A model generated the notes under the pieces. It worked only from the letters and a program-made list of their open reading frames with translations. It had not been told where the DNA came from and did not search any database. From Acidobacteriota bacterium (GTDB lineage Bacteria > Acidobacteriota > Blastocatellia > UBA7656), in assembly GCA_016201275.1 (NCBI GenBank), contig JACQDB010000101.1, positions 1-52,959 on the forward strand: DNA of 52,959 nucleotides. Reading direction: 5' to 3'. Below, piece after piece: positions 1 through 52,959 of this stretch. Each line of letters opens with the position of its first letter. Position 1 is the stretch's first letter. Both the position numbers and the translations under genes were made by a program.

Positions 1-58
1 CGAAGACCGCTGCTCAACGATAGGGGGTTCCGTACACACATATGCAAACCGCTCTAGG
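1..58. repeat. Dispersed repeat D, copy 1 (cut by window edge)
   Basis: These 58 bases match 3795-3852 with only three mismatches (positions 24, 26 and 40 of the copy). The left part is the right arm of a hairpin (GACCGCTGCTCAACG) that is complete at the second copy. The right end, CTCTAGG, runs into a different sequence in each copy: repeat C here, a 98-bp palindrome at the other. No coding capacity is visible. Confidence 0.8.
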
Positions 59-213
59 ATGGTGGATGAAATCCAGTGCAAGTCTTGAGTGATTTTCCCA
101 TGCCGGGCAACCCTGCGGTAGTCGCCCCTCTCTCGAAAGGTCTATGATTTCAAAGAGGGGCGACCCTGCGGTGATCGCCCGTACAAGGTTGCACTTGATT
201 TCCTCCACCATCC
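57..213. repeat. Palindromic repeat C, copy 1 (MITE-like)
   Basis: It starts GGATGGTGGATGAAATC and ends with the near-perfect reverse complement. Full-length relatives lie at 2026-2135 and 11673-11782, both 110 bp. This copy is longer (157 bp) because the central GGGGCGACC...GGTCGCCCC hairpin region has an extra segment. Flanks carry TA on the left and TTA on the right, so a TA-type target duplication is possible. There is no transposase, so it would have to be mobilised in trans if it is mobile. Confidence 0.75.
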
Positions 214-229
214 TTACTGGGTGCGACGT

Positions 230-280
230 GGCGACGTGGCGCGAGATAGGCTTGCCAATGCAGGTTCGCGCCAAGTCGCC
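230..280. repeat. Imperfect hairpin, 15-bp arms (repeat H)
   Basis: The arms at 230-244 and 266-280 pair at 14 of 15 positions. The same motif (CTTGGCG-N-CTTGGCGCGAACC) recurs in opposite orientation at 9663-9724 after proC. It looks like a dispersed repeat and lies in the leader region of the following gene. Confidence 0.5.
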
Positions 281-364
281 AAGCCGCGAGATGGATTGCT
301 CAAACGGCAGTACAGTTACTTCGGCAGTAGCTTTCAAATTCAATTCAACAAGGGGTTCACACAG

Positions 365-955
365 ATGAAAAAAATTATTTCGACAACAGGTTTATTGCTC
401 TTACTAGCGGCCACATCATTGGCACAAGATTGGAAAAGTCACAGCGAACCATACGGCTTACGCACGGCGCAGGTCGCCGCCGAAGGCATAACCCCGGATG
501 GCGCGGCGCACACCACTTTGACGATTCAATGCGCCTCCGGCAAAGGCGCTATGGCCAGCATCATCTATTCGGTTATCGGCGCAGATAAAATGAAGCGTTT
601 CCGCTTTGAAGATTTTGAAGGCCCGGACGCGGTGGCGGCGAGTAAAAAATTGACCACCATCCAAGTTGTCTACAGCACCGGCGAGGCCGTCAGCGAAAAA
701 ACCCAAGTATCCGGGAGTTTTTCCGATAGCGACACCTTCGCTTTTGAACTCAGCGCCCAGGCGAAGTTGGCCAGTGAAGTGACGCGCTTGACCACTGCTA
801 TGGCGGCTCCCAATGCCGCGAAGATCATCGTCACCGTGCAAGACAACAAAAATCCGCAACATACTTTGCAAACCGAATTCCCGGTCGGCGGCGCGACAAG
901 CGCGGTGAATGAAACCATGAAAGGATGCAACGCGCCGCCCGCACGCAAGCGCTGA
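365..955 (+). CDS. Secreted hypothetical protein
   Basis: This encodes 196 residues. The start at 365 is preferred over upstream in-frame starts because it opens a clear signal peptide (MKKI, then a Leu/Ala core, ending near SLA-Q at about residue 20). Upstream codons fall in repeat DNA. The mature part is Ser/Thr/Ala-rich and probably beta-rich, with Cys only near residues 53 and 188. No family is recognised. It is convergent with mtgA, with only four bases between the stop codons. The function is unknown; the location is likely periplasmic or outer-membrane associated. Confidence 0.75.
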   Translation: MKKIISTTGLLLLLAATSLAQDWKSHSEPYGLRTAQVAAEGITPDGAAHTTLTIQCASGKGAMASIIYSVIGADKMKRFRFEDFEGPDAVAASKKLTTIQVVYSTGEAVSEKTQVSGSFSDSDTFAFELSAQAKLASEVTRLTTAMAAPNAAKIIVTVQDNKNPQHTLQTEFPVGGATSAVNETMKGCNAPPARKR

Positions 956-959
956 TGCG

Positions 960-1715
960 TTAATCCAAATCTTTGGGAATGACGACGTGACGCATCAAAC
1001 GCAGGATTAAATTTTTGCGGCGCTCGACGCGGGTGCGATGAATGGTTGGATTATAAGCATTGAGCGGCCCCGGCACCATCGCCGATAAAAAGGCCGCTTG
1101 TTCCTGATTCAAAGACGCCGCAGCGGTGTTGAAGTAATGACGCGCTGCGGCTTCGGCTCCATAAATGCCGTCGCCCCATTCGATGACGTTCAAATAGATT
1201 TCCAGTATGCGGCGCTTGCTTAAAATCTTTTCCATCTCCCAAGTGATTAAGGCTTCGTGCAATTTCCGCAGAGGATTCTTCGAGGTGGACAGGAATAAAT
1301 TTTTCGCCAGTTGTTGACTGATAGTGGAGCCGCCGCGCTGAAACTTTTTCTCTTCCCAGTCTTTCTCTACAGCCTTCTGCAACTCTTCCCAATCGAAGCC
1401 CTCGTGGTCAAAAAATTTCTGATCTTCACCGGCCAACAGAGCGCGCACCAGATTGGGCGAAATGCGGTCGTAAGGCACCCAGGTCTGTTCGTGAATCACC
1501 GGGCGGTTTTCGCTGCGCGCCTCCGACGCACGCTGCTGCATCATCGCCGTGGTTTGCGGATTGACGCTCTTGTAACGCCAGACGAAGAACAACACATACA
1601 GATGCGACAACAAGGCAAACAGCAGCACCCCAAGCACGATGTACTTCGCCCACTTGCGCCAGCGCGGTTTGGTCTTCGCTTTGATAACTTTGGGTTCGGC
1701 TATCGCTTGAGCCAT
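960..1715 (-). CDS. mtgA: Monofunctional biosynthetic peptidoglycan transglycosylase
   Basis: This encodes 251 residues with one N-terminal membrane anchor (about residues 24-46), followed by a GT51 glycosyltransferase domain. Visible hallmarks are the catalytic Glu block LAGEDQKFFDHEGFD, the RGGSTISQQLAKNLFL block and the KRRILEIYLNVIEWGDGIYG block. There is no penicillin-binding transpeptidase domain, so it polymerises lipid II into glycan strands at the outer face of the inner membrane. Length and domain order are usual for MtgA. A strong promoter lies only six bases upstream of the ATG, so the mRNA may be leaderless; no Shine-Dalgarno sequence is present. Confidence 0.95.
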   Translation of the reverse strand: MAQAIAEPKVIKAKTKPRWRKWAKYIVLGVLLFALLSHLYVLFFVWRYKSVNPQTTAMMQQRASEARSENRPVIHEQTWVPYDRISPNLVRALLAGEDQKFFDHEGFDWEELQKAVEKDWEEKKFQRGGSTISQQLAKNLFLSTSKNPLRKLHEALITWEMEKILSKRRILEIYLNVIEWGDGIYGAEAAARHYFNTAAASLNQEQAAFLSAMVPGPLNAYNPTIHRTRVERRKNLILRLMRHVVIPKDLD

Positions 1716-1721
1716 AGGCGG

Positions 1722-1750
1722 ATTATACCCTGAAAGGTTCGTGCTGCAAA
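1722..1750 (-). promoter_or_regulatory. Sigma70-type promoter of mtgA, leaderless spacing
   Basis: On the minus strand a perfect TATAAT (1722-1727) is preceded by a 17-base spacer and TTTGCA (1745-1750). Only six bases separate the -10 box from the ATG at 1715. Transcription would start at or within a base or two of the start codon. The same -10 to ATG distance is seen at rlmN. Confidence 0.6.
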
Positions 1751-1867
1751 AATGATGATGGGCATCGAAAAGCGCCGGTTTTTATTGGATATTTTCTTAC
1801 CACATTCTCTTTTTTGAAATAGCCCCCTAAAAAAAGTAAGGCTCCACAGGAGAGCCACTGCGCCGCT

Positions 1868-2025
1868 TTAGCTCCGTAGGCGCGACCTGTCTATAGCACA
1901 TAGCAAAGACTGGATTCTGTAGCGCTATAAGAGCAACCTGTGATTAGTCATCGCGGGTCGCTCCTATAGAGCTAAAAGAATAGTTGCTCTCAACTCCTAT
2001 AGACAGGTCGCGCCTATGGAGCTAA
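1868..2025. repeat. Palindromic element E, 29-bp terminal inverted repeats
   Basis: The arms at 1868-1896 and 1997-2025 pair at 28 of 29 positions (ends TTAGCTCC / GGAGCTAA). A partial third copy of the arm (GGTCGCTCCTATAGAGCTAA) lies inside at about 1955-1974. The element is 158 bp, non-coding, and directly abuts repeat C at 2026. The rest of the 1716-2187 gap holds no gene. Confidence 0.8.
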
Positions 2026-2135
2026 GGATGGTGGATGAAATCAAGTGCAAGACTTGAGTGATTTTCCCATGCCCTGTAGGGGCGACACTGCGGTGGTCGC
2101 CCCTACAAGGTTGCACTTGATTTCATCCACCATCC
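2026..2135. repeat. Palindromic repeat C, copy 2 (MITE-like)
   Basis: It is 110 bp with a perfect terminal inverted repeat of about 25 bp (GGATGGTGGATGAAATCAAG...) and an inner hairpin around TGTAGGGGCGAC / GTCGCCCCTACA. It is inserted exactly at the end of element E. It has the same length as copy 3. Confidence 0.85.
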
Positions 2136-2187
2136 TACAAGTATTCAATCGCTATTCCTTCAGTCTTACTTTTTAAGCACGATCTAT

Positions 2188-3672
2188 TCAAGATGCTTCC
2201 GGCTCGTTCTGCTTTACTTTATTCACCGCCTGCCAGATGTAATAGACCGGCACGCCCAATAAAATCAGCACGCTTACCAGCACTGCGCCTTGCGGCGCGC
2301 CTAAGATCACTTCGAGCAGCGATTTTCCGGCCATCTTGTCAGTCGTCAACGAAGAAAAATATTTCACATCCTCAAAGAACGCATTGCCCAACAAAAACAT
2401 CACGGCAACGATGAACAAAGCCGGTGTGACCGGATAACCCAGCGTCTTATAGGGTCTGGGCAAATTCGGCTGCTTGTGCCGAATCACATAAACCGCCGCT
2501 ACGCCGACGACATAAAACGGCCAGATGCCGATGACGAATATATCCGTGAGTTGTTGAAAATTGCCGATCAACAAAATCGCCAGCACCGTTATACTGGAAA
2601 CGATGATGATGGAAATATGCGGCGTCTTGAAGCGCCTATGCACGGTGGCAAGCGGTTTGAAAAACAACCCGTCATCGGCCATGGCAAAAATCGTTCGCGG
2701 CCCGGTCATCACGGAAGCATTCAACGTCCCGAAGGCCGAAGTCATCACCGCCAAAGAGATCAACACCACGCCGGTTTGCCCGATCACCAGATAAGCCGAA
2801 TCAGCGGCAATCAACCGCGACCCAGCAATCTGCTTCACATCGAAGAGATGAAAGTACGCGACATTGGCGAGCAGATAAATCAACAGCACCGCCAGTGTGC
2901 CGATAATCAAAGCCCACGGCAGATTGCGTTCCGGGCGCTCGACTTCGCCACTCACATAGGTCACATCTGCCCAGCCATCAAAGACCCACAGGATCGAAAT
3001 AAAAGCGCTGCCGATTAAGGCAAGGGTGATATGTTCATTTACCGGAACCGCCTGCAAGGTCTCTGGCAGCGGATGTCTAGCGCCCAACGCAAAGACAATC
3101 CCCACCAGCAACAACAAGGCTATGTACTTGGTCACAGTGGTAAAATTTTGCACGATAGCGCCCAACTTCACACCTGCGACGTTCAACACCGTCGCTACCA
3201 CGACCGTCGCGGCGGCGATGTAGCGCACGGTGGGCGCGGTTTGTGCGACGCCGTTGATTTCCACGGTGATCGAATAACCAAGCAGGCGCAGCAAATATTC
3301 AGCAACCACGATAGCCAGCGCGCCCAACGCCGAAGCACGTATGATGACCAGTTGCGACCAGCCGAATAGAAACGCCGGAAGTTTGCCGAAGCCCTCGCGC
3401 AAATAAACATAGACGCCGCCGGTTTGCGGAAAAATACTGGCTAGTTCCGCCAGCGCCAGCGCCCCGCACAGAGTGAACACGCCGCCGATTATCCACAACA
3501 GAAAATAGATTGTCGGGTCGGGAACTCTGGCGGCGATGCCCGCCGGTGAACGAAAAATGCCCGAACCGATGGTCGAGCCTATGACCACCGCAATGGCGCT
3601 CATCAAACCCAGAGAGCGTTGCAGCGAGGCTTTCATTTCCACAGCGTTGTCGGTGACTTTATTGGTGTCCAT
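2188..3672 (-). CDS. APC-family amino acid permease
   Basis: This encodes 494 residues with about 12 predicted membrane segments. The first helix has the family signature GSTIGSGIFRSP (unwound TM1 of the LeuT fold), and FPQTGGVYVYLREGFG follows in TM2-3. The profile is that of the LAT/SteT/YfnA branch of the amino acid-polyamine-organocation superfamily, which exchanges or imports neutral amino acids across the inner membrane. Substrate cannot be read from sequence. It is transcribed alone, flanked by repeat-filled gaps on both sides. No strong Shine-Dalgarno sequence is visible before the ATG. Confidence 0.9.
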   Translation of the reverse strand: MDTNKVTDNAVEMKASLQRSLGLMSAIAVVIGSTIGSGIFRSPAGIAARVPDPTIYFLLWIIGGVFTLCGALALAELASIFPQTGGVYVYLREGFGKLPAFLFGWSQLVIIRASALGALAIVVAEYLLRLLGYSITVEINGVAQTAPTVRYIAAATVVVATVLNVAGVKLGAIVQNFTTVTKYIALLLLVGIVFALGARHPLPETLQAVPVNEHITLALIGSAFISILWVFDGWADVTYVSGEVERPERNLPWALIIGTLAVLLIYLLANVAYFHLFDVKQIAGSRLIAADSAYLVIGQTGVVLISLAVMTSAFGTLNASVMTGPRTIFAMADDGLFFKPLATVHRRFKTPHISIIIVSSITVLAILLIGNFQQLTDIFVIGIWPFYVVGVAAVYVIRHKQPNLPRPYKTLGYPVTPALFIVAVMFLLGNAFFEDVKYFSSLTTDKMAGKSLLEVILGAPQGAVLVSVLILLGVPVYYIWQAVNKVKQNEPEAS

Positions 3673-3760
3673 AAGATTTGGTGCAGATTACAGGACATCA
3701 AGATAATCATCAAGGCAATCGCCGTGAGGAGCAGGAGCGTGAGGGAGTGAGAACTTCAAA

Positions 3761-3852
3761 CCCGTTGAGCGGCGGTCGAAGACCGGCGCACGGTCGAAGA
3801 CCGCTGCTCAACGATAGCGCGTTCCGTACACACCTATGCAAACCGCTCTAGG
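3761..3852. repeat. Hairpin plus dispersed repeat D, copy 2
   Basis: A hairpin pairs CCGTTGAGCGGCGGTC (from about 3761) with GACCGCTGCTCAACG (about 3799-3813). It continues into the D sequence shared with the window start (3795-3852, 55 of 58 identical). This copy shows the left arm that is cut off at position 1. Confidence 0.75.
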
Positions 3853-3866
3853 CAGCCTGTTATTTA

Positions 3867-3964
3867 GAGGGTGTCGCAGAAATGGATGTTCCGTCCAGAT
3901 ATTGTGGGTGATGGTTTGGCTATCTACAACATATAGACGGTTTCTGGAATTCTGCGACACCCTC
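3867..3964. mobile_element. MITE-like palindrome A, copy 1, with 6-bp target duplication
   Basis: This is a 98-bp element with ends GAGGGTGTCGCAGAAATG / ATTCTGCGACACCCTC. It is flanked by identical TATTTA at 3861-3866 and 3965-3970. An inner inverted repeat (ATATTGTGGGTG.. / ..CTACAACATAT) lets nearly the whole element fold into one hairpin. Related copies are at 15482-15579, 21706-21802 and 34001-34099. No coding capacity. The flanking duplication is good evidence of past transposition. Apart from this and repeat D, the 3673-4092 gap shows no gene. Confidence 0.85.
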
Positions 3965-4092
3965 TATTTAGCGATGGACTGCAACCGCACGGCGTGCAAA
4001 TCCCGAACCTCGGCAGTCTTTGGCCGTCAGAATTTTGCGAGCAAAGATTGCCTCTACATCAAACATATATCATTTTGTTTTGCGGTTTGGTT

Positions 4093-4656
4093 TCAAGCTG
4101 CGTTTCTCTTTTGTGCAGACAGAAGCCATGACCGCACGGTGAAAAACAACAAGGCGAGTCCGGCCACAAGGGTGATGCCCATCAAACGAACCGAGTATTG
4201 ATGCAGATCATTGAATTGAATTCTCGTCGGATCGGTCATCGGCACGTTGTCAATTTCGCCGTTCATCGCCTGACGTAGCGTATTCATCGCCGGAGAAATC
4301 CAGAAACGTAATGCCGCAGTCGTCGCCAGCATCACCAACAGCAAAAGGAAATTGACGAGGCCGCGACGGTTGACTACTCGCGTCTTCAGAATTTGCAGCA
4401 GCACAAGCAACACCCCGACGACCAAACCAATCATTTCGAGTTTCAACAACGTATTGCCGACGATGAGTCCGGCCAGATGGCGCGATGGCAGCACCGCGAA
4501 GGCGCTCGGCGCAAGGGCGAAACTGAAGAACGCCATCGAACCTAACCATAAACCAATTAACAACAATTCAGCCGCCGCTAGAAATTGCGCTCCCAGCCCG
4601 AAACTGGCTCCTGTAGCCGGTTTCAAGGTTTCCGGTTCGCCAACCGTGGTATCCAT
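4093..4656 (-). CDS. DUF4149-like membrane protein
   Basis: This encodes 187 residues with four predicted membrane helices (about residues 22-45, 61-80, 96-113 and 150-172) and a short loop containing DPTRIQFNDLHQYSVRLMG. The pattern fits the DUF4149 / TMEM205-like family of small four-helix proteins, whose role is unknown. The start at 4656 is chosen because AGAGGAAGG lies nine bases upstream; an ATG 36 bases further upstream lacks this. It is the last gene of a same-strand run with icd-like, pepA and trxB genes. Confidence 0.7.
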   Translation of the reverse strand: MDTTVGEPETLKPATGASFGLGAQFLAAAELLLIGLWLGSMAFFSFALAPSAFAVLPSRHLAGLIVGNTLLKLEMIGLVVGVLLVLLQILKTRVVNRRGLVNFLLLLVMLATTAALRFWISPAMNTLRQAMNGEIDNVPMTDPTRIQFNDLHQYSVRLMGITLVAGLALLFFTVRSWLLSAQKRNAA

Positions 4657-4721
4657 GATGGGCCTTCCTCTCTTGTGCTGTCTCGCGCTCAAACGCTAAC
4701 GCCTTCCGCCGAGCTTGCAAA

Positions 4722-4758
4722 AGCCTACAGGGCAAACGGTGCGCCTGTCCTGTAGGCT
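4722..4758. repeat. Hairpin with perfect 10-bp arms
   Basis: AGCCTACAGG (4722-4731) pairs with CCTGTAGGCT (4749-4758) across a 17-base loop, in the gap between trxB and the DUF4149 gene. There is no U-tract, so it is more likely a processing or pausing element or a repeat than a terminator. Confidence 0.55.
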
Positions 4759-4775
4759 GCCGGATTTCAAACGGT

Positions 4776-5768
4776 TCAAACTTCGACACTCGCTTCGCGA
4801 GTTTGTGGCGCTTCAATTGGATTGGCGTCAAGAAACCGCTCGGCGTCTATAGAAGCCATGCAGCCGGTTCCGGCGGCGGTAATCGCCTGACGATAATAAG
4901 CGTCCTGCGCGTCGCCGCAGGCGAACACGCCGGGGATGTTGGTCGCCGTGGTGCGCCTATCGGTTTTGATGTAACCGATCTCGTCCATATCGAGCCAGTC
5001 TTTGAATACCGCAGTATTCGGTTGATGCCCGATAGCAATGAAGACGCCTTCACAGGGAAAGATGCTCTCTGCGCCGGTCTTCAGATTTTTGATTCGCACA
5101 CCGGTCACGCCGGTTTCCGCAGTGCCTAAAATCTCTTCAACGGCGGTGTCCCAGATGAATTCAATCTTGTCGTTGCGGAACGCTTTGTCCTGCATGATTT
5201 TTGAAGCGCGCAATGAATCGCGGCGATGTATGACCGTCACTTTGGTGGCGAACTTGGTTAGAAAAGTCGCTTCTTCCATAGCCGTATCGCCGCCGCCGAC
5301 GACGACCAGAGGTTTGCCTCTGAAGAAAAAGCCATCACAAGTGGCGCAAGCCGAAACCCCCGCGCCGCCCAAGCCTTGCGGCACAGGCGCTTCACCCGGT
5401 ATGCCTAACCATTTCGCGGCAGCGCCGGAAGCGATGATTAACGAGTCGGCTTGAATGATTTGCTCGTCGGTCTCCAGCGTGAACGGGCGCTTGCTTAAAT
5501 CTACGCGATTGACCCAGGCGCTCAAAAACTCTGTGCCGAAACGCGCCGCCTGATCGCGGAATTCCTGCATCAAGGCCGGCCCCATAATGCCTTTGGCAAA
5601 GCCAGGATAATTTTCCACATCGGTGGTAATCATTAACTGTCCGCCGGGTTGCGGCCCTTCGATAACCAGCGGCTGCAAATTGGCGCGCCCCGAATAAATC
5701 GCTGCGGTCAAGCCCGCTGGCCCCGACCCGATAATCACCACTTCTTTATGAATGTTTGTCTTTGTCAT
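4776..5768 (-). CDS. trxB: Thioredoxin reductase
   Basis: This encodes 330 residues, usual for low-molecular-weight TrxR. The order is an FAD-binding GSGPAGLTAAIY (about 13-24), the redox-active CATCDG pair, the NADPH-binding VVGGGDTAMEEA, and the second FAD motif FACGDAQD near the end. It transfers electrons from NADPH through FAD to thioredoxin. The stop lies at 4776, and pepA ends 88 bases upstream on the same strand. Three UGA-containing thiol/selenol genes elsewhere in the window are plausible downstream users of this pathway, but that link is inference. Confidence 0.95.
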   Translation of the reverse strand: MTKTNIHKEVVIIGSGPAGLTAAIYSGRANLQPLVIEGPQPGGQLMITTDVENYPGFAKGIMGPALMQEFRDQAARFGTEFLSAWVNRVDLSKRPFTLETDEQIIQADSLIIASGAAAKWLGIPGEAPVPQGLGGAGVSACATCDGFFFRGKPLVVVGGGDTAMEEATFLTKFATKVTVIHRRDSLRASKIMQDKAFRNDKIEFIWDTAVEEILGTAETGVTGVRIKNLKTGAESIFPCEGVFIAIGHQPNTAVFKDWLDMDEIGYIKTDRRTTATNIPGVFACGDAQDAYYRQAITAAGTGCMASIDAERFLDANPIEAPQTREASVEV

Positions 5769-5792
5769 CTTGTATTCGCTCCCATAAAAAAT

Positions 5793-5819
5793 GTAGCGCA
5801 GGCGTCAAGGCCGCGCTAC
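5793..5819. repeat. Short GC-rich hairpin upstream of trxB
   Basis: GTAGCGC (5793-5799) pairs with GCGCTAC (5813-5819), with GGC/GCC extending the stem. It sits between pepA and trxB, overlapping a possible -35 (TTGACG on the minus strand, 5803-5808). It may act as an intercistronic element or be a dispersed repeat. Confidence 0.45.
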
Positions 5820-5856
5820 CTCCCTCAATCTTTATTTGCCTTTTACTTTTGCCTTT

Positions 5857-7356
5857 TTACTTTTGCCTTGCGGCTTTTGCCTGATTCAACACGAAGTGTG
5901 CCATCAAGCGTGCGCCAAAGCCGGTAGCGCCTTTGGCAAGGTACGGTTTTTCGTCCTCAAACCAAGCCGTCCCGGCTATGTCCAGATGCGCCCACGGCAC
6001 ATTACCCGCAAAGCTTTTCAGGAACATCGCCGCCGTAATCGAACCGGCGACTCTGCCGCCGGAGTTTCTCACATCGGCGATGTCGCTTTTAATCATGCCG
6101 CCGTATTCGCTATCCAAAGGCATCGCCCACAAACGCTCGCCGCATTCGTCTCCGGCCTGTTGCAAATCCGCGATCAATTTTTCATCACTGCCATACAAAG
6201 CGGCGCGCACATCGCCCAAAGCGACGACGCAAGCGCCGGTCAAAGTCGCCGCGTCAACGATCTGTGTAGCGCCCTGATTAACTGCATAGGTCAAAGCATC
6301 CGACAACACCACGCGCCCTTCGGCATCGGTGTTGATGACCTCTATGGTTTTGCCGCTCAAACTTCTGACCACATCGCCGGGTTTATAAGCGCGCCCCGAA
6401 GGCAGATTTTCCGCCGCCGCTATCAAGCCCATGACGCGGACGTTGGGCTTGAGGCGAGCGATGATTTGCATCGCGCCGATGACCGCCGCGCCGCCGCCCA
6501 TATCGTATTTCATCTCTTCCATAGCCTGCGCCGGTTTGATGGAAATGCCGCCCGAATCAAAGGTGATGCCTTTGCCGACCAAAGCGATCAGCTCGGAAGC
6601 GTCGGCCTCGGCTGGCTCATGTTTTAAGATGATGAAACGCGCCGGTTCTTCACTGCCCCGCGACACGGCAAGCAAAGCGCCCATACCCAATTGCTTCATC
6701 TCGTCTTCGCCAAAGATTTCGCAAAGTAAGCCTTCACGTTCGGCCATCACCTGCGCCTGCTCGGCAAGCGTGGTCGGAGTGATTTCATTGCCGGGTTCAA
6801 AGCCCAGATGTCTGGCAAAGTTTGCGGCTTCGGCCATCACCGTGGCTTCATTGATGACGGATTCGAAGCGCTCGGCATTTGCTGATTGGCTGACCAAAGT
6901 CAAGGTTTCGATCTGGCGCGCTGGTTCTTTGGCGGTGTGATAGAGATTGCCTTCCATATCGCCCATGAGTGCGCCCTCGACCAGAGCTTTAACCGCCGCT
7001 GCGTTGTCCAATGGCGGCGGCAACAGAAAGGCTACCGTTTTGAATAGCGGCGAATCCAGTTGGCGAATCGCTGCGCCTGCCAGCCTCTGCCAGTCCAGAG
7101 CGCTTGCCGCAACGCCATCGCCTGCGCCATAAAATAACAGGCGTTTAGTATTCAGCGAAGGCGTGTGCAGCATCAATGAATGTCCGCTCCGGCTGTCGGC
7201 TTCGCCGCTTGCCAACACCGAGGCGACTTGCCCATCGGTCGCTTCATCAAGGTGCGCCAGCAAGCCGGTAGCGGTTGCGGCATCTTTGAATAGAGGAATG
7301 ATGAAAACATCGGCTTCGATTTGCGCGAGTGGGTTTCCACTGGCAACGATTTGCAT
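5857..7356 (-). CDS. pepA: Leucyl aminopeptidase (M17)
   Basis: This encodes 499 residues, the normal M17 length. The C-terminal catalytic domain shows GKGITFDSGGISIKPA (metal-binding Lys and Asp) and NTDAEGRVVLSDALTYA (metal-binding Asp and Glu plus catalytic Arg), with KYDMGGGAAV between them. It removes N-terminal residues, preferentially leucine, using two metal ions, in the cytoplasm. The start has a good ribosome site (GGAGAGAGGG, about five bases upstream). The 3' end runs through a simple TTTTGCC-type tract, so the last residues are partly encoded by low-complexity DNA. Confidence 0.95.
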   Translation of the reverse strand: MQIVASGNPLAQIEADVFIIPLFKDAATATGLLAHLDEATDGQVASVLASGEADSRSGHSLMLHTPSLNTKRLLFYGAGDGVAASALDWQRLAGAAIRQLDSPLFKTVAFLLPPPLDNAAAVKALVEGALMGDMEGNLYHTAKEPARQIETLTLVSQSANAERFESVINEATVMAEAANFARHLGFEPGNEITPTTLAEQAQVMAEREGLLCEIFGEDEMKQLGMGALLAVSRGSEEPARFIILKHEPAEADASELIALVGKGITFDSGGISIKPAQAMEEMKYDMGGGAAVIGAMQIIARLKPNVRVMGLIAAAENLPSGRAYKPGDVVRSLSGKTIEVINTDAEGRVVLSDALTYAVNQGATQIVDAATLTGACVVALGDVRAALYGSDEKLIADLQQAGDECGERLWAMPLDSEYGGMIKSDIADVRNSGGRVAGSITAAMFLKSFAGNVPWAHLDIAGTAWFEDEKPYLAKGATGFGARLMAHFVLNQAKAARQK

Positions 7357-7457
7357 AAGACCCTCTCTCCTGTTCTGCGGTTTGCGCTTATGATGCCAAG
7401 ATTCGGCACAACAATCAATTCAGCTTTTCGGTCAAGGCATGGTCAGCGGTTCGCAAC

Positions 7458-8459
7458 TTATTCCAAAGCGCGTATGATGGCTTCGGTGTATTCAAAGGTC
7501 GTTGCCTTGCCGCCCAAATCGCGGGTCAAGACCTGACCATCGGCCAGCACTTTTTCTAAAGCGGTTTGAATGCGTATGGCGGCTTCGCGTTCGCCCAGGT
7601 GTTGCAACATCATCACGCCGGTGCGAATCATCGCCGTAGGATTGGCGATGCCGCGACCGGCAATGTCTGGAGCCGCGCCATGCACGGCTTCAAAAACCGC
7701 TATCTCTTCGCCGATATTCGCGCCCGGCGCGACGCCTAAACCGCCGACCAAGCCCGCGCCTAAATCGGAAACAATGTCGCCGTAGAGATTTTCCAACAAC
7801 AGCACATCGAATTGATTGGGATTAATAACCAACTGCATACAAGCATTATCAACAATCAAATCTCGCGCTTCGATTTCGGGATACTGTGCGGCGATGCTGC
7901 GAAAACAGCGGAGGAACAAGCCGTCCGACAATTTCATGATATTGGCTTTGTGAATTGCCGTCACCATTTTGCGGCCTTCGCGGCGCGCATATTCAAAGGC
8001 GAAACGGGCAATGCGCGTCGAAGCTTTTTCGGTGATGATCTTCAAACTTTCGACCACTCCCGGCACCACTTCATGTTCGAGACCGGAATAGAGGTCTTCG
8101 GTATTTTCGCGGACGACGATTAAATCCACATCTTCATAGCGGGTCTTGACGTTGGGCAAGGATTTGACCGGGCGCAAGTTGGCATACAGATCAAGCTCTT
8201 TACGCAATCGCACGTTGGAGCTGGCAAAACCTTCACCGACAGGCGTCGTCAACGGCCCTTTGAAAGCGAGTTTATTGCGTTTAATCGAATCAATCAGATT
8301 TTGCGGCAAGGTGTCGCCGTGCGTGCGTAAGGCTTCGGCTCCGGCGGCGAAAGATTCCCATTCAAACTTGACGCCGCTGGCGCGCATCACGGACACGGCG
8401 GCGGCGGAAACTTCCGGGCCTATGCCGTCGCCCGGTATTAAAGTGATTTTATGACTCAT
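7458..8459 (-). CDS. NAD-type isocitrate dehydrogenase (isopropylmalate dehydrogenase superfamily)
   Basis: This encodes 333 residues of the short NAD-IDH / homoisocitrate dehydrogenase type. Motifs are LIPGDGIGPEV at the N-terminus, SSNVRLRKELDLYANLRP (the substrate loop with the Ser-x-Asn pattern of isocitrate enzymes and the Arg triad), VVRENTEDLYSG, the catalytic-Lys helix HKANIMKLSDG, and GDIVSDLGAGLVGGLG with metal-binding Asp. AVHGAAPDIAG is the nucleotide loop. The best call is isocitrate to 2-oxoglutarate in the TCA cycle. Homoisocitrate or isopropylmalate dehydrogenase is less likely. AGAGAGGA sits just before the ATG. It heads a four-gene minus-strand run. Confidence 0.85.
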   Translation of the reverse strand: MSHKITLIPGDGIGPEVSAAAVSVMRASGVKFEWESFAAGAEALRTHGDTLPQNLIDSIKRNKLAFKGPLTTPVGEGFASSNVRLRKELDLYANLRPVKSLPNVKTRYEDVDLIVVRENTEDLYSGLEHEVVPGVVESLKIITEKASTRIARFAFEYARREGRKMVTAIHKANIMKLSDGLFLRCFRSIAAQYPEIEARDLIVDNACMQLVINPNQFDVLLLENLYGDIVSDLGAGLVGGLGVAPGANIGEEIAVFEAVHGAAPDIAGRGIANPTAMIRTGVMMLQHLGEREAAIRIQTALEKVLADGQVLTRDLGGKATTFEYTEAIIRALE

Positions 8460-8798
8460 GCATTCCTCTCTTGTCTATTCGACTGAAAACATCCGTCGAA
8501 CGAAACAGCCATGATACAAGAGCGCCTTGCGCGCCGACAACCTGCACCGGCACCAAGTCTGAAGTGATAAAAACCACCGCGCCGCGCCGCCGGATAAACC
8601 TCGCCGTTTGCCGCTGCCGATGCGGGAAAAACCGTTCAGCGCGTAGCCAATGCCGCACACTTCGCTGCCGCAAAATTGTCTGCGGAGAAATCGAGGAAGG
8701 TGGCGGCGGTGTTGCCGATTCGAGGTTGGCGCTTTTATCAACGCTGTTCATGTTGCTATCATCAAGGCTCATCTTCAACTCAAAAGAGGTCACCAATC
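8460..8798. other. Divergent intergenic region, no gene seen
   Basis: This 339-base gap lies between the divergently read isocitrate dehydrogenase and proC. Frames open across it have no recognisable protein character. It should hold both promoters, but none was convincing. AAAGAGGT just before the proC ATG is the proC ribosome site. Confidence 0.5.
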
Positions 8799-9614
8799 AT
8801 GTTGAAAGAAAAAAAGCTGGCGATACTGGGGGCGGGCAAACTGGGCGAAACTTTAATCAAAGGCTTATTGGAGGCTGGTGTGGTTGAGGTCAACAACCTC
8901 ACGGTGACGGCGGCGCATCATCCGCGCCTCAAACAACTGAAAGAAAAATTCAACGTCAAAGGCACGCTGTCAAACCGCGAAGCCATTGCCGACGCCGACA
9001 TCATTTTGTTGAGCCTCAAACCGCAAACCGTGCCGCTGGTGCTTGCCGAAATCGGCACCGAGTTGCACGCCCAGCAATTATTAATTTCGGTGGCGGCGTC
9101 GGTCAGCATCGCCTTCATCGAAAAACATATTCAAACGGCTATACCGGTGATTCGCGCCATGCCCAACACCGCTTCGCAAATCAACAAAGGCATGACGGGA
9201 ATTGCGCCCGGCACACAAGCCACGCCAGAACACATAGCCCTGGCCAAGTACATCTTCGATTCCGTAGGCCGTTCGGTGGTCGCCGATGAAAAACACATGG
9301 ACGCTATCACAGGGCTGTCGGCATCGGGGCCGGCTTTCATTTACATCATCATCGAATCGCTGGCCGAAGCTGGCGTCAAAGTCGGTTTGCCCAGAGACAT
9401 CGCCACCGAACTGGCCGCGCAAACCGTCATCGGCGCAGGTTCGATGGTATTGGAAACCGGCGAGCATCCGGCGAAACTCAAAGACACCGTGACCACCCCC
9501 GCCGGTTGCACGATTGATGGCATATTGGAATTGGAAGAAGGCGGCCTGCGCGTGACCTTAATCAAAGCCGTCGTCAAAGCCACGCAAAGAGCTAAAGAAT
9601 TATTGGAAGTGTAA
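8799..9614 (+). CDS. proC: Pyrroline-5-carboxylate reductase
   Basis: This encodes 271 residues, the usual length. The Rossmann domain begins LAILGAGKLGETLIKGL, and LKPQ at the end of a strand marks the central fold. AMPNTASQINKGMTGIAPG and the C-terminal helix region SGPAFIYIIIESLAEAGVKVGL are family signatures, together with TTPAGCTIDGILELEEGG. It reduces pyrroline-5-carboxylate to proline with NAD(P)H. The start at 8799 is favoured by AAAGAGGT upstream; a longer upstream frame has no family similarity. Confidence 0.95.
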   Translation: MLKEKKLAILGAGKLGETLIKGLLEAGVVEVNNLTVTAAHHPRLKQLKEKFNVKGTLSNREAIADADIILLSLKPQTVPLVLAEIGTELHAQQLLISVAASVSIAFIEKHIQTAIPVIRAMPNTASQINKGMTGIAPGTQATPEHIALAKYIFDSVGRSVVADEKHMDAITGLSASGPAFIYIIIESLAEAGVKVGLPRDIATELAAQTVIGAGSMVLETGEHPAKLKDTVTTPAGCTIDGILELEEGGLRVTLIKAVVKATQRAKELLEV

Positions 9615-9662
9615 GCCGTCTCCGTAATGAATGCCGTGTCCCGACAGAAATTTCTTGGCGTA

Positions 9663-9724
9663 TCTTGGCGGCTTGGCGCGAACCGTAGTTTGCCAGCGAG
9701 TGTCTCGCACCAAGCCGCGCCAAG
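9663..9724. repeat. Hairpin repeat H, copy 2 (after proC)
   Basis: CTTGGCGCG (9672-9680) pairs with CGCGCCAAG (9716-9724). The sequence is related, in opposite orientation, to 230-300. It may end proC transcripts, but no U-run follows. Confidence 0.45.
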
Positions 9725-9775
9725 TCCATTCAGTCGGGTTCACCAAAAACAGCACTATAGAAAGCACGCTCAACG

Positions 9776-11556
9776 ATGAAGAATTCCCCCCATATCCAGC
9801 GCTTATTCAGAAAAGTTTCCGCAGCCGTTTTGCCATTTGCCATTTGCCTTTTGCCTTTTGCCCCCGTAGCGTTCGCTCAGAAGAGTGAGGAAAAAACCGC
9901 TATGGCGGCAGCCGACTTTCCCAAATTTATCGAAGATTATTTACTCGATTTGCATTCGCGTCATCCGGCGCTTGCCGCCGCAAGCGGCATACACGCCTGG
10001 GACGGAGAACTGGAAGATTACAGCGCCGCCGCCATCAGCGCGGAAATCGCCGCGATCAAAAAGTTTCAGGTGCGGCAGGAAAAGATTCCGCGTATGCAAT
10101 TGACCAGCACCGACCTCTATGATTTTCAAATCCTCGCTTCCAACATGAAATCGCGTTTGCTGGAATTGGAGCAGATCAAAACTTACCAGCGCAATCCGGC
10201 CATCTACAGCGACGTGATTGCTAACGGCTTGCTGCAAATCGTGATCTACGATTATGCGCCGCTCGATTCGCGTTTGCGCCACGCCATCGGCAAAGAGAAA
10301 CAGATTCCGCGATTGCTGGATGCAGCACGCGCCAACTTAAATCATGTGCCGCCGGTCTTTTTGAAAATCGCTATAGATAGTTTCACCGGCTCGCTGGGTT
10401 TTGTGCAGAAAGATTTGCCTAAGGCTTTCGCTGCGGTCACAGAGGCGAAGCTCCAAAGCGAGTTCAAAAAATCCACCAAAGTGGCTGCCGATGCCTTCAC
10501 CAAATTCATTCATTACCTGGAGCAGTTGAAGGCTGACCCCTTAGCGACTTACGCGATTGGCAAAGCGAATTTTGCAGCGAAATTGAAATATGACGAAGGC
10601 ATAGACATTTCGGTTGAAGCGTTGCTGAAAATCGCTTATCGCGAGTTGGCAAAAACGCAGGATGAATTTCGCCAGACAGCGGCAAAGATTAATCCCAAAA
10701 AAGCGCCTATGGCGGTGTGGGCTGAGGTGCAGAAAGATCACCCGAAAGCCGGAACCTTGGTGGCCGAAGCGCAGCAACAATTGACCGCGCTGGTGAAATT
10801 CATAGAGGAAAAAAAACTTGTGACCTTGCCCTCCGATCAGCAACCCTTGGTGGCCGCAACGCCTGATTTCATGCGCTGGTCAACGGCCAGTATGTGGACG
10901 CCCGGCGCATTTGAAAGCAAAAAAATTCAAGCGCGCTATTTGATTACCGACGTGGATCCCAAGTGGACGGAAAAGAGCGCGAAGAATATCTTGCCTCGAT
11001 CAACTATCCGCAGTTGTGGTCAACTTCGATTCACGAAGCCTATCCGGGGCATTTCGTGCAGGGGGCGTATTTGCAGCAAGTGGAATCGGTGGTTCGCAAG
11101 ACTGCCGCTCTAGCGCCTGCCAGTTTCGTCGAAGGCTGGGCGCACTACACCGAGCAGATGATGCTTGACGAAGGTTTTGGCAATCACGATCCGAAACTCA
11201 AGCTTGGACAACTGGCCGATGCGCTGTTGCGTTTGTGCCGTTTCGTCGTCGGCATACGTTTACACATAGAAGGCTTGACCGTCGAACAGGGAGCGATTTT
11301 TTTCATGCAGAACGCTTACATGGGGGAAACGCCATCGCGCCTGGAAGCCGAGCGCGGCACTTTCGATCCGACCTATCTGGTTTATACGGTCGGCAAACTG
11401 GCGATCTTGAAACTGCGCGAAGATTACCAGCGCTATCGCAAAGAGGAATTTTCCTTGCAGGAATTTCACGACCGCATTTTGGCCAACGGCCAAGCGCCGA
11501 TCTGGGTACATCGCCGGATGCTGATGCCCGGCGACCGCAGCAAATTGCTTGAATGA
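9776..11556 (+). pseudogene. DUF885 family secreted protein, frameshifted
   Basis: This is one DUF885 gene read in two frames. The first frame (9776 to about 10973) gives a signal peptide and the N-terminal helical domain. The second (to 11556) resumes with EREEYLASINYPQLW and the family hallmark HEAYPGHFVQ (putative metal-binding region), then FVEGWAHYTEQMM and the C-terminal RMLMPGDR. Adding one A to the AAAA run at 10971-10974 restores a continuous protein of about 592 residues, the normal family size. DUF885 proteins are M1/M3-like putative peptidases. The sequence after the shift is fully intact, so this is either a very recent mutation or a sequencing/assembly error. The signal-peptide core is encoded by a TTTGCC-rich simple repeat. 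Confidence 0.85.
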
Positions 11557-11672
11557 AGGTGGCTAACATTGCGCTTTCAACCTGCCGAAAAATTACGCTT
11601 GGCTCGTGGGTTTTCCCTTATCGGTTGGGCTTCCAAACTTGTAAGAGCGGCGACAGGTAAGCTATACACTAA

Positions 11673-11782
11673 GGATTGTGGATGAAATAACCTGCAAGAG
11701 TTGGGTGATTTTTCTATGCCCTGTAGGGGCGACCACCGCAGGATCGCCCCTACAGGATTGCGCTTTATTTCATCTACAACCC
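11673..11782. repeat. Palindromic repeat C, copy 3 (MITE-like)
   Basis: It is 110 bp, the same length as the copy at 2026, with ends GGATTGTGGATGAAATA / TATTTCATCTACAACCC and an inner CTGTAGGGGCGAC / CGCCCCTACAG hairpin. It is flanked by TAA on both sides (11670-11672 and 11783-11785), a possible target duplication. It lies 36 bases upstream of the ankyrin lipoprotein gene and so is probably inside its leader or promoter region. Confidence 0.85.
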
Positions 11783-11818
11783 TAAAGGCAAAAAATATTT
11801 TCGAGAGGAACATTCACC

Positions 11819-12370
11819 ATGTCACGCAAAGGCATTTTACTGCTACTGATTTTCGCTATGGCGGTGTCGGCTTGCTCGAACCGCACGCCGCCGACCAACC
11901 GCAATACCGCCTCAACGCAACCGCAAGAGAGCGCGCCCATTAATCCCAATCAAAAAGATGTCGAAGGCTTCACGCCGTTAATGAACGCCATCAAAAACGG
12001 CAATCAGGAGAGCGCGCAACAGGCTATACAGAACGGCGCGGATGTCAACGCCGCCATTCCTTCGGGGGTTACGGCGCTATTTCTGGCCGCCGGTATGGGT
12101 GACAAAGAGTTGGTGAAAACCCTCATCGAAAAAGGCGCGAACGTCAATCATCGCGCCGATGGTGGCTTCACGCCGTTGATGCAGGCGGCGCTGACCGGGC
12201 AGTTGGAGATTGTCAAAATGCTGCTCGATGCCGGAGCCGACCCGACCGTTAAAGACACCGCCAATAAAACCGCCGCCGATTGGGCTACGGATAAAAACCA
12301 TAAAGATGTCGCCGATTTACTCAAGCAAAGAATTACGGCTGGCGGCGGCAAGGCGGGCAAAAAATCTTAG
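11819..12370 (+). CDS. Ankyrin-repeat lipoprotein
   Basis: This encodes 183 residues. The N-terminus is a lipoprotein signal with lipobox VSAC (Cys near residue 19), then a Thr/Asn/Pro-rich linker. At least three ankyrin repeats follow (FTPLMNAIKNG, VTALFLAAGMGDKELVKTLI, FTPLMQAALTGQLEIVKMLL), and the C-terminus is Lys/Gly-rich. It is likely membrane-anchored on the periplasmic side and acts by protein binding; the partner is unknown. GAGAGGAA precedes the ATG by eight bases. Confidence 0.85.
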   Translation: MSRKGILLLLIFAMAVSACSNRTPPTNRNTASTQPQESAPINPNQKDVEGFTPLMNAIKNGNQESAQQAIQNGADVNAAIPSGVTALFLAAGMGDKELVKTLIEKGANVNHRADGGFTPLMQAALTGQLEIVKMLLDAGADPTVKDTANKTAADWATDKNHKDVADLLKQRITAGGGKAGKKS

Positions 12371-12480
12371 CGTCAGCGCCAGAAAAATCTCTCTGAGCAG
12401 GGCTATCTTCCACCTCCGATTGATTGCCGATTTGGACTTCGTGAGCCAGCGTCAGGCTATCGTTTTTCGACCCGAAAACT

Positions 12481-14004
12481 ATGTCGCATCAACCAGCCAG
12501 AATTTGTGCGGTGATTACCGAAACAACCGTAGCCGCCGCTCAACAAGCCATCAAACGGGCTTCTGCGGCAGCCGATTTGCTTGAACTACGGCTGGATTAT
12601 TTGCGTGATTTCGATTTTACCCGCACCGAAAATTTGCGCTCGCTGCTGGCAGACAAAGCGTTGCCCGTTATTCTCACCTGTCGCGCCGTTGACGAAGGCG
12701 GCAAACAACCGCTTGATGAAGCGATACGCTTGCCGCTTTTGATCGAAGGCGCGAAACAGTACGCCGATTATTGCGACATCGAAGCGGCACATTTTGAATC
12801 GGCGGAAAAGCTTTCGCCGGACTTGTCGAAGTTGATTATCTCGTATCACAACTTTGCCGAAACCCCTGCGAACCTCGATGCAATTTACGAACGCCTGTTA
12901 ACCATCCCCGCAGCGATTCATAAAATCGCGGTGCGCGCCAATCACCTCAACGACACCCTCGCCATCTTTCAACTTTTGCAACGCGCCGAAGTTGAACAGC
13001 GCCCCTTGATTGCCATCGCCATGAATGAAGTGGGCGCGATCAGCCGTTTGTTAGGCACTGCGTATGGCAGCCGTTTAACCTACGGCGCGTTGGCCGATGA
13101 CCAGACCAGCGCGCCCGGACAATTCACCTGCGACGAATTGCAAACGGTTTATCGGATCAATCAACTGCGCCGCGACACCCGCATCACCGGCATCATTGGC
13201 AATCCCGTCGCCCATTCCGTTTCGCCCGTCATGCACAATGCCGCTTTTGCCGCGCTCAATCTGGATGTCGTTTATCTGCCCATAGCCGTTGCTGATCTGG
13301 CGAGTTTCTTCACCGCATTCGTGCAGCCGGAAAGTCGCCGTATGAACTGGCCGTTGTGCGGGTTGAGCGTCACCATTCCGCACAAAGTCGCGGTCATGAA
13401 ATGGCTCGATGAAGTAGATGAAAGTGCCGAACGAATCGGCGCGGTCAATACCATTGTCGTTGCCGGAAATCGCTTGAAGGGCTACAACACCGACGCGCAA
13501 GGAGCAATGGAACCGCTGGAAAAAATCGGCGCGCTCAAAGGACAACGCTGCGCCGTGTTGGGCGCAGGCGGCGCAGCGCGAGCCGTGCTGTACGGCTTAA
13601 CCCAACGCGGCGCAAAGGTGACGGTGTTGGCTCGTGAGGACCGCAAGGCGCGGCTACTGGCCGATGAATTTCAGGTGCAAGGGGCGGCACTTGATACTTT
13701 TTCGCAACATGATTTCGACATCTTGATTCACACCACGCCCATCGGTATGCGTCATCATAGCGAAGGCGAAAGCCTGCTAGAGCCAGCCGCCTTGGCCGCT
13801 TGCAAAATCGTTTACGATCTGGTTTACAACCCGCTAGAAACTCGCCTGCTCAAAGCCGCCCGCCAAGCCGGATGCGTCACCATCAGCGGCCTGGAAATGT
13901 TGCTGGCTCAAGCCGCTTTGCAATTCGAGTTATGGACCGGACAGAAGCCGTCGGTCGAATTGATGCGCCACGCCGCCTTGAAAAAACTTGGCCCTGCCGG
14001 ATAA
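12481..14004 (+). CDS. aroDE: Bifunctional 3-dehydroquinate dehydratase (type I) / shikimate dehydrogenase
   Basis: This encodes 507 residues from two fused shikimate-pathway enzymes. Residues about 5-225 form the type I dehydroquinase barrel, with LELRLDYLRDF, ISYHNF and the Schiff-base region AAIHKIAVRA. From about residue 235, shikimate dehydrogenase starts at ITGIIGNPVAHSVSPVMHNA, continues with the catalytic SVTIPHK, then the NADP-binding VLGAGGAARAVLYGL and a closing GLEMLLAQA. The fusion catalyses dehydroquinate to dehydroshikimate to shikimate. The same fusion is known in plants, chlamydiae and some other bacteria. No clear Shine-Dalgarno sequence precedes the ATG. Confidence 0.93.
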   Translation: MSHQPARICAVITETTVAAAQQAIKRASAAADLLELRLDYLRDFDFTRTENLRSLLADKALPVILTCRAVDEGGKQPLDEAIRLPLLIEGAKQYADYCDIEAAHFESAEKLSPDLSKLIISYHNFAETPANLDAIYERLLTIPAAIHKIAVRANHLNDTLAIFQLLQRAEVEQRPLIAIAMNEVGAISRLLGTAYGSRLTYGALADDQTSAPGQFTCDELQTVYRINQLRRDTRITGIIGNPVAHSVSPVMHNAAFAALNLDVVYLPIAVADLASFFTAFVQPESRRMNWPLCGLSVTIPHKVAVMKWLDEVDESAERIGAVNTIVVAGNRLKGYNTDAQGAMEPLEKIGALKGQRCAVLGAGGAARAVLYGLTQRGAKVTVLAREDRKARLLADEFQVQGAALDTFSQHDFDILIHTTPIGMRHHSEGESLLEPAALAACKIVYDLVYNPLETRLLKAARQAGCVTISGLEMLLAQAALQFELWTGQKPSVELMRHAALKKLGPAG

Positions 14005-14176
14005 TTGGCGCGGCTCGCAAAACCCCAGGCCGGACTCGGCGCTTGCAATCGTTGGTCGCAAAAAGCCCTGAAAAACCGCCACTTTTTTCTACCTTTCTTG
14101 ATTGCCCTCGCAATAATTTTGGGTAAATGCTATGGTTGGAATGGAGCAGTAAAATTTCAATATAGGAGGAAAGACA

Positions 14177-14638
14177 ATGTCAGTAGAAGTTGGCGATATG
14201 GCTCCCGATTTTGAATTGAAGAGCCATCAGGGAACGAAAGTCAAACTGTCAGACTTTCGTGGCAAGCAGAATGTGTTTATTGCCTTTTATCCTCTGGCGT
14301 GGACACCCGTTTGAACGGTGCAAATGCCCTCTTACGAAGCGGACCTGAGCCGCTTTGAAGGGCTTGATACCCACGTGTTGGGTATATCGGTTGATTCGGT
14401 TCCCTGTAACACTGCCTGGGCAAAAAGCCTCGGTGGCATCACCTATGATCTGCTTTCGGATTTTCACCCGAAAGGCGAGGTGGCAAAATCCTTTGGAGCC
14501 TACCGCGAGGCCGACGGCATCAGCGAGCGTGCCTTGTTCGTCGTGGACAAAGAAGGCAAGATTGCCTACAAGGATATTCACGACATCAGCAAACAACCGG
14601 ATAACGAAGAAATCTTCGACGTATTACGCAAGCTGTAA
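14177..14638 (+). CDS. Selenocysteine-containing peroxiredoxin (UGA at codon 46)
   Basis: This encodes 153 residues if the in-frame TGA at 14312-14314 is read as selenocysteine (U46). The protein is intact on both sides: MAPDFELKS, then [21 protein letters not shown]. The TGA replaces the peroxidatic cysteine in the family motif PxxxTxxC (P39, T43, U46), and the active-site Arg is R118 in SERALFVVD. The only cysteine is C77, a possible resolving residue. The enzyme would reduce peroxides in the cytoplasm. The start is fixed by TAGGAGGA, six bases upstream. A hairpin at 14326-14363 follows the UGA. A plain nonsense mutation is unlikely because the stop falls exactly on the catalytic residue and the downstream frame is fully conserved. 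Confidence 0.93.
14326..14363 (+). promoter_or_regulatory. Candidate bacterial SECIS of the peroxiredoxin gene
   Basis: The inner stem AAGCGG (14337-14342) / CCGCTT (14350-14355) closes a seven-base loop ACCUGAG. An outer stem GCCCT (14326-14330) / AGGGC (14359-14363) extends it. The loop begins 28 bases after the UGA, within the usual 16-37. The G preferred in the first two loop bases is absent unless the terminal G-C pairs open, so this is the weakest of the three candidates. Confidence 0.55.
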
Positions 14639-14659
14639 TTATTATGCAGTGACAATGAG

Positions 14660-14694
14660 GTGGGCGAAAATTCGAGCAATCGGTTTTCGCCCAC
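14660..14694 (+). promoter_or_regulatory. Perfect 11-bp hairpin between the two UGA genes
   Basis: GTGGGCGAAAA (14660-14670) pairs exactly with TTTTCGCCCAC (14684-14694). It fills the 75-base gap between the peroxiredoxin stop and the next ATG. There is no U-run after it, so it may be a weak terminator, an mRNA processing signal or a regulator of the downstream start. Confidence 0.55.
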
Positions 14695-14713
14695 GCCCAT
14701 TATGAGGTTCATT

Positions 14714-15412
14714 ATGGCTGAAATGTCCAGAAAGTGCGTGCCGTTTACGCCTTTCGAAAAAGATTTATCCCGCGCCACTGTGGCTATCGTCACCGCCGCA
14801 GGGGTGCATCACAAAGCTCAAGAAGCTTTCAATATCGCCGACGAGTTGGGCGATTTAACTTTTCGCATTATCGGCGAAGAGGCCAGCGTCGGCGACCTGA
14901 TGGTGACGCATCATCATTACAATCACAGCGATGCCGATCAGGACATCAACGTGGTCTTTCCGCTTGACCCCTTAAAAGCTTTGCTCGCGGAAGGCTTCAT
15001 CGGCGGCATTGCCCAGCAACACATCGGCTACATGGGCTATACCATGCAGTTGAAGCGTATGTATGAAGAGACCGCGCCACAGATTGCCGCCGCCATAGAT
15101 AAAACCTCACGCGCCGATGTGGTGGTATTAACTGGCGGCTGACCGAACGTCTGTCACCGCACGGTCGTTGCGGTTCAACGCGAAATCGAAATGCGTGGCA
15201 TCCCCACGGTGTTAATCACCGTCAGCCCGGAAGTCTCGCGGCAGATGCGTCCGCCACGCGCTTTGTATCCCAAAGATTTTAAGATTGGCAATTCGCTAGG
15301 TCGTCCGTTTATGGCCGATTTACACCAACAGGTGTTGCGCGACGCGCTGCAATTATTGAAAGAGCCAGCGCGCCCAGGCGAAGTCATCGAACGGGTTTAT
15401 CCCGAATACTGA
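14714..15412 (+). CDS. GrdB/PrdB-like selenoprotein (UGA at codon 143)
   Basis: This encodes 232 residues with the TGA at 15140-15142 read as selenocysteine (U143). Without recoding, the frame stops at residue 142 in the middle of a strand, VVVLTGG. After it the same frame continues PNVCHRTVVAVQREIEMRGIP for a further 89 codons. The protein resembles the glycine/sarcosine/betaine/proline reductase selenoprotein B family, with the HHHYNHSDADQDINVVFP segment. The motif here is U-P-N-V-C (Cys 147) rather than the classical U-x-x-C of GrdB. Substrate is unknown; no other glycine or proline reductase subunits lie nearby, so a stand-alone redox role is more likely. The start at 14714 follows GAGG; ATG at 14723 is an alternative. 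Confidence 0.9.
15156..15174 (+). promoter_or_regulatory. Candidate bacterial SECIS of the GrdB-like gene
   Basis: ACCGCA (15156-15161) pairs with TGCGGT (15169-15174) around a seven-base loop CGGUCGU. The loop starts 20 bases after the UGA and has G at its second position. Both features match the bacterial SECIS consensus (loop 16-37 bases from UGA, G among the first two loop bases). Confidence 0.7.
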
Positions 15413-15442
15413 TCCAGCTCGGCATCATGGTGGTGGCCTTTA

Positions 15443-15640
15443 GAATTGTGGCTTGAAGAATCTGCAAAACTTGAGTAGTCAGAGCGTGGCGCAGAATTCC
15501 AAGAACCCCCCATATGTTGTAGATAGTTAAACCAGCACATACAATACCTGGGCAGAACATCCATTTATGCGCCACGCTCTAGTTAGCCAAGGCCTTGTAC
15601 GGGCGACCGCCGCAGGATCGCTCGTACAAGAGCGTACCGT
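15443..15640. repeat. Degenerate repeat C, copy 4, interrupted by palindrome A
   Basis: The left part (GAATTGTGGCTTGAAGAATC) resembles the left end of copy 3. After the A insertion, GTACGGGCGACC..GGATCGCTCGTAC matches the C inner hairpin. No right terminal repeat is recognisable. The rest of the 15413-15892 gap shows no gene. Confidence 0.55.
15482..15579. mobile_element. MITE-like palindrome A, copy 2 (inverted orientation)
   Basis: It is 98 bp, reverse-oriented relative to the other copies, with ends GAGCGTGGCGCAGAA / ATGCGCCACGCTC. Flanks are TAGTCA (15476-15481) and TAGTTA (15580-15585), five of six identical. It is inserted within a degenerate repeat C, so it arrived after that repeat. 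Confidence 0.8.
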
Positions 15641-15892
15641 CCCACCTGGCAACGAAGGATTTGACAACTCCTCGCACCTGATTTATAAAAGGGGCGTCCA
15701 TTGCGACCCAGTTTATAGAATGCCCCGGCTTCAACGGTCGGTTCAACTATCTGAAACCTTTGCGGCTCATCACGCAGCGATCACCTGAAACCCAAGAAGC
15801 CGTAGAGTATTTGATCACTCGCGGTTCTGCACTGCCTCGACTACAAACCCGCGAGGGTAGCGTTACCAACAACGCAAACCATCTGCAACGAT

Positions 15893-16504
15893 ATGCTGGA
15901 ATGGCCGCCACTAACAGAAGTCTATACCGACGAGTATGGCAACATTGATCCGCTGGTTTACCACGCGGCGGGCGAGTTGTGGCCGCAAGCCAGAGTTTTA
16001 GCCTTAGCCAAACTCGGCGATTGGGCGGAAGGGCATAGACTGCTCTTGAAGGCCGTGGTCAACGTCTCCGCTAAACAGACGAATGCAGAAATACACAACC
16101 TGCAAGACTATCTGTTTGCCGCTTATCGTCACAATGTTTTTGCGGCGTTGAAAAAAGCCAAGCACCGCCAGGCGCTCACCGAACAACGCGCCGACGAGTT
16201 GCAGCCGACCCTGCGTGATCCGGCGGCGGCGTTGCAGACCGCAGTATTAATCGAAGAGTTGCGCCAACGCATGGACGAGTGGACGAAAGAGGTTTTCGAG
16301 TGGATGCTTTTGGGCTACACCTCGGAAGAGATTGGCAAGCAACTGGGGATGAGCGCCAACCATGTGCGCTCGAAATTTGACAAGCGTGTGAAGAAATTGC
16401 AAAAGCAGATAGACCAAGAAACGCGAACCGCCACAACGAAAGCCGTGTCACCGCCGCAACCAATTTTTCCGGCGTCTCTACTGAAAGGCAAAGCTAAGGA
16501 GTGA
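15893..16504 (+). CDS. Sigma-70-like RNA polymerase sigma factor
   Basis: This encodes 203 residues. The C-terminal half has a region 4 helix-turn-helix (EVFEWMLLGYTSEEIGKQLGMSANHVRSKF, about residues 125-155), followed by a basic tail. The N-terminal half is only weakly sigma-region-2-like and has lost the usual hydrophobic core motifs. The next two genes on the strand encode a zinc anti-sigma-like membrane protein and a CHAT protein, which supports a regulatory module. No Shine-Dalgarno sequence is seen at the chosen ATG. The frame is open 27 codons further upstream without an ATG or GTG, so the start is uncertain. Confidence 0.65.
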   Translation: MLEWPPLTEVYTDEYGNIDPLVYHAAGELWPQARVLALAKLGDWAEGHRLLLKAVVNVSAKQTNAEIHNLQDYLFAAYRHNVFAALKKAKHRQALTEQRADELQPTLRDPAAALQTAVLIEELRQRMDEWTKEVFEWMLLGYTSEEIGKQLGMSANHVRSKFDKRVKKLQKQIDQETRTATTKAVSPPQPIFPASLLKGKAKE

Positions 16505-16745
16505 AGCGACAGCGTGAGGGTGGAAAAATAAGGGTGCGCGATGCGCCGCTCAAACCCTCTCAAAATTGTGAGCAGCGCAATGCATAACCAATCAGATGAG
16601 AAGATTGCAACGCATGGAGTGGGCAAGCGCAAGATCGTGAGCCTGGGTCACCAGAAGGGCTTGCGTATTGGATTCGCTTGCGACGCTGCTACACGCTTTT
16701 TCAAAGCGGACGACGAACGGACAGTTGGCAACGGACGGAATATCA

Positions 16746-17696
16746 ATGGCGCAGCTACCCAAAAAAGAAATCGCAGAGGAACAGGGCAAAGAAGCGAGAG
16801 GCACGCCGCCATCCGCTTCAATTACAGACCTGCTTGCTGCCGGGCGAGAATTTTATGCGCGCCGGTTTCCGAATCCCGAACGCGCTGGCTGCCCATCGCC
16901 GCTGCAACTGCAAGGTCTGGCAATGGCGACGACGCTTCCCGACCAGCAGGTGCGCGACCATCTGTTCCAATGTTCCGAATGCTTCAACGAGTACCGCGAG
17001 GCAAGGGCATGGCGGCCTTCGCTCATTCCCGAACAACCCGCTACGCTGCGCCAGCGCCTGAAAACCTTGCGGGTCTGGCAACCAGCTTGGGCTTGGGCGA
17101 CGGCTCTGCTTGTGCTTGGCGCGGCCATCGGCATTGCGGTGCTTTGGCAGGGACGCGATCATGCGTATAAGCAAAAACTGGTTGCCAAGCAAAATCAGTC
17201 GTCAAGCTCAGAGGCAACCTCAACCCCCGCTGAACCACCTGCGCCCACTTCGCCTTTGCCAGTTACAGCGGCGGAACACGCCGCACCGCACGTCGCTCCT
17301 CCTGCTCCTCGCAAGCCCTATGAAACGGCGAAGAGCGAAGCGTTGTTCAAACGGATCAATCTTGATAGTGAAACGAGCTATCGTTCGGCAACCATTCCCG
17401 ACAATGACGAAGGCCGCGGCGCAAAGTTTCGTCCGGCGCTGTACCGATTGCAAATTCTTTTGCCGGTAGGAAGTCAACGCGGCATTTACAAAATCAAGCT
17501 GTGCGATGTTTTCAATCAACCTATACGCAAGGCCGTTGCGGTCGCTTCGGATGGCAAACGCATCGAAACGAAATTCGATTTGCGACAACTTGCCAATCAC
17601 TCTTATTACCTTCGCATCGGGCGGCAAGATGAAACGCCTTACTTTTATAAAATTGTCATCAACCGAAATGTCAGTGGCGCAAAATCGAAACCTTGA
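16746..17696 (+). CDS. Zinc-finger anti-sigma-like membrane protein
   Basis: This encodes 316 residues. The N-terminal part carries a zinc anti-sigma motif: Cys49, then H72-x3-C76-x2-C79 in DHLFQCSECFNEY. One membrane helix follows (WATALLVLGAAIGIAVLW, about 115-132), then a Ser/Pro/Ala linker and a C-terminal domain of about 110 residues with beta character. The layout (zinc finger in the cytoplasm, sensor part outside) is that of ECF anti-sigma factors. It would hold the upstream sigma factor at the membrane. The start at 16746 is the best ATG, though its ribosome site is weak. Confidence 0.75.
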   Translation: MAQLPKKEIAEEQGKEARGTPPSASITDLLAAGREFYARRFPNPERAGCPSPLQLQGLAMATTLPDQQVRDHLFQCSECFNEYREARAWRPSLIPEQPATLRQRLKTLRVWQPAWAWATALLVLGAAIGIAVLWQGRDHAYKQKLVAKQNQSSSSEATSTPAEPPAPTSPLPVTAAEHAAPHVAPPAPRKPYETAKSEALFKRINLDSETSYRSATIPDNDEGRGAKFRPALYRLQILLPVGSQRGIYKIKLCDVFNQPIRKAVAVASDGKRIETKFDLRQLANHSYYLRIGRQDETPYFYKIVINRNVSGAKSKP

Positions 17697-17925
17697 AGTG
17701 TGCAGTTGGCAAGTGGAGATAATCGCCTTGTCGAGCGAGCCCACGCCCATGGCTCGCGTATCGGAGAGGGCAAAGCCGCGACACGGATCGCACGCTCAGA
17801 AATTTTGCCGACCGGCGGACGCACCGCCCCCCATTTGGCGCACGGTTAGAGATTTTTGAGAGTTCACACCTGAGTCATTCGCGCTCAGGCTTACGGCCTG
17901 AAAGTTTTTCAGTGGAGGCAGAAAC

Positions 17926-20900
17926 ATGATTTTTCCCAAGCATCAACCCTCTTGGCGTCTGCGCCTTGCCAGTTTGATTTGCCTGCTGACGATCTTCTCA
18001 CCGGCTCTTGTTGTCGCCAACGCACAAATGCCAAACCCGCCTTCTCTATACGGCGCGCCATCCTCAACGAAGCGACCTCAGACTCAACGCCAAATCGAAT
18101 TCATCGCGCCGGGTCAGGAAATCGCTATGGAGGTGCAGATCAATAAAACTCACTTTTATCAATTCTATCTGGAGGCCGGTCAATACGCGCAATTTCTCGT
18201 TTATCATGACTCCAATCTCTCTGCTACCCTCACCACGCCGGATGGCCAGCGCGTGCCGCAAAGCTACATGGAAGGCGGCGTACACGCAACGGATAGCGGG
18301 TTTGCCGGCGAGGCAGGAGTGCTTGCGAATCACACCGGAACTTATATTCTGGAAGTCGAAGCCGGACGCAGCCAACTCAATCATTATCGAGTGATCTTCA
18401 ATATTCGGCGCGACGCAACGCCGGAAGACCGCCAACGACTGGCCGCGTTTATGGTCTATCTAAAAGTTCTCGCCCTACATCAGCAAAAAAAGGCGGCGGC
18501 ATATCTGGAAGCCACTCGCCTTGGCATCGCCAGCCTGCCGTTGCTCCGCGAGGTGGGGATTCCGAAATTGGAAGCCCGTACTCTTTATTACGTTGGCGAA
18601 AGTTTCGAAACCATCAGCCGCTATACGGAAGCTTTGGAGTATTTCAATCAGGCGCTGGCAGTGACTCGCCTTGACGGAGATGACTGGCTTCAAGCCGATA
18701 TTTTTATCAGTATGGGACAGACTTACCAGTATCTGAGCGACTATCAAAAAGCGCTGGAATCCTACGAAAAAGGGTTGAGTTTGACCAAGGGCGACAATGA
18801 CCACAGCCTAACCGTGCGAGCTTGGGCGTTCGATAATATGGGCGTGGCCTACAGATCGCTCGGCGAAAAACAGAAAGCCCTGAGCTTTCATAGCAAAGCT
18901 TATGACCTTTACCTTCAGGTAGAAATTCGCGGCATGGCGCACGCCTTGACCCATCAGGCAGAGGTGTTGGCTTCCCTTGGCGAAAAGCAGCAGGCGATGG
19001 AGAAGTTGGAACGTGCGCTGCCGTTGTGGGAAGCTGTCCCCGACCCTTGGGGCAGCGGTCGCGTTTATCATCGCCTGGGCAATCTCTATTTTTCATTAGG
19101 CGATGCGCCGCAGGCGATAGAGAATTTTCAACAGGCTCTGCAATTATGGCAGCAGACCGGCGATCAAGATGCGGAAGCCGACACCTTGAACAGTTTGGGC
19201 AAGGTGTATAGCGCCCTTGGTGACTATCAAAAAGCGCTGGATTATCTGCATCACTCGCTGGCCGTGCGCGAGCGCGACGCCGCAGACCACAGCAACCGCG
19301 AAGGCAAAGCGTATAGCTTCACTCACATCGGCGCGACCTTATATGCGATGGGAAATTATCAGGAAGCGCTCGACTATCACTTACAGGCGCTGGCCATCTG
19401 GCGCACCATAGGCAATCCGAACGGTGAAGGCTACACCCTCAATTATCTCGGCGATGCCGCCTATGCGGCGGGCGATACGCCGGGAGCGCGGCAATACTAT
19501 AACCAGTCGCTGGCCCTTCATCGGCAGTTATTTGATCGCGAAGGGGAAGCCAGCGCGCTGTATGGCCTAGCCCGCATCGAACGCGACCAAGGGCATTTGC
19601 AACCGGCTCGCGCCGTCATCGAAGAGGCCATCACACGAGTTGAAGAGTTGCGAATCAGTCTGGTCAATCAGGAACTGCGCGTCGCTTATCAAGCCAAGGT
19701 GCAGGATTATTACGAACTCTACATTGACCTGCTGATGCGTCTGCAGCAAGCCAATGCGGCGGGTGATTATGCGGCGCGGGCGTTGCACGCCTGTGAACGA
19801 GGGCGTGCGCGCAGCCTGTTGGAAATGCTGGCCGCCTCTGGCGCGGAGATACGCGAGGGCATCTCTCCGGCGCTGCGCGAACAGGCGCGCACGCTGCTGC
19901 ACGATCTCAGCGATAAAGCGGACTATCGCAATCGCCTACACAGCCGAAACGGTTCTACGGAAGCGTTGAGAGTCGCGCAATTGGCAGTGGAGGCCGCAGC
20001 CCACGCTTACGAAAAAGTCCTGGCGCAAATTCAAGCAGGCAATTCGCGCTATGCTGCATTGACGCAACCGCAACCGCTGACCGTGGCGGAGATGCAAAAT
20101 CAACTGCTCGATAAAGACACGATGATTTTGGAATACGCCTTGGGGCGCGAGCGCAGTTATTTATGGGCGATTTCCGCTACTTCCATGCAGAGTTTTGTCT
20201 TGCCGAATCGGCAAACCATAGAACCGGCAGCGCGACGATTTTATGAATTGCTGTCGGCAAGAACGCGAACGATAAAAGATGAAACGGCCACGCAACGTCA
20301 GGCGCGCATTGCCCAAGCTGACCGCGAAACCGACGCGGCAGCCAGCCTTGTAAGCACACTGATTCTTGCGCCGTTGGCAAACGAGTTGGGACACAAACGC
20401 CTGCTCATAGTCGCCGATGGTGCTTTGCAATACATTCCCTTCGCCGCCTTGCCTGCGCCCGTGCCGGAGAATGGGGGAGCGGGGGAGTGGCGGAGTGAGG
20501 GAGTAAGGGAGACAGGAAGGAGGGGAGACAGGGAGAAGGGGAGAAAAGGAGAAAAGAAAAAGCAGACAAAGGTGAACCCCGTATCTTCCTACTCTGTTGC
20601 CCTCACGCCCCTCCTCTCTCACCCCTCCACTCCCTCACGCCCTGTCGCCCTGTCGCCCCTTCTCCCCCACGCCCCATTAATGGTCGAGCATGAAATCGTT
20701 ATGCTGCCGTCGGCTTCGGTGCTGGCGCTGTTGCGTCAGGAAAATAGTGGCCGCAAGCCTGCGCCGAAAACCGTCGCGGTATTGGCCGACCCGGTGTTTT
20801 CCAAAGATGATGAACGGGTGCTAATTACTGGTGAAAAACCAAACCGTAATCCGATGGCGGAAGCCCATCAACCATCGCCCTATGCTCTGCGCGATTTGCA

Positions 20901-21525
20901 CAGAGCGCTGGAGGATGTCGGCGAGATCGAAACCGGTCACACGATTCGGCGGTTGATGGCCTCTCGCTATGAAGCCAATCGCATAGTCTCTTTTGTAGCG
21001 CCTGAGCAGCGCTTTCTGGCTCTGGATTTTCAGGCGAACCGCGAAACGGCGATGAGCGCGGTGTTGAAGAATTTTCAAATCATTCATTTCGCCAGCCACG
21101 CCATACTGAACACAACGCACCCGGAATTGTCCGGCATCGTGTTGTCGCTGGTTGACCCTCAGGGTCGCCAACGCGATGGCTTTTTGCGCGCTCACGAAAT
21201 TTACAACCTGAAACTGCCCGCCGAACTGGTGGTCTTGAGCGCCTGTCGCACAGGGCTTGGCAAAGAGGTGCGCGGCGAGGGCTTGATCGGCTTGACACGC
21301 GGCTTTATGTACGCCGGGGCTTTGCGGGTCGTCGCCAGTCTGTGGGCTGTAGATGACAAAACCTCGGCAGACCTGATGACGCGGGTGTATCAAGGAATGC
21401 TCGGACGCCAACACTTATCGCCAGCTTCTGCCTTGCGTGCCGCGCAATTGGAAATGTGGAAATCGAACCGCTGGCCTTCGCCCTATTTCTGGGCTGGCTT
21501 TATTCTCCAAGGCGAGTGGAAGTGA
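17926..21525 (+). CDS. Secreted TPR-CHAT (caspase-like) protein
   Basis: This encodes 1199 residues. A signal peptide (to about residue 34) is followed by a beta-rich domain (about 45-165), then roughly ten tetratricopeptide repeats (about 180-560) and a linker helix region. The CHAT domain (about 720-1199) has HFASH with catalytic His 1058 and VVLSACRTG with Cys 1107, the caspase dyad. It also keeps the closing ASLWAVDD and PYFWAGFILQG. It is likely an exported, peptide-sensing protease or scaffold regulated with the upstream sigma/anti-sigma pair. Residues about 847-916 are an unrelated low-complexity insert encoded by a purine/pyrimidine hairpin repeat, placed between AALPAP and PLMVEHEIV. 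Confidence 0.9.
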   Translation: MIFPKHQPSWRLRLASLICLLTIFSPALVVANAQMPNPPSLYGAPSSTKRPQTQRQIEFIAPGQEIAMEVQINKTHFYQFYLEAGQYAQFLVYHDSNLSATLTTPDGQRVPQSYMEGGVHATDSGFAGEAGVLANHTGTYILEVEAGRSQLNHYRVIFNIRRDATPEDRQRLAAFMVYLKVLALHQQKKAAAYLEATRLGIASLPLLREVGIPKLEARTLYYVGESFETISRYTEALEYFNQALAVTRLDGDDWLQADIFISMGQTYQYLSDYQKALESYEKGLSLTKGDNDHSLTVRAWAFDNMGVAYRSLGEKQKALSFHSKAYDLYLQVEIRGMAHALTHQAEVLASLGEKQQAMEKLERALPLWEAVPDPWGSGRVYHRLGNLYFSLGDAPQAIENFQQALQLWQQTGDQDAEADTLNSLGKVYSALGDYQKALDYLHHSLAVRERDAADHSNREGKAYSFTHIGATLYAMGNYQEALDYHLQALAIWRTIGNPNGEGYTLNYLGDAAYAAGDTPGARQYYNQSLALHRQLFDREGEASALYGLARIERDQGHLQPARAVIEEAITRVEELRISLVNQELRVAYQAKVQDYYELYIDLLMRLQQANAAGDYAARALHACERGRARSLLEMLAASGAEIREGISPALREQARTLLHDLSDKADYRNRLHSRNGSTEALRVAQLAVEAAAHAYEKVLAQIQAGNSRYAALTQPQPLTVAEMQNQLLDKDTMILEYALGRERSYLWAISATSMQSFVLPNRQTIEPAARRFYELLSARTRTIKDETATQRQARIAQADRETDAAASLVSTLILAPLANELGHKRLLIVADGALQYIPFAALPAPVPENGGAGEWRSEGVRETGRRGDREKGRKGEKKKQTKVNPVSSYSVALTPLLSHPSTPSRPVALSPLLPHAPLMVEHEIVMLPSASVLALLRQENSGRKPAPKTVAVLADPVFSKDDERVLITGEKPNRNPMAEAHQPSPYALRDLHRALEDVGEIETGHTIRRLMASRYEANRIVSFVAPEQRFLALDFQANRETAMSAVLKNFQIIHFASHAILNTTHPELSGIVLSLVDPQGRQRDGFLRAHEIYNLKLPAELVVLSACRTGLGKEVRGEGLIGLTRGFMYAGALRVVASLWAVDDKTSADLMTRVYQGMLGRQHLSPASALRAAQLEMWKSNRWPSPYFWAGFILQGEWK
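20470..20672. repeat. Purine-rich hairpin repeat inside the CHAT gene
   Basis: A G/A-only arm (about 20470-20557, many GGGAGACAGGGAGAAGG words) faces a C/T-rich arm (about 20590-20672). The same GGGAGACAGGGAGAAG word and its complement form the intergenic hairpin at 44303-44380. The insert keeps the reading frame and adds about 70 residues to a loop of the CHAT domain. Confidence 0.75.
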
Positions 21526-21599
21526 GTCAGCAAGCAAACGGCAAAAAGCGCGATAACCAGCGCGATGACCTGTGCTTTTTCATCAGCGTCGCGTTGCTA

Positions 21600-21699
21600 T
21601 ATGCGCGGCACACCAAGATTCGGTATGAGCGCCGCGACGCGATGAACATTCCGGCGGTTCGCCAAGTTTCATCTCCCGAATCTTGGTGTGCCGCGCATA
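21600..21699. mobile_element. MITE-like palindrome B, copy 1 (TA flanks), nested beside A
   Basis: It is exactly 100 bp, with ends TATGCGCGGCACACCAAG / its reverse complement, and arms of about 24 bp. TA occurs on both sides (21598-21599 and 21700-21701). The right TA is also the first two bases of the TAGATA target duplication of palindrome A copy 3. This fits insertion of B into that duplication with TA duplication, as IS630/Tc1-type elements do. Confidence 0.8.
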
Positions 21700-21705
21700 T
21701 AGATA

Positions 21706-21802
21706 GGGGATGTCGCAGAAATGAATATTTTGTCCATATGTTGTAGGTGACGATTTGCCATCTACAACATATGGGCGGTTGCTGGGATTCTGCGACACGC
21801 CC
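21706..21802. mobile_element. MITE-like palindrome A, copy 3, with TAGATA duplication
   Basis: It is 97 bp, with ends GGGGATGTCGCAGAAATG / ATTCTGCGACACGCCC. Identical TAGATA flanks lie at 21700-21705 and 21803-21808. The inner inverted repeat CCATATGTTGTAG / CTACAACATATGG is perfect. The rest of the 21526-21984 gap holds no gene; TATGAT at about 21907 could be the -10 box of the next gene. Confidence 0.85.
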
Positions 21803-21984
21803 TAGATAAACCTGCGCGCAGCACTGCTTGCGGTGTTCTTTGTTCATGCGGAAAGCAGGCGACAAAATTTTCAAAAAAATATTTTTCCTGTAGGTGCATT
21901 CTCTGTCTATGATCCCCTCTACTGTTTGCAGGGACGTTCCGCGAAAATCAAACTTCATGCAGGATGAAAAAGTGAGGTGACGAT

Positions 21985-22884
21985 ATGAAAAAGGTCATGT
22001 CTTGTCTGCTGATGCTGAACGTACTCGGCATATGGTGTGGCTATGCTGGCAGTACAGTTCATGCGTTCGCATCGAACTTCCCCAAGCTGACACCAACCCC
22101 AGCATTTCAACAAAGCGCCCTGCCTGATTCCCCGAAGACCTTTGATGAACTGAAAAAAGTTCTTAAAGAAAGATACGACGGCAAAATTATGATCGTCGCT
22201 GTGCCTGGCTTATCGGCGGGAGAATATAAAAAAGAACTCTTTGGCAGCGGGGATGCGTCTCTGTTCTGGCACCATTTTCATGAAAGTGTTCCGGTTCCGA
22301 AACGCATTCTCAGCAATGGACTCAGCTTCATTGGCAAGAAAACTTCTGATCTGGAGCAGTTGGATGATCGAACCTTTGCCGATTTGAATAAGGGACTGAA
22401 TGTCAGTCCGCTAGAAAAAGGCGAGCCTTTGAAGGTACACAAATTCTATGTGTACCCGAACTATATTGAGTTTGACTTGACCACCACGCGAGTGGGGCAT
22501 ATGCGAAATATGGATATGAACAAAGCCTCCACACAGACTACGACCACGGTCAGTGGTGGAACGATCAAACAGAATGTGTCGGTAGGGATGTTTGGGTTGA
22601 TCTTTCGATTCTACTTTGACAAGGAAAAGATTTTGAAGTCGGCAGATGCAGAAACGATTCTGGCTGAAATCAATAAATATTTGCTGCCGAAAAGCGAGGC
22701 CGAAAAAGTCCTGAATGCCGAGCGCAATATCCAAATTGACCTGGGCATGAGTGAAGAGACGATCCTGCAAAAGATGGGACAGCCGTTGAAGACCATTCAG
22801 GTAGGCAACCAAAAATTTCTCAAGTACACCGATATGACCATCATCCTCAAGGATGGCAAAGTTGCCGAAGTAAAAGTTGAATGA
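21985..22884 (+). CDS. Secreted protein with C-terminal BamE/SmpA-like domain
   Basis: This encodes 299 residues with a signal peptide ending near residue 29 (VHAFA). The long central part has no recognised fold; it carries a Thr-rich stretch (TQTTTTVSGG) about 190-200. The last 55 residues (IQIDLGMSEETILQKMGQP...LKYTDMTIILKDGKVAEV) read like the small alpha/beta BamE-type domain used in outer-membrane assembly and beta-lactamase-inhibitor-like proteins. It is likely envelope located. The ribosome site GTGAGGTG is five bases before the ATG. Base composition is more AT-rich than neighbouring metabolic genes. Confidence 0.75.
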   Translation: MKKVMSCLLMLNVLGIWCGYAGSTVHAFASNFPKLTPTPAFQQSALPDSPKTFDELKKVLKERYDGKIMIVAVPGLSAGEYKKELFGSGDASLFWHHFHESVPVPKRILSNGLSFIGKKTSDLEQLDDRTFADLNKGLNVSPLEKGEPLKVHKFYVYPNYIEFDLTTTRVGHMRNMDMNKASTQTTTTVSGGTIKQNVSVGMFGLIFRFYFDKEKILKSADAETILAEINKYLLPKSEAEKVLNAERNIQIDLGMSEETILQKMGQPLKTIQVGNQKFLKYTDMTIILKDGKVAEVKVE

Positions 22885-22906
22885 TGCCTCGTGTCAGATT
22901 CCTATG

Positions 22907-23022
22907 GCGAATTGCATTTGCCCACGACCACAACACCGGGTGAAGAGGCGGTCGGAGACCGCCGCAATTTACAGTCGGAGACCGCCTCTCCACCAAGCGC
23001 ACCCATCGGCAACCCGCTATAT
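22907..23022. repeat. Dispersed repeat F, copy 1
   Basis: About 115 bp, matching 33535-33649 throughout (shared words: CATTTGCCCACGACC, GCAAGCCGCTATA-like end). The core is a hairpin GAGGCGGTC..GACCGCCTC with an internal repeat of GTCGGAGACCGCC. It is non-coding. Confidence 0.75.
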
Positions 23023-23059
23023 ACACGCCAATGAAATTCGCCGTACAGTTGCAGGCGCT

Positions 23060-23163
23060 CTAAGTAGGTTTGCGTAAATCTTTTGAAAAAGATTTATTAA
23101 AAAGCCTGAAAAACAAGGGTTTTTTGTGATTATTTTTCAAAAAACTTTTGCCTACCTACTTAG
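23060..23163. repeat. AT-rich palindromic element G
   Basis: It is 104 bp, bounded by CTAAGTAGGT (23060-23069) and ACCTACTTAG (23154-23163). It has an inner AATCTTTTGAAAAAGATT hairpin and T-runs on both strands. It lies between convergent genes and could also serve as a bidirectional terminator. Only one copy was found in this window. Confidence 0.6.
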
Positions 23164-23182
23164 GATTTCGCGCTTTGCGTTC

Positions 23183-24475
23183 TCAAGCGATCTGCCGCAT
23201 GGCTTTTCGAGCGGCGGCGAGAGTTCGGTCAAGCAACTCTTCGCTATGCGCGATGCTGATGAAAGCGCATTCAAATTGCGATGGCGCTAGATAGATGCCT
23301 TCGTCAAGCATGGCGCGGAAAAACCTGCCGTAGAGTGACGTATCGGCGGTCTTCGCGGTGTTCCAGTCCACCACCGTTGCCGTCGTGAAAAACGCCGTCA
23401 ACATAGACCCAACGCGATTAATTGTCGCCACGACTCCGGCCTCGTTGGCCGCTTCGCGCAAGCCGTTTTCCAGGCGCTGACCGGCGTGTTCGAGTTGTTC
23501 GTAAGGATTCAACTCTTGCAAAAGTTTCAGCGTCGTCAATCCGGCGGTCACGGCTATGGGATTGCCTGACAAAGTTCCCGCCTGATAGACCGCGCCCAAA
23601 GGGGCTACGCAATTCATCACTGTAGCGCTGCCCCCAAAGGCCGCCGCTGGCAAACCGCCGCCGATGATTTTTCCCAGACAGGTTATATCTGGGGTGATGC
23701 CGTATAAAGCTTGCGCGCCGCCATACGCCACGCGAAAGCCGGTCATCACTTCATCAAAAATCAACAATGCGCCGTAGGCTTCGGTGATTTGACGAAGCGC
23801 TTGCAGATAGCCTTCGACGGGTGGCACGCAGCCCATGTTTCCGGCTATCGGTTCGATGATAACTCCGGCAATTTCCTTGCCCTGTGCGGCAAAGATGCGG
23901 CGCAATTCATCGGCGTCATTGAATGGCGCAATGATGGTGTTGCGAGTGAAATCCAGCGGCACACCGGCGCTGTCGGGCGTGCTGAAAGTCGCCAGTCCCG
24001 ATCCGGCTTTGACCAACAGACTATCGGAATGGCCGTGATAACAGCCCTCAAACTTGACGATCTTATCGCGCCCCGTGAAGCCACGCGCCAAGCGTATAGC
24101 GCTCATCGTCGCTTCGGTTCCCGAACTGACCAGGCGTACTTTTTCAATGGACGGATAGGCTTCGCAAAGCGCTTCGGCCATATCAATCTCCAATTCCGTA
24201 GGCGCGCCGAAACTGCTGCCACGGGTGGCGGCCTCGCGCACCGCTGCGATCACCGCAGGGTAGGCGTGCCCTAAAATCATCGGCCCCCAAGAGCCGATGT
24301 AATCAATGAAGGAATTGCCATCGGCATCGCTGATGGTTGCGCCCCGGGCGCTTTCGATAAACAGCGGCTGGCGTCCGACAGCGCGAAAAGCGCGCACCGG
24401 ACTGTTGACGCCGCCGGGGATGACTCGTTGAGCGCGCTCAAACAGCGCTTGTGAATGTGGTGTATCAATTGCCAT
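23183..24475 (-). CDS. hemL: Glutamate-1-semialdehyde 2,1-aminomutase
   Basis: This encodes 430 residues, the usual length. Signatures are [13 protein letters not shown] at the N-terminus, [48 protein letters not shown], and the pyridoxal phosphate Lys in [17 protein letters not shown]. It converts glutamate-1-semialdehyde to 5-aminolevulinate, the precursor of tetrapyrroles. The start at 24475 is preferred because AAAGGAAA precedes it. The frame stays open to 24580, but the extra 35 residues do not belong to the family. Confidence 0.95.
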
Positions 24476-24828
24476 AGGTAAAGATTTCCTTTCAATTCTT
24501 GCGGCCTGATCGTAACGCCTCGATAGTTTCAGAGGACATTCAAACCACGCCCCTTGACGAGTGATTGTTGAGTATAACAACCACGACCACGCGGGTAAAT
24601 CTAGTGACGAATGACCATCTGAAAAACCTCATCAAGCGCAATGGCTTTGGCGTGACAGCCATAACGAAAAGCCACAAGCACACAGCTTGGCGAGTTGCGT
24701 TTGGGGAAATAAATATGGTGTAGTGCTGACCTGTATTGCTCGACCAGGTTTCCCTGCGATATAGTCACAGTTGGAAAAATGCCCGATTTTATTGGCTGTT
24801 TCCCAACTTCGACATCATCCTTGCAGCT
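24476..24828. other. Intergenic region, no convincing gene
   Basis: This 353-base stretch separates divergent hemL and the next membrane-protein gene. A minus-strand frame (24601-24846) would encode 81 residues ending [24 protein letters not shown]. It has no ribosome site and overlaps the next gene's start, so it may be a remnant of a longer gene. Nothing else was seen. Confidence 0.4.
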
Positions 24829-25308
24829 ATGAAAGCAAAACATCACTTCTGGTCATCGTTGGCGCTGGGCGGTCTGTGCTATTACCTGACCACGTCGCCA
24901 GCCGCATTTTCCGGCGCAATGGTTGGGGGCTTTTTGATTGACGCCGACCATGTGGCCGATCAGTTGTGGTCTATTTATCAAGGCGCACCGCATACGCAAA
25001 CCCCTCCGCCATTGTCCGCTCACCCAAATGGCTGGCGCGCTTTTTTGACGCGCTATGTCCGGCGGCGCAAACTGGTGCGTATGCCCTTGCTGTTGCACGC
25101 CTACGAATGGTTGAGCCTGTTGCTGTTGTTGACGCTGCTTGCGCCGACGCCGTTTCGCATTGGCCTGCTGGCTGGTTATGCGCTGCATCTGGCCTTAGAC
25201 CTCTATCGCCATCACAACGAATTTCTGTCGCCGTTGTTTTACTCGCTGCTTTATCGGCTGGCGCATGGCTTCCGGCGCGACCAGTTGATTAAAACTGGAT
25301 ATCGTTGA
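24829..25308 (+). CDS. Small membrane protein, YdjM-like putative hydrolase fold
   Basis: This encodes 159 residues with three to four hydrophobic segments and conserved-looking polar residues near membrane faces: KHHFWSS at the start, LIDADHVAD (about 42-50), HAYEW (about 92) and HLALDLYRHHNEF (about 124-136). His/Asp sets like these are typical of the YdjM/DUF457 inner-membrane family, annotated as putative metal-dependent hydrolases. The activity is unproven. The start at 24829 gives a compact protein; the ribosome site is weak. Confidence 0.6.
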   Translation: MKAKHHFWSSLALGGLCYYLTTSPAAFSGAMVGGFLIDADHVADQLWSIYQGAPHTQTPPPLSAHPNGWRAFLTRYVRRRKLVRMPLLLHAYEWLSLLLLLTLLAPTPFRIGLLAGYALHLALDLYRHHNEFLSPLFYSLLYRLAHGFRRDQLIKTGYR

Positions 25309-25355
25309 GGGCCGGTGGGAAAGTTCTCCGACGTGGCCATTCACAGGTTTGCAAT

Positions 25356-25385
25356 TTGTCAGAGGTCAAGCACATCGCCTATAAT
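25356..25385 (+). promoter_or_regulatory. Sigma70-type promoter of the GT-C glycosyltransferase gene
   Basis: TTGTCA (25356-25361), an 18-base spacer and a perfect TATAAT (25380-25385). The GTG start is 11 bases after the -10 box, so the leader would be only about five bases. No Shine-Dalgarno sequence is possible in that space. Confidence 0.6.
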
Positions 25386-25396
25386 CCCGCTTCATC

Positions 25397-27325
25397 GTGA
25401 GGACTCCAATTAACAGACGAGACCTGCCTTTTGCAGCGTTTATGATTGCCTCCTTTCTTTTCGGAGTAATCTTCTCCTGGCAACGGTGGGGCAATCCGCT
25501 GGTGGACTGTGGGCGGGAAATGAATCAGCCGTTGCGGCTGGTCAATGGGGAAATGCTTTATGCCGAGGTGCGCCATATTTACGGGCCGCTGTCGCCTTAT
25601 CTCAATGCCCTGCTCTATCGCCTGTTCGGGGCTTCGCTCAATGTCTTGTACGGCAGCGGCATAGTTTCCGCGCTTCTCATCCTGACTTTGAGTTACTGGC
25701 TGGCGCGACAAGTGATGAATCGTTGGGCGGCCACCGCCGCAACCCTCAGTGTCATGTGGTTGTGCGCTTTCAAACAGGCGGGCAATTATTTTTTGCCGTA
25801 CTCCTATTCCGCACTGCATGGCTGCGCCTTGGGAATGCTCACGGTTACGCTTGTGGTGTTGGCGCTTACCAACAACCAACCGCCCCTTGAATCATCCGAC
25901 TCGGCTTTTGCGGATTTACCCCAGCCGTTAGCGGCGGCACAATCGGTCAAATCATTTTCAGCCAAACCCGGCTTACTATTTTTAACCGGAGTTTGTGCGG
26001 CTCTCACTTTGCTGGCAAAAACCGAAATGGGAATCGCGGCAATCGCTGTCGGACTCATCGCCACCGCCTTGACTGGCTTTCCCAATTGGCGGCGCGTGTG
26101 GGTGAACCTCACCTGGTTTCTCGCGCCGTCCCTGCTGCTGCCATTGGCGGTCTATGGCTTGATTCTCTATCGCGTCGGCTGGCACACCTTCACCTATGAA
26201 AGCTATCTGTTATTGCAGAATGTGCCGCCGGAACTGGTCTATTTCAACAAGCGTATGTCGGGCTTTGATCGCCCAATGGAATCGCTCATGGCGATTTTCG
26301 GAGCCTTGTTGAGAACGCTGCTTCTGGTTGTAGCAGTCAGCGCGCTCAGTCAATTGATTGCCCGTAGGAAAAGCGCGGCGGGGAGTTTTTCGCAAGTCGC
26401 AGTCAGCGAATCGGGGCGCGTGCGCGTTGTCACTTTATGGTTGCTGTTGTTGTGTACGATAGGACTCCTGCTGATTTTGTCTTTCGCGGGAATCATGGAA
26501 TGGGATAACGGACCGTATCTGGCGATGCCGATTTTATTGCTCGGTTTATTAATCCCTGAGACCAACAACTACTTGAAGCAGCTTGCCCACCGAGGGGTCG
26601 CCAATCGCCATACGTTGGTGCTGCTCATTCTCGGCACCTATTCGCTGGCCTCGTTGGCGCGTGTGCTGCTGCGAGTGCGGAGCGGGGGCGCATATAGTTC
26701 TTACCTGTTGCCGACTTCGGTGATTCTCTTCACCTATATTTTATCGTATCAATTTTCCAATTGGATACAGGATGGACGGGCGCGCCATCTGGCGCGTAAC
26801 ATCACCATCGCTTTGATTCTGGCCGACGCCGTAATCACCTCCGGACTACTGGTTTATCGTTATCGTCTGCACAACAATTATCCGTTGGTGACGGCACGCG
26901 GCACGATGCTGGCGCGTCAGGATTTGGGCGAGGCGTTCGCGCAGGCCATAGACTTCATCAACCGCGAGACCGTTCCGGGCGAAGCCATTGCGGTCTTGCC
27001 GGAAGGCACCTCGCTGTTATTTTTCACCAACCGCACCAATCCTTTGCGCGAAGAGATTACCACCCCGGGGTTTTTAGACCGCGAGGGCGAAGACCGCGTT
27101 ATTCAACGCTTGAGCCAGACCAACACGCGCTTTATTTTCATTGCCAACCGTGCCACTTCAGAATTCGGCGCAACGATTTTCGGGCGCGATTATTGCCAGC
27201 ATTTGATGGACTGGATTCACACGAATTTTGACGAGGGAGAAGTTTTCAGTCCGCAAGGCAACCAGAATTTTCACATCGGCGACCGCATCTTTTTCATCAA
27301 AGCCTATCGAAAGAAATCCACTTGA
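25397..27325 (+). CDS. GT-C fold glycosyltransferase, polytopic membrane protein
   Basis: This encodes 642 residues with about 11-13 membrane helices. The first periplasmic loop has the acidic motif VDCGREM followed by the RHIYGPLSPYLNALLY block. That is the layout of the PMT/ArnT/RgtABCD (GT39/GT83-like) family, whose members transfer sugar from a polyprenyl phosphate donor. The C-terminal 150 residues are a soluble domain (EAIAVLPEGTSLLFFTNRTNPL...). The GTG at 25397 is taken as the start because the promoter lies immediately upstream. ATG at 25442 is an alternative that would cut into the first helix. Confidence 0.75.
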   Translation: MRTPINRRDLPFAAFMIASFLFGVIFSWQRWGNPLVDCGREMNQPLRLVNGEMLYAEVRHIYGPLSPYLNALLYRLFGASLNVLYGSGIVSALLILTLSYWLARQVMNRWAATAATLSVMWLCAFKQAGNYFLPYSYSALHGCALGMLTVTLVVLALTNNQPPLESSDSAFADLPQPLAAAQSVKSFSAKPGLLFLTGVCAALTLLAKTEMGIAAIAVGLIATALTGFPNWRRVWVNLTWFLAPSLLLPLAVYGLILYRVGWHTFTYESYLLLQNVPPELVYFNKRMSGFDRPMESLMAIFGALLRTLLLVVAVSALSQLIARRKSAAGSFSQVAVSESGRVRVVTLWLLLLCTIGLLLILSFAGIMEWDNGPYLAMPILLLGLLIPETNNYLKQLAHRGVANRHTLVLLILGTYSLASLARVLLRVRSGGAYSSYLLPTSVILFTYILSYQFSNWIQDGRARHLARNITIALILADAVITSGLLVYRYRLHNNYPLVTARGTMLARQDLGEAFAQAIDFINRETVPGEAIAVLPEGTSLLFFTNRTNPLREEITTPGFLDREGEDRVIQRLSQTNTRFIFIANRATSEFGATIFGRDYCQHLMDWIHTNFDEGEVFSPQGNQNFHIGDRIFFIKAYRKKST

Positions 27326-27411
27326 AGCTTATCGAAAAAATCCACTTGAATGCGATCATCAACGCCTTTCTCTTCGTCCGTGAGTTGACCGATACTGCTT
27401 CTATCCCAGCG

Positions 27412-28569
27412 TCATTGCTCAGGCGTTTTGACGTTGCGCTCTTTGGCGCGAAGGTGAAGACCGCCTATGCCAGTGGTGAATTTCCGATAATCGCTGAACA
27501 CGAAGACTACATCCCAGTTCAAGCCATTGAACAGATTCGCATCACCTTGCGAATTCATGCGTATGTAGGTCGGAAACCAATTGCCGTCTTTCTGACGACT
27601 CTGCTCAAAGATTAATGCAGGCTCTGGTGCAGGCACTTGCGCCGGTACTTGCGCCGGTACTTGATCCGATAAATATTCCGGCGCTGGCCAGCCCTTGATG
27701 CGAAGCAAGATTTGGTCTTCAAGGTCTATCCAGACTTCGCCTGTCAATCTGGCAATATAGGCTTGCGGATACGGGAATGAGGCGTCCTCGCGTGGACGAA
27801 ATTGGAAGACCACAACCTGCCTATGGTTCACCTCTTGTAAAGTCGGAGAGGTCAATTCGCACCCGCGCAGAAAGCTCGCCGGATGAATGGAAACGTAACC
27901 ATTTCTGCCGCGATATTTCCCCATCACCCCCGCCGAAAAACCAGTTTCAACTTCGCGCTGTGGTTCGGCGTGGGCTTGCGGTGTCCCTAGCTCTTCACGC
28001 ATTTTATTTGCCAATTCCCGCCCCGCCATTCGCCGCGCCGTTTCCAATTCCGGCAACGACACTGCGCGGCCATTGCGGCTCAAGGTAATTAAAATGTGTT
28101 CGCCCTGCACCGGATACGCCTCATAGGTGCCGACTTCCTTGGCGGTCTCTTTGCCCGCTGCGTTCAAGGTGCGCCGCGTCTTTTTCAAATTGTAAGTGTA
28201 GTCGAGCAATTGCCGCTGCATACGTTCACCGTTCTGCAAACAGGCGCGAATCAATTCCTCCAGGTTCAAGGGTGCGACAACGCTGCTGCCATCGTTGAGC
28301 ATTGCTGTTGGCGCAGCCGGATGCGGCTTTTCTTCAGCAGGTTTTATCGGCGTGGCGCGTTGTTGACTGACACCAAAAACAGGCAAGGCAACCGGCAACA
28401 AGCAACCGGCAACAAGCAACAGGCAAAGCGCTTTGTTGATGATTCGGCAGCGAAGTCTTGTCCACCAAAACGCTGCCAGAGAGTAGTGCAAGGGAAATTG
28501 CAAACCCGCAGACACTTTCCGGGCGAGCCACGAAGCTTTGACGTTTTGTATGACCTCCGACTTTAACAT
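27412..28569 (-). CDS. Secreted hypothetical protein with proline-rich repeat
   Basis: This encodes 385 residues. An unusually late signal-like helix (about residues 44-66, ALCLLLVAGCLLPVALPVFG) suggests the true start is further in, near residue 40. The mature part has a helical segment with LLDYTYNLKKTRRTL, then a beta-rich region ending before YLSDQ, a VPAQVPAQVPAPEPA repeat, and a C-terminal strand region (WFPTYIRMNSQG). It resembles proteins of unknown function near outer-membrane lipoprotein sorting folds, but no family can be named. The signal core is encoded by two exact copies of TTGCTTGTTGCCGG. Confidence 0.6.
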   Translation of the reverse strand: MLKSEVIQNVKASWLARKVSAGLQFPLHYSLAAFWWTRLRCRIINKALCLLLVAGCLLPVALPVFGVSQQRATPIKPAEEKPHPAAPTAMLNDGSSVVAPLNLEELIRACLQNGERMQRQLLDYTYNLKKTRRTLNAAGKETAKEVGTYEAYPVQGEHILITLSRNGRAVSLPELETARRMAGRELANKMREELGTPQAHAEPQREVETGFSAGVMGKYRGRNGYVSIHPASFLRGCELTSPTLQEVNHRQVVVFQFRPREDASFPYPQAYIARLTGEVWIDLEDQILLRIKGWPAPEYLSDQVPAQVPAQVPAPEPALIFEQSRQKDGNWFPTYIRMNSQGDANLFNGLNWDVVFVFSDYRKFTTGIGGLHLRAKERNVKTPEQ

Positions 28570-28849
28570 ACAGGAAGCCCCTGTTGCTTATGCTGGCAAT
28601 TTCACGCCCTGACTCAAGGCTCGCTGAAATCCATTCGCTCGCTTGATGAAATCACTCCATGTTCGCGTTTCTAGGTTCAACCGCAATTGACCATGCAAGC
28701 GCGACCGCTTTGCCTTACCAAGTTTGCGCGTCTAAATCGAACCACGCCAGAAGAGGACAGGTGTACCAATCTCTCAAACTTTAATTTAGCGAAATTCCAT
28801 CGCATATTTTTGTCGGTAGAGAACCGATGACCGAGGCCAAGCGGCAAGT

Positions 28850-30511
28850 TTACCGATTTTCCAGAGCCGGGATTTTGATGCCCTTCTGCAAGGCCGTCGC
28901 TTCGGCTTCCTCATAGCCAGCGTCCACATGACGCGCCACACCGATGCCTGGGTCGTTCGTCAATACGCGATTCAAACGGCGTGCGCCGTCTGCTGTGCCA
29001 TCGGCTACGCACACTTGTCCGGCGTGCAACGAGTAGCCTATGCCGACGCCGCCGCCATTGTGAATCGAAACCCAAGACGCCCCCGAAGCGGTATTCAACA
29101 AGGCATTCAACAAAGGCCAATCGGCTACGGCGTCGGAACCGTCGCGCATCGCTTCGGTCTCTCGATACGGCGAAGCAACCGAACCGCTATCCAAGTGGTC
29201 GCGGCCTATGACCACAGGCGCATCGAGTTTGCCGGTGCGAACCATATCGTTAATCGCTTCGCCAAACTCGGCGCGTTCCCCATACCCCAGCCAGCAAATC
29301 CTTGCCGGTAAGCCTTGAAATTTGATGCGCTCACGCGCCAGCGCCAGCCAACGCGACAGCACTTCATCATCAGGAAATAATTCCAACGCCAGCGCATCGG
29401 TCTTGCGTATGTCTTCAGGATTTCCTGAGAGCGCCGCCCAACGAAATGGCCCACGCCCCTGACAAAACAGCGGACGTATGTATTCGGGAACGAAGCCGGG
29501 AATATCGAACGCATCCTGCACACCGACTTGTCTGGCTTGAGCGCGAATGTTGTTGCCGTAATCAAACGTCACCGCACCCAAGCGTTTCAGTTCCAGCATG
29601 GCCTGAACGTGAATCCCCATGGCCGCCATCGCCTGCTTGATGTATTCAGCAGGATTTTCGCGGCGCAAGATCGCCGCTTCCTCCAGCGTCATCGCCTTTG
29701 GCACATAGCCATTCAAAGCATCGTGAGCGCTGGTCTGATCGGTCAAAAGATCGGGAACGAGTTGGCGTTTGATCATCTCCGGCAACACCTCTGCACAGTT
29801 GCCGACCAAGCCAACGGAAATCGCTTCGCCTTGCGCTTTGGCTTCGTCAATGAGGCGTAGCGCTTCGTCCAAATCAAAAGCGATGCGGTCGCAATAGCCG
29901 GTCTGTAGGCGTTTTTCGATGCGCGCCGGATCAACCTCAATGCCTATGAAATTCGCGCCATTCATGGTTGCCGCTAAAGGTTGCGCGCCGCCCATGCCGC
30001 CCATACCGCCGGAAACCACCAGACGGCCTTGCAGACTGCCGCCGAAATGTTTTTGCGCGGCGGCGGCGAAAGTTTCAAAGGTGCCCTGCACAATGCCTTG
30101 ACTGCCTATGTAAATCCACGAACCAGCCGTCATCTGTCCATACATCATCAAGCCCAGTTTTTCGAGGCGATGAAATTCGTCCCAGTTCGACCACTGCCCC
30201 ACCAGATTGGAATTGGCCAGCAGAACGCGGGGCGCATATTCGTGCGTGCGAAAAACGCCCACCGGCTTGCCCGATTGAATCAATAGCGTTTCGTCATTTG
30301 CCAATTCGCGCAACGACCGCACGATGGCATCAAAGGCTTGCCAGTTGCGAGCGGCGCGACCGACCCCGCCATAGACAATTAACTCATCGGGTTTTTCTGC
30401 TACTTCGGGGTCAAGGTTATTCATCAACATACGCAGAGCGGCTTCCTGATGCCAGCCTTTGCAACTGATTTGACTGCCACGCGGCGCGCTCACTCGTCTC
30501 GGTTCACTCAT
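28850..30511 (-). CDS. hutU: Urocanate hydratase
   Basis: This encodes 553 residues, the standard length. Family blocks include [49 protein letters not shown] (NAD binding), [17 protein letters not shown], and [12 protein letters not shown] with the conserved catalytic-region Cys. It uses tightly bound NAD to hydrate urocanate to imidazolonepropionate in histidine degradation. hutH is 0.8 kb away on the same strand, but an oppositely read gene lies between them, so they are not one transcript. Confidence 0.97.
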
Positions 30512-30859
30512 GATGGTCTCGCTCCAACGATGAAATTTTTACTCTGTAAAACCTTCGGGCGACCATTCTATCACGCGGGCTTCTGGCAATAAAGTTGCGC
30601 TTTTTTTGCCCCGCGCAAGCGCGACGTTGCGGCACACCGGCTGCATCTTCAAGGGCGGAGTCGAGACCACTGTACGCCTTTCAGTCATCGGAACGAATGA
30701 ATCAAAATCACCTGCATAGGTAATTGATTCCGGCTTTTTTTTATACTATGCTTTGGTAGTTTCTAACCAAGTCGCCTGAGAAACAGGAACCGAGGTTTTT
30801 TTCAGGCGTTACGGACTACTGAAGCTGAATAGTTATACAATCGAGTTGAAGAGGTAAGA
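30512..30859. other. Divergent intergenic region with possible promoter and leader hairpin
   Basis: This 348-base gap lies between divergent hutU and the DUF5658 gene. On the plus strand TTGATT (30724-30729), a 17-base spacer and TATGCT (30747-30752) form a moderate promoter. A hairpin CGCCTGA..TCAGGCG (about 30774-30810) lies in the resulting leader. No gene is seen. Confidence 0.4.
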
Positions 30860-31183
30860 ATGTCCCCAACAAAAGACCTTTTTCTGAACCGAAATCTATT
30901 TTTTTGTGTAGTGATGGTTCTGGTGTTATCCGGCTATGATGCCGTTGCGACCATGCATCACATCGGGCGCGGCGTGGCTACCGAAGCCAATCCCCTGATG
31001 GATTCCTTGATTCAAAGAAGCGCCGTGTTGTTTTTTCTGGTCAAAATGGCGATCACAGCGACCTGCATGGTGATCTGTTACAACTACTCGCATCGCAAGG
31101 CGGCACGCGCAGGCATACATCTGGCCGTAGGAATGTATGTCGTGTTGTTTGTCTATCACGCGATGATTTCGTTGTTCGCTTAG
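30860..31183 (+). CDS. DUF5658 small membrane protein
   Basis: This encodes 107 residues with three predicted membrane helices. Helix one carries YDAVATMHHIGRG and the following loop EANPLM, the pattern of DUF5658 proteins (Asp and Thr in the first helix, Asn-Pro after it). Function is unknown. AGAGGT lies five bases before the ATG. The gene is inserted in opposite orientation between hutU and hutH and is followed by a terminator-like hairpin. Confidence 0.75.
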   Translation: MSPTKDLFLNRNLFFCVVMVLVLSGYDAVATMHHIGRGVATEANPLMDSLIQRSAVLFFLVKMAITATCMVICYNYSHRKAARAGIHLAVGMYVVLFVYHAMISLFA

Positions 31184-31272
31184 GCCATCGTCCGCAGTCG
31201 GTTGTGCGCTTCTGACAGGTAACTTCTCCTATCTGTCATAGAGGTATAGTTGCGTTTACAGTTTGCTTCGCG

Positions 31273-31305
31273 CTTGCCGCCGAGCAAACTGCGGCGAGGG
31301 TTTTT
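31273..31305 (+). terminator. Rho-independent terminator after the DUF5658 gene
   Basis: CTTGCCGC pairs with GCGGCGAG across a CGAGCAAACT loop, followed by GGTTTTTG. The stem and T-run orientation suit plus-strand transcripts. It also lies just past the convergent hutH stop. Confidence 0.6.
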
Positions 31306-31324
31306 GCCTGCCTATTCGATTTTT

Positions 31325-32821
31325 TCACGCCGTATTCAAATCGCGCACCAAAGCAACCAGCGCTTCGATATGATGGGAAAGCACCGCATCCTGTTCCATG
31401 AAGGGGACGCGCTGGCGCACTTGTTGATGCACTTTTTGTAGTCTGGGGCTGGGGCGCAACGGCCTTAAAAAATCCAACCCTTGCGCCGCGCACAGCAATT
31501 CAATCGCCAAAATAATTTCGACATTCTTGACGATGTGCTGAAACTTCAACGCCGAAGTCATGCCCATGCTCACATGGTCTTCTTTGTTGGCAGAGGTCGG
31601 CAGATTGGTCACCGAAGCCGGATGCGCCAGCACATTATTTTCGGCAATCAAGGACACCGCCGCAACTTGAGCGATCATCATGCCCGAATTGGTTCCGGCT
31701 TGCGGCGCTAAGAAGGCTGGCAGCCCCGACAGGTCTGGATTGACCAGACGTTCAACGCGACGTTCGGAAATCGTGCCTAAATCGGCTATCGCTACGGCTG
31801 CATAATCAAGCGCCAGCGCAATCGGTTCGCCATGAAAATTGCCTCCCGAAATCACCTCTTCGGCATCGGCAAAGACCAACGGATTATCGGTGGCGCTGTT
31901 GATTTCGATTTCCAATATGCGCCGCGCATGATTGAGCGCATCGCGCACCGCGCCATGCACCTGCGGCATACAACGCAAGGAGTAAGCGTCCTGCACACGC
32001 GGATCAACTTGATGGTCGCGGTGCGATTCGCGGATTTCGCTACCGTCAATCAACTCGCGCAGCCGCCGCGCACTGTGCATCTGTCCGGGGTGCGGGCGCG
32101 CCGCATGAATACGATAATCGAAAGCGACGGGTGTGCCTTTCAAGGCTTCTAGCGACATCGCGCCGGTCACATCTGCGGCTTGCGCCAAACGCTCTGCGGC
32201 CAGCAAAGCCAGCGCGCCCACAGCCGTCATCGCCTGCGTCCCGTTCAATAATGCCAAGCCTTCTTTGGCTTCCAACACCAGCGGCTGAATCCCTGCGCGA
32301 GTCATCGCTTCAAGGCCAGCCAGTCGTTCGCCTTGATAGATCGCTTCGCCTTCGCCAATGACCACCAGAGCCAAATGCGACAGCGGTGCCAAATCGCCCG
32401 AAGCCCCCACCGACCCCCGCGAGGGAACCACCGGATGCACTCCGGCATTGAGCATTTGAATCAGCGTTTCGATGATGAGGGCGCGACAGCCGGAATAACC
32501 TTTGGCCAAAACATTGGCGCGGTGCAACATCATAGCGCGCACGATGCGTTCGGAGAGCGGGTCGCCAACGCCGCACGAATGCGAGCGCACCAGGTTGAGT
32601 TGCAACTCGCGCAATTTATCGGGAGGAATAGAAACGTCTGCGAGTTTGCCAAAGCCGGTGTTGATGCCATAGACGACTTCGCCGCGAGCCACTATGCTTT
32701 CGACAAACTGGCGAGCGCGATCAATGCGCGGACGCGCTGCAAAGGCAAGCTGCACCGCTTCGCCATCGGCTACGGCGGCGGTCTGTTCAAGGGTTAAAGA
32801 GGCTCCGTCAATTTCAATCAT
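31325..32821 (-). CDS. hutH: Histidine ammonia-lyase
   Basis: This encodes 498 residues, the usual length. The MIO cofactor triad Ala-Ser-Gly is in RGSVGASGDLAPLSHLAL. The catalytic Tyr loop GEVVYGINTGFGKLADV is near residue 50. EDHVSMGMTSALK and QDAYSLRCMPQVHGA complete the active site. It deaminates histidine to urocanate, feeding hutU. No Shine-Dalgarno sequence is visible. TTGACT lies about 43 bases upstream of the ATG as a possible -35, with no clear -10. Confidence 0.97.
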   Translation of the reverse strand: MIEIDGASLTLEQTAAVADGEAVQLAFAARPRIDRARQFVESIVARGEVVYGINTGFGKLADVSIPPDKLRELQLNLVRSHSCGVGDPLSERIVRAMMLHRANVLAKGYSGCRALIIETLIQMLNAGVHPVVPSRGSVGASGDLAPLSHLALVVIGEGEAIYQGERLAGLEAMTRAGIQPLVLEAKEGLALLNGTQAMTAVGALALLAAERLAQAADVTGAMSLEALKGTPVAFDYRIHAARPHPGQMHSARRLRELIDGSEIRESHRDHQVDPRVQDAYSLRCMPQVHGAVRDALNHARRILEIEINSATDNPLVFADAEEVISGGNFHGEPIALALDYAAVAIADLGTISERRVERLVNPDLSGLPAFLAPQAGTNSGMMIAQVAAVSLIAENNVLAHPASVTNLPTSANKEDHVSMGMTSALKFQHIVKNVEIILAIELLCAAQGLDFLRPLRPSPRLQKVHQQVRQRVPFMEQDAVLSHHIEALVALVRDLNTA

Positions 32822-32929
32822 AGTTGTCAGATGGTAAAGGGAAGAGGGTCGCTTTGTTAAGTCAAAACCTTAGACGCTGCCGTGCGCCTGCTGACCAGGG
32901 CAGGTTCCCGGCTATCAAGTTTCAAATCA

Positions 32930-33523
32930 TCACAACGCTTTGTTTTGAAATATCTGTTGCCAGTTCAAGGTACGACGCAATAAACGAATCTCGGCAAGCG
33001 ATGCGTCGCCGAATAAAATTTCGAGTTGGTCTAAAATGCCTAGCAACAATTGCGGCGCGAATCTTTGCGCGTGGGTGGTGATTTGCGAATAGTAATGCAA
33101 GGCGAGTTTGCCGTCGCGCCCCGTGTGAAATGATTTCACATCGGCATCGCTCATGGTAAAGACTGCGGAATTGACCGGCACGATGGCACGCGGCACGCCT
33201 TGCCGGTACTTCCCTGCTTCGTCAACCCAGCCCAAAAGCAATATGCCTATCAAGACGCCCTGTTCGTCCATTAAATCGGGACTAAAGACCGAGTTCATAT
33301 TTTGCGAACCCGACAGGCGCGGCCCCAGGCGACCATATTCAGGATTGATTAACTGCGAATTGTAGATGATGCCCACGATTATAGAATCTTCGTGCTGCAT
33401 CACGACCAACTGCGCGAAGCGATAATGTTCGAGCGCCGGAGGCTCCGCCGAATCCAGGCGGTCAAGCACACGGCCTATATAATCAATATGCGAATTGGAT
33501 TTTACGATCTTGGCGATTTTCAT
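32930..33523 (-). CDS. HAS-barrel protein (HerA-associated domain)
   Basis: This encodes 197 residues. The N-terminal half (MKIAKIVKSNSHIDYIGRVLD, then IIVGIIYNSQLINPEYGRLGPRL) has the HAS-barrel pattern found at the front of HerA-type DNA-translocating ATPases and their partner NurA systems. The C-terminal half is helical, and no P-loop is present, so this is a stand-alone barrel. nurA lies 0.9 kb upstream on the same strand, across a repeat-rich gap. It probably acts as an adaptor for a HerA ATPase encoded elsewhere; that is inference. Repeat F ends just upstream of its ATG. Confidence 0.7.
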   Translation of the reverse strand: MKIAKIVKSNSHIDYIGRVLDRLDSAEPPALEHYRFAQLVVMQHEDSIIVGIIYNSQLINPEYGRLGPRLSGSQNMNSVFSPDLMDEQGVLIGILLLGWVDEAGKYRQGVPRAIVPVNSAVFTMSDADVKSFHTGRDGKLALHYYSQITTHAQRFAPQLLLGILDQLEILFGDASLAEIRLLRRTLNWQQIFQNKAL

Positions 33524-33534
33524 AAAGTTTTATC

Positions 33535-33649
33535 GCGAATTTCATTTGCCCACGACCCACGACACCTGGTTGAGAGGCGATCAGTGATCGCCGCACGGCA
33601 GTCACAGACCGCCTTCCAACCCATCGCACACCTCTGCAAGCCGCTATAC
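33535..33649. repeat. Dispersed repeat F, copy 2
   Basis: About 115 bp, homologous to 22907-23022 and with the same GAGGCGATC..GATCGCC hairpin core. It sits 12 bases upstream of the HAS-barrel start, where a promoter would be expected. From 33650 to 34000 no gene is seen. Confidence 0.75.
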
Positions 33650-34000
33650 GGTTGATCACAATCATCGGCAAAGAGCCATCTTGAAGCACGACTTCCAGTC
33701 CTGTAATTTCAAGCAGAAGGCATTTTTAACGCCCTGATGAATTTCGCCCCTAGCTGCCACGTTGAAAGTATAGGCAATGGCTGATGGCCTTACAACGCGA
33801 TTGTTTCTTATCTGCTTTTCTCGGCTTTATCCATTTTGCTCTTTGAAAAAATAACGGCAGGCGGTGTAAGTCACAAGCCTTTCGACTGCGACGCAGCCGC
33901 AAAAACGCAGAGTCCGCCTCCCGCACAAGCGCCGACTCTCCGCACCTCAAAGCGGCACAGCCGCACAGGGTTCAACTCTGACAACCCGACCGGGTAGATA

Positions 34001-34099
34001 GAGCGTGGCGCAGAAATGCGAGGTTCTGTCCATATATTGTATGCGATGGTTTGATTATCCACAACATATGGGCGGTTGCTGGAATTCTGCGACCCCCTC
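34001..34099. mobile_element. MITE-like palindrome A, copy 4
   Basis: It is 99 bp with ends GAGCGTGGCGCAGAAATG / ATTCTGCGACCCCCTC. The left flank is TAGATA (33995-34000). The right flank is interrupted by palindrome B; removing B leaves TAGTTA, five of six identical to the left flank. Confidence 0.8.
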
Positions 34100-34101
34100 T
34101 A

Positions 34102-34201
34102 TATGCGCGGCACCCCAAGATTCGGCGCGACCAGTGCAATGGCCTGAATAGTCATGCGGCTCGTTGAGTTTCTTTTTCCGAATCTTGGGGTGCCGCGCAT
34201 A
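34102..34201. mobile_element. MITE-like palindrome B, copy 2 (TA flanks), nested beside A
   Basis: It is exactly 100 bp, as is copy 1, with ends TATGCGCGGCACCCCAAG / its reverse complement, and TA on both sides (34100-34101, 34202-34203). It lies between palindrome A copy 4 and that element's right target duplication. The interior is diverged from copy 1 while the arms are nearly identical. Confidence 0.8.
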
Positions 34202-34231
34202 TAGTTACTTTGCCTTTTGCCTTCTTTGTTT

Positions 34232-34432
34232 TTAGGCGCGAGCCTTTGATTCAACCAGTTGTTGCACACGAGGCTGCGCCAATTGGTTTTCGAGTTTGCC
34301 AAACCACGCCGTTTGCGGATGGCGTTCATTGCGATCCCTCTCCAACAGATAGAGCAGCGCGTTCCGTAGGCAATATAAATCGTCGAAAGTGCTGGCTCGC
34401 CCTCGGTCAGCGAAAGCATATAGACGTGCTAT
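34232..34432 (-). pseudogene. Possible broken small gene downstream of nurA
   Basis: After the nurA stop the same frame stays open for 66 codons to a TAA at 34232-34234. The last 45 residues look protein-like (RNALLYLLERDRNERHPQ, FGKLENQLAQPRVQQLVE) with normal codon use. A second frame starting ATG at 34419 (MLSLTEGEPALSTIYIAY) would join it if one base were added near 34365. So this is either a frameshifted gene of about 62 codons or chance. No family is recognised. Confidence 0.35.
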
Positions 34433-35623
34433 TCATCGGCGATGCGCTTTCGATATGGCCTTGCGGGCGATGCGTAAATCGAAACCTTTGCGCGTCGCGA
34501 ACTCTTGAAACAAAGCATAAAAGGCTTCACGGTCTTGCGTGCCAATCACTGCCGTTTGGTCTGCCGCTTCGATAACATAGGGATAACCGTTGCCGACGAT
34601 GACTTCACCGCGCACGGTGTCAACGACGTATTCCAACAAGCCCGCTTCATACACCCACAGCGGCACATCTATGCGCGAAGGCGGCGCATCGCCCGTGGTC
34701 TTCACATAACAAAACGCAACATTGCGTCGCCACTCATCGCCGTAAGCTTCCAGTATGCCTTGACGAGCGCAGATAAACAGCGGCGTTCGATCTCCCCACT
34801 GCATACGCGGCGCAAGCAAAGCGGCGTCCTGCAACTTGGGCGAATCGCTCAACTCCGGTTCCAATTCGCGCAGCATATTCACCAGGTCACGCGCCACACT
34901 GGTATCTACATAACCGACCAGCGGTATGCCGGTCTCTTTTGCGGCGTTCAACAGCGCCAGGATTTCTCCTACATAAAAATCGCGCTGCGCGGCGGGCAGA
35001 ATGTCGGCGAACGAAATCACCAACAGGCTGTCGAAAAAGACCACCGGCGGACGTTGTTTATCAAAGCCGCGTTGTGCCGAGGTTCGCAGAAAATTTTTGA
35101 TGGCGGCGATTTCCATCGCGTAGCGCCGTTGATGCACGACTTGCTCAGAGGCTTCGGTGTCGCCTTTCGAGCGCACCAGAATTTTTTCCGGCGGCAGAAT
35201 TTCAAAGGCCGCGTCTTTGACATAATCGCCAGTTATCGTATGCAGATTTTCAAACCAACCGACCTGCACGGCGGCTATGGGTATCGAAAAATCTTTGGTC
35301 GGCATGATCTGGCTGCCATCGGCGGCAAAGGTGGTGCGGTTCAAGAGGGTTTGATACGCCCACTCCCGCGCCTGTTCGCGGTTCGTCCATTCTTCCGTAA
35401 ACGGAATGATGAAGGCTTGGCGGTCGAAAAATTCAGTTGTAGGAATCGCCCCCGGCGCATTCGCCAATTCAAGTTTCGCCAACAGCGCTTCGCTATTCAT
35501 CGCGCTGACCATTTCGAGCGTTTGATTGTAAGAAGCGACCTGCGCCTTCAAATCGCTTTCATAAAACGCGAATTCGCTTTCGCAACTCGCCAACGCCGAT
35601 AAAATTTTGTCTCGATAAATCAT
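34433..35623 (-). CDS. nurA: NurA-family 5'-3' nuclease
   Basis: This encodes 396 residues. The RNase H-like core begins FAADGSQIMPTKD, with the metal-binding Asp typical of NurA. Later acidic positions include VVFFDSLLV and VGYVDTSVARDLV, and YPYVIEAADQTAVI lies near the C-terminus. NurA resects DNA ends together with the HerA translocase in archaea and in the bacteria that carry the pair. An ADP-ribosylglycohydrolase gene ends 18 bases upstream on the same strand, and a HAS-barrel gene follows downstream. No HerA ATPase is in the window. Confidence 0.8.
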   Translation of the reverse strand: MIYRDKILSALASCESEFAFYESDLKAQVASYNQTLEMVSAMNSEALLAKLELANAPGAIPTTEFFDRQAFIIPFTEEWTNREQAREWAYQTLLNRTTFAADGSQIMPTKDFSIPIAAVQVGWFENLHTITGDYVKDAAFEILPPEKILVRSKGDTEASEQVVHQRRYAMEIAAIKNFLRTSAQRGFDKQRPPVVFFDSLLVISFADILPAAQRDFYVGEILALLNAAKETGIPLVGYVDTSVARDLVNMLRELEPELSDSPKLQDAALLAPRMQWGDRTPLFICARQGILEAYGDEWRRNVAFCYVKTTGDAPPSRIDVPLWVYEAGLLEYVVDTVRGEVIVGNGYPYVIEAADQTAVIGTQDREAFYALFQEFATRKGFDLRIARKAISKAHRR

Positions 35624-35641
35624 ATTGAGGTTCCGCTGGTT

Positions 35642-36646
35642 TTACTTTGGCGCGACCTGCAACAACCGTTCGGTCAATGCGGTTATCTGTTTTGCGTGTA
35701 ACCACTCCGGGCGTGGATGTCTGCCTTGTTGCGTATCGCCTTGCAACACCGGCATTTTCATGGCGTCGGGTATGGCAGTCGCACCGCAAGCTGCACCAAT
35801 CAAACCGCCGACGATGCAGGCATTGGTGTCGGTATCGCCGCCACCGCAGAGGGTTTCGCGTATCGCTTCAAGATAATTGGTGCCAAGCAGCAAATGCCTG
35901 AAGGCATGAGTGAAAGCAATTTTGATAAAGCCGATTTGCGGATGATAAGGCACATCAATATTTTGCTCTGCCTCAACAAGCCATTCGCAAACTTCGCCAG
36001 TTGCGTTGCGATCTGCCCAGTCTTTTGCTTTGGCAAACGCTCCTTGTCCGTCGCCTGGTTCATTCATCAAATGAGCGATGGCGATTGCGTAACAGGCCAC
36101 CGCATCACGACAACTGCGATTGGAATGAGATAAGCGGGAATCCTCTCTGGCAAACAAGGCCAACTCATGAATTTTCAAACGGTGTCCCCAAACTCCCAGA
36201 GGCGTTGCCCGCATTAAGCTGCCATTGGCTTTGGAATCCAGACAATTGTAGTAAGCCGCCTGCGCCATCGCCGCAGCATAGCCTTCCTGTCTGCATATAT
36301 CTTTCCATTCGTAGTCAAGGAAGCATCCCAAAGTTGAGCGTGTGGTGTTCCCTACATCAAAGGGTCTGGACTGCATCCACTCGGCATACTTGCGAGCGAT
36401 TTTTTCCGAATCGAAAGCTTTGCTATTGGCCAGCGCGTGCGCCAGACAAAGAGTCAATTCACCATCATCGGTGATTTGCCCCGGAGCGACTTTTAGAAAA
36501 CCGCCGCCCGGCATAGTCATCGCCTGACGGACTTCTTCAAGCGTCGGTTTTCGCTGAATGAATTCAAGCGTCGCTCCGGCAGCATCGCCGACCAGAGCGC
36601 CCAGCAAACAACCAAGCGCCGCATCGTTTATATCTTTCGCTATCAT
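35642..36646 (-). CDS. ADP-ribosylglycohydrolase family protein
   Basis: This encodes 334 residues with the DraG/ARH fold. LLGALVGDAAGATLEF opens the domain, ITDDGELTLCLAHAL carries the first metal-binding Asp pair, and GGGDTDTNACIVGGLIGA gives the second Asp set near the C-terminus. It hydrolyses ADP-ribose from proteins or nucleic acids; the target is unknown. It is 18 bases from nurA and likely co-transcribed, which suggests a link between ADP-ribose removal and DNA-end processing. GAAGAG lies before the ATG. Confidence 0.88.
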   Translation of the reverse strand: MIAKDINDAALGCLLGALVGDAAGATLEFIQRKPTLEEVRQAMTMPGGGFLKVAPGQITDDGELTLCLAHALANSKAFDSEKIARKYAEWMQSRPFDVGNTTRSTLGCFLDYEWKDICRQEGYAAAMAQAAYYNCLDSKANGSLMRATPLGVWGHRLKIHELALFAREDSRLSHSNRSCRDAVACYAIAIAHLMNEPGDGQGAFAKAKDWADRNATGEVCEWLVEAEQNIDVPYHPQIGFIKIAFTHAFRHLLLGTNYLEAIRETLCGGGDTDTNACIVGGLIGAACGATAIPDAMKMPVLQGDTQQGRHPRPEWLHAKQITALTERLLQVAPK

Positions 36647-36815
36647 CGCAACTCTTCAACAGCCGCAGGGAGTATAGCCGAGAGATATTTTGATGTCATT
36701 TCAATAAAGCAATCCATCGCCTGTTTGCATTAGCCTTCGCGTGCAGCTATAAAGTTTAAGAGCCAACGAACAATAGGCTCAATCATTGTCTCTACAAATT
36801 CCGAGGTTACTTTGC

Positions 36816-38279
36816 ATGACATTACCAAGCACTCTGGGTGAATTAAAAAGCAGCGAGTACAACGAAAAAAGATTGCGCCGCGTTTGCGTTAAAGACGAGA
36901 TGCGCGAAAATTTAATCGCCAAACTGCGGCGCGACGAAACCATCTTTCCAGGCATCGTCGGCTACGATGATACGGTCGTACCGCAAATCATCAACGCCAT
37001 TTTATCGCGCCACAATTTCATCCTGCTAGGTTTGCGCGGTCAGGCCAAAAGCCGCATATTGCGCCAACTGGTCAACCTCCTGGACGAGCGCATACCGGTC
37101 ATCAAAGGCAGCGAGATCAACGATAATCCCTGCGCGCCGATCAGCAAATATGCGCGCTTGCGTATAGAAGAACACGGCGACAAAACGCCCGTCGAATGGA
37201 TTGCACGCGACGCCCGCTATGTTGAAAAATTGGCGACTCCCGATGTCACGATTGCCGATTTGATAGGCGACCTTGACCCGATTAAAGCGGCGCGCGGCGG
37301 CCATCTGCTCTCCGATGAATTAACCATTCATTATGGCTTGTTACCGCGTGCCAATCGCGGCATCTTCGCCATCAACGAACTTCCAGACCTGGCTGGCAAA
37401 GTCCAAGTCGGTTTGTTTAACATCATGCAGGAGGGCGATATTCAAATCAAAGGCTATCCGATTCGTCTGCCGCTCGATGTGATGCTGGTGTTTTCCGCCA
37501 ACCCCGAAGACTACACGGCGCGTGGCAAAATCATCACGCCACTCAAAGACCGCATCGGCTCGGAAATTGTCACGCATTATCCGGCCAGCGTCGAAGAAGG
37601 TATGGAGATCACGCGACAAGAAGCCTGGACGAAACGCGACGAGCGCTTGACGATTCCCGAATTTCTGATGCGAACGGTCGAACAGATTGCCTTTGAAGCG
37701 CGCCAGGATCAGCGCGTGGACAAGCGTTCAGGAGTCAGCCAGCGTTTGCCAATTTCGGTGTTGGAGAATGTCACCTCGAATGCGGAACGCCGGTGTTTAT
37801 TGACCGGCGAAGACAAAATCGTGCCGCGCATCAGCGATATTTATGCGGCCTTGCCAGCGATTACCGGCAAGCTGGAATTGGAGTATGAAGGCGAACAGCG
37901 CGGCGCGGCCAACATCGCACGCGAGTTAATCAAAGCGGCGGTCGGCAAAACCTTTGCCGCCTATTTCGAGCATATTGATTGTGCGGAAATCATCGCCTGG
38001 TTCAATAACGGCGGGGCGTTGCGCCTAGCCGATACCGACGGCACGGAATTGTGCATGGCGAGTTTCCGGCGCGTCAACGGCTTGATGGAAGCGGCCTCTG
38101 CATCGCGTTTGACGGCTGACAATCACGCCATCACCGTAGCGGTTTGTGAATTGATACTGGAAGGATTGTGCGCCCAGAAAAAAATCTCGCGCAGCGAAGA
38201 ACGCGGCTACGCGGCGGCCAAAGCCGAATCGCGTGCGCCCGGTTATGAAAGCTTCAGCCGTTCAAGAAGAATCAATTAA
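36816..38279 (+). CDS. MoxR/magnesium-chelatase-like AAA+ ATPase
   Basis: This encodes 487 residues. The Walker A is GLRGQAKS and the Walker B is [11 protein letters not shown] (Asn-Glu variant), with the sensor region [29 protein letters not shown]. The C-terminal part is helical. The family works with von Willebrand A proteins as chelatase-like or co-chaperone complexes; a matching vWA protein is encoded at 41535, about 3.3 kb downstream on the same strand. The start at 36816 is preferred because CCGAGG precedes it; a TTG further upstream lacks support. Confidence 0.88.
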
Positions 38280-38290
38280 GAGGTGATTTA

Positions 38291-38743
38291 ATGAACACAG
38301 AATTCGTTGCAGATTTCAGCAACAGCGTCTTGCAAGCCTATGAAGAATTGCAAACCGTGACCGAAGAGAAAGCGTCAGAAAAACCGCATGAAAATCAGTG
38401 GTCGGTGAAAGAGTTGTTGGGGCATCTGCTCGATTCGGCTTCCAACAATCATCAACGCTTCGTGCGCTTGCAGATTTTCGACGAGATCGAATTTCCGTTT
38501 TATCAGCAAGACGATTTCGTGCGCGCCAATCATTATCAAAAGCATAGCTGGAAGGGATTGCTGGAGTTCTGGAAACTCTACAATCTGCACCTCGTGCATA
38601 TCATCGAAAATCTTGACCCAAGCAAACTCAACAATGTCTGGATTACGCCGGACAATGAACGCTTGACGCTGGAACATATCGTTGAAGATTATTTGCGTCA
38701 TCTGAACCATCATCTGGAACAGATCAAAAATCTGCTTGATTAG
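38291..38743 (+). CDS. DinB family protein
   Basis: This encodes 150 residues forming a four-helix bundle of the DinB/YfiT type. Putative metal ligands are His in ELLGHLLDSASNNHQRF (about residue 43) and in LRHLNHHLEQIKNLL at the end. Such proteins are metal-binding thiol transferases or are of unknown role; the substrate cannot be read. It starts 11 bases after the ATPase stop with AGAGGTG upstream, so it is likely in the same transcript. Confidence 0.85.
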   Translation: MNTEFVADFSNSVLQAYEELQTVTEEKASEKPHENQWSVKELLGHLLDSASNNHQRFVRLQIFDEIEFPFYQQDDFVRANHYQKHSWKGLLEFWKLYNLHLVHIIENLDPSKLNNVWITPDNERLTLEHIVEDYLRHLNHHLEQIKNLLD

Positions 38744-38752
38744 GACGACACC

Positions 38753-39547
38753 ATGCCTTTGCCATTAATTGATATAGGCGTCAATCTCGGACACGCCTCG
38801 TTCAACGCCGACCGTCAGCAAGTGCTTGATCGCGCCGTGGCGGCGGGTGTGCAAACCATGATCGTCACCGGAACCAATGTGAAAAGCAGCTGCGAAGCGC
38901 AGGAACTGGCCAGCCATTGTCCTGAACATCTCTATGCGACCGCCGGTGTGCATCCGCACAATGCGCGGCATTGCCATGCCGAAACGATGAAAACTTTGCG
39001 GACCTTGGCCAAGCATCAGGAGGTCGTAGCGATAGGCGAGTGCGGCTTGGATTACAATCGCGATTTTTCGCCGCGTCCGGTTCAAGACCTGTGGTTTGCC
39101 GCGCAGATTGAATTAGCCTGCGAGTTGCAGATGCCACTCTTTTTGCATGAGCGTGACGCGCATCAACAATTCGTCAACCTCCTGCGCGGCTATCACAAAC
39201 AATTTCCTGCCGCCGTAGTGCATTGCTTCACCGGCAACGGCGACGAGTTGCAAGCCTATCTGGATATGGGATTGTTCATCGGCATCACCGGCTGGATATG
39301 CGATGAGCGTCGCGGCCAGCACCTGCGCGAACTGGTGCGGCAAATCCCGCTCGACCGCTTGATGTTGGAAACCGACGCGCCGTTTTTAACCCCAAGAGAT
39401 ATGCAGCCGAAACCGAAAGATGGCAGAAACGAACCGGCGTTTCTGCCGCACGTATTGCAAGCAGTAGCAAGTTGCACCGGCAAATCCATAGACGATGTGA
39501 CAGAAGCAACCACGAAGACGGCTCGCGCCTTCTTTCGCCTAGGTTGA
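38753..39547 (+). CDS. tatD: TatD family metal-dependent DNase
   Basis: This encodes 264 residues, the usual length. Blocks are DIGVNLGHASF at the N-terminus (as in E. coli TatD, lacking the HxH of the YcfH branch), ATAGVHPHNA, AIGECGLDYNRDFSPR (metal-binding Glu), LFLHERDA, VHCFTG and ETDAPFLTPRDM. It is a TIM-barrel 3'-5' exonuclease. It lies nine bases after the DinB gene, in the same run. Confidence 0.93.
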   Translation: MPLPLIDIGVNLGHASFNADRQQVLDRAVAAGVQTMIVTGTNVKSSCEAQELASHCPEHLYATAGVHPHNARHCHAETMKTLRTLAKHQEVVAIGECGLDYNRDFSPRPVQDLWFAAQIELACELQMPLFLHERDAHQQFVNLLRGYHKQFPAAVVHCFTGNGDELQAYLDMGLFIGITGWICDERRGQHLRELVRQIPLDRLMLETDAPFLTPRDMQPKPKDGRNEPAFLPHVLQAVASCTGKSIDDVTEATTKTARAFFRLG

Positions 39548-39596
39548 TCTGCGGGAAAAGTTTTTCATCATCCAAAATGAAATTGAGGATTCGAAT

Positions 39597-40592
39597 ATGC
39601 TGAAAATTATCGTTGCTTTCGCACTGCTTTTTATTCTCTGTTTTGGCATCCAGGCAAAAAGTAAAATGACTCCATCACCAAACTCTGTAAACGAGTTGCT
39701 GTGGTGGCTTCCGGTTGACACAGAGACCGTAATGGTGGCGAAAGGCCCTATAACTATCGCCTCATCAGAGCCGGAAAAGTTCATTGATTTCACGCAACGA
39801 ATTGCCTACGGCTCAATAGACTGGGTAAATAAGGGCGACCTGAAACGGCAACTTGAAGGAAAAAAGATATTGCTTTCACTTGAAGGGTGTAGAAAATTTA
39901 GAAGCCCAAAGTCTCTGGGTAGTTCTCCGTATGAAGGTTGTCAAATTATTATTTTTGACAATGATTTTTCTACTGCCCGTAATTCCATCATTCACTCATT
40001 GGAGGTTAGCGCAAAAGCGGTTTTGAAAATTGGTGAATTCAAAGTTTCGGTATTTGAAGAGAAGCTGGAGTCTGACATCTGGGAATTTTATCTGGTCTCA
40101 CCAAAATCTGACATTTTGTTACTCGCAACCGACCAGAGTTATTTGACTGAGGTTTTGAATCGAATGAAAGGGAAAAAAGAGATTCGTGCCCTTCCCGACT
40201 CCCTGAAAGAATGGAAATATGTTGATACAAACGCTCAATACTGGGCGATCAGGCATTATGACATCAATAATTTGGATAAAGACCCAACTTCACCTTTAAT
40301 AGGCATACGAGTAGCGGCTAATTTCCCAGATAAAGAAGCCATTGGCATCGTTTCCATGTTCCATCCTGGTAAACCATTTGTCGTAAGATACCTTTCATCA
40401 AACAAGGACGCTGTAAATATACAAAGAGAATTTTGGACTCCAGATTACTTCGATCCAACTATCCGCGATAAGAAGCCGGACGTTCGGTTGATAGAATTGG
40501 GGATCGTAGAGGTCACTTATTCACCAGACAATCAGACGACTATGACATTATTTCTTTACATGGCTGCGTTTGGTCATGCAATTTTTGTTTAA
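39597..40592 (+). CDS. Secreted hypothetical protein, AT-rich
   Basis: This encodes 331 residues with a signal peptide (MLKIIVAFALLFILCFGIQA). The mature protein opens with MTPSPNSVNELLWWLPVDTETVMVAKGPI, a pattern of proteins with a repeated alpha/beta sandwich, but no family can be named. The DNA is visibly AT-richer than the flanking tatD and vWA genes, with many TTT/AAA/ATA codons, suggesting transfer. It sits immediately before the duplicated vWA gene start and xisHI, at what looks like an insertion-prone spot. TGAGGATT lies before the ATG. Confidence 0.75.
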   Translation: MLKIIVAFALLFILCFGIQAKSKMTPSPNSVNELLWWLPVDTETVMVAKGPITIASSEPEKFIDFTQRIAYGSIDWVNKGDLKRQLEGKKILLSLEGCRKFRSPKSLGSSPYEGCQIIIFDNDFSTARNSIIHSLEVSAKAVLKIGEFKVSVFEEKLESDIWEFYLVSPKSDILLLATDQSYLTEVLNRMKGKKEIRALPDSLKEWKYVDTNAQYWAIRHYDINNLDKDPTSPLIGIRVAANFPDKEAIGIVSMFHPGKPFVVRYLSSNKDAVNIQREFWTPDYFDPTIRDKKPDVRLIELGIVEVTYSPDNQTTMTLFLYMAAFGHAIFV

Positions 40593-40616
40593 CCGGACAA
40601 GACAATTGTAGGAATT

Positions 40617-40760
40617 ATGCCGTTTACTAAATATTCAAAATGGAATGGTGTGGATTGGGAGTCTTTGAGCCTTGAAGACTTGATGGACAAACTCTCCGAG
40701 TTCTTGCTCGACAGTGGTTGCAATGCCCTCACTTTCACAGTGAAGTCTAACTCAAATTGA
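40617..40760 (+). pseudogene. Truncated copy of the vWA gene 5' end
   Basis: The first 34 codons match the start of the vWA gene at 41535 with seven base differences in 102. Five are silent; the sixth affected codon changes Lys to Arg. After GGT the two copies diverge and this one stops at 40758-40760. It keeps a good ribosome site (TAGGA), which the intact downstream copy has lost. It forms the left side of a direct repeat around xisHI. Confidence 0.85.
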
Positions 40761-40775
40761 AAGACAGATTTCTAT

Positions 40776-41192
40776 ATGCCGGCCAGAGACCTCTATCACC
40801 AAAGCTTGAAGCAGGCGCTTATCAAAGACGGCTGGGTCATCACCCACGACCCGCTGCGATTGCAGTGGGGCGTGAAAGATATGTATGTTGACTTAGGCGC
40901 AGAACGAATTGTCACTGCCGAGCGCGCCGGAGTAAAAATTGCTGTCGAAATCAAGAGTTTTGTCAGCGCCTCTGAATTGCGCGACATAGAGAATGCGGTG
41001 GGGCAATACTTTGTCTATTTGGCGGTGCTGAATCGCACTGAGCCAGACCGCCGGTTATATTTGGCAGTGCATAAGGAAGTGTATTTCGATGTTTTTGAAG
41101 AACCGCTCGGGCAACTCTTACGCGAAGATTATCAAGTGCCTATAATTGTTTTCGATGTCGAGGCAGAGGAGATTGTGAAATGGATAGACTAG
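40776..41192 (+). CDS. xisH: XisH family protein
   Basis: This encodes 138 residues with the XisH pattern: AR-DLYHQSLKQALIKDGWVITHDPL, then KIAVEIKSFVSASELRDIENAVGQY. The E-x-K of a restriction-endonuclease-like fold is in VEIKSF, after the Asp in MYVDLGAE. In Anabaena, XisH and XisI are accessory factors for excision of the fdxN element. Most genomes carry the pair without that recombinase, and its general role is unknown. It overlaps xisI by 13 bases. The ribosome site is weak. Confidence 0.93.
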   Translation: MPARDLYHQSLKQALIKDGWVITHDPLRLQWGVKDMYVDLGAERIVTAERAGVKIAVEIKSFVSASELRDIENAVGQYFVYLAVLNRTEPDRRLYLAVHKEVYFDVFEEPLGQLLREDYQVPIIVFDVEAEEIVKWID

Positions 41193-41515
41193 ACACTTAT
41201 CGTCAGATCATCCGCGACGTGTTATTGAAGTATGCTCAAGTGCCTTACGCGCACGGCGAGATTCATATCGAAGCGGTATTTGATAAAGAAGCAGATCGCT
41301 ACCTCTTGATGATTCTCGGACGAGAAAATGACCGGCGGATTCATGGTTGTCTCGTTCATATTGATCTCATCAATGACAAGATATGGATTCAGCGGGACGG
41401 AACCGAAAGCGGCATCGCTTATGAATTGGTTGCAGCGGGAGTACCCAAAGAGCATATCGTTTTAGGCTTTCGCTCTCCGGCAATGCGTCAGCATACCGAG
41501 TTCGCTGCCGCTTGA
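41180..41515 (+). CDS. xisI: XisI family protein
   Basis: This encodes 111 residues. Family blocks are YRQIIRDVLLKYAQVPYAHGEI, DRYLLMILGREND-RRIHGCLVHIDLINDKIWIQRDGTE, and the closing VPKEHIVLGFRSPAMRQHTEFA. It is translated from an overlapping start within xisH, so the two are probably made in fixed ratio. The pair occupies the space between two copies of the vWA gene start and ends 19 bases before the intact vWA ATG. Confidence 0.93.
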   Translation: MDRLDTYRQIIRDVLLKYAQVPYAHGEIHIEAVFDKEADRYLLMILGRENDRRIHGCLVHIDLINDKIWIQRDGTESGIAYELVAAGVPKEHIVLGFRSPAMRQHTEFAAA

Positions 41516-41534
41516 TGGCGCTTGAGAACAGCTT

Positions 41535-42797
41535 ATGCCGTTTACAAAATATTCAAAATGGAATGGAGTGGATTGGGAGTCTTTGAGCCTTGAAGACTTG
41601 ATGGACAGGCTCTCGGAGTTCTTGCTCGATAGCGGTTTCGATGACCCTTATTTCATGTATCGCAACGAGCAAGACAACTCGCTTGAATCTTTGCGCGAAG
41701 CGATGAGGCGCGCCTTGCTTGAAGACGGCCTGCTTTCGGAAGAAGAGTTGCAACAATTCTACGACGAACAAGGCAACCTCAAAATGGAAGCGATGAATGA
41801 ATTGCTCGACCGTCTGCTCGAACGCATGGTCGAAGAGGGCTACATCAAAGTTGACCAACAAGCATCGGGGACGCCGCAGGAAACTCAAGTCACCGCCAAA
41901 GGCGGCAAGACCGGCAAGCCACAGGAAGCGGCTGCCAAATTTGAAGTGACCGACAAGGGGCTTGATTTCTTGGGTTACAAAACGCTCAAGGAGTTGGTCG
42001 CTTCTTTGGGCAAGTCGTCGTTCGGGCGGCACGACACCAATCATCTGGCGACCGACATCGAAGCCAGCGAAGCGGCCAAGCGTTATGAATTCGGCGATGT
42101 CTTGAATCTGGATGTCAGCGCCACTTTGAAATCGGCGATTGGTCGTGAAGGCTTGGGCGTGCCGATCAATCTGGAATACGCCGATTTAATGGTGCATCAG
42201 GCCGAGTACAAAAGTTCCTGCGCGACGGTGTTGATGCTCGACTGTTCGCACTCGATGATTTTATACGGCGAAGATCGCTTCACTCCTGCCAAGCGCGTCG
42301 CGCTGGCGTTGACGCATTTGATTCGCACGCAATATCCCGGCGACTCTCTGCGCGTAGTGCTGTTTCACGATTCCGCCGAAGAGATTCCTATCTCGCAAGT
42401 CGGGCGCGTGCAGGTCGGCCCCTATCACACCAACACCCGCGAGGGCTTGCGGCTGGCGCGGCGCATACTGATGTCGCAACGCAAAGACATGAAGCAGATC
42501 ATCATGATAACCGACGGCAAACCTTCGGCGATGACTATGGCAGACGGGCGCATTTATAAAAACTCTATGGGGCTTGACCCGACGATAATTCAGGAGACCT
42601 TCAAAGAGGTCGCCGATTGTCGCCGCAACGGCATTATGATTAATACCTTCATGCTGGCAGACGATTATTATCTGGTGGAGTTCATCAAAAAGGTGACGGA
42701 GATTTGTCGCGGCAAAGCGTACTTCACCACTACGATGACGCTGGGGCAATATATACTGATGGATTATATGCGACGACAGACGAAGAAGATTTATTGA
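41535..42797 (+). CDS. von Willebrand factor A domain protein
   Basis: This encodes 420 residues. The N-terminal 130 residues are acidic and helical ([30 protein letters not shown]). The C-terminal vWA domain (about 225-400) has a complete [13 protein letters not shown], the Thr in YHTNTREGL and the Asp in IITDGKPS. Such proteins partner MoxR-like ATPases; the likely partner is encoded at 36816. The start coincides with the right copy of the repeat flanking xisHI, and its Shine-Dalgarno is poor compared with the left copy, so translation may have changed after the insertion. Confidence 0.9.
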
Positions 42798-42855
42798 TCA
42801 ACCGGCAAGTTTGGATAATGAATCCTGTTGAATATGCCAGGCAGAGGGGGAAATA

Positions 42856-43065
42856 ATGAAAACGATAAAACCTATGGATGACGCGCAACTTAGAATAAAT
42901 GGAATTGAAGCGTTGAATCAAGCTTTGGGGCGCGCAGCAGTTTTACGATTTCTTTCGCTTCTTCATCGCGAACCGACAGATTAGGTTGAAATCTCGCGGC
43001 GTCTGTATAAAGGTCAGACGATTGATGAGATATTTGAAAGAGCCAAAAAACATTCGCAGCGATGA
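42856..43065 (+). pseudogene. Small conserved-type protein with in-frame TAG
   Basis: The frame reads MKTIKPMDDAQLRINGIEAL.., RFLSLLHREPTD, then TAG at 42982-42984, then VEISRRLYKGQTIDEIF and a final TGA. It would be 69 residues. It resembles a family of roughly 70-residue proteins common near toxin-antitoxin genes in cyanobacteria, in which Tyr normally follows PTD; that comparison is from memory. TAT to TAG would explain the stop. GAGGGGG precedes the ATG. The protein would be truncated at 42 residues. Confidence 0.7.
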
Positions 43066-43145
43066 GGCGTTTTGACCAACGAATCTGAAGGCGCGCTTTT
43101 CGCGTAGTCCCCATATCTCACCAGACCAATAAACAAGGAGGCACT

Positions 43146-44300
43146 ATGCAAAAGTATTTTTTTCTGGCCGGTGCAATGTTGTTCTGCTGTGCAGCAGTCC
43201 ACAACGCCCACGCCGAGGCGCGCCGCGTCACCCTCATTTATGACGAGAAAGCCACAGAGGTCGAGGCGGCAACCATGAACGCCAAAGACCTGTGGATTAC
43301 CAAAAAGGATTTGGCTGCGGCTACGCGCTTCGTGGTCAAACCGCAGGGCGTGTGCCGCGACGAGTTATGTTTTCCTCTGCCGAAAGCTCGCAAGGCGCAA
43401 TTCCTCAATAAACAAGGCAAAGTTGAATGGTTCAACCTTTCGGAATTTGCTCGCCTCATCAAACAACCGACGGCGTTTGATGACAAGCACAGCATCTATT
43501 ATTTCGGGCCGCGACTGGACGCCCAAAACGCGCACCTGAATTCGCTGGAAGCGCCGAATTTCACTTTGCCCGATTTGAATGGCAAGCCGCATTCATTGGC
43601 CGATTTTCGCGGCAAAAAAGTCTTGTTGATAACCTGGGCTTCGTGGTGAGGATGCCGTTTTGATTTGCCAGGCTGGCAAACTCTCTACGCTGAACTCAAA
43701 GACAAAAATTTTGAAATCATCTCGGTCGCCCAGGACACCGGCGGCGCAAAAGATGCCGCGCCGTGGATTACCAAAGCCAATCCGCAATACACCGCATTGA
43801 TTGACGAGACGCAAATCATCACGCGCCTCTACGACATGGTCAACGTGCCGACCGCCGTGTGGATCAACGAGAAAGGCAAAATCGTGCGCCCCAATGAAAC
43901 CGCCTATGTGGATAATCGCTACAAGGTGATGCACGGCTTGGATGCGACCGAATACCTCAACGCCATACGCGATTGGGCAAGCAATGGCGACAAGAGTGCG
44001 TTCGTATTGAGCGAAGATGAATTGAAAGCGCGACTCGCGCCACAGCAAGAAGACCACGCGCAGGCTTCCGCAGAATTCGCACTCGCAGAATTTTTATCGC
44101 ACCAGGGTCTGGCACAGGACGCCATTCCGCACTATAAAGAAGCGCAACGCCTGAACCCGGACAACTGGAATTACAAACGCCAAGCTTGGGCGTTGACCAA
44201 CGCCGAAAAAGATTACGGTACCAATTGGGGGAAAGAAGTGCAGAAACTCGGCACCAAACCCTACTACCCGCCGCGCAAGTTGAAAGCAGAGAAACACTGA
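43146..44300 (+). CDS. Secreted thioredoxin-fold selenoprotein, U-G-C motif (UGA at codon 168)
   Basis: This encodes 384 residues with TGA at 43647-43649 read as selenocysteine (U168). A signal peptide ends at AHA (about 23). A first domain with Cys in GVCRDELCF follows. A redoxin domain starts APNFTLPDLNGK (about 137) and has VLLITWASW-U-GCRFDLPGW, then cis-Pro in NVPTAVWI and a TPR-like C-terminus (EAQRLNPDNWNYKRQAW). In TlpA/ResA relatives the position is W-C-x-x-C; here U is followed by Gly-Cys, one residue shorter. AAGGAGG precedes the ATG. It probably acts in the periplasm. The frame is intact before and after the UGA, and a perfect hairpin follows. Confidence 0.93.
43664..43680 (+). 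promoter_or_regulatory. Candidate bacterial SECIS of the redoxin gene
   Basis: TTTGCCA (43664-43670) pairs perfectly with TGGCAAA (43674-43680) around the loop GGC. The loop starts 22 bases after the UGA and begins with G. This is a textbook match to the bacterial SECIS consensus and the strongest of the three candidates. Confidence 0.8.
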
Positions 44301-44302
44301 TG

Positions 44303-44380
44303 ACAGGGAGACAGGGAGAAGGGGAGATTTTTTATCAGTCGAAAATTCTCCATCGCTTCTTCTCCCTGTCTCCCCATTCT
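44303..44380. repeat. Purine-rich hairpin repeat between convergent genes
   Basis: AGGGAGACAGGGAGAAG pairs with CTTCTCCCTGTCTCCC over a loop that includes a T6 run. It is the same word set found inside the CHAT gene at 20470-20672. Placed between convergent genes, it may terminate transcription in both directions. Confidence 0.65.
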
Positions 44381-44393
44381 TCCCAATTCCCCG

Positions 44394-45674
44394 CTAGCGG
44401 TAGCGAATCCATTTGCCGAGTTCGGCTATCGAAGGGCGTTTGCCGTACATCAAGATGCCGACGCGATAAATTTTAGCGACCAACCAGACCACAGCGATAA
44501 TCGTGACGATCATGCCAAGCATAGCGCCTACGACTTGATACATGGGCGGGTTGACCATCGCTACGCGCATCATCATCAAGGTCGGCGCGAAGAATGGAAT
44601 CATCGAAAGCACCGTTGACAACGTACTGTCGGGGTTTGCCATCACCATGCCGAACAGCAGCATCGGTAAGACGACGACCATCGTTACAGGCATCTGCGCC
44701 TGCTGCGCGTCTTCTTCGCTCGACACCATCGCGCCAACCATCGCGTATAAAGTGGCAAATAAAAAATAACCGAGGATGAAGAACAAGACGAAGTAGATGA
44801 GCCAGCTTATCGGGATGTGCGGAACCGTCACGCCTTGCGAAGCGAACATCGAGACGCCAAAGACCGACAACGCCAGCGCGCACAACACCCAAATCAGATA
44901 TTGCGTTAAACCGACCAAGCCGATGCCTATGAGTTTGCCCATCATCAAATCAAAAGGGCGTATCGAAGAGATCAGCACTTCGACGATGCGCGATTGTTTC
45001 TCTTCAATGACACCGCGCATCACGAAGATGCCGTAAAACAGCGTCGTCATGTAAATGAAAAAAAGCATCACCATACCGATGACGAAACGCGGCACGCCCT
45101 TCTCTTCTTCGCCCTGCGGGTTGAAGGCTTTTAACTCAACCGGCTTGGTGTATTTTTCGATTTCCGCTTTCGACAATTTCGCCTGCGCCAAGCGGCGGTC
45201 GGTGATTTCGGCGCTGATGGCGCGTTCGATATTGCCAACCGCGAGGTCGCCGGGATTCTTGGCGAAATATTTCGGCTCAGGGTTTTCCAGAATCGCTTTA
45301 TTCAAAATCAGGTAGGCTTCATTGGATTTTTTGGCAATCGTGTCGTTGTAGGTTTTCGCTACCGCTTCGATATTGGCATCCGGCGGCACGACGACGCGTA
45401 CCAACGTAAAGCGCATATTGCCGAATTGGCGCTTGTTGTCAAAGGTGGCGCTGGTCGAGTCGAGGCGATTTTTTATGCCTTCAAACAAGGCCGCATCGCC
45501 GCTTTGATCCAGCACATAAATATGGCGTTCGCCGCCGCTTTTGGCGGTCAACAAACCCGGCAATAAAATTAAAGCCAACAGAATGAGCGGACTTAACACC
45601 GTGCCGATGATAAAGGCTTTCGAGCGCACCCGCGTCATATATTCGCGTTTGATTACCACTCCGATTTTGTTCAT
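44394..45674 (-). CDS. ABC transporter permease, NatB/ABC-2 type
   Basis: This encodes 426 residues. One N-terminal helix (SKAFIIGTVLSPLILLALILLPG) is followed by a large extracytoplasmic domain of about 150 residues, then five or six helices in the C-terminal half. This is the layout of NatB (Na+ efflux) and related ABC-2 permeases. It overlaps the ATPase gene by four bases (ATGA), so translation is coupled. Substrate is unknown. Confidence 0.88.
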   Translation of the reverse strand: MNKIGVVIKREYMTRVRSKAFIIGTVLSPLILLALILLPGLLTAKSGGERHIYVLDQSGDAALFEGIKNRLDSTSATFDNKRQFGNMRFTLVRVVVPPDANIEAVAKTYNDTIAKKSNEAYLILNKAILENPEPKYFAKNPGDLAVGNIERAISAEITDRRLAQAKLSKAEIEKYTKPVELKAFNPQGEEEKGVPRFVIGMVMLFFIYMTTLFYGIFVMRGVIEEKQSRIVEVLISSIRPFDLMMGKLIGIGLVGLTQYLIWVLCALALSVFGVSMFASQGVTVPHIPISWLIYFVLFFILGYFLFATLYAMVGAMVSSEEDAQQAQMPVTMVVVLPMLLFGMVMANPDSTLSTVLSMIPFFAPTLMMMRVAMVNPPMYQVVGAMLGMIVTIIAVVWLVAKIYRVGILMYGKRPSIAELGKWIRYR

Positions 45675-46579
45675 TGCTCTCCGTTCGTCTTTTTCACACT
45701 CTCTATAAAAATATCGTTCAGGGATGGCTCGACCAATTCAAAGCGATTGACGCGCACCCCAAGGGCTACGGCGCGGCGCAGAATTTCCTGGGCATCCGCC
45801 GCGTCCTGCAAAAGGATTTCCGTATAATTGGCAAAGCGTTTCTGGCGCTTGACCAGATCCGCGGTCAGAAAGCCGTCGTCACCTTCAAAATCAAGAATGA
45901 CGGTGTTGCGCCCGAAACTGCGCTTGACCTCTTTCAAAGAGCCGCCGAGAACTTTTCTTGAGCGATTGATTAAACAGATGTCATCGCACATCTGCTCGAC
46001 CTGTTCCATTTGATGAGTAGAAAAAATGACCGTCTTGCCCCGCTGCTTCAAATCGAGGATGACATTTTTCAAGAGGTCGGCGCTGACCGGATCGAGGCCG
46101 GAGAACGGCTCATCGAGAATTAAAAAATCCGGCTCGTGCAAAATCGTGGCGATCAGTTGCACTTTCTGCTGCATCCCTTTGGACATCTCTACGGGAGTTT
46201 TATTTTTCCAATCGGCAAGCTCCAAGCGTGCCAACCAGTGATTGGCGCGGCGTTCGGCTTCTTTGGCAGGCACGCCTTTCAAATTGGCAAAGAAGACCAA
46301 CTGCTCCACGACCTTCATTTTTTTATAGAGGCCGCGTTCTTCCGGCAAGTAGCCTATGCGTTGTTGAATCTGCGGAGTGACGGGTTCGCCCAAGACTTTG
46401 ATGTCGCCCTCATCGGGCGCGGTGATGTTGACAAGCATTCGTATGGAAGTAGTTTTTCCGGCTCCGTTCGGCCCCAGAAAGCCAAAGATGGTTCCCTGCT
46501 TGACGGTAAACGATAAATCGTGGACGGCTATAAATTCATCGAAGCGCTTGGTGACATTCCGTAGTTCTACGACATTCAT
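45671..46579 (-). CDS. ABC transporter ATP-binding protein, NatA type
   Basis: This encodes 302 residues. Walker A is GPNGAGKTT, Walker B is FLILDEPFSGLDPVS, and the H-loop is IFSTHQMEQVEQM. The signature position has EMSKGMQQKVQL. The C-terminal 80 residues are the extra domain typical of NatA/DrrA ATPases. With the overlapping permease it forms an exporter in the inner membrane. Confidence 0.92.
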   Translation of the reverse strand: MNVVELRNVTKRFDEFIAVHDLSFTVKQGTIFGFLGPNGAGKTTSIRMLVNITAPDEGDIKVLGEPVTPQIQQRIGYLPEERGLYKKMKVVEQLVFFANLKGVPAKEAERRANHWLARLELADWKNKTPVEMSKGMQQKVQLIATILHEPDFLILDEPFSGLDPVSADLLKNVILDLKQRGKTVIFSTHQMEQVEQMCDDICLINRSRKVLGGSLKEVKRSFGRNTVILDFEGDDGFLTADLVKRQKRFANYTEILLQDAADAQEILRRAVALGVRVNRFELVEPSLNDIFIESVKKTNGEQ

Positions 46580-46657
46580 GAATCGTTCTCCATATATTCA
46601 AAGATGTGCTATTTGAAATGCCCTCGCCTGACGCGATGCCTTAGGAAGTTCTGACAA

Positions 46658-47140
46658 TTACGAAGTCTCTTTGGTTCGTGCTTCTCTGGAAGTTACCGGT
46701 TCGAAATTGCGTGTCGTGTGTTCGGTGACGCTGGGCATAGAGATTGGTGGTTCGGGCAAGCGCTGAACAGTCTGGTCGGCAGTATGATATTTTGGTTGCT
46801 TGACAAGCAGGGGATGCGGTTCCGGTCTCCCCTGTCTGGTAAATCCCAACAAACGCGACAGCATACGCAGCAACATGAAATCTATGCCAAAGGTGGCTAT
46901 CAGAAAGAAGACGGCTATGCCCATCAGCCGTTCACTATCGAAACCTTTATGCGATAGTTCCGACATAGCGACCATAGGAATAGTGAAACCGATTACCGTG
47001 ATAAAGCCGACGACGGCTAAAAAAATTGCCACGATTGCCGGGGAAATAGTTTTTGCCGGTGCGTTGTTCAAATTCGCGCCACAGCGTTTGCAGTAATTCA
47101 CCCCCTGAGCGTTTTCAAATCCGCAGGTTGGACAAAACAT
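46658..47140 (-). CDS. Zinc-ribbon membrane protein, paralog 1
   Basis: This encodes 160 residues. The N-terminus has a double CxxC zinc ribbon (CPTCGFENAQGVNYCKRCG). Two membrane helices follow (about 34-57 and 75-95), then a Pro-rich tail ending SMPSVTEHTTRNFEP. The adjacent gene at 47171 has the same architecture and tail; they are tandem duplicates 30 bases apart. Function is unknown. The tail is probably exposed and disordered. Confidence 0.8.
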   Translation of the reverse strand: MFCPTCGFENAQGVNYCKRCGANLNNAPAKTISPAIVAIFLAVVGFITVIGFTIPMVAMSELSHKGFDSERLMGIAVFFLIATFGIDFMLLRMLSRLLGFTRQGRPEPHPLLVKQPKYHTADQTVQRLPEPPISMPSVTEHTTRNFEPVTSREARTKETS

Positions 47141-47170
47141 AATTCCTCCGCATGAAATTGATTTCGTGAC

Positions 47171-47716
47171 TTATTCTCTGGCCTTGCGTTCCAGTGAAGG
47201 AATCGGGTCAAAGTTCCGTGTGGTATGTTCGGTGATGCTGGGCATAGAGAGGGGCGGCGCGGCAATTTGCGGCGGCGACATAGCGACGGGCGTGGGTCTA
47301 TATTCGTGTGCCTGTGGCTGGCGATTTTTTTCAGCGCGTTTCGGCTCCGGCGGCAGATTCATCAGGCGGGAGAATAATTTCATCAACATGAAATCCACTG
47401 CCAATATGGTAAGCGACCCAAAGACAATCATCGGCACGACGATTGGAATCAATTCGCCTGGCGAGGTATGTCCGGCATTCGGTACATCCGTCATGAGTGC
47501 AAGAATTGACAAGACCGACCCAAACAAAATGCCGAAACCGCCAAGGGTGATGGCCGTAACGGCAAGCGCAATGGCCCAGGCCGCACCGGAAAATCTAGCC
47601 GGTCTTGACGCGGGTGCAGACTCAGTTAGCGAGTTGGTATCAATCAAACTCGCGCCGCAGCGTTTGCAATAGCGCAAGCCGCTGGTTGCCTCGGCTCCAC
47701 AAGTAGCACAATTCAT
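47171..47716 (-). CDS. Zinc-ribbon membrane protein, paralog 2
   Basis: This encodes 181 residues. A CxxC pair (CATCGAEATSGLRYCKRCG) is followed by an Ala/Ser linker, two membrane helices (about 46-70 and 88-113), and a tail with SMPSITEHTTRNFDP. It differs from paralog 1 mainly in the linker and helices, while ribbon and tail are conserved, which suggests the two ends carry the function. It is probably the first gene of the pair. Confidence 0.8.
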   Translation of the reverse strand: MNCATCGAEATSGLRYCKRCGASLIDTNSLTESAPASRPARFSGAAWAIALAVTAITLGGFGILFGSVLSILALMTDVPNAGHTSPGELIPIVVPMIVFGSLTILAVDFMLMKLFSRLMNLPPEPKRAEKNRQPQAHEYRPTPVAMSPPQIAAPPLSMPSITEHTTRNFDPIPSLERKARE

Positions 47717-47979
47717 AATTCCTCCATCCTTTTTCTAGGCATCAAAAATTGCCTATCCGTCTTCTCTATTAATGTTTGGTGGCTGCTGTCTGTCTTGTAA
47801 AATTCAGCTTGTTCTACGCTAATCCTGCGCCACAGGTTCAATATCAATTGCCGCAAGCATTATACAGATAGCCCGGACAAGCAGCGAGTTTCAGCACCCG
47901 CCGCCAGCTTGCGACGCGCCATTGCCCGTGCTAGATTGACAACTGAATCACCATTCATTTTTTCAGGAGGCTTTATACA

Positions 47980-49164
47980 ATGGCACAATCAACCGCGCAC
48001 GCATACGACAACGCACCTCGACCGTTGACCACGCTGACCGACGAAGAGGCTTTATTTCAACAATCAGTTCGGGAATTCGCCGAGCAGGAAATTCGCCCAC
48101 TGGCAGCAGAGATGGATGAGCAGAGCAAATTCAAACCGCAGCTTTTACAACAGCTTTTCGATTTGGGTTTGATGGGCATAGGCATACCCGAAGAGTACGG
48201 CGGACAAGGCGGCACGTTTTTCAACTCGATTCTCGCGGTTGAAGAATTGTCGCGGGTTGACCCATCGGCGGGCGTCATCGTTGACGTGCAAAACACCCTG
48301 GTTAACAACGCTCTGCTGTTGTGGGGCAACGAAGCGCAAAAGCAGAAATATTGTCCGCGTCTGGCCAGTGATACAGTCGGCGCGTATGCGCTATCGGAAG
48401 CCGGTTCGGGCAGCGATGCGTTCGGCCTTGCAACTCGCGCCGAAGACAAAGGCGACCACTATCTTTTGAATGGCCAGAAACTATGGATCACCAACGGCAA
48501 TGAAGCCGGTCTGTTTATCGTCTTCGCCAATATTGATTTGTCGAAAGGCTATCGCGGCATCACTGGTTTTCTGGTGGAAAAAGATTTTGCTGGCTTCACC
48601 GTCGGCAAGAAAGAGAACAAGCTCGGCATACGCGCCAGTTCAACCTGTGAATTGATTATGGAAGATTGCGTCGTGCCGAAAGAAAACGTCTTGGGCGAAG
48701 TCGGCAAAGGCTACAAGATTGCCATAGAGACTTTGAACGAAGGCCGCATAGGCATAGGCTCGCAGATGGTGGGCTTGGCGCAAGGGGCGCTCGATTGCGG
48801 CGTGAACTACACGAAGGAGCGGCAGCAATTCGGCAAAGCGATTGCCAGTTTTCAAGGCGTGCAATTTCAGATCGCGCAAATCGCCACCGAATTAGAAGCG
48901 GCGCGCTTGATGGTTTATAACGCGGCGCGTTTGAAAGATGCCGGACAGGATTATGTCAAACAGGCGGCGATGGCCAAACTCTTCACTTCACAGGTCGCCG
49001 AACACGTCACCTCGCAGGTCGTGGAGTTGTACGGCGGCTATGGCTACACGAAAGATTATCCGGCGGAGAAATATTACCGCGACGCCAAGATCGGCAAGAT
49101 TTACGAAGGCACCTCGAATATGCAGTTGCAGACCATCGCCAAAATGATTCTCGGCGAGGTGTAA
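47980..49164 (+). CDS. Acyl-CoA dehydrogenase
   Basis: This encodes 394 residues. FAD-binding signatures are YALSEAGSGSDAF and LWITNG, with RQQFGKAIASFQGVQFQIA in the C-terminal helical domain. The catalytic-base Glu is expected in the IYEGTSNMQLQTIAKMIL block, as in short-chain enzymes. It oxidises acyl-CoA to enoyl-CoA, passing electrons to ETF. The butyryl-CoA/short-chain type is likely, but chain length is not certain. CAGGAGG lies 11 bases before the ATG. The 47717-47979 gap upstream shows no gene. Confidence 0.94.
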   Translation: MAQSTAHAYDNAPRPLTTLTDEEALFQQSVREFAEQEIRPLAAEMDEQSKFKPQLLQQLFDLGLMGIGIPEEYGGQGGTFFNSILAVEELSRVDPSAGVIVDVQNTLVNNALLLWGNEAQKQKYCPRLASDTVGAYALSEAGSGSDAFGLATRAEDKGDHYLLNGQKLWITNGNEAGLFIVFANIDLSKGYRGITGFLVEKDFAGFTVGKKENKLGIRASSTCELIMEDCVVPKENVLGEVGKGYKIAIETLNEGRIGIGSQMVGLAQGALDCGVNYTKERQQFGKAIASFQGVQFQIAQIATELEAARLMVYNAARLKDAGQDYVKQAAMAKLFTSQVAEHVTSQVVELYGGYGYTKDYPAEKYYRDAKIGKIYEGTSNMQLQTIAKMILGEV

Positions 49165-49267
49165 ATGAAAGCGCGACCCTACGGCGCTGATGACGCTGAT
49201 TGACGAAGGTCAACAAGGTCATCAGCGCCGTTGTGTTCCCTTGCGTATCCATCTCGCCTTTGCATCT

Positions 49268-49705
49268 TCAATCCGTAATCACGGCTAATAACTGCTCGTC
49301 ATAATAGAGGCGCACGGGAAGGCGCACGACATCGGAGAGGTTATAGACTTCTTCCAGAGATGCACCGGGGACGATTTTGGTATCGGCAGCACAAACCTCT
49401 TCGCCCTTCTTTGACGTTACCGTCAGCACGCGAAGTTGCAGATTATCGCTGGCTACCAATGTGAGTTTTTGCGGCGAGAAGTTTGCAAATTGATGCGAGG
49501 TATTCTGCACCTCGACATACAAATCCCCCCTCATTAAACTCAATTGCGCGGTTCGCAATTTGGTGATGATGATGCGAAATGGCCCGGTCACCATTGGCGA
49601 TTTTATCAACTCCGACTTGCGAATCTGTTTCTCTTTGTCCTGCGCTGTCGCCCCTGTTGACAGGACGAACAGCAAGCCAATCAGAACGATTTTGTTGATA
49701 CGCAT
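49268..49705 (-). CDS. Secreted hypothetical protein
   Basis: This encodes 145 residues. The signal peptide is MRINKIVLIGLLFVLSTGATAQ. The mature part is a predicted beta-sandwich with VTGPFRIIITKLRTAQ and DLYVEVQNTSHQFANFSP, similar in feel to DUF4352-like or immunoglobulin-like domains. The start at 49705 is chosen because CAGGAG lies nine bases upstream; the six-residue longer version lacks it. Function is unknown. Confidence 0.65.
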   Translation of the reverse strand: MRINKIVLIGLLFVLSTGATAQDKEKQIRKSELIKSPMVTGPFRIIITKLRTAQLSLMRGDLYVEVQNTSHQFANFSPQKLTLVASDNLQLRVLTVTSKKGEEVCAADTKIVPGASLEEVYNLSDVVRLPVRLYYDEQLLAVITD

Positions 49706-49885
49706 AGCACGACTCCTGCACAACAGGCGTCTCCACCTGTCGTTCTGTCTTCAGAATTCCCCATCGCTTCAAAGTTCAGGCCCGCTGGCAATCACTCATC
49801 ATTCTTGACGCCCGGCGCAGCCTTCGCAATTCGTGCCGCGTCGCAAACGCTTCGCTCTCCATTGACGAAAGCATCAGCAACGAGG

Positions 49886-50932
49886 CTATTTTTTATTCCG
49901 AGCTACGCCGAAATCATATCCGCCATCATTCACGCCGGTGGTTGTGAAGCTCAACAAATATTCGCCGGATTCGAGAGCCGACTTGGGCGTGATGGCAATC
50001 ACATCAACGGCGATCTGCGTCACCATAACCTCGCAAATGTCTTGCGCTCGGTATCCCACCTGAGCTTGAAAAGCGGTGGTGGAACCGGCAAGGATTTCTC
50101 TATGATCGGATTTCCTGGCGAGGCGTAAAAGCGCGGTCTCTGTGGACGAGACAGCGATGCCGCGAACATAAAAAGTCGGGGTGGCTTCGACAATTTGCAG
50201 CGGCGATTGCGCGCCATTATAAACTTGCGTCATGCGGATGCCGGACAGACCAAAACTGAGCAAGGCCTTGCCTACGCCTTTGGCTTTCATATTCGCCAAC
50301 GCGGTTTCTCCAAGCCTTATCCAGTGGTTGGCCTTTTGATAATAAATTCCTGGCTCTGCGGGAAGACTTTGAAGCGCGTTCGGGCTGTTTGTTGCGGCTT
50401 CGACAACGGCGCGTGGAGGTTGATTCGCAAGGTCAGCGGCGTTCACAGGGGTCGGCGTTTTCACAGCCGTGTAGTGGCTGTATAAATTCTTGATCGTCTC
50501 TTTGGCGATGGCGGCAATGACGCTCTGCAACGAAGGTGCGGACTGCGCTACGGTGAAGAGCGTCCGACCTTGAGCCGTGAAAGCGAGTGCAGAACTATAG
50601 AAATAGGTTACTGGAAATTGCACGCTACCGGGCGGCAAAGTCGTGAGGGAGTCCCAGGCTTTTCCCGATCCGTGGGTAAGCACAATCCGCACCTCAAAAG
50701 GCTCTGAAGAATTACTAACAAAAGTAAATTGGAAGCCGTATTCATAGGCTTTTTCACGCATCGCTTCAATCAGTTTCAAAGCCACAGGCGAATCATTTTC
50801 AACAAAAATTCGCAGCGTTTTTTTCTCTTCTCGACCCGACATCGCCGACTGCTTCTGAGCTTGGCTCTGCGCGTGAAGGGTCAATGGCATCAAAGCCATC
50901 AAGATAATAAGAAGCAAACTTCGCTTTCGCAT
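49886..50932 (-). CDS. Secreted hypothetical protein
   Basis: This encodes 348 residues with a signal peptide (MRKRSLLLIILMALMPLTLHAQ). The N-terminal 130 residues form an alpha/beta region (LRIFVENDSPVALKLIEAM..). The central linker is Pro/Ala-rich. The C-terminal 150 residues are beta-rich (YYQKANHWIRLGE.., EYLLSFTTTG). AGGAGAGCG precedes the start at 50932. No family is recognised. Confidence 0.65.
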   Translation of the reverse strand: MRKRSLLLIILMALMPLTLHAQSQAQKQSAMSGREEKKTLRIFVENDSPVALKLIEAMREKAYEYGFQFTFVSNSSEPFEVRIVLTHGSGKAWDSLTTLPPGSVQFPVTYFYSSALAFTAQGRTLFTVAQSAPSLQSVIAAIAKETIKNLYSHYTAVKTPTPVNAADLANQPPRAVVEAATNSPNALQSLPAEPGIYYQKANHWIRLGETALANMKAKGVGKALLSFGLSGIRMTQVYNGAQSPLQIVEATPTFYVRGIAVSSTETALLRLARKSDHREILAGSTTAFQAQVGYRAQDICEVMVTQIAVDVIAITPKSALESGEYLLSFTTTGVNDGGYDFGVARNKK

Positions 50933-51265
50933 ATCGCTCTCCTTTCCCAATGCTTATGCACGGGTTTAGCCGACTTCTGCAATCGTTGACACACGCGAAT
51001 CCGTAGTGCAAATCAGCCAGTTTTTCAGGCTTGTGAGAAGTTCGTGGACAAAGAATTTTCTATTCATATAAGAAGACTCGGCTTTCAAGGAAACAAGAAA
51101 ATGGTGCGAGCATCAGACATGAAATCCCCCCATCGCAGGTTTTCGTAGCCTCAATATGAACGGAACGTGATTGATTTTAAGAAACGAGAATTTTTTTTAC
51201 AAGCAATTTTTCTCTGCCAACAGATGCCGAAAGTCCGCAGACATTTTCATTCCCCGTCGCCGTTC
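50933..51265. other. Intergenic region, nothing recognised
   Basis: This 333-base gap lies between two minus-strand genes. It contains AT-rich runs and no strong hairpin, promoter or protein-like frame. The promoter of the secreted-protein gene is expected downstream of 50932, but no clear boxes were found. Confidence 0.4.
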
Positions 51266-52336
51266 TCAAGCGTTCGCTTGATGACGCGCCGCCAATTGTC
51301 CGCAGGCGGCGGCGATGTCTTGGCCTCTTGGGCGGCGTATGAAAGCCGGCAAACCGGCAGCGACGAGGATTTTTTGAAAGGCCAGAATGCGCTCCTCTGA
51401 GGAAGCCAGATACGGCAATTCCGGCGCGGGATTGTGCGGAATTAAATTGACCTTAGCTTTGACACCAGCAAGCAGACGAATCAATTGCCGCGCATCCTTG
51501 TCGCTGTCATTCACCTCTTTCAACATCACATATTCAAAGGTCAAGCGTTCACGCTCGCTCAAAGGATAAGCGCGGCAGGCGGCAAGCAATACCGCCAAAG
51601 GGTATTTGCGATTGATGGGAAATAGGCGATTGCGTAATTCATCATTGGCGGCGGTCAACGAAATCGCCAGACGCGGACGAATCGCTTCTTGCGCCATATC
51701 GTAGAGGCGCGGCACAATGCCAGCGGTCGAAAGCGTCACACGGCGCGGCGCAATCTGCAAGCCCTCTTCATCGGCAAACAACCGAACGGCTTTCATGGCG
51801 TTGTCATAATTTAAGAGCGGCTCGCCCATTCCCATCATCACGATATTGGTGCCGTGCGGCGTTTCGTTGCCCGCGCCATAGACCGCATTCAACACAATGA
51901 TGACTTGCGCGACGATTTCAGCGGCGCTCATATTGCGCTTCAAACCGAAGACGCCGGTCATACAGAAGTCGCAGGCCAAAGGGCAGCCCACCTGACTTGA
52001 TATGCAAATCGTGTCGCGGTGGTCTTCCGGCATGAAAACCGCTTCGACTTCACACCCATCAAAAAGGCGCAACAGAAATCGGCGCGTGCCATCGCTTGCC
52101 ACAAAAACCTTTTCGATGCGGGTGCGAGTAATGATCGTGTGGTCTGCCAGTTTGCGGCGCAGCGTCTTTGGCAAATCGGTCATCGCCTCAAAGTTGAGCA
52201 GGCGGCGACGAAAGAGGTTGGCATAAAGCTGGCGCGCACGAAACGGCTTTTCGTTCAACTTCTGCATCAACTCCTGCAACTGTGCTGGCGTCAAGCCCAG
52301 CAACTCCGTAGCATTTTGCAGGTTTACCAATTCCAT
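51266..52336 (-). CDS. rlmN: Dual-specificity rRNA/tRNA adenine-C2 methyltransferase RlmN
   Basis: This encodes 356 residues. The radical-SAM cluster motif is in CPLACDFCMTG (CxxxCxxC), followed by NIVMMGMGEPLLNYDNAMKAV and RRVTLSTAGIVPRL. It methylates A2503 of 23S rRNA and A37 of some tRNAs. The start at 52336 gives the standard N-terminus (MELVNLQNATELLGL). A longer frame exists, but a promoter lies within it, six bases before this ATG. Confidence 0.95.
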   Translation of the reverse strand: MELVNLQNATELLGLTPAQLQELMQKLNEKPFRARQLYANLFRRRLLNFEAMTDLPKTLRRKLADHTIITRTRIEKVFVASDGTRRFLLRLFDGCEVEAVFMPEDHRDTICISSQVGCPLACDFCMTGVFGLKRNMSAAEIVAQVIIVLNAVYGAGNETPHGTNIVMMGMGEPLLNYDNAMKAVRLFADEEGLQIAPRRVTLSTAGIVPRLYDMAQEAIRPRLAISLTAANDELRNRLFPINRKYPLAVLLAACRAYPLSERERLTFEYVMLKEVNDSDKDARQLIRLLAGVKAKVNLIPHNPAPELPYLASSEERILAFQKILVAAGLPAFIRRPRGQDIAAACGQLAARHQANA

Positions 52337-52342
52337 TGCAGA

Positions 52343-52372
52343 AGTATAGAAGGCCGCGCCACACCTCAGCAA
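52343..52372 (-). promoter_or_regulatory. Promoter of rlmN, leaderless spacing
   Basis: On the minus strand TTGCTG (52367-52372), an 18-base spacer and TATACT (52343-52348). The -10 box is six bases from the ATG, the same distance as at mtgA. No Shine-Dalgarno sequence is present. Confidence 0.5.
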
Positions 52373-52480
52373 GAACAGGGACGAGCGCATGGCTACGCTT
52401 GCCGTGACTCCCTAACCAGTTTGAAAATTGCCGGTCGCTTCGTTGTTGCGCCATCGGCGCATAGGAGAGCCAAGGCAGCG

Positions 52481-52648
52481 GTCAGAGACCGCTTGTCAAC
52501 GGGAATCATGGGATTATATTTTCTTCCCCTCCTTAGTCAGAGAGCGCTGCTCAACGGGAATCATGGGATGATATTTTCTTCCCCTCCTTAGTCAGAGAGC
52601 GCTGCTCAACGGGAATCATGGGATGATATTTTTTTCCCCTTCCCTTAG
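52481..52648. repeat. Tandem array 1, three units of 55 bp
   Basis: Units start at 52481, 52536 and 52591. Each begins GTCAGAGAGCGCTGCTCAAC and continues GGGAATCATGGGATGATATT plus a pyrimidine run. Units 2 and 3 are nearly identical; unit 1 is slightly diverged. It is non-coding; open frames through it are only repeat translation. Confidence 0.9.
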
Positions 52649-52655
52649 TGTTTAC

Positions 52656-52812
52656 GCCAGAGGCACACAGGAGAGTAGCCCGTGGTGAAGCCACGGGAAT
52701 TCGTTTTTGCGCCAGAGGCGCACAGGAGATTAGCCCGTGGTAGCGCCACGGGAATTCGTTTTTGCGCCAGAGGCGCACAGGAGATTAGCCCGTGGTGAAG
52801 CCACGGGAAGGC
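52656..52812. repeat. Tandem array 2, three units of 55 bp with inner hairpin
   Basis: Units start at 52656, 52711 and 52766. Each has GCCAGAGGCGCACAGGAGAT followed by the hairpin CCCGTGG..CCACGGG and ATTCGTTTTTGC. The sequence is unrelated to array 1 but the period is the same. After 52812 only a CTCTGACAGAG palindrome and no gene are seen up to the window end. Confidence 0.9.
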
Positions 52813-52959
52813 GAAGGTAGCTTGGCGGTCGCGCTCTGACAGAGCGCCGGAGGCTGGCGGCAATTCATCTCCTGCACCCTTTCAGGGCGCGAAGAATTTG
52901 CTCAACATGATTCCAGTGTCTTTGGTTCCAGTGCCTACCGCACTGGCTACCCTCCTACG

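What the first reader, a model, noticed from the sequence alone, without database searches (positions are those of the whole stretch)
40617..41639. xisHI cassette flanked by a direct repeat of the vWA gene start
The first 34 codons of the vWA gene are present twice, 918 bp apart, with xisH and xisI between. Five of the six changed codons are silent, so the two copies diverged while both were coding. This suggests that xisHI arrived together with the start of a homologous vWA gene, or moves by recombination at gene starts that it regenerates. XisHI are named for excision, but their general mobility is poorly explained.
Basis: partly seen in the sequence, partly recalled or inferred. Interest (0 to 1): 0.8.

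Follow-up and report, generated by a model that had tools for sequence, protein, structure and literature searches.

The report
Gene-end-duplicating xisHI mobile cassette
The small xisH-xisI gene pair behaves like a mobile element that lands inside the end of a host gene and leaves behind a second, broken copy of that end while the host gene stays whole, a trick so far described mainly for cutting enzymes in fungal mitochondria.

Summary
The repeat is real: 40615-40737 and 41533-41655, 123 nt, 89% identical, 918 nt apart, xisH and xisI between them. It is not peculiar to this locus. Six of the 7 xisH copies in this genome have a repeat of flanking, mostly neighbouring-gene, sequence, though two (L002, L007) are weak. 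Across 218 cassettes, 33 have a strong flanking repeat, against 14 of 8671 mismatched flank pairs. At one Nostoc gene end (isochorismate synthase), 6 of 31 loci carry complete xisHI, 4 carry relics and 21 show none. One protein search finds a displaced gene end in 7 of those 10 and in 0 of 21. It starts at the same codon and, in three different backgrounds, runs on into the native downstream DNA of empty relatives. xisHI is younger there than its host gene. I conclude that xisHI is a site-specific mobile cassette that inserts within a gene terminus, which ends up duplicated. Homing by the XisH nuclease is the likeliest engine, inferred, not shown. A foreign vWA start arriving with xisHI is not established: attached ends do not track xisHI in Nostoc, and the silent-change pattern is not decisive at this locus.

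The parts
39597..40592 (+). 331-aa hypothetical protein upstream of the site (no Pfam match)
   Evidence: ORF list, hmmscan
40615..40737 (+). copy 1: displaced start of the vWA gene (codons 1-34 clean, diverged beyond)
   Evidence: direct repeat D1; codon comparison
40617..40760 (+). 47-codon ORF that begins as the vWA gene and ends 15 nt before xisH; possible leader for xisHI (inference)
   Evidence: ORF list; sequence
40776..41192 (+). xisH, PD-(D/E)XK-type nuclease family protein (138 aa)
   Evidence: PF08814 181 bits; PDB relatives 2inb, 2okf; D39 and E58-x-K60 invariant in 10 aligned XisH
41180..41515 (+). xisI (111 aa), overlaps xisH by 13 nt
   Evidence: PF08869 146 bits; PDB relatives 3d7q, 2nlv
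41516..41532 (+). 17-nt spacer between xisI and the attached gene start
   Evidence: sequence; repeat begins 17 nt after the xisI stop
41533..41655 (+). copy 2: attached start of the intact vWA gene
   Evidence: direct repeat D1
41535..42797 (+). intact host gene, VWA_2 domain protein (420 aa)
   Evidence: matches in 36 of 57 relative genomes besides the window's own, some of them partial or split

Best explanation
xisHI is the core of a very small mobile element (xisH, xisI and a few tens of flanking bases). It inserts at a fixed point inside the coding sequence of a host gene, close to its start or end. The host gene stays whole because a complete copy of the terminus stays attached to the gene body on one side, while a second, displaced copy of the same terminus lies on the far side of xisHI. 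SHOWN by sequence: the repeat; its recurrence; empty and filled sites with one insertion codon; native downstream DNA continuing after the displaced copy in three backgrounds; relics; one allele with two nested displaced ends; xisHI less diverged than its host gene. INFERRED: the XisH nuclease cuts the empty allele at or near that codon, and repair from an occupied allele copies xisHI in (homing), the displaced copy being renewed from functional gene ends. In the window the host gene is vWA and, by analogy, copy 1 is the displaced native start; its start codon may help to express xisHI.
For: Own genome: flanking repeats at 6 of 7 xisH copies, about 123 (L001), 13 (L002), 60 (L003), 29 (L004), 92 (L006) and 29 nt (L007); none at L005. 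Survey: 33 of 218 cassettes score >=34 against 14 of 8671 mismatched pairs and 10 of 1048 local segments; both gaps to the cassette are <=100 nt in 24 of the 33. Nostoc isochorismate synthase end, 31 loci: 6 complete, 4 relic, 21 none; displaced end in 7 of 10 against 0 of 21 by one protein search, starting at residue 435 after the same cassette tail. DNA after the displaced end matches DNA after the gene in empty relatives from the first base: L286-L285 97.8%/400 nt, L299-L298 96.3%/298, L308-L307 94.8%/400. Displaced against attached end in six loci: 40 silent and 4 nonsilent codons (P=1.7e-5 against local duplication with decay). xisHI is more similar than the gene body in 10 of 10 pairs without L113. 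L279 holds two nested displaced ends. Second site, a SNF2-type gene in the Nodosilinea genus: 2 of 20 loci occupied, both with a displaced end.
Against: 185 of 218 cassettes show no strong repeat, nor does L005 in this genome. Over 18 coding repeats, two of them from the isochorismate synthase site, changes are 77 silent to 71 nonsilent, which ordinary decay of a locally duplicated end explains. In Nostoc displaced ends are on average slightly closer to their own attached end (0.931) than to empty genes' ends (0.913), and in L314 the displaced end is closest to its own attached end. Attached ends do not track xisHI (0.88-0.95 against 0.954-0.988), so the gene end is not simply cargo. Bases around the insertion codon are nearly the same in occupied and empty alleles, so no protection from cutting is visible. 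No cleavage was shown. Loci from one site are not independent, and the 30 Nostoc loci are the best matches to a query from an occupied genome.
Confidence: 0.55

Rival explanations
1. Insertion with long target duplication, without homing: a linear xisHI fragment is captured at a long staggered break, which duplicates some 13-190 bp. Insertions within genes survive only where the duplicated stretch restores the gene end. Later the spare copy decays.
For: Repeat length varies and no inverted repeats bracket the cassette in the window. Near-identical copies exist, as expected for a recent event: L003 59/60, L143 98%, L132 95%. Over 18 loci the changes are 77 silent to 71 nonsilent. Displaced ends in Nostoc are on average slightly closer to their own attached end than to others. 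The same anatomy is reported for restriction-modification genes (PMC2749054, passage read).
Against: At the Nostoc site one codon is hit in several backgrounds and the spare copies differ almost only silently (40:4, P=1.7e-5). The SNF2 copy L098 has 19 silent and 2 nonsilent (P=0.005), or 19 and 4 with the junction codons counted, and is closer to another species' gene end (0.911) than to its own attached end (0.880).
Confidence: 0.25
2. Passive spread: xisHI sits in a recombining gene and is carried between strains by ordinary homologous recombination through the gene body and the displaced end. XisH has another job, such as helping a recombinase, and does not drive its own spread.
For: Attached and displaced ends both sit at background divergence and do not track xisHI. 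No protective recoding at the insertion point. XisH and XisI are described as helpers of XisF excision (PMC4853749 and PMC4874684, passages read).
Against: xisHI is less diverged than the gene body across species that differ by several percent. Two nested displaced ends in L279 suggest that the same point was invaded twice.
Confidence: 0.15
3. An excision-type element moved by a large serine recombinase (XisF-like) in trans, the repeats being attachment sites.
For: xisH and xisI are required for fdxN element excision (cited in PMC2674450, passages read). The genome encodes one large serine recombinase (PF07508) on another contig.
Against: The repeats are pieces of different host genes, of variable length, with no common core by eye. 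No recombinase lies in the window cassette.
Confidence: 0.03
4. Assembly artefact or ordinary tandem duplication unrelated to xisHI.
For: None found.
Against: The two copies differ at 7 bases in 34 codons. The pattern recurs in other genomes and goes with xisHI.
Confidence: 0.02

Closest known systems
Mobile endonuclease ORFs (mORFs) with gene-end duplication in fungal mitochondria (Allomyces atp6; Glomus atp6, atp9, cox2, nad3)
   Same: An endonuclease gene inserted near a gene end; the host gene keeps a complete end; a native end is displaced (about 1 kb downstream in Glomus atp6); the native end differs from its relative's only synonymously there (PMC3630166, passages read).
   Different: Those use LAGLIDADG or GIY-YIG enzymes in mitochondria and the attached end is foreign; here the family is XisH (PD-(D/E)XK) plus XisI in bacterial genomes, gene starts are also used, both orientations occur (L006 is inverted), and a foreign origin of the attached end is not proven.
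Restriction-modification genes inserted with long target duplication (Nobusato et al. 2000, seen only as cited in PMC2749054)
   Same: Nuclease-bearing cassette with long duplications of the target.
   Different: No methyltransferase here; repeats lie at gene termini; one site shows the same insertion codon in several backgrounds.
fdxN-element xisF/xisH/xisI of Anabaena
   Same: Same two protein families, XisH and XisI.
   Different: No XisF in the window cassette; developmental excision is not implied.
Insertion sequences
   Same: Small, multi-copy, direct repeats at the ends.
   Different: No transposase in the cassette; repeats of no fixed length; no inverted repeats bracketing the cassette in the window.

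Membership tests
XisH / XisI protein families | Pfam PF08814 and PF08869 above curated cut-offs | tested here: met
   181 and 146 bits against cut-offs of 25
PD-(D/E)XK nucleases | D...E-x-K active-site motif | tested here: met
   D39 and E58-x-K60 invariant in 10 aligned XisH (motif pattern recalled); XisH is listed as a known superfamily member in PMC1189080 (passage read). Activity not tested
Free-standing homing endonuclease element (mORF type) | Occupied and empty alleles at one insertion point | tested here: met
   Nostoc: 6 complete, 4 relic, 21 without, of 31 loci, one codon; Nodosilinea genus: 2 of 20 loci occupied
Free-standing homing endonuclease element (mORF type) | Displaced gene end next to the element, intact gene on the other side | tested here: met
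   7 of 10 occupied or relic loci against 0 of 21 others by one protein search; an eighth, L113, by a 36-nt DNA match
Free-standing homing endonuclease element (mORF type) | Attached end is of donor origin and travels with the element | tested here: inconclusive
   Attached ends do not track xisHI in Nostoc; at the acyl-CoA dehydrogenase site the end is among the most similar stretches between two occupied genomes, weakly
Free-standing homing endonuclease element (mORF type) | Encoded enzyme cuts the empty allele and spares the occupied one | not testable with these tools
   No difference within 36 nt of the insertion codon separates occupied from empty alleles
Insertion with long target duplication (restriction-modification type) | Long direct repeat of the target on both sides | tested here: met
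Insertion with long target duplication (restriction-modification type) | Cassette encodes a restriction-modification system | tested here: not met
   In the window only XisH and XisI lie between the repeats
fdxN-type excision element | XisF-type serine recombinase in the element | tested here: not met
   Window cassette holds xisH and xisI only; the one PF07508 match of the genome lies on contig C82
Insertion sequence / transposon | Transposase and terminal inverted repeats with short fixed duplication | tested here: not met
   No transposase between the repeats; repeat lengths 13 to about 123 nt in one genome; no bracketing inverted repeat in the window
Known anti-phage defence system | Match to PADLOC models | tested here: not met
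   0 families for either protein at E<=1

The most novel reading that the evidence does not exclude
The XisH-XisI families are a large class of self-spreading bacterial homing elements whose niche is the last or first codons of ordinary genes. Each lineage specialises on one gene terminus, cuts empty alleles there, and survives because the host gene keeps a complete terminus while a second one is pushed aside. Their role in fdxN excision would then be a later domestication.
Probability: 0.45. Interest if true: 0.85.

Novelty: new variant of a known kind. Interest (0 to 1): 0.72.

Why it matters
XisH genes are common in cyanobacteria (146 XisH matches, fragments included, in 14 Nostoc genomes), yet the role of XisH and XisI outside fdxN excision was called undisclosed, and their role within it unclear, in papers of which I read passages. 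A mobility model with empty sites, a fixed insertion codon and a predicted cut site makes the question testable at the bench. It would also carry the gene-end-rebuilding trick of fungal mitochondrial endonucleases into bacteria, explain broken gene ends beside xisHI, and warn annotators that such fragments are insertion scars.

Tried and rejected
Foreign vWA start: relatives' starts do not separate the two copies. Not proven, kept as possible.

Protective recoding at the cut site: occupied and empty Nostoc alleles share nearly the same bases within 36 nt of the insertion codon, with no class-specific difference. Rejected.

Attached end and xisHI as one cargo: attached-end identity (0.88-0.95, 15 pairs) is lower than xisHI identity (0.954-0.988). 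Not supported at that site.

Decoupled gene end as a footprint of repeated homing: a first look suggested it, but with the window left out of the comparison the end ranks 51 of 433 windows, 53 of 433 in empty loci alone, and 233 of 338 in the SNF2 gene. Rejected. Low silent diversity at residues 433-444 is matched or nearly matched elsewhere in the gene. Not used.

Silent changes as a general rule: 18 coding loci give 77 silent to 71 nonsilent; only some sites show the excess.

Target-specific XisH lineages: XisH identity is 93% (median) within same-target clusters against 47% overall, but most clusters are one site in related species, so relatedness confounds this.

Acyl-CoA dehydrogenase site: a first comparison was off by one codon and was redone.

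Literature: the search for 'xisHI' returned only unrelated names; one search returned nothing.

Dropped rows: cassettes without a recognisable XisI or with short flanks were left out before counting (15 entries, 8), and near-identical cassettes were counted once. L007 scored only 16 in the automated survey because its XisH lacks its first codons; its repeat (score 33) comes and was looked at again. In one search one of 19 named loci (L217) fell below the DNA score. Of 53 Nostoc genomes searched only the 30 best-matching loci were analysed, plus L113, which was picked because it is occupied. L113 was left out of my comparison of xisHI with gene bodies because of a one-codon offset. L284 (indel) and L113 (short) were left out of the silent-change count. 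At the SNF2 site a partial gene end on another contig of G114 was not followed.

Full report
THE OBSERVATION. A 123-nt direct repeat (40615-40737 and 41533-41655, 89%, spacing 918) brackets xisH (40776-41192) and xisI (41180-41515). Codons 1-34 differ in six codons, five silent; from codon 35 the copies diverge. Copy 2 begins the intact 420-aa vWA gene. Copy 1 opens a 47-codon ORF that stops 15 nt before xisH. Both xis proteins are clear family members with solved relatives.

IT RECURS IN THE SAME GENOME. Seven XisH matches lie in this genome. Local alignment of the two flanks gave a direct repeat at six: about 123 nt (this one), 13 exact (L002), 60 (L003), 29 (L004), 92 (L006) and 29 nt (L007); L005 has none. 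L002 (score 26) and L007 (score 33) fall below the survey threshold of 34. The automated scoring counts four of seven, which has probability about 2e-10 at the mismatched-pair rate and 3e-7 at the local-segment rate. In L003, L004 and L006 the repeated piece is the end of a gene, not a start.

IT RECURS ELSEWHERE. I collected xisHI loci from relatives, from a scan of bacterial genomes (best 80 of at least 573 confirmed) and from cyanobacterial genomes, mostly Nostoc. Of 218 distinct cassettes, 33 have a flanking direct repeat scoring >=34. Controls: 14 of 8671 mismatched upstream/downstream pairs, and 10 of 1048 same-length segments elsewhere in the same loci, in 3 loci. An earlier local control on the first 121 cassettes gave 23 of 1568 segments in 6 loci, apparently internally repetitive ones, against 20 of 121. 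A protein-level version gave 33 of 218 against 9 of 2603. Some of the 33 are one site in several species, so independent sites are fewer, and some may be dispersed intergenic repeats. 185 of 218 show no strong repeat, so the scar is either lost with time or not always made.

EMPTY AND FILLED SITES. The clearest site is the end of an isochorismate synthase gene in Nostoc. From 53 genomes searched with a protein from an occupied genome, the 30 best loci were examined, together with L113, picked because it is occupied. Six have a complete xisHI starting 19 nt after the stop codon, four have relics (L281, L295, L303, L284), and 21 show none. The protein search finds a second copy of the gene's last codons in 5 of the 6 complete loci and 2 of the 4 relics, and in 0 of the 21 others; L113 has a 36-nt DNA match. 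The displaced copy starts at residue 435 of 471 after an almost constant tail. After its stop codon the sequence is that of empty relatives from the first base: L286 like L285 (97.8% over 400 nt), L299 like L298 (96.3% over 298), L308 like L307 (94.8% over 400). One cassette thus occupies the same codon in at least three backgrounds. In L279 a second displaced end lies further out, after what looks like another cassette tail, as if the site had been invaded twice.

AGE AND DIVERGENCE. In the 10 pairs of complete loci without L113, xisHI is 95.4-98.1% identical and the adjacent gene body 90.3-96.0%, xisHI being higher in 10 of 10. Dividing the silent counts by codons, xisH is lower than the body in all ten. 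So xisHI appears to have spread after these hosts diverged. Displaced against attached ends in six loci (five complete, one relic) differ in 40 silent and 4 nonsilent codons. Decay of a local duplicate, even with half the changes in the functional copy, gives P=1.7e-5 (loci not fully independent). The displaced ends therefore look recently taken from functional genes. Against a simple donor-cargo scheme, attached ends are as divergent between occupied genomes as between empty ones (means 0.915 and 0.917), and displaced ends are slightly closer to their own attached end (0.931) than to empty genes' ends (0.913).

OTHER SITES. In the Nodosilinea genus, 2 of 20 loci of a SNF2-type gene are occupied and both have a displaced end; the other 18 show neither in the stretch held (two contigs end early; in G114 a partial gene end on another contig was not followed). 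In L309, which is L098's locus, the displaced end differs mostly silently (19 silent, 2 nonsilent; 19 and 4 with junction codons) and is closer to another species' end (0.911) than to its own attached end (0.880). In L314 it is decayed (10 silent, 7 nonsilent) and closest to its own attached end. In the window's own family, the acyl-CoA dehydrogenase end is occupied in G000 and G002 (xisHI 78% identical over 742 nt), with a displaced end only in G000; three other genomes show no xisHI there. Its displaced end is 0.906 identical to its own attached end and 0.917 to G002's end. Over 18 coding repeats together, two of them from the isochorismate synthase site, the changes are 77 silent to 71 nonsilent, which fits a mixture of fresh and old, decaying scars.

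THE WINDOW SITE. Of 58 genomes searched with the vWA protein, 37 matched, the window's own included, and only the window has a second copy of the start. No relative has an XisH match on its vWA contig; in G003 that contig ends just before the gene start. In G002 the vWA gene follows the DinB-family gene directly, without the TatD gene, the 331-aa gene or xisHI. The window site is therefore read by analogy: copy 1 the displaced start, copy 2 the attached one. Silent changes alone do not decide it (P=0.23), and relatives do not tell which copy is native.

MECHANISM. XisH carries the D...E-x-K signature and is listed as a PD-(D/E)XK member in print. [quoted passage not shown] another calls their roles unclear. 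I propose that XisH cuts the empty allele near the insertion codon and that repair from an occupied allele brings xisHI in. That step is inferred. The insertion point reads nearly the same in occupied and empty alleles within 36 nt, so immunity would need XisI, methylation or another rule. Long target duplication without homing, and passive recombination, remain serious rivals.

COMPARISON AND NOVELTY. The anatomy matches mobile endonuclease ORFs of fungal mitochondria, where a gene end is duplicated downstream of an inserted endonuclease gene (PMC3630166, passages read), and resembles restriction-modification genes inserted with long target duplication (PMC2749054, passage read). I found no paper describing this for xisHI. 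The searches were in an open-licence library that lacks most subscription journals. Of the 12 papers I read passages of 6; the XisF-XisH-XisI structure paper was not held.

Noticed in passing
window 38753-40592: A TatD-family gene and a 331-aa hypothetical gene lie between the DinB-family gene and the vWA site; in relative G002 the DinB-family gene is followed directly by vWA, so this stretch was also gained or lost.
   Followed up: partly
L089, L090, L092, L095, L252, L265, L276 (upstream of xisH): Seven cassettes share an upstream neighbour ORF; the example shown contains a LAGLIDADG-like stretch (motif recalled, not tested), possibly another homing-type gene next to xisHI.
   Followed up: no
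L041, L260, L269: Tandem xisHI: an XisI-like or XisH-like ORF directly beside the cassette; two XisH matches lie 763 nt apart in G015 C20.
   Followed up: no
L281, L295, L303, L284: Relics of xisHI at the Nostoc isochorismate synthase end: two keep only the first bases of xisH, two keep a displaced gene end.
   Followed up: yes
L005 (own genome C130): XisH with an internal TAG stop and no flanking repeat: probably a dead copy.
   Followed up: no
L007 (own genome C88): XisH lacks its first codons; a 29-nt repeat of the neighbouring gene end abuts the truncation.
   Followed up: partly
L132 (Candidatus Parabeggiatoa): 159-nt, 95% identical repeat around xisHI that is not clearly part of a long gene, perhaps a recent intergenic insertion.
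   Followed up: no
G114 C266:20162-20287: A partial SNF2 gene end (79%) on a contig other than that of the gene itself: possibly a third displaced end at this site.
   Followed up: no
L349 (own genome C82:2036-2392): The only PF07508 large serine recombinase match of the genome, on a contig without a listed XisH.
   Followed up: no
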